The translations under genes and the position numbers were made by a program. From assembly GCA_937900975.1 (NCBI GenBank), contig CALCPC010000804.1:1-5183 (forward strand): DNA of 5,183 nt, in the 5' to 3' direction. The DNA comes from an uncultured Paracoccaceae bacterium. GTDB taxonomy: Bacteria; Pseudomonadota; Alphaproteobacteria; Rhodobacterales; Rhodobacteraceae. Positions 1 through 5,183 of this stretch are shown piece after piece. Position 1 is the first letter of the stretch. Each line of letters opens with the position of its first letter. The notes below the pieces were generated by a model, which did no database searches, was not told the origin of the DNA, and worked only from the letters and a program-made list of their open reading frames with translations.

Positions 1-1
1 G

Positions 2-1165
2 CCGGTCAAAAGCTATGCCCCAAAGCCAAAGCTAGAACCAACCCGGCCCACATCGGGCGTCCCGCGCCCCATGCAACCGCCGGAGAAAGCATCCACAGTG
101 CCCGAAAATGGCTCAGAAGCCGATCTTCCAGGCTCCCCGCTCGACCCTCGGTTTAAGTTTGACAGCTTCGTGGTCGGCAAGCCCAACGAACTGGCGCATG
201 CCGCGGCCAAGCGGGTGGCCGACGATGGCCCCGTGACCTTCAATCCCCTGTTTCTTTACGGCGGCGTCGGCCTTGGTAAAACCCACCTAATGCACGCCAT
301 TGCCTGGCACGTCCAAGAAACACGTCCTGAGGCGCGGGTTCTCTATCTTTCTGCTGAGCAATTTATGTACAGCTTCGTGCAAGCGTTGCGCTTTAAAGAC
401 ATGCACGGCTTTAAGCAACAATTTCGGTCCGTCGACGTCCTTATGATCGACGATGTACAATTTATTGCTGGCAAGGATTCCACGCAGGACGAATTCTTTC
501 ACACCTTTAATGCGCTTGTCGATCAGCGAAAGCAGATCGTGATTTCGGCCGACCGTGAGGCAGGGAAGATTGAGCGGATGGACGCGCGAATCATCTCGCG
601 CCTGCAATGCGGGCTGTCCGTGGACGTGCACCCTACGGATTTTGAGCTTCGCCTTGGCATTTTGCAGTCGAAGTCCGAAGTCCAGGCGCGGCTTCACCCG
701 GGTGTCGCCGTCGATCCGGGCATTTTCGATTTCCTAGCCCACCGCATCAGCTCAAACGTGCGGGTGTTGGAGGGGGCCTTGACCCGGCTTTACGCCTTCG
801 CGTCGCTGGTCGGACGCAAGATCAACATGGAGATGGTGCAAGAGTGTCTTTCAGACATCCTCCGCGCGTCCGAACGCAAAGTGACGATCGACGAGATTAT
901 GTTGAAAGTGGCCGAACACTATAACGTTCGCATGGCTGACATGCTGGGCCCCCGACGCGCCCGCTCTGTCGCGCGGCCACGCCAGATCGCCATGTATTTG
1001 GCCAAGACCCTGACGACCAAATCCTTGCCCGAAATCGGTCGCCGGTTTGGCGGCCGCGACCACACGACCGTCATCCATGCGGTTCGCAAGGTCGAGGAGC
1101 TTTCCTCCATCGACGCGCAAATCTCGGACGATCTTGAGTTTTTGCGCCGGATTCTTGAGGCCTAG
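2..1165 (+). CDS. dnaA: Chromosomal replication initiator protein DnaA, 5' end cut off by window edge
   Basis: DnaA is the AAA+ ATPase that binds DnaA boxes at oriC, melts the duplex and helps load the DnaB helicase; it also regulates transcription. The frame is open without a stop back to position 2, so the ATG at 71 is internal; 388 codons including the stop are visible and the N-terminal domain I (helicase/DnaA contacts) lies upstream. Counting from the Met at 71: a proline-rich linker runs to about residue 24. Domain III follows with Walker A GGVGLGKTH (64-72), Walker B VLMIDD (123-128), the box VII arginines R173 and R177 in DARIISR, and the sensor II motif NVRVLEG (229-235). Domain IV has the basic-loop region RRARSVARPRQ (295-305) and the DnaA signature GRDHTTVIHA (328-337). 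All key residues are present, so the protein should be functional. The ATPase core is noticeably poorer in GC than the downstream genes. dnaN follows after 138 nt. Identification is secure. Confidence 0.98.
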   Translation, partial: PVKSYAPKPKLEPTRPTSGVPRPMQPPEKASTVPENGSEADLPGSPLDPRFKFDSFVVGKPNELAHAAAKRVADDGPVTFNPLFLYGGVGLGKTHLMHAIAWHVQETRPEARVLYLSAEQFMYSFVQALRFKDMHGFKQQFRSVDVLMIDDVQFIAGKDSTQDEFFHTFNALVDQRKQIVISADREAGKIERMDARIISRLQCGLSVDVHPTDFELRLGILQSKSEVQARLHPGVAVDPGIFDFLAHRISSNVRVLEGALTRLYAFASLVGRKINMEMVQECLSDILRASERKVTIDEIMLKVAEHYNVRMADMLGPRRARSVARPRQIAMYLAKTLTTKSLPEIGRRFGGRDHTTVIHAVRKVEELSSIDAQISDDLEFLRRILEA

Positions 1166-1181
1166 CCCCGCAAAGCCTGTT

Positions 1182-1209
1182 TTGGCGATCAGTGGACGGT
1201 CGGTAAAGT
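1182..1209 (+). promoter_or_regulatory. Weak candidate promoter in the dnaA-dnaN spacer
   Basis: The 138-nt spacer between dnaA and dnaN (1166-1303) is long enough for a separate dnaN promoter. The best sigma70-like pair I see is TTGGCG (1182-1187) and TAAAGT (1204-1209), 16 nt apart, each matching four of six consensus bases. A second possible -10, TATACA (1219-1224), lacks a good partner upstream. I see no strong terminator after dnaA, so read-through from dnaA is also likely. This is a weak pattern match only. Confidence 0.2.
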
Positions 1210-1303
1210 GTTCCACCGTATACAACGCCTCTTTTGCCGTTGAATTCCTCTTTCGCTTCGATAGGCTCAGGCTCCGCGCCGCGAGACTTGGGGGACACAG
1301 GCC

Positions 1304-2419
1304 ATGAAGATCAGCATAGAGCGATCTGCGCTCCTCCGCGCGATGAGCCGGGCGCAGTCGGTGGTCGAACGGCGCAACACCATTCCGATCCTGGCCAATG
1401 TGCTGATCGCATCGGACGAGGACGCGATCAGCCTCAGGGCCACCGACCTGGACATCGAAGTGATCGACCGAACGCCCGCAATGGTGCTGCAGGCCGGCGC
1501 AGTGACCGTGGGGGCGCACACGCTGCACGATATCGTGCGCAAACTGCCCGATGGCGCGATGGTCGAACTGGCCGATGACCCCGCCGCCGGGCGGCTGCAC
1601 GTCCGTGCCGGGCGCGCGCAGTTCGCGCTGGCCACGCTGCCGCGCGAGGATTTTCCAGTGATGGCCAACAGCGCCTACGATTGTAACTTCGCCGTCGACG
1701 CGACGGTGCTTAAGCGGTTGTTCGACAAGTCGAAATTCGCGATCTCCACGGAAGAAACGCGCTATTACCTCAACGGCGTTTACCTGCATCTGGGCCAAGC
1801 GAGCGACGGCCAGACCCTGCGGGCCGTGGCGACCGACGGCCACCGGCTGGCCCGGATCGAAGCCACGTTGCCCGACGGGGCCGAAACGCTGCCCGGAGTG
1901 ATCGTGCCGCGTAAAACCGTGCTGGAGCTGGGAAAGATTTTGGAAGGCGACGCGCCGATCGCGGTTTCGGTATCCGAGACAAAGATCCGGTTTGCCACAC
2001 CGGATGTGACACTGACGTCGAAGGTCATCGACGGCTCGTTTCCCGATTATGCGCGGGTGATCCCCCAAAACAACGCAAAGCGGCTGGAGGTGGACGCCGC
2101 GGAGTTTGCCCGCGCGGTGGATCGGGTGGCGACAGTGTCGTCGGAACGCTCTCGGGCTGTGAAGCTCGCGCTTGACGAAGATCGGCTGGTGCTGTCGGTC
2201 AATGCGCCGGATAGCGGGAATGCCGAGGAAGAATTGGCGGTGGCCTATGGTGACGAAACGCTCGAAATTGGGTTCAATGCCAAGTATTTGCTGGAGATTG
2301 CCGACCAGGTTGATCGGGAAAACGCGGTTTTCTTGTTCAACTCTCCGGGTGATCCATCGCTGATGCGCGAGGGCAATGACGAAAGCGCGGTCTATGTTGT
2401 CATGCCGATGCGCGTCTGA
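1304..2419 (+). CDS. dnaN: DNA polymerase III beta subunit (sliding clamp)
   Basis: DnaN forms the ring-shaped homodimer that encircles DNA and tethers DNA polymerase III; it also recruits other polymerases, ligase, MutS/MutL and the Hda-type DnaA inactivation system. The product has 371 residues, the usual size for the family, made of three successive clamp folds (about 1-120, 128-250 and 251-371). Visible hallmarks are the opening MKISIERSALLRAM, the ATDGHRLA motif (176-183), VIDGSFPDY (241-249) and the C-terminal MPMRV (367-371), which forms part of the partner-binding pocket. The ATG at 1304 is preceded by a G-rich Shine-Dalgarno stretch, GGGGGA (1290-1295), eight nt upstream, which supports this start. 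The gene follows dnaA and precedes recF, as in many bacteria. Immediately after the stop, the DNA becomes extremely rich in inverted repeats. The long antisense frame over this gene is a codon-bias shadow. Confidence 0.98.
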   Translation: MKISIERSALLRAMSRAQSVVERRNTIPILANVLIASDEDAISLRATDLDIEVIDRTPAMVLQAGAVTVGAHTLHDIVRKLPDGAMVELADDPAAGRLHVRAGRAQFALATLPREDFPVMANSAYDCNFAVDATVLKRLFDKSKFAISTEETRYYLNGVYLHLGQASDGQTLRAVATDGHRLARIEATLPDGAETLPGVIVPRKTVLELGKILEGDAPIAVSVSETKIRFATPDVTLTSKVIDGSFPDYARVIPQNNAKRLEVDAAEFARAVDRVATVSSERSRAVKLALDEDRLVLSVNAPDSGNAEEELAVAYGDETLEIGFNAKYLLEIADQVDRENAVFLFNSPGDPSLMREGNDESAVYVVMPMRV

Positions 2420-2421
2420 CC

Positions 2422-2441
2422 GCGCTCTGCCGCAGGAGCGC
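2422..2441 (+). repeat. Hairpin directly after the dnaN stop codon
   Basis: Three nt after the dnaN TGA, GCGCT (2422-2426) pairs with AGCGC (2437-2441) and CTG (2427-2429) with CAG (2433-2435), giving an 8-bp stem with a CCG loop and one bulged G at 2436. No T-run follows, so it is not a classical intrinsic terminator. It could protect the dnaN mRNA 3' end or simply be an element of the repeat-rich spacer. The pairing is visible; the role is unknown. Confidence 0.5.
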
Positions 2442-2448
2442 TGGACGT

Positions 2449-2565
2449 GGGTCTGGGACGGTGTCGACGGCGCGTAAACGCGCCGTGCGCGCGGCTTGCC
2501 GCGCGCGTTCGGGCAAAGCCCGAACCGACACCTTGCGCCCCGCTCAAGCATAGCGCCTCAGACCC
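2449..2565 (+). repeat. Outer long-range stem enclosing the cloverleaf element
   Basis: GGGTCTG (2449-2455) is exactly complementary to CAGACCC (2559-2565). The pairing can extend inward by a G-T wobble (2456/2558) and a G-C pair (2457/2557), giving nine pairs that bracket the 73-nt element at 2460-2532. Between the two structures, 2458-2459 and 2533-2556 remain, the latter with only weak self-pairing. The 3' arm ends one base before a TTG in frame with recF and close to the recF ribosome binding site. The outer stem could therefore bring the whole structure next to the recF start. A single 7-bp match across about 100 nt in GC-rich DNA could also be chance. Confidence 0.4.
2460..2532 (+). repeat. 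Perfect cloverleaf-like inverted-repeat element between dnaN and recF
   Basis: The 73 nt can pair completely except for the loops. Closing stem: GGTGTCG (2460-2466) with CGACACC (2526-2532), 7 bp. Arm 1: ACGGCGCG (2467-2474) with CGCGCCGT (2479-2486), 8 bp, loop TAAA. Arm 2: GCGCGCGG (2487-2494) with CCGCGCGC (2499-2506), 8 bp, loop CTTG; in RNA this is a CUUG tetraloop closed by G-C, a known stable type. Arm 3: GTTCGGGC (2507-2514) with GCCCGAAC (2518-2525), 8 bp, loop AAA. The helices abut with no unpaired junction base, so 62 of 73 nt are paired without a mismatch. The complementary strand has the same architecture with arm order reversed. It lies wholly between dnaN and recF. It is not a tRNA: loops are 3-4 nt, and there is no anticodon loop or CCA end. 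It has no U-run for termination. Function is unknown; it may be a dispersed palindromic repeat or an RNA/DNA structural element. Confidence 0.85.
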
Positions 2566-2567
2566 TT

Positions 2568-2582
2568 GGGCGGGATCCCCGC
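2568..2582 (+). promoter_or_regulatory. recF ribosome binding site within a small hairpin
   Basis: The G-rich run from 2568 to 2575 (ending GGGA) is the only Shine-Dalgarno-like sequence before the recF ATG at 2584, with about 8 nt spacing. It decides in favour of that start over the in-frame TTG at 2566, which has no such sequence. GCGGG (2570-2574) is also complementary to CCCGC (2578-2582) with an ATC loop, so the ribosome binding site can be masked by a 5-bp GC hairpin. This would be expected to lower RecF translation. The pairing is seen; the effect is inferred. Confidence 0.45.
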
Positions 2583-2583
2583 G

Positions 2584-3684
2584 ATGAGCCTGGCCGTCAC
2601 GCGGCTTTCGCTGCGGTATTTCCGGTCCCACAAGGAGATGGATCTGCGCGCCCATCCCGGCCCTATCGCGGTGTTCGGACCGAACGGGGCGGGTAAAACC
2701 AACTTGATTGAGGCGCTTTCGCTGTTGTCACCCGGCCGGGGATTGCGGCGCGCAGCGCGCGAGGACTTTGCCCGTCAGCCCGAAAACATTGGCTGGAAGG
2801 TCAGCGCCACGCTCCAAGCAGGCGATACCCAGCATGATATCGCCTGCTGGGCTGAGCCGGGCAATCCACGCCTGACCGAGATTGACGGAAAATCGGCCAC
2901 CCAAACGGCGTTGAGCCGGATCGTGCGGATCCTGTGGCTGACCCCTGCCATGGACAGGCTTTGGCAGGGACCGGCGGCGGACCGGCGCCAGTTCCTTGAT
3001 CGTCTGACCATGAGTTTCGAGCCCGCCCATGCCGAAGCTGCAATCGCCTATGAGAAAGCGATGCGCGAACGCAACCGTTTGTTGCGCGACGGGATCCGCG
3101 ACGCGGGTTGGTTCGATGCCTTGGAGGCGCAATTGGCCGAAACCGGCAGCCGCATCGCCGCCAACCGCCGGATCGCCTGCGCCCTGCTTGAGGCCGCGCA
3201 AGCCGATGCCGCCACCGCTTTTCCAACGGCCCATCTTCGCATCGAAGAAACCGACACACCCCCCGAGGCCGACGCCGAAACACTGCGGCAAGCGCTAGGC
3301 GCGGGGCGCGCGCGCGATGCCGCCGCGGGCCGCACCCTTGTCGGACCGCACCGCGCCGATTTGGTCGCCACCTTCGCGGCCAAGGACACCCCGGCCCGCC
3401 TGTCATCGACCGGAGAGCAAAAGGCGTTGCTGATCTCGCTGGTTCTGGCCAATGCCCGCGCATTGGCGGCCGACTTTGGCGCGCCGCCGATCCTTCTTCT
3501 CGACGAAGTGGCGGCGCATCTTGATGCCGACAGACGCGCCGCGCTTTATGGGGAGGTGACAGCCTTGGGCGCGCAAACTTGGATGACGGGCACCGGCGCG
3601 GGCCTTTTTGAGGCACTTGGCGACGCCGCTTTGCGCTATGCGGTGCGGGAGGATGACGGCGTCTCTACGGTGCAGCCAGCCTAA
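2584..3684 (+). CDS. recF: DNA replication and repair protein RecF
   Basis: RecF is an SMC/Rad50-like ABC ATPase that acts with RecO and RecR to load RecA onto SSB-covered gaps and stalled forks. From the ATG at 2584 the protein has 366 residues, close to the usual 350-380. Motifs in order: Walker A GPNGAGKTN (32-40), the RecF-typical ADRRQFLDRL (132-141) in the arm region, GPHRADL (254-260), the ABC signature LSSTGEQK (273-280), and Walker B/D-loop ILLLDEVAAHLD (303-314) with catalytic E308. All ATPase residues are intact. The in-frame TTG at 2566 would add six residues but has no ribosome binding site, and family members usually begin close to the chosen Met. GC content is much higher than in dnaA. 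The gene sits 164 nt behind dnaN and is separated from it by a strongly structured spacer, suggesting that its expression is uncoupled from or attenuated relative to dnaN. Identification is secure; the start is likely. Confidence 0.97.
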   Translation: MSLAVTRLSLRYFRSHKEMDLRAHPGPIAVFGPNGAGKTNLIEALSLLSPGRGLRRAAREDFARQPENIGWKVSATLQAGDTQHDIACWAEPGNPRLTEIDGKSATQTALSRIVRILWLTPAMDRLWQGPAADRRQFLDRLTMSFEPAHAEAAIAYEKAMRERNRLLRDGIRDAGWFDALEAQLAETGSRIAANRRIACALLEAAQADAATAFPTAHLRIEETDTPPEADAETLRQALGAGRARDAAAGRTLVGPHRADLVATFAAKDTPARLSSTGEQKALLISLVLANARALAADFGAPPILLLDEVAAHLDADRRAALYGEVTALGAQTWMTGTGAGLFEALGDAALRYAVREDDGVSTVQPA

Positions 3685-3727
3685 CGCGTGCTGACTATCC
3701 CCGACTATCAGGCCCGCATCGCACGCG
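3685..3727 (+). repeat. Inverted repeat with a long loop just after recF
   Basis: CGCGTGC (3685-3691), directly after the recF TAA, is complementary to GCACGCG (3721-3727), leaving a 29-nt loop. The loop contains GACTATC twice (3693-3699 and 3703-3709) with a 10-nt period. The sequence after the stem is CTTAAAAC, not a T-run, so I do not call it an intrinsic terminator. It may be a 3'-end structure of the recF message, or chance in GC-rich DNA. Confidence 0.3.
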
Positions 3728-3891
3728 CTTAAAACGCCAGACCCGATCCCACGTGGTCCGATCCGAAGGCGCCATGCCGAAGGCCCGTTTCGGACGCCGG
3801 GGCGACGGTTCGTGGATGCAGCCCTTCTGTGTGCTTTTCGGTCAACGCCAGGCGATCACACTTTCAAAAATACCACCCAAAACCAGGGCTT

Positions 3892-3914
3892 TGCTGCTTC
3901 TCAAGCAGTGTTTT
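3892..3914 (+). terminator. Possible weak intrinsic terminator downstream of recF
   Basis: CTGCTT (3894-3899) pairs with AAGCAG (3903-3908) around a CTC loop; two G-T wobbles could lengthen the stem to 8 pairs. TGTTTT follows (3909-3914). The geometry fits an intrinsic terminator on the + strand, but the stem is short, has little GC, the T-run is interrupted, and it lies more than 200 nt beyond the recF stop. It could end recF-operon transcripts before the exporter gene. Confidence 0.3.
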
Positions 3915-4064
3915 CCAATCCTTTGTCACCGCGATACCAAGCCCGGCGGCCGCATTGGGATCTCAAGCCGCGCGCCGTGCCTTTGCTGCCGCAGTTTCGG
4001 CGCGCTGGGGGCGCCTTTCCAGCTCGGCGCTGGACATCCGCACGCGCGATCGGTTCTTGAGCCC

Positions 4065-4685
4065 ATGACCCTTACCGTTGGCGACCTTGCCCTTTATGCC
4101 GGGGCGCTTTTCATTCTTTTCCTGACACCGGGGCCGGTTTGGGTCGCGCTTTTGGCGCGCACGCTTTCGGGTGGCGTCCAGGCGGCTTGGCCGCTTGCCA
4201 TGGGCGTGGTGGTTGGCGATGTCCTGTGGCCGCTGTTGGCCATTCTTGGCGTCAGCGTCCTCGTTTCCATCTATGCGGATGTGCTGACGGTGCTGCGGCT
4301 TGCCGGCGCCGTTCTTTTTATCGCGATGGGACTTCTTTTGATCCGGCATAGGACGGCGAGCATCGCGGAAAACCCGCGCCTGACCGCGCCCGGGCTTTGG
4401 GCGGGCTTCAGCGCCGGTCTGCTTGTCATCCTCGGCAATCCTAAGGCGATTTTGTTCTACATGGGCCTGTTGCCGACATTCTTTGACCTCGGCGCTGTGA
4501 CCGCGGCTGACATCGCTGTTATTTGCGGCCTGTCGGCCTTGGTGCCGCTGCTTGGCAATCTTGCGCTTGCGGTGCTGGTCGGGCGGATCCGCGCCCTTTT
4601 GCAAAGCCCGCGGGCACTGGCGCGCACAAATCTGACGGCGGGAATACTTCTGATCGGCGTGGGCGTCTTCATCGGGTTATCCTGA
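4065..4685 (+). CDS. LysE/RhtB-family amino-acid exporter (inner membrane)
   Basis: Proteins of this family export amino acids such as lysine, threonine or homoserine lactone across the inner membrane by secondary transport; the substrate cannot be told from sequence. The 206 residues match the family length. The start is hydrophobic, with the N-terminal motif TPGP (21-24) in the first membrane helix, and the conserved GNPKA (124-128) begins a later one. Hydrophobic segments lie at about 8-30, 42-69, 73-93, 111-137, 147-173 and 189-206, giving the usual six-helix plan. The ATG at 4065 is chosen because the family begins a few residues before the first helix; the open frame further upstream, to 3753, reads as non-coding. 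No clear Shine-Dalgarno sequence precedes it (only TTGAGC nearby). The stop lies four nt before an exact DnaA box. Its place among replication genes looks incidental. Alternative name: LysE family translocator. Confidence 0.88.
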   Translation: MTLTVGDLALYAGALFILFLTPGPVWVALLARTLSGGVQAAWPLAMGVVVGDVLWPLLAILGVSVLVSIYADVLTVLRLAGAVLFIAMGLLLIRHRTASIAENPRLTAPGLWAGFSAGLLVILGNPKAILFYMGLLPTFFDLGAVTAADIAVICGLSALVPLLGNLALAVLVGRIRALLQSPRALARTNLTAGILLIGVGVFIGLS

Positions 4686-4688
4686 GGT

Positions 4689-4697
4689 TTATCCACA
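4689..4697 (+). promoter_or_regulatory. Exact DnaA box TTATCCACA
   Basis: TTATCCACA is the high-affinity DnaA-binding sequence known from E. coli and widely conserved. It lies four nt after the exporter stop codon and 110 nt upstream of the gyrB -35 box. I see no other exact copy in the window on either strand. A site in a non-coding spacer next to gyrB, in a dnaA-linked locus, is a reasonable functional candidate, either for gyrB regulation or as an outlying origin site. Confidence 0.65.
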
Positions 4698-4712
4698 GGC
4701 ACCCTCTGCAAA

Positions 4713-4739
4713 GACCGACCTGGCGAACGCGGCTCGGTC
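4713..4739 (+). repeat. Hairpin between DnaA box and AT-rich tract
   Basis: GACCGA (4713-4718) pairs with TCGGTC (4734-4739), with further partial pairing inside around a GC-gaac-GC core. It lies behind the exporter stop and could serve as its 3' end, but it is followed by A residues rather than T residues on the + strand, so intrinsic termination of + transcripts is not supported. On the - strand a short T-run follows, but no - strand gene is present to terminate. Confidence 0.35.
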
Positions 4740-4775
4740 AAAAACTTAATACCTTGGAAAACAACAATAAATATG
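4740..4775. other. AT-rich tract upstream of gyrB
   Basis: Only 8 of these 36 bases are G or C by my count, against well over half in the flanking genes. The tract follows the DnaA box and hairpin. It could be an upstream activating (UP-like) region for the gyrB promoter or an easily melted segment. I see no repeated 13-mers or TAG trios typical of an unwinding element. Confidence 0.4.
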
Positions 4776-4798
4776 CGCGAATCTGCGCGTGCTACAGC

Positions 4799-4827
4799 GT
4801 GACATTTCTGTCGTCAACGCATAGAAT
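4799..4827 (+). promoter_or_regulatory. Sigma70-type promoter of gyrB
   Basis: GTGACA (4799-4804) and TAGAAT (4822-4827) each match five of six bases of the vegetative -35 and -10 consensus and are exactly 17 nt apart. Initiation would fall near 4834, leaving a leader of about 20 nt that just includes the ribosome binding site. GACA-N4-TGTC (4801-4812) forms an inverted repeat across the -35, and a GAATC site (4824-4828) overlaps the -10. It is the best promoter match in the window. Confidence 0.6.
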
Positions 4828-4853
4828 CTCCCCTGAAAAAGGGAATGTTCAAC

Positions 4854-5183
4854 ATGGCCGAAGCAGAGCAGCCGCAGGGCAATTACGGTGCGGAATCGAT
4901 CAAGGTCCTCAAGGGGCTAGAAGCGGTGCGCAAACGCCCCGGCATGTATATCGGCGACACCGATGACGGCTCTGGGCTGCACCATATGGTCTATGAGGTC
5001 GTGGACAACGGGATTGATGAGGCGCTGGCCGGCCATGCCGACACGGTGCGTGTGACGCTCCACAGCGACGAAAGCGTCAGCGTGTCCGACAATGGACGCG
5101 GGATCCCGGTTGACATCCATAAGGAAGAGGGCGTCAGCGCGGCTGAGGTCATCATGACCCAGCTTCACGCCGGCGGTAAGTTC
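4854..5183 (+). CDS. gyrB: DNA gyrase subunit B, N-terminal part (cut by window end)
   Basis: GyrB is the ATPase subunit of DNA gyrase (A2B2), the type II topoisomerase that introduces negative supercoils and is the aminocoumarin target. The 110 visible codons run open to the window end and cover the start of the GHKL ATPase domain: RKRPGMYIG (26-34), the N-box [10 protein letters not shown] (48-57) with catalytic E48 and Mg-binding N52, DNGRGIP (79-85) with D79 for adenine contact, and TQLHAGGKF (102-110) at the beginning of the ATP lid. Two in-frame ATGs compete, 4845 and 4854. The Shine-Dalgarno AAGGGA (4839-4844) lies nine nt before 4854 but abuts 4845, so 4854 is preferred. The promoter at 4799-4827 and the DnaA box further upstream suggest gyrB is transcribed on its own rather than only with the exporter. 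Gyrase promoters often respond to supercoiling, but nothing here proves that. Identification is secure. Confidence 0.97.

What the first reader, a model, noticed from the sequence alone, without database searches (positions are those of the whole stretch)
2460..2532. Perfect, fully paired cloverleaf (four-way junction) element between dnaN and recF
Three contiguous perfect hairpins of 8 bp each (loops TAAA, CTTG, AAA) are enclosed by a perfect 7-bp stem, with no unpaired base at the junction. 62 of 73 nt pair without one mismatch, which is far beyond chance even in GC-rich DNA. It is not a tRNA, a usual terminator, or a simple REP palindrome. Both strands give the same four-way shape, so it could act as RNA (blocking decay, attenuating dnaN-to-recF read-through) or as a DNA cruciform resembling a Holliday junction. 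Its self-contained design suggests a dispersed miniature element that inserts as a unit.
Basis: partly seen in the sequence, partly recalled or inferred. Interest (0 to 1): 0.78.

Follow-up and report, generated by a model that had tools for sequence, protein, structure and literature searches.

The report
Dispersed four-armed DNA cloverleaf repeat
One bacterial genome holds twelve versions of a roughly 70-letter DNA stretch that is predicted to fold into an almost perfectly paired four-armed cross, and the pairing survives while the letters change, even inside the ruvA gene of three related species, so the shape is likely spread and kept as folded DNA.

Summary
In detail: window 2460-2532 folds into a 7-bp stem closing three contiguous 8-bp hairpins, 62 of 73 nt paired. 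It is not unique. This genome (a Rhodobacteraceae draft) holds ten largely intact copies of the sequence family, this one included, two damaged ones and two divergent cloverleaves. Across the ten, 34 pair cells changed on both sides while 98% stay paired. Thirteen cloverleaves contain 386 pairs and no G.U; tRNA stems of relatives have 8.5%. The pairing is therefore a strand-symmetric DNA property, which argues against RNA selection alone. The covariance model found this family in none of 393 other family members, at limited sensitivity, but the fold recurs there with other sequences. A cloverleaf sits at one site inside ruvA in three species of two genera: 93 of 93 pairs Watson-Crick, 12 double-sided changes, none one-sided. 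A fourth species keeps the three arms. A sequence-blind scan of 2.34 Mb of relatives found four three-armed cloverleaves, none in shuffles. Best reading: a REP/REPIN-like miniature repeat locked in the clover fold, likely spread as single-stranded DNA and kept perfect by template-switch correction or DNA-structure selection. No Y1 transposase was found; mobility is unproven. New variant of a known kind.

The parts
2460..2532 (+). 73-nt fully paired cloverleaf (four-way junction), this copy of the dispersed element
   Evidence: CM hit 92.4 bits (the copy is in the model)
2460..2466 (+). Outer stem, 5' side GGTGTCG (pairs with 2526-2532); contains a TGTC tag-like tetramer
   Evidence: pair counts (helix 1: 100% paired, 4 of 7 pairs with double-sided changes)
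2467..2486 (+). Arm 1: ACGGCGCG-TAAA-CGCGCCGT, 8 bp
2487..2506 (+). Arm 2: GCGCGCGG-CTTG-CCGCGCGC, 8 bp
2507..2525 (+). Arm 3: GTTCGGGC-AAA-GCCCGAAC, 8 bp
   Evidence: 5 of its 8 pairs never vary, the most of the three arms
2526..2532 (+). Outer stem, 3' side CGACACC
2533..2545 (+). Weakly conserved 3' flank TTGCGCCCCGCTC, similar in several copies; possibly part of the inserted unit (inferred)
   Evidence: conservation falls away after about 13 nt; 5'/3' flank complementarity not clearly above shuffled
1304..2419 (+). dnaN (DNA polymerase III beta), stop codon 40 nt before the element
   Evidence: Pfam
2584..3684 (+). recF, starts 51 nt after the element
   Evidence: Pfam RecF/RecN/SMC N-terminal domain; the name recF also rests on gene order (recalled)

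Best explanation
The dnaN-recF cloverleaf is one copy of a dispersed REP-like palindromic DNA repeat that likely spread as a folded single strand and whose pairing is likely kept by DNA-level events acting on both strands alike. Shown: twelve cloverleaves (ten of one sequence family, two divergent) and two damaged copies in this genome; double-sided Watson-Crick changes with no G.U; no such element in the dnaN-recF spacer of two congeners; a cloverleaf at one site inside ruvA in three species. Inferred: copying through a folded single strand (lagging-strand or excised DNA) by an enzyme supplied in trans; perfecting of the arms by template switching inside the hairpins and/or selection for the DNA fold; survival mostly downstream of stop codons because insertion there is least harmful. 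Where transcribed, the structure would also form in the mRNA, as a by-product.
For: Ten largely intact, two damaged and two divergent copies in the own genome. Pair counts on the ten: 98.1% of 308 cells paired, 34 double-sided changes against a shuffled mean of 11.6 (0 of 500 reach it), sliding the partner destroys it. No G.U in 386 pairs of 13 cloverleaves against 18 of 213 in ten tRNAs. By RNA parameters the clover beats an approximate single long hairpin in 10 of 10; as ssDNA the minimum energies of the two strands are alike. Spacers: dnaN-recF 164 nt here, 91 and 92 nt in two congeners; bchH-bchL 136 nt here (37+66+33) against 22 nt in G002 and 25 nt in G003. Each of the 10 copies has at least one neighbour whose stop codon faces it, so none lies between divergent genes. 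ruvA in three species: 93 of 93 pairs Watson-Crick, 12 double-sided and 0 one-sided changes; of 90 ruvA linkers 75 have no perfect hairpin of 7 bp or more, 11 have one and 4 have three at nearly the same offsets. In 2.34 Mb of three relatives the scanner finds 4 three-armed, 1 two-armed and 0 four-armed structures, 0 in shuffles.
Against: No Y1 (RAYT/IS200-type) transposase domain in the own assembly, which is only 78% complete. No target-site duplication or sharp end recognised; the extra bchH-bchL sequence (111-114 nt) is larger than its 66-nt cloverleaf, and the flanks do not clearly extend the outer stem. BLAST matches are 76-82% alike over most of the element and BLAST missed four of the ten copies, so recent movement is not visible. 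The spacers of the congeners match in length at dnaN-recF but are not alignable by eye. One measure, the number of further pair types, is not far above shuffles (18 against 15.3; 33 of 500 reach it). The models missed known cloverleaves: both R1 searches missed the G001 ruvA one and R2 missed the G003 one, so absence in 393 relatives concerns this sequence family and is not exhaustive. Template switching is taken from the literature, not observed here.
Confidence: 0.6

Rival explanations
1. RNA element: the cloverleaf acts in the transcript as a terminator, attenuator or block to 3'-5' decay between dnaN and recF, and stem covariation reflects RNA selection.
For: 9 of 10 copies lie 24-131 nt from a facing stop codon, the tenth (C94) 221 nt, none between divergent genes. 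The RNA fold is very stable, -57.4 kcal/mol for the 73 nt. Some copies have short T-runs after the stem.
Against: 0 of 386 pairs G.U against 8.5% in tRNA stems. No terminator-like site at the window copy (other copies not scanned). Of 8 copies in same-strand settings 6 are sense and 2 (C99, C94) antisense, one-sided p 0.14 (for C506 and C905 only one neighbour is known; C729 and C508 lie between convergent genes). Three orthologous copies lie inside the ruvA coding sequence.
Confidence: 0.17
2. Holliday-junction decoy: the four-way shape is the functional feature, bound by junction proteins (RuvA, RuvC, SSB or others), and the ruvA copy could autoregulate ruvA.
For: Exactly three arms plus a stem recur with unlike sequences; the fold persists inside ruvA in three species while codons change. 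Each strand is predicted to form its own four-way junction.
Against: No protein evidence. Most copies are not near recombination genes. 86 of 90 ruvA linkers examined lack the three arms, and so does the congener G002. REP insertions in DNA-repair genes are described without such a role being shown (PMC3733652, passages).
Confidence: 0.08
3. Ordinary MITE: a non-autonomous remnant of an IS with terminal inverted repeats, mobilised by a DDE transposase; the inner hairpins are incidental.
For: Outer inverted repeat, dispersed copies, no element at the dnaN-recF site in congeners.
Against: Pairing of the inner arms is kept (95-99% of cells) as well as that of the outer repeat, which is only 7 bp; no target duplication was recognised in the flanks as read. 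DDE transposases and a full-length partner element were not searched for.
Confidence: 0.1
4. Chance or artefact: GC-rich DNA or assembly error produces spurious hairpins.
For: The genome is a fragmented draft in 907 contigs; the C102 pair of copies looks damaged. At a very lax setting (arms of 4 bp) the scanner does no better than shuffles in 60 ruvA genes (5 against 7.3).
Against: 0 in all shuffled sequence at the strict setting; orthologous covariation in ruvA of separate assemblies, including the single-contig G001.
Confidence: 0.02

Closest known systems
REPINs (REP doublets forming hairpins, associated with RAYT tyrosine transposases; PMC3116915, 2011, passages read; authors Bertels and Rainey recalled)
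   Same: Short dispersed inverted-repeat units in extragenic DNA, predicted to fold in ssDNA or mRNA, with compensatory changes across the hairpin; the legend of Figure S11 names a 'clover' configuration as an alternative fold.
   Different: There the clover is called the less stable alternative; here it is the more stable fold in 10 of 10 copies. The two outer arms differ in sequence. No GTAG tag seen and no Y1 transposase found. About a dozen copies only.
CGTC-tagged REPs and their head-to-head dimers (PMC3733652, 2013, passages read)
   Same: Stems of 8-9 bp, tags outward in dimers, spacers that sometimes hold hairpins, position downstream of genes, occasional insertion in DNA-repair genes, no dedicated transposase. 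7 of 10 copies here have CGTC or TGTC in the outer stem (counted by me from the sequences).
   Different: A-T pairs at stem positions 1 and 2 are not met; the 3-bp tail was not found, since the next arm follows at once; here a third arm and a fully paired junction are constant.
Rickettsia palindromic elements (RPE), in-frame insertions in coding genes (as described in PMC3733652, passages)
   Same: Palindromic DNA tolerated in frame inside genes, as in ruvA here.
   Different: Here the intragenic copy shares a site across species and keeps perfect pairing through double-sided changes; not compared by sequence.
RIME elements of rhizobia (two palindromes in intergenic DNA; recalled, only a search listing seen)
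   Same: Alphaproteobacterial intergenic palindromic mosaic.
   Different: Sequence and three-arm architecture not compared here.

Membership tests
REPIN / RAYT-associated REP | Encoded RAYT (Y1_Tnp, PF01797) in the genome | tested here: not met
   0 matches in the own genome; the control rings in 6 of 14 named genomes. The assembly is 78% complete, so a gap could hide it.
REPIN / RAYT-associated REP | GTAG tag beside the stem | tested here: not met
   No GTAG in or next to the outer stem of the ten copies, read by eye
REPIN / RAYT-associated REP | Two inverted REPs with a spacer, folding as one unit in ssDNA | tested here: inconclusive
   Outer stem plus arms 1 and 3 fit a doublet with a hairpin spacer, but arms 1 and 3 are not copies of each other; clover favoured in 10 of 10
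CGTC REP dimers | CGTC or TGTC tag next to an 8-9 bp stem | tested here: inconclusive
   7 of 10 copies carry CGTC or TGTC in the outer stem, one base away from arm 1 (sequences); feature from PMC3733652
CGTC REP dimers | A-T pairs at the first two stem positions | tested here: not met
   Arm 1 begins with A-T in 9 of 10, but its position 2 is C-G or G-C in 10 of 10; arm 3 begins with G-C in 10 of 10
CGTC REP dimers | Location downstream of genes, not between divergent genes | tested here: met
   Each of 10 copies has a facing stop codon on at least one side; in 2 of the 10 the other neighbour was not identified
Rfam-described RNA | Match to a curated family | tested here: not met
   No match overlaps 2460-2532 up to E 5
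tRNA | ARAGORN detection | tested here: not met
   0 genes in the window
Intrinsic terminator | GC hairpin followed directly by a T-rich run | tested here: not met
   0 sites in window 2380-2640
DDE-type MITE | Terminal inverted repeats with target-site duplication | tested here: inconclusive
   A 7-bp outer repeat exists; no duplication recognised in the flanks as read; no alignable empty site

The most novel reading that the evidence does not exclude
A class of genomic elements is defined by three-dimensional DNA shape, not sequence: about 70 nt, exactly three arms plus a stem, a fully paired four-way junction, kept by strand-symmetric compensatory change in intergenic spacers and in frame inside ruvA. 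The shape itself would be recognised by junction-handling proteins, making ruvA a gene that carries its own protein's substrate.
Probability: 0.1. Interest if true: 0.88.

Novelty: new variant of a known kind. Interest (0 to 1): 0.62.

Why it matters
Stem covariation is usually read as proof of a functional RNA. Here strong covariation comes with no G.U pairs, which points to a DNA-level cause and gives a simple test to separate the two. The ruvA cloverleaf, at one site in three species and held inside a coding sequence, makes the open question of how palindromes stay perfect (selection on DNA shape or template-switch correction) directly testable.

Tried and rejected
tRNA, Rfam RNA and intrinsic terminator: no support. 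Extended outer stem through the GC-rich flanks: own 5'/3' flank score 6.5, between copies 6.94, shuffled 6.05, so not taken up. Sense-orientation bias: looked strong at first, fell to 6 of 8 (p 0.14) after finding that C99 and C94 are antisense to both neighbours, so dropped. Plasmids: 8 records with short partial matches, E 0.2-0.8. Phages: 27 records, the 10 listed at E 0.9. Viral contigs: 29 stretches with an exact pattern match, none a cloverleaf by the strict scanner. Conserved cloverleaf in dnaN-recF spacers of relatives: 0 in 80 loci, 549,009 bases, relaxed setting. The R1 hit in G001 at C1:3920143 is not a clean cloverleaf. The R2 hit C488 (E 0.7) was read by eye and set aside. A first pair count on A5 used a structure with wrong columns and is replaced. 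The automatic alignment A4 (38 matches, both strands) and A1 (one copy in the wrong orientation) were not used; A8 was not counted because its gap breaks arm C, and the three ruvA rows of A7 were counted instead. Early ruvA scripts failed or missed sequences (one search printed nothing, one search stopped with an error, searches missed G001 and G002); settled by tblastn. Paper PMC3543383 was read by passages and is unrelated.

Searches of the literature whose listings showed no description of this element: (open-licence library only, listings and a few papers by passages).

Full report
WHAT IS THERE. The window is contig C804 of a draft genome (3.88 Mb, 907 contigs, 78% complete) encoding dnaA, dnaN, recF, a LysE-type exporter and the start of gyrB (some names by gene order). 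The 80 best dnaN relatives kept are nearly all titled Rhodobacteraceae or genera I know as such. Positions 2460-2532 form exactly the structure described. As single-stranded DNA each strand of the 73 nt folds at about -39 kcal/mol.

A FAMILY IN THIS GENOME. BLAST with the element found further copies; those folded are again four-way cloverleaves, except the damaged C102 pair. A covariance model from six copies (R1) and one from ten (R2) gave ten largely intact copies: C804 (the window), C729, C46, C528, C506, C508, C99, C94, C83 and C905. They also gave the damaged pair on C102 and, weakly, two divergent cloverleaves on C98 and C670 that an arm-3 pattern search had turned up. 'Largely intact' allows one mismatch each in C508 and C46. 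The neighbours are ordinary chromosomal genes: dnaN-recF; an ABC transporter; gyrB; an acyl-CoA dehydrogenase; an enoyl-CoA hydratase; a protein without Pfam match (C506); dgt and argS; bchH and bchL; an SDR gene and gatB; a periplasmic binding protein (Pfam domains; the gene names dgt, argS, gatB, bchH and bchL are my reading of the domains). Each copy has at least one neighbour whose stop codon faces it, at 24-131 nt in nine copies and 221 nt in C94. For C506 and C905 the other neighbour was not identified.

STRUCTURE IS KEPT, SEQUENCE IS NOT. On the ten-copy alignment A5, 98.1% of 308 pair cells form a standard pair. Fourteen of 31 pairs have double-sided changes (34 cells; shuffled mean 11.6; 0 of 500 shuffles reach it). 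Sliding the 3' partners by 1-3 columns drops pairing to 26-51%. The number of further pair types is less striking: 18 against 15.3, reached by 33 of 500 shuffles. That alignment shows two one-sided cells and a few G.U cells. I ascribe them to gap placement in C508 and C528, whose arms differ in length; the individual folds contain none. Folding 13 cloverleaves one by one (the ten, C98, C670 and G003 ruvA) gives 386 pairs: 315 G-C, 71 A-T, 0 G.U. The control, ten distinct tRNAs in fetched stretches of relatives, has 18 G.U in 213 pairs. G.U pairs are acceptable in RNA but are mismatches in DNA and become A.C on the other strand, so their absence points to a DNA-level or strand-symmetric cause. 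This is inference from a strong count.

WHERE IT OCCURS. R2 over 394 family genomes matched only the own genome. This must be read with care: 11 candidates per genome were scored with strict filters, R2 missed the known G003 cloverleaf there, and R1 missed the G001 ruvA one. So the sequence family looks confined to this species as far as searched, but the fold is not. A sequence-blind scan of 2,338,975 bases from G001, G002 and G003 found four three-armed cloverleaves, one two-armed, no four-armed, and none in shuffles (parts). Two of the four are ruvA copies already known. One lies inside an SDR-like coding sequence of G003 (family by eye). One lies 39 nt after the stop of a glutathione S-transferase gene in G001, with outer stem GGCGTGC/GCACGCC. 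None was found in 80 dnaN loci of relatives, nor in 400 kb of G002.

THE ruvA COPY. C670 and G003 carry a cloverleaf inside ruvA, in the linker before the C-terminal domain. G001 carries one at the same place. In these three, 93 of 93 pairs are Watson-Crick, with 12 double-sided and no one-sided changes. With C98 added, the counts are 123 of 123 and 13. The encoded residues differ (MVSGVPETSAASPQTPPSAAMA, TAAGVPAAPAAGPQAPQDAVVA, MVSGMPDTPQAMPAAQPQSAEMA). Of 90 ruvA linkers examined, 75 have no perfect hairpin of at least 7 bp, 11 have one, and 4 have three at offsets 32, 54 and 73-76. The fourth is G119, whose closing stem is interrupted. The strict scanner, run on 92 ruvA loci (of 121 matches found), finds three. 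The congener G002 lacks it. Common descent and repeated insertion at one site cannot be told apart here.

EMPTY SITES. The dnaN-recF spacer is 164 nt here, or 91 nt without the element, and 91 and 92 nt in G001 and G002. The spacers are too diverged for me to align by eye, so the equality may be chance. bchH-bchL is 136 nt here (37 + 66 + 33) and 22 and 25 nt in G002 and G003; the extra 111-114 nt exceed the 66-nt cloverleaf. Flanks are weakly conserved for about 13 nt on the 3' side and 11 nt on the 5' side, but they do not clearly extend the stem. The exact unit is therefore open.

MECHANISM. The best-supported reading is a REP/REPIN-like miniature palindromic repeat. Known REPINs are two inverted REPs with a spacer that fold in ssDNA or mRNA and show compensatory changes; a 'clover' fold is mentioned as their less stable alternative (PMC3116915, passages). 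Here the clover is the more stable fold in 10 of 10 copies, by RNA parameters and against an approximate long hairpin; arms 1 and 3 are not copies of each other. CGTC-type REP dimers share the position after genes, structured spacers, the occurrence in DNA-repair genes and the lack of a transposase (PMC3733652, passages). But the A-T start of their stems is not met and the tag is present in only 7 of 10. No Y1 transposase was found. Template switching during replication has been proposed to create and help keep perfect stems, its authors calling the upkeep part circumstantial (PMC8794818, passages). Related proposals for coding inverted repeats were seen only as abstracts in the listing (PMC6649704, PMC8604942). 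Spread as ssDNA and template-switch upkeep are inferred, not shown.

VERDICT. The element is a new variant of a known kind. Its unusual features are a locked, fully paired four-way fold, Watson-Crick-only covariation, and a coding-sequence copy at the same ruvA site in three species.

Noticed in passing
L119:1935-2004, L297:1935-2004, L118:1938-2010 (ruvA of G000, G001, G003): Perfect cloverleaf inside the ruvA coding sequence at one site in three species, all pair changes double-sided; three arms also in G119 (L121:1660-1770, minus strand).
   Followed up: yes
L365:16984-17053 (G001): Intergenic 70-nt cloverleaf 39 nt after a glutathione S-transferase gene, outer stem GGCGTGC/GCACGCC followed by TTGCCGCC, resembling the window family's stem and flank.
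   Followed up: partly
L207:19028-19100 (G003): Near-perfect three-armed cloverleaf inside a coding sequence that looks like a short-chain dehydrogenase (by eye).
   Followed up: partly
L013 (G000 C102, 724-911): Two damaged copies in a row with odd GC-rich sequence; possibly a rearranged pair or an assembly problem.
   Followed up: no
L157 (G117), dnaN-recF spacer: Three strong hairpins in a row, not contiguous, between dnaN and recF of another relative; no obvious sequence likeness.
   Followed up: no
L213:5863-5940 (G003): Three near-contiguous long hairpins with a 4-bp closing stem after a gene that looks like a BMP-family lipoprotein (by eye); seen only at the relaxed scanner setting.
   Followed up: no
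window 3685-4064: About 380 nt without a recognised gene between recF and the LysE-type gene.
   Followed up: no
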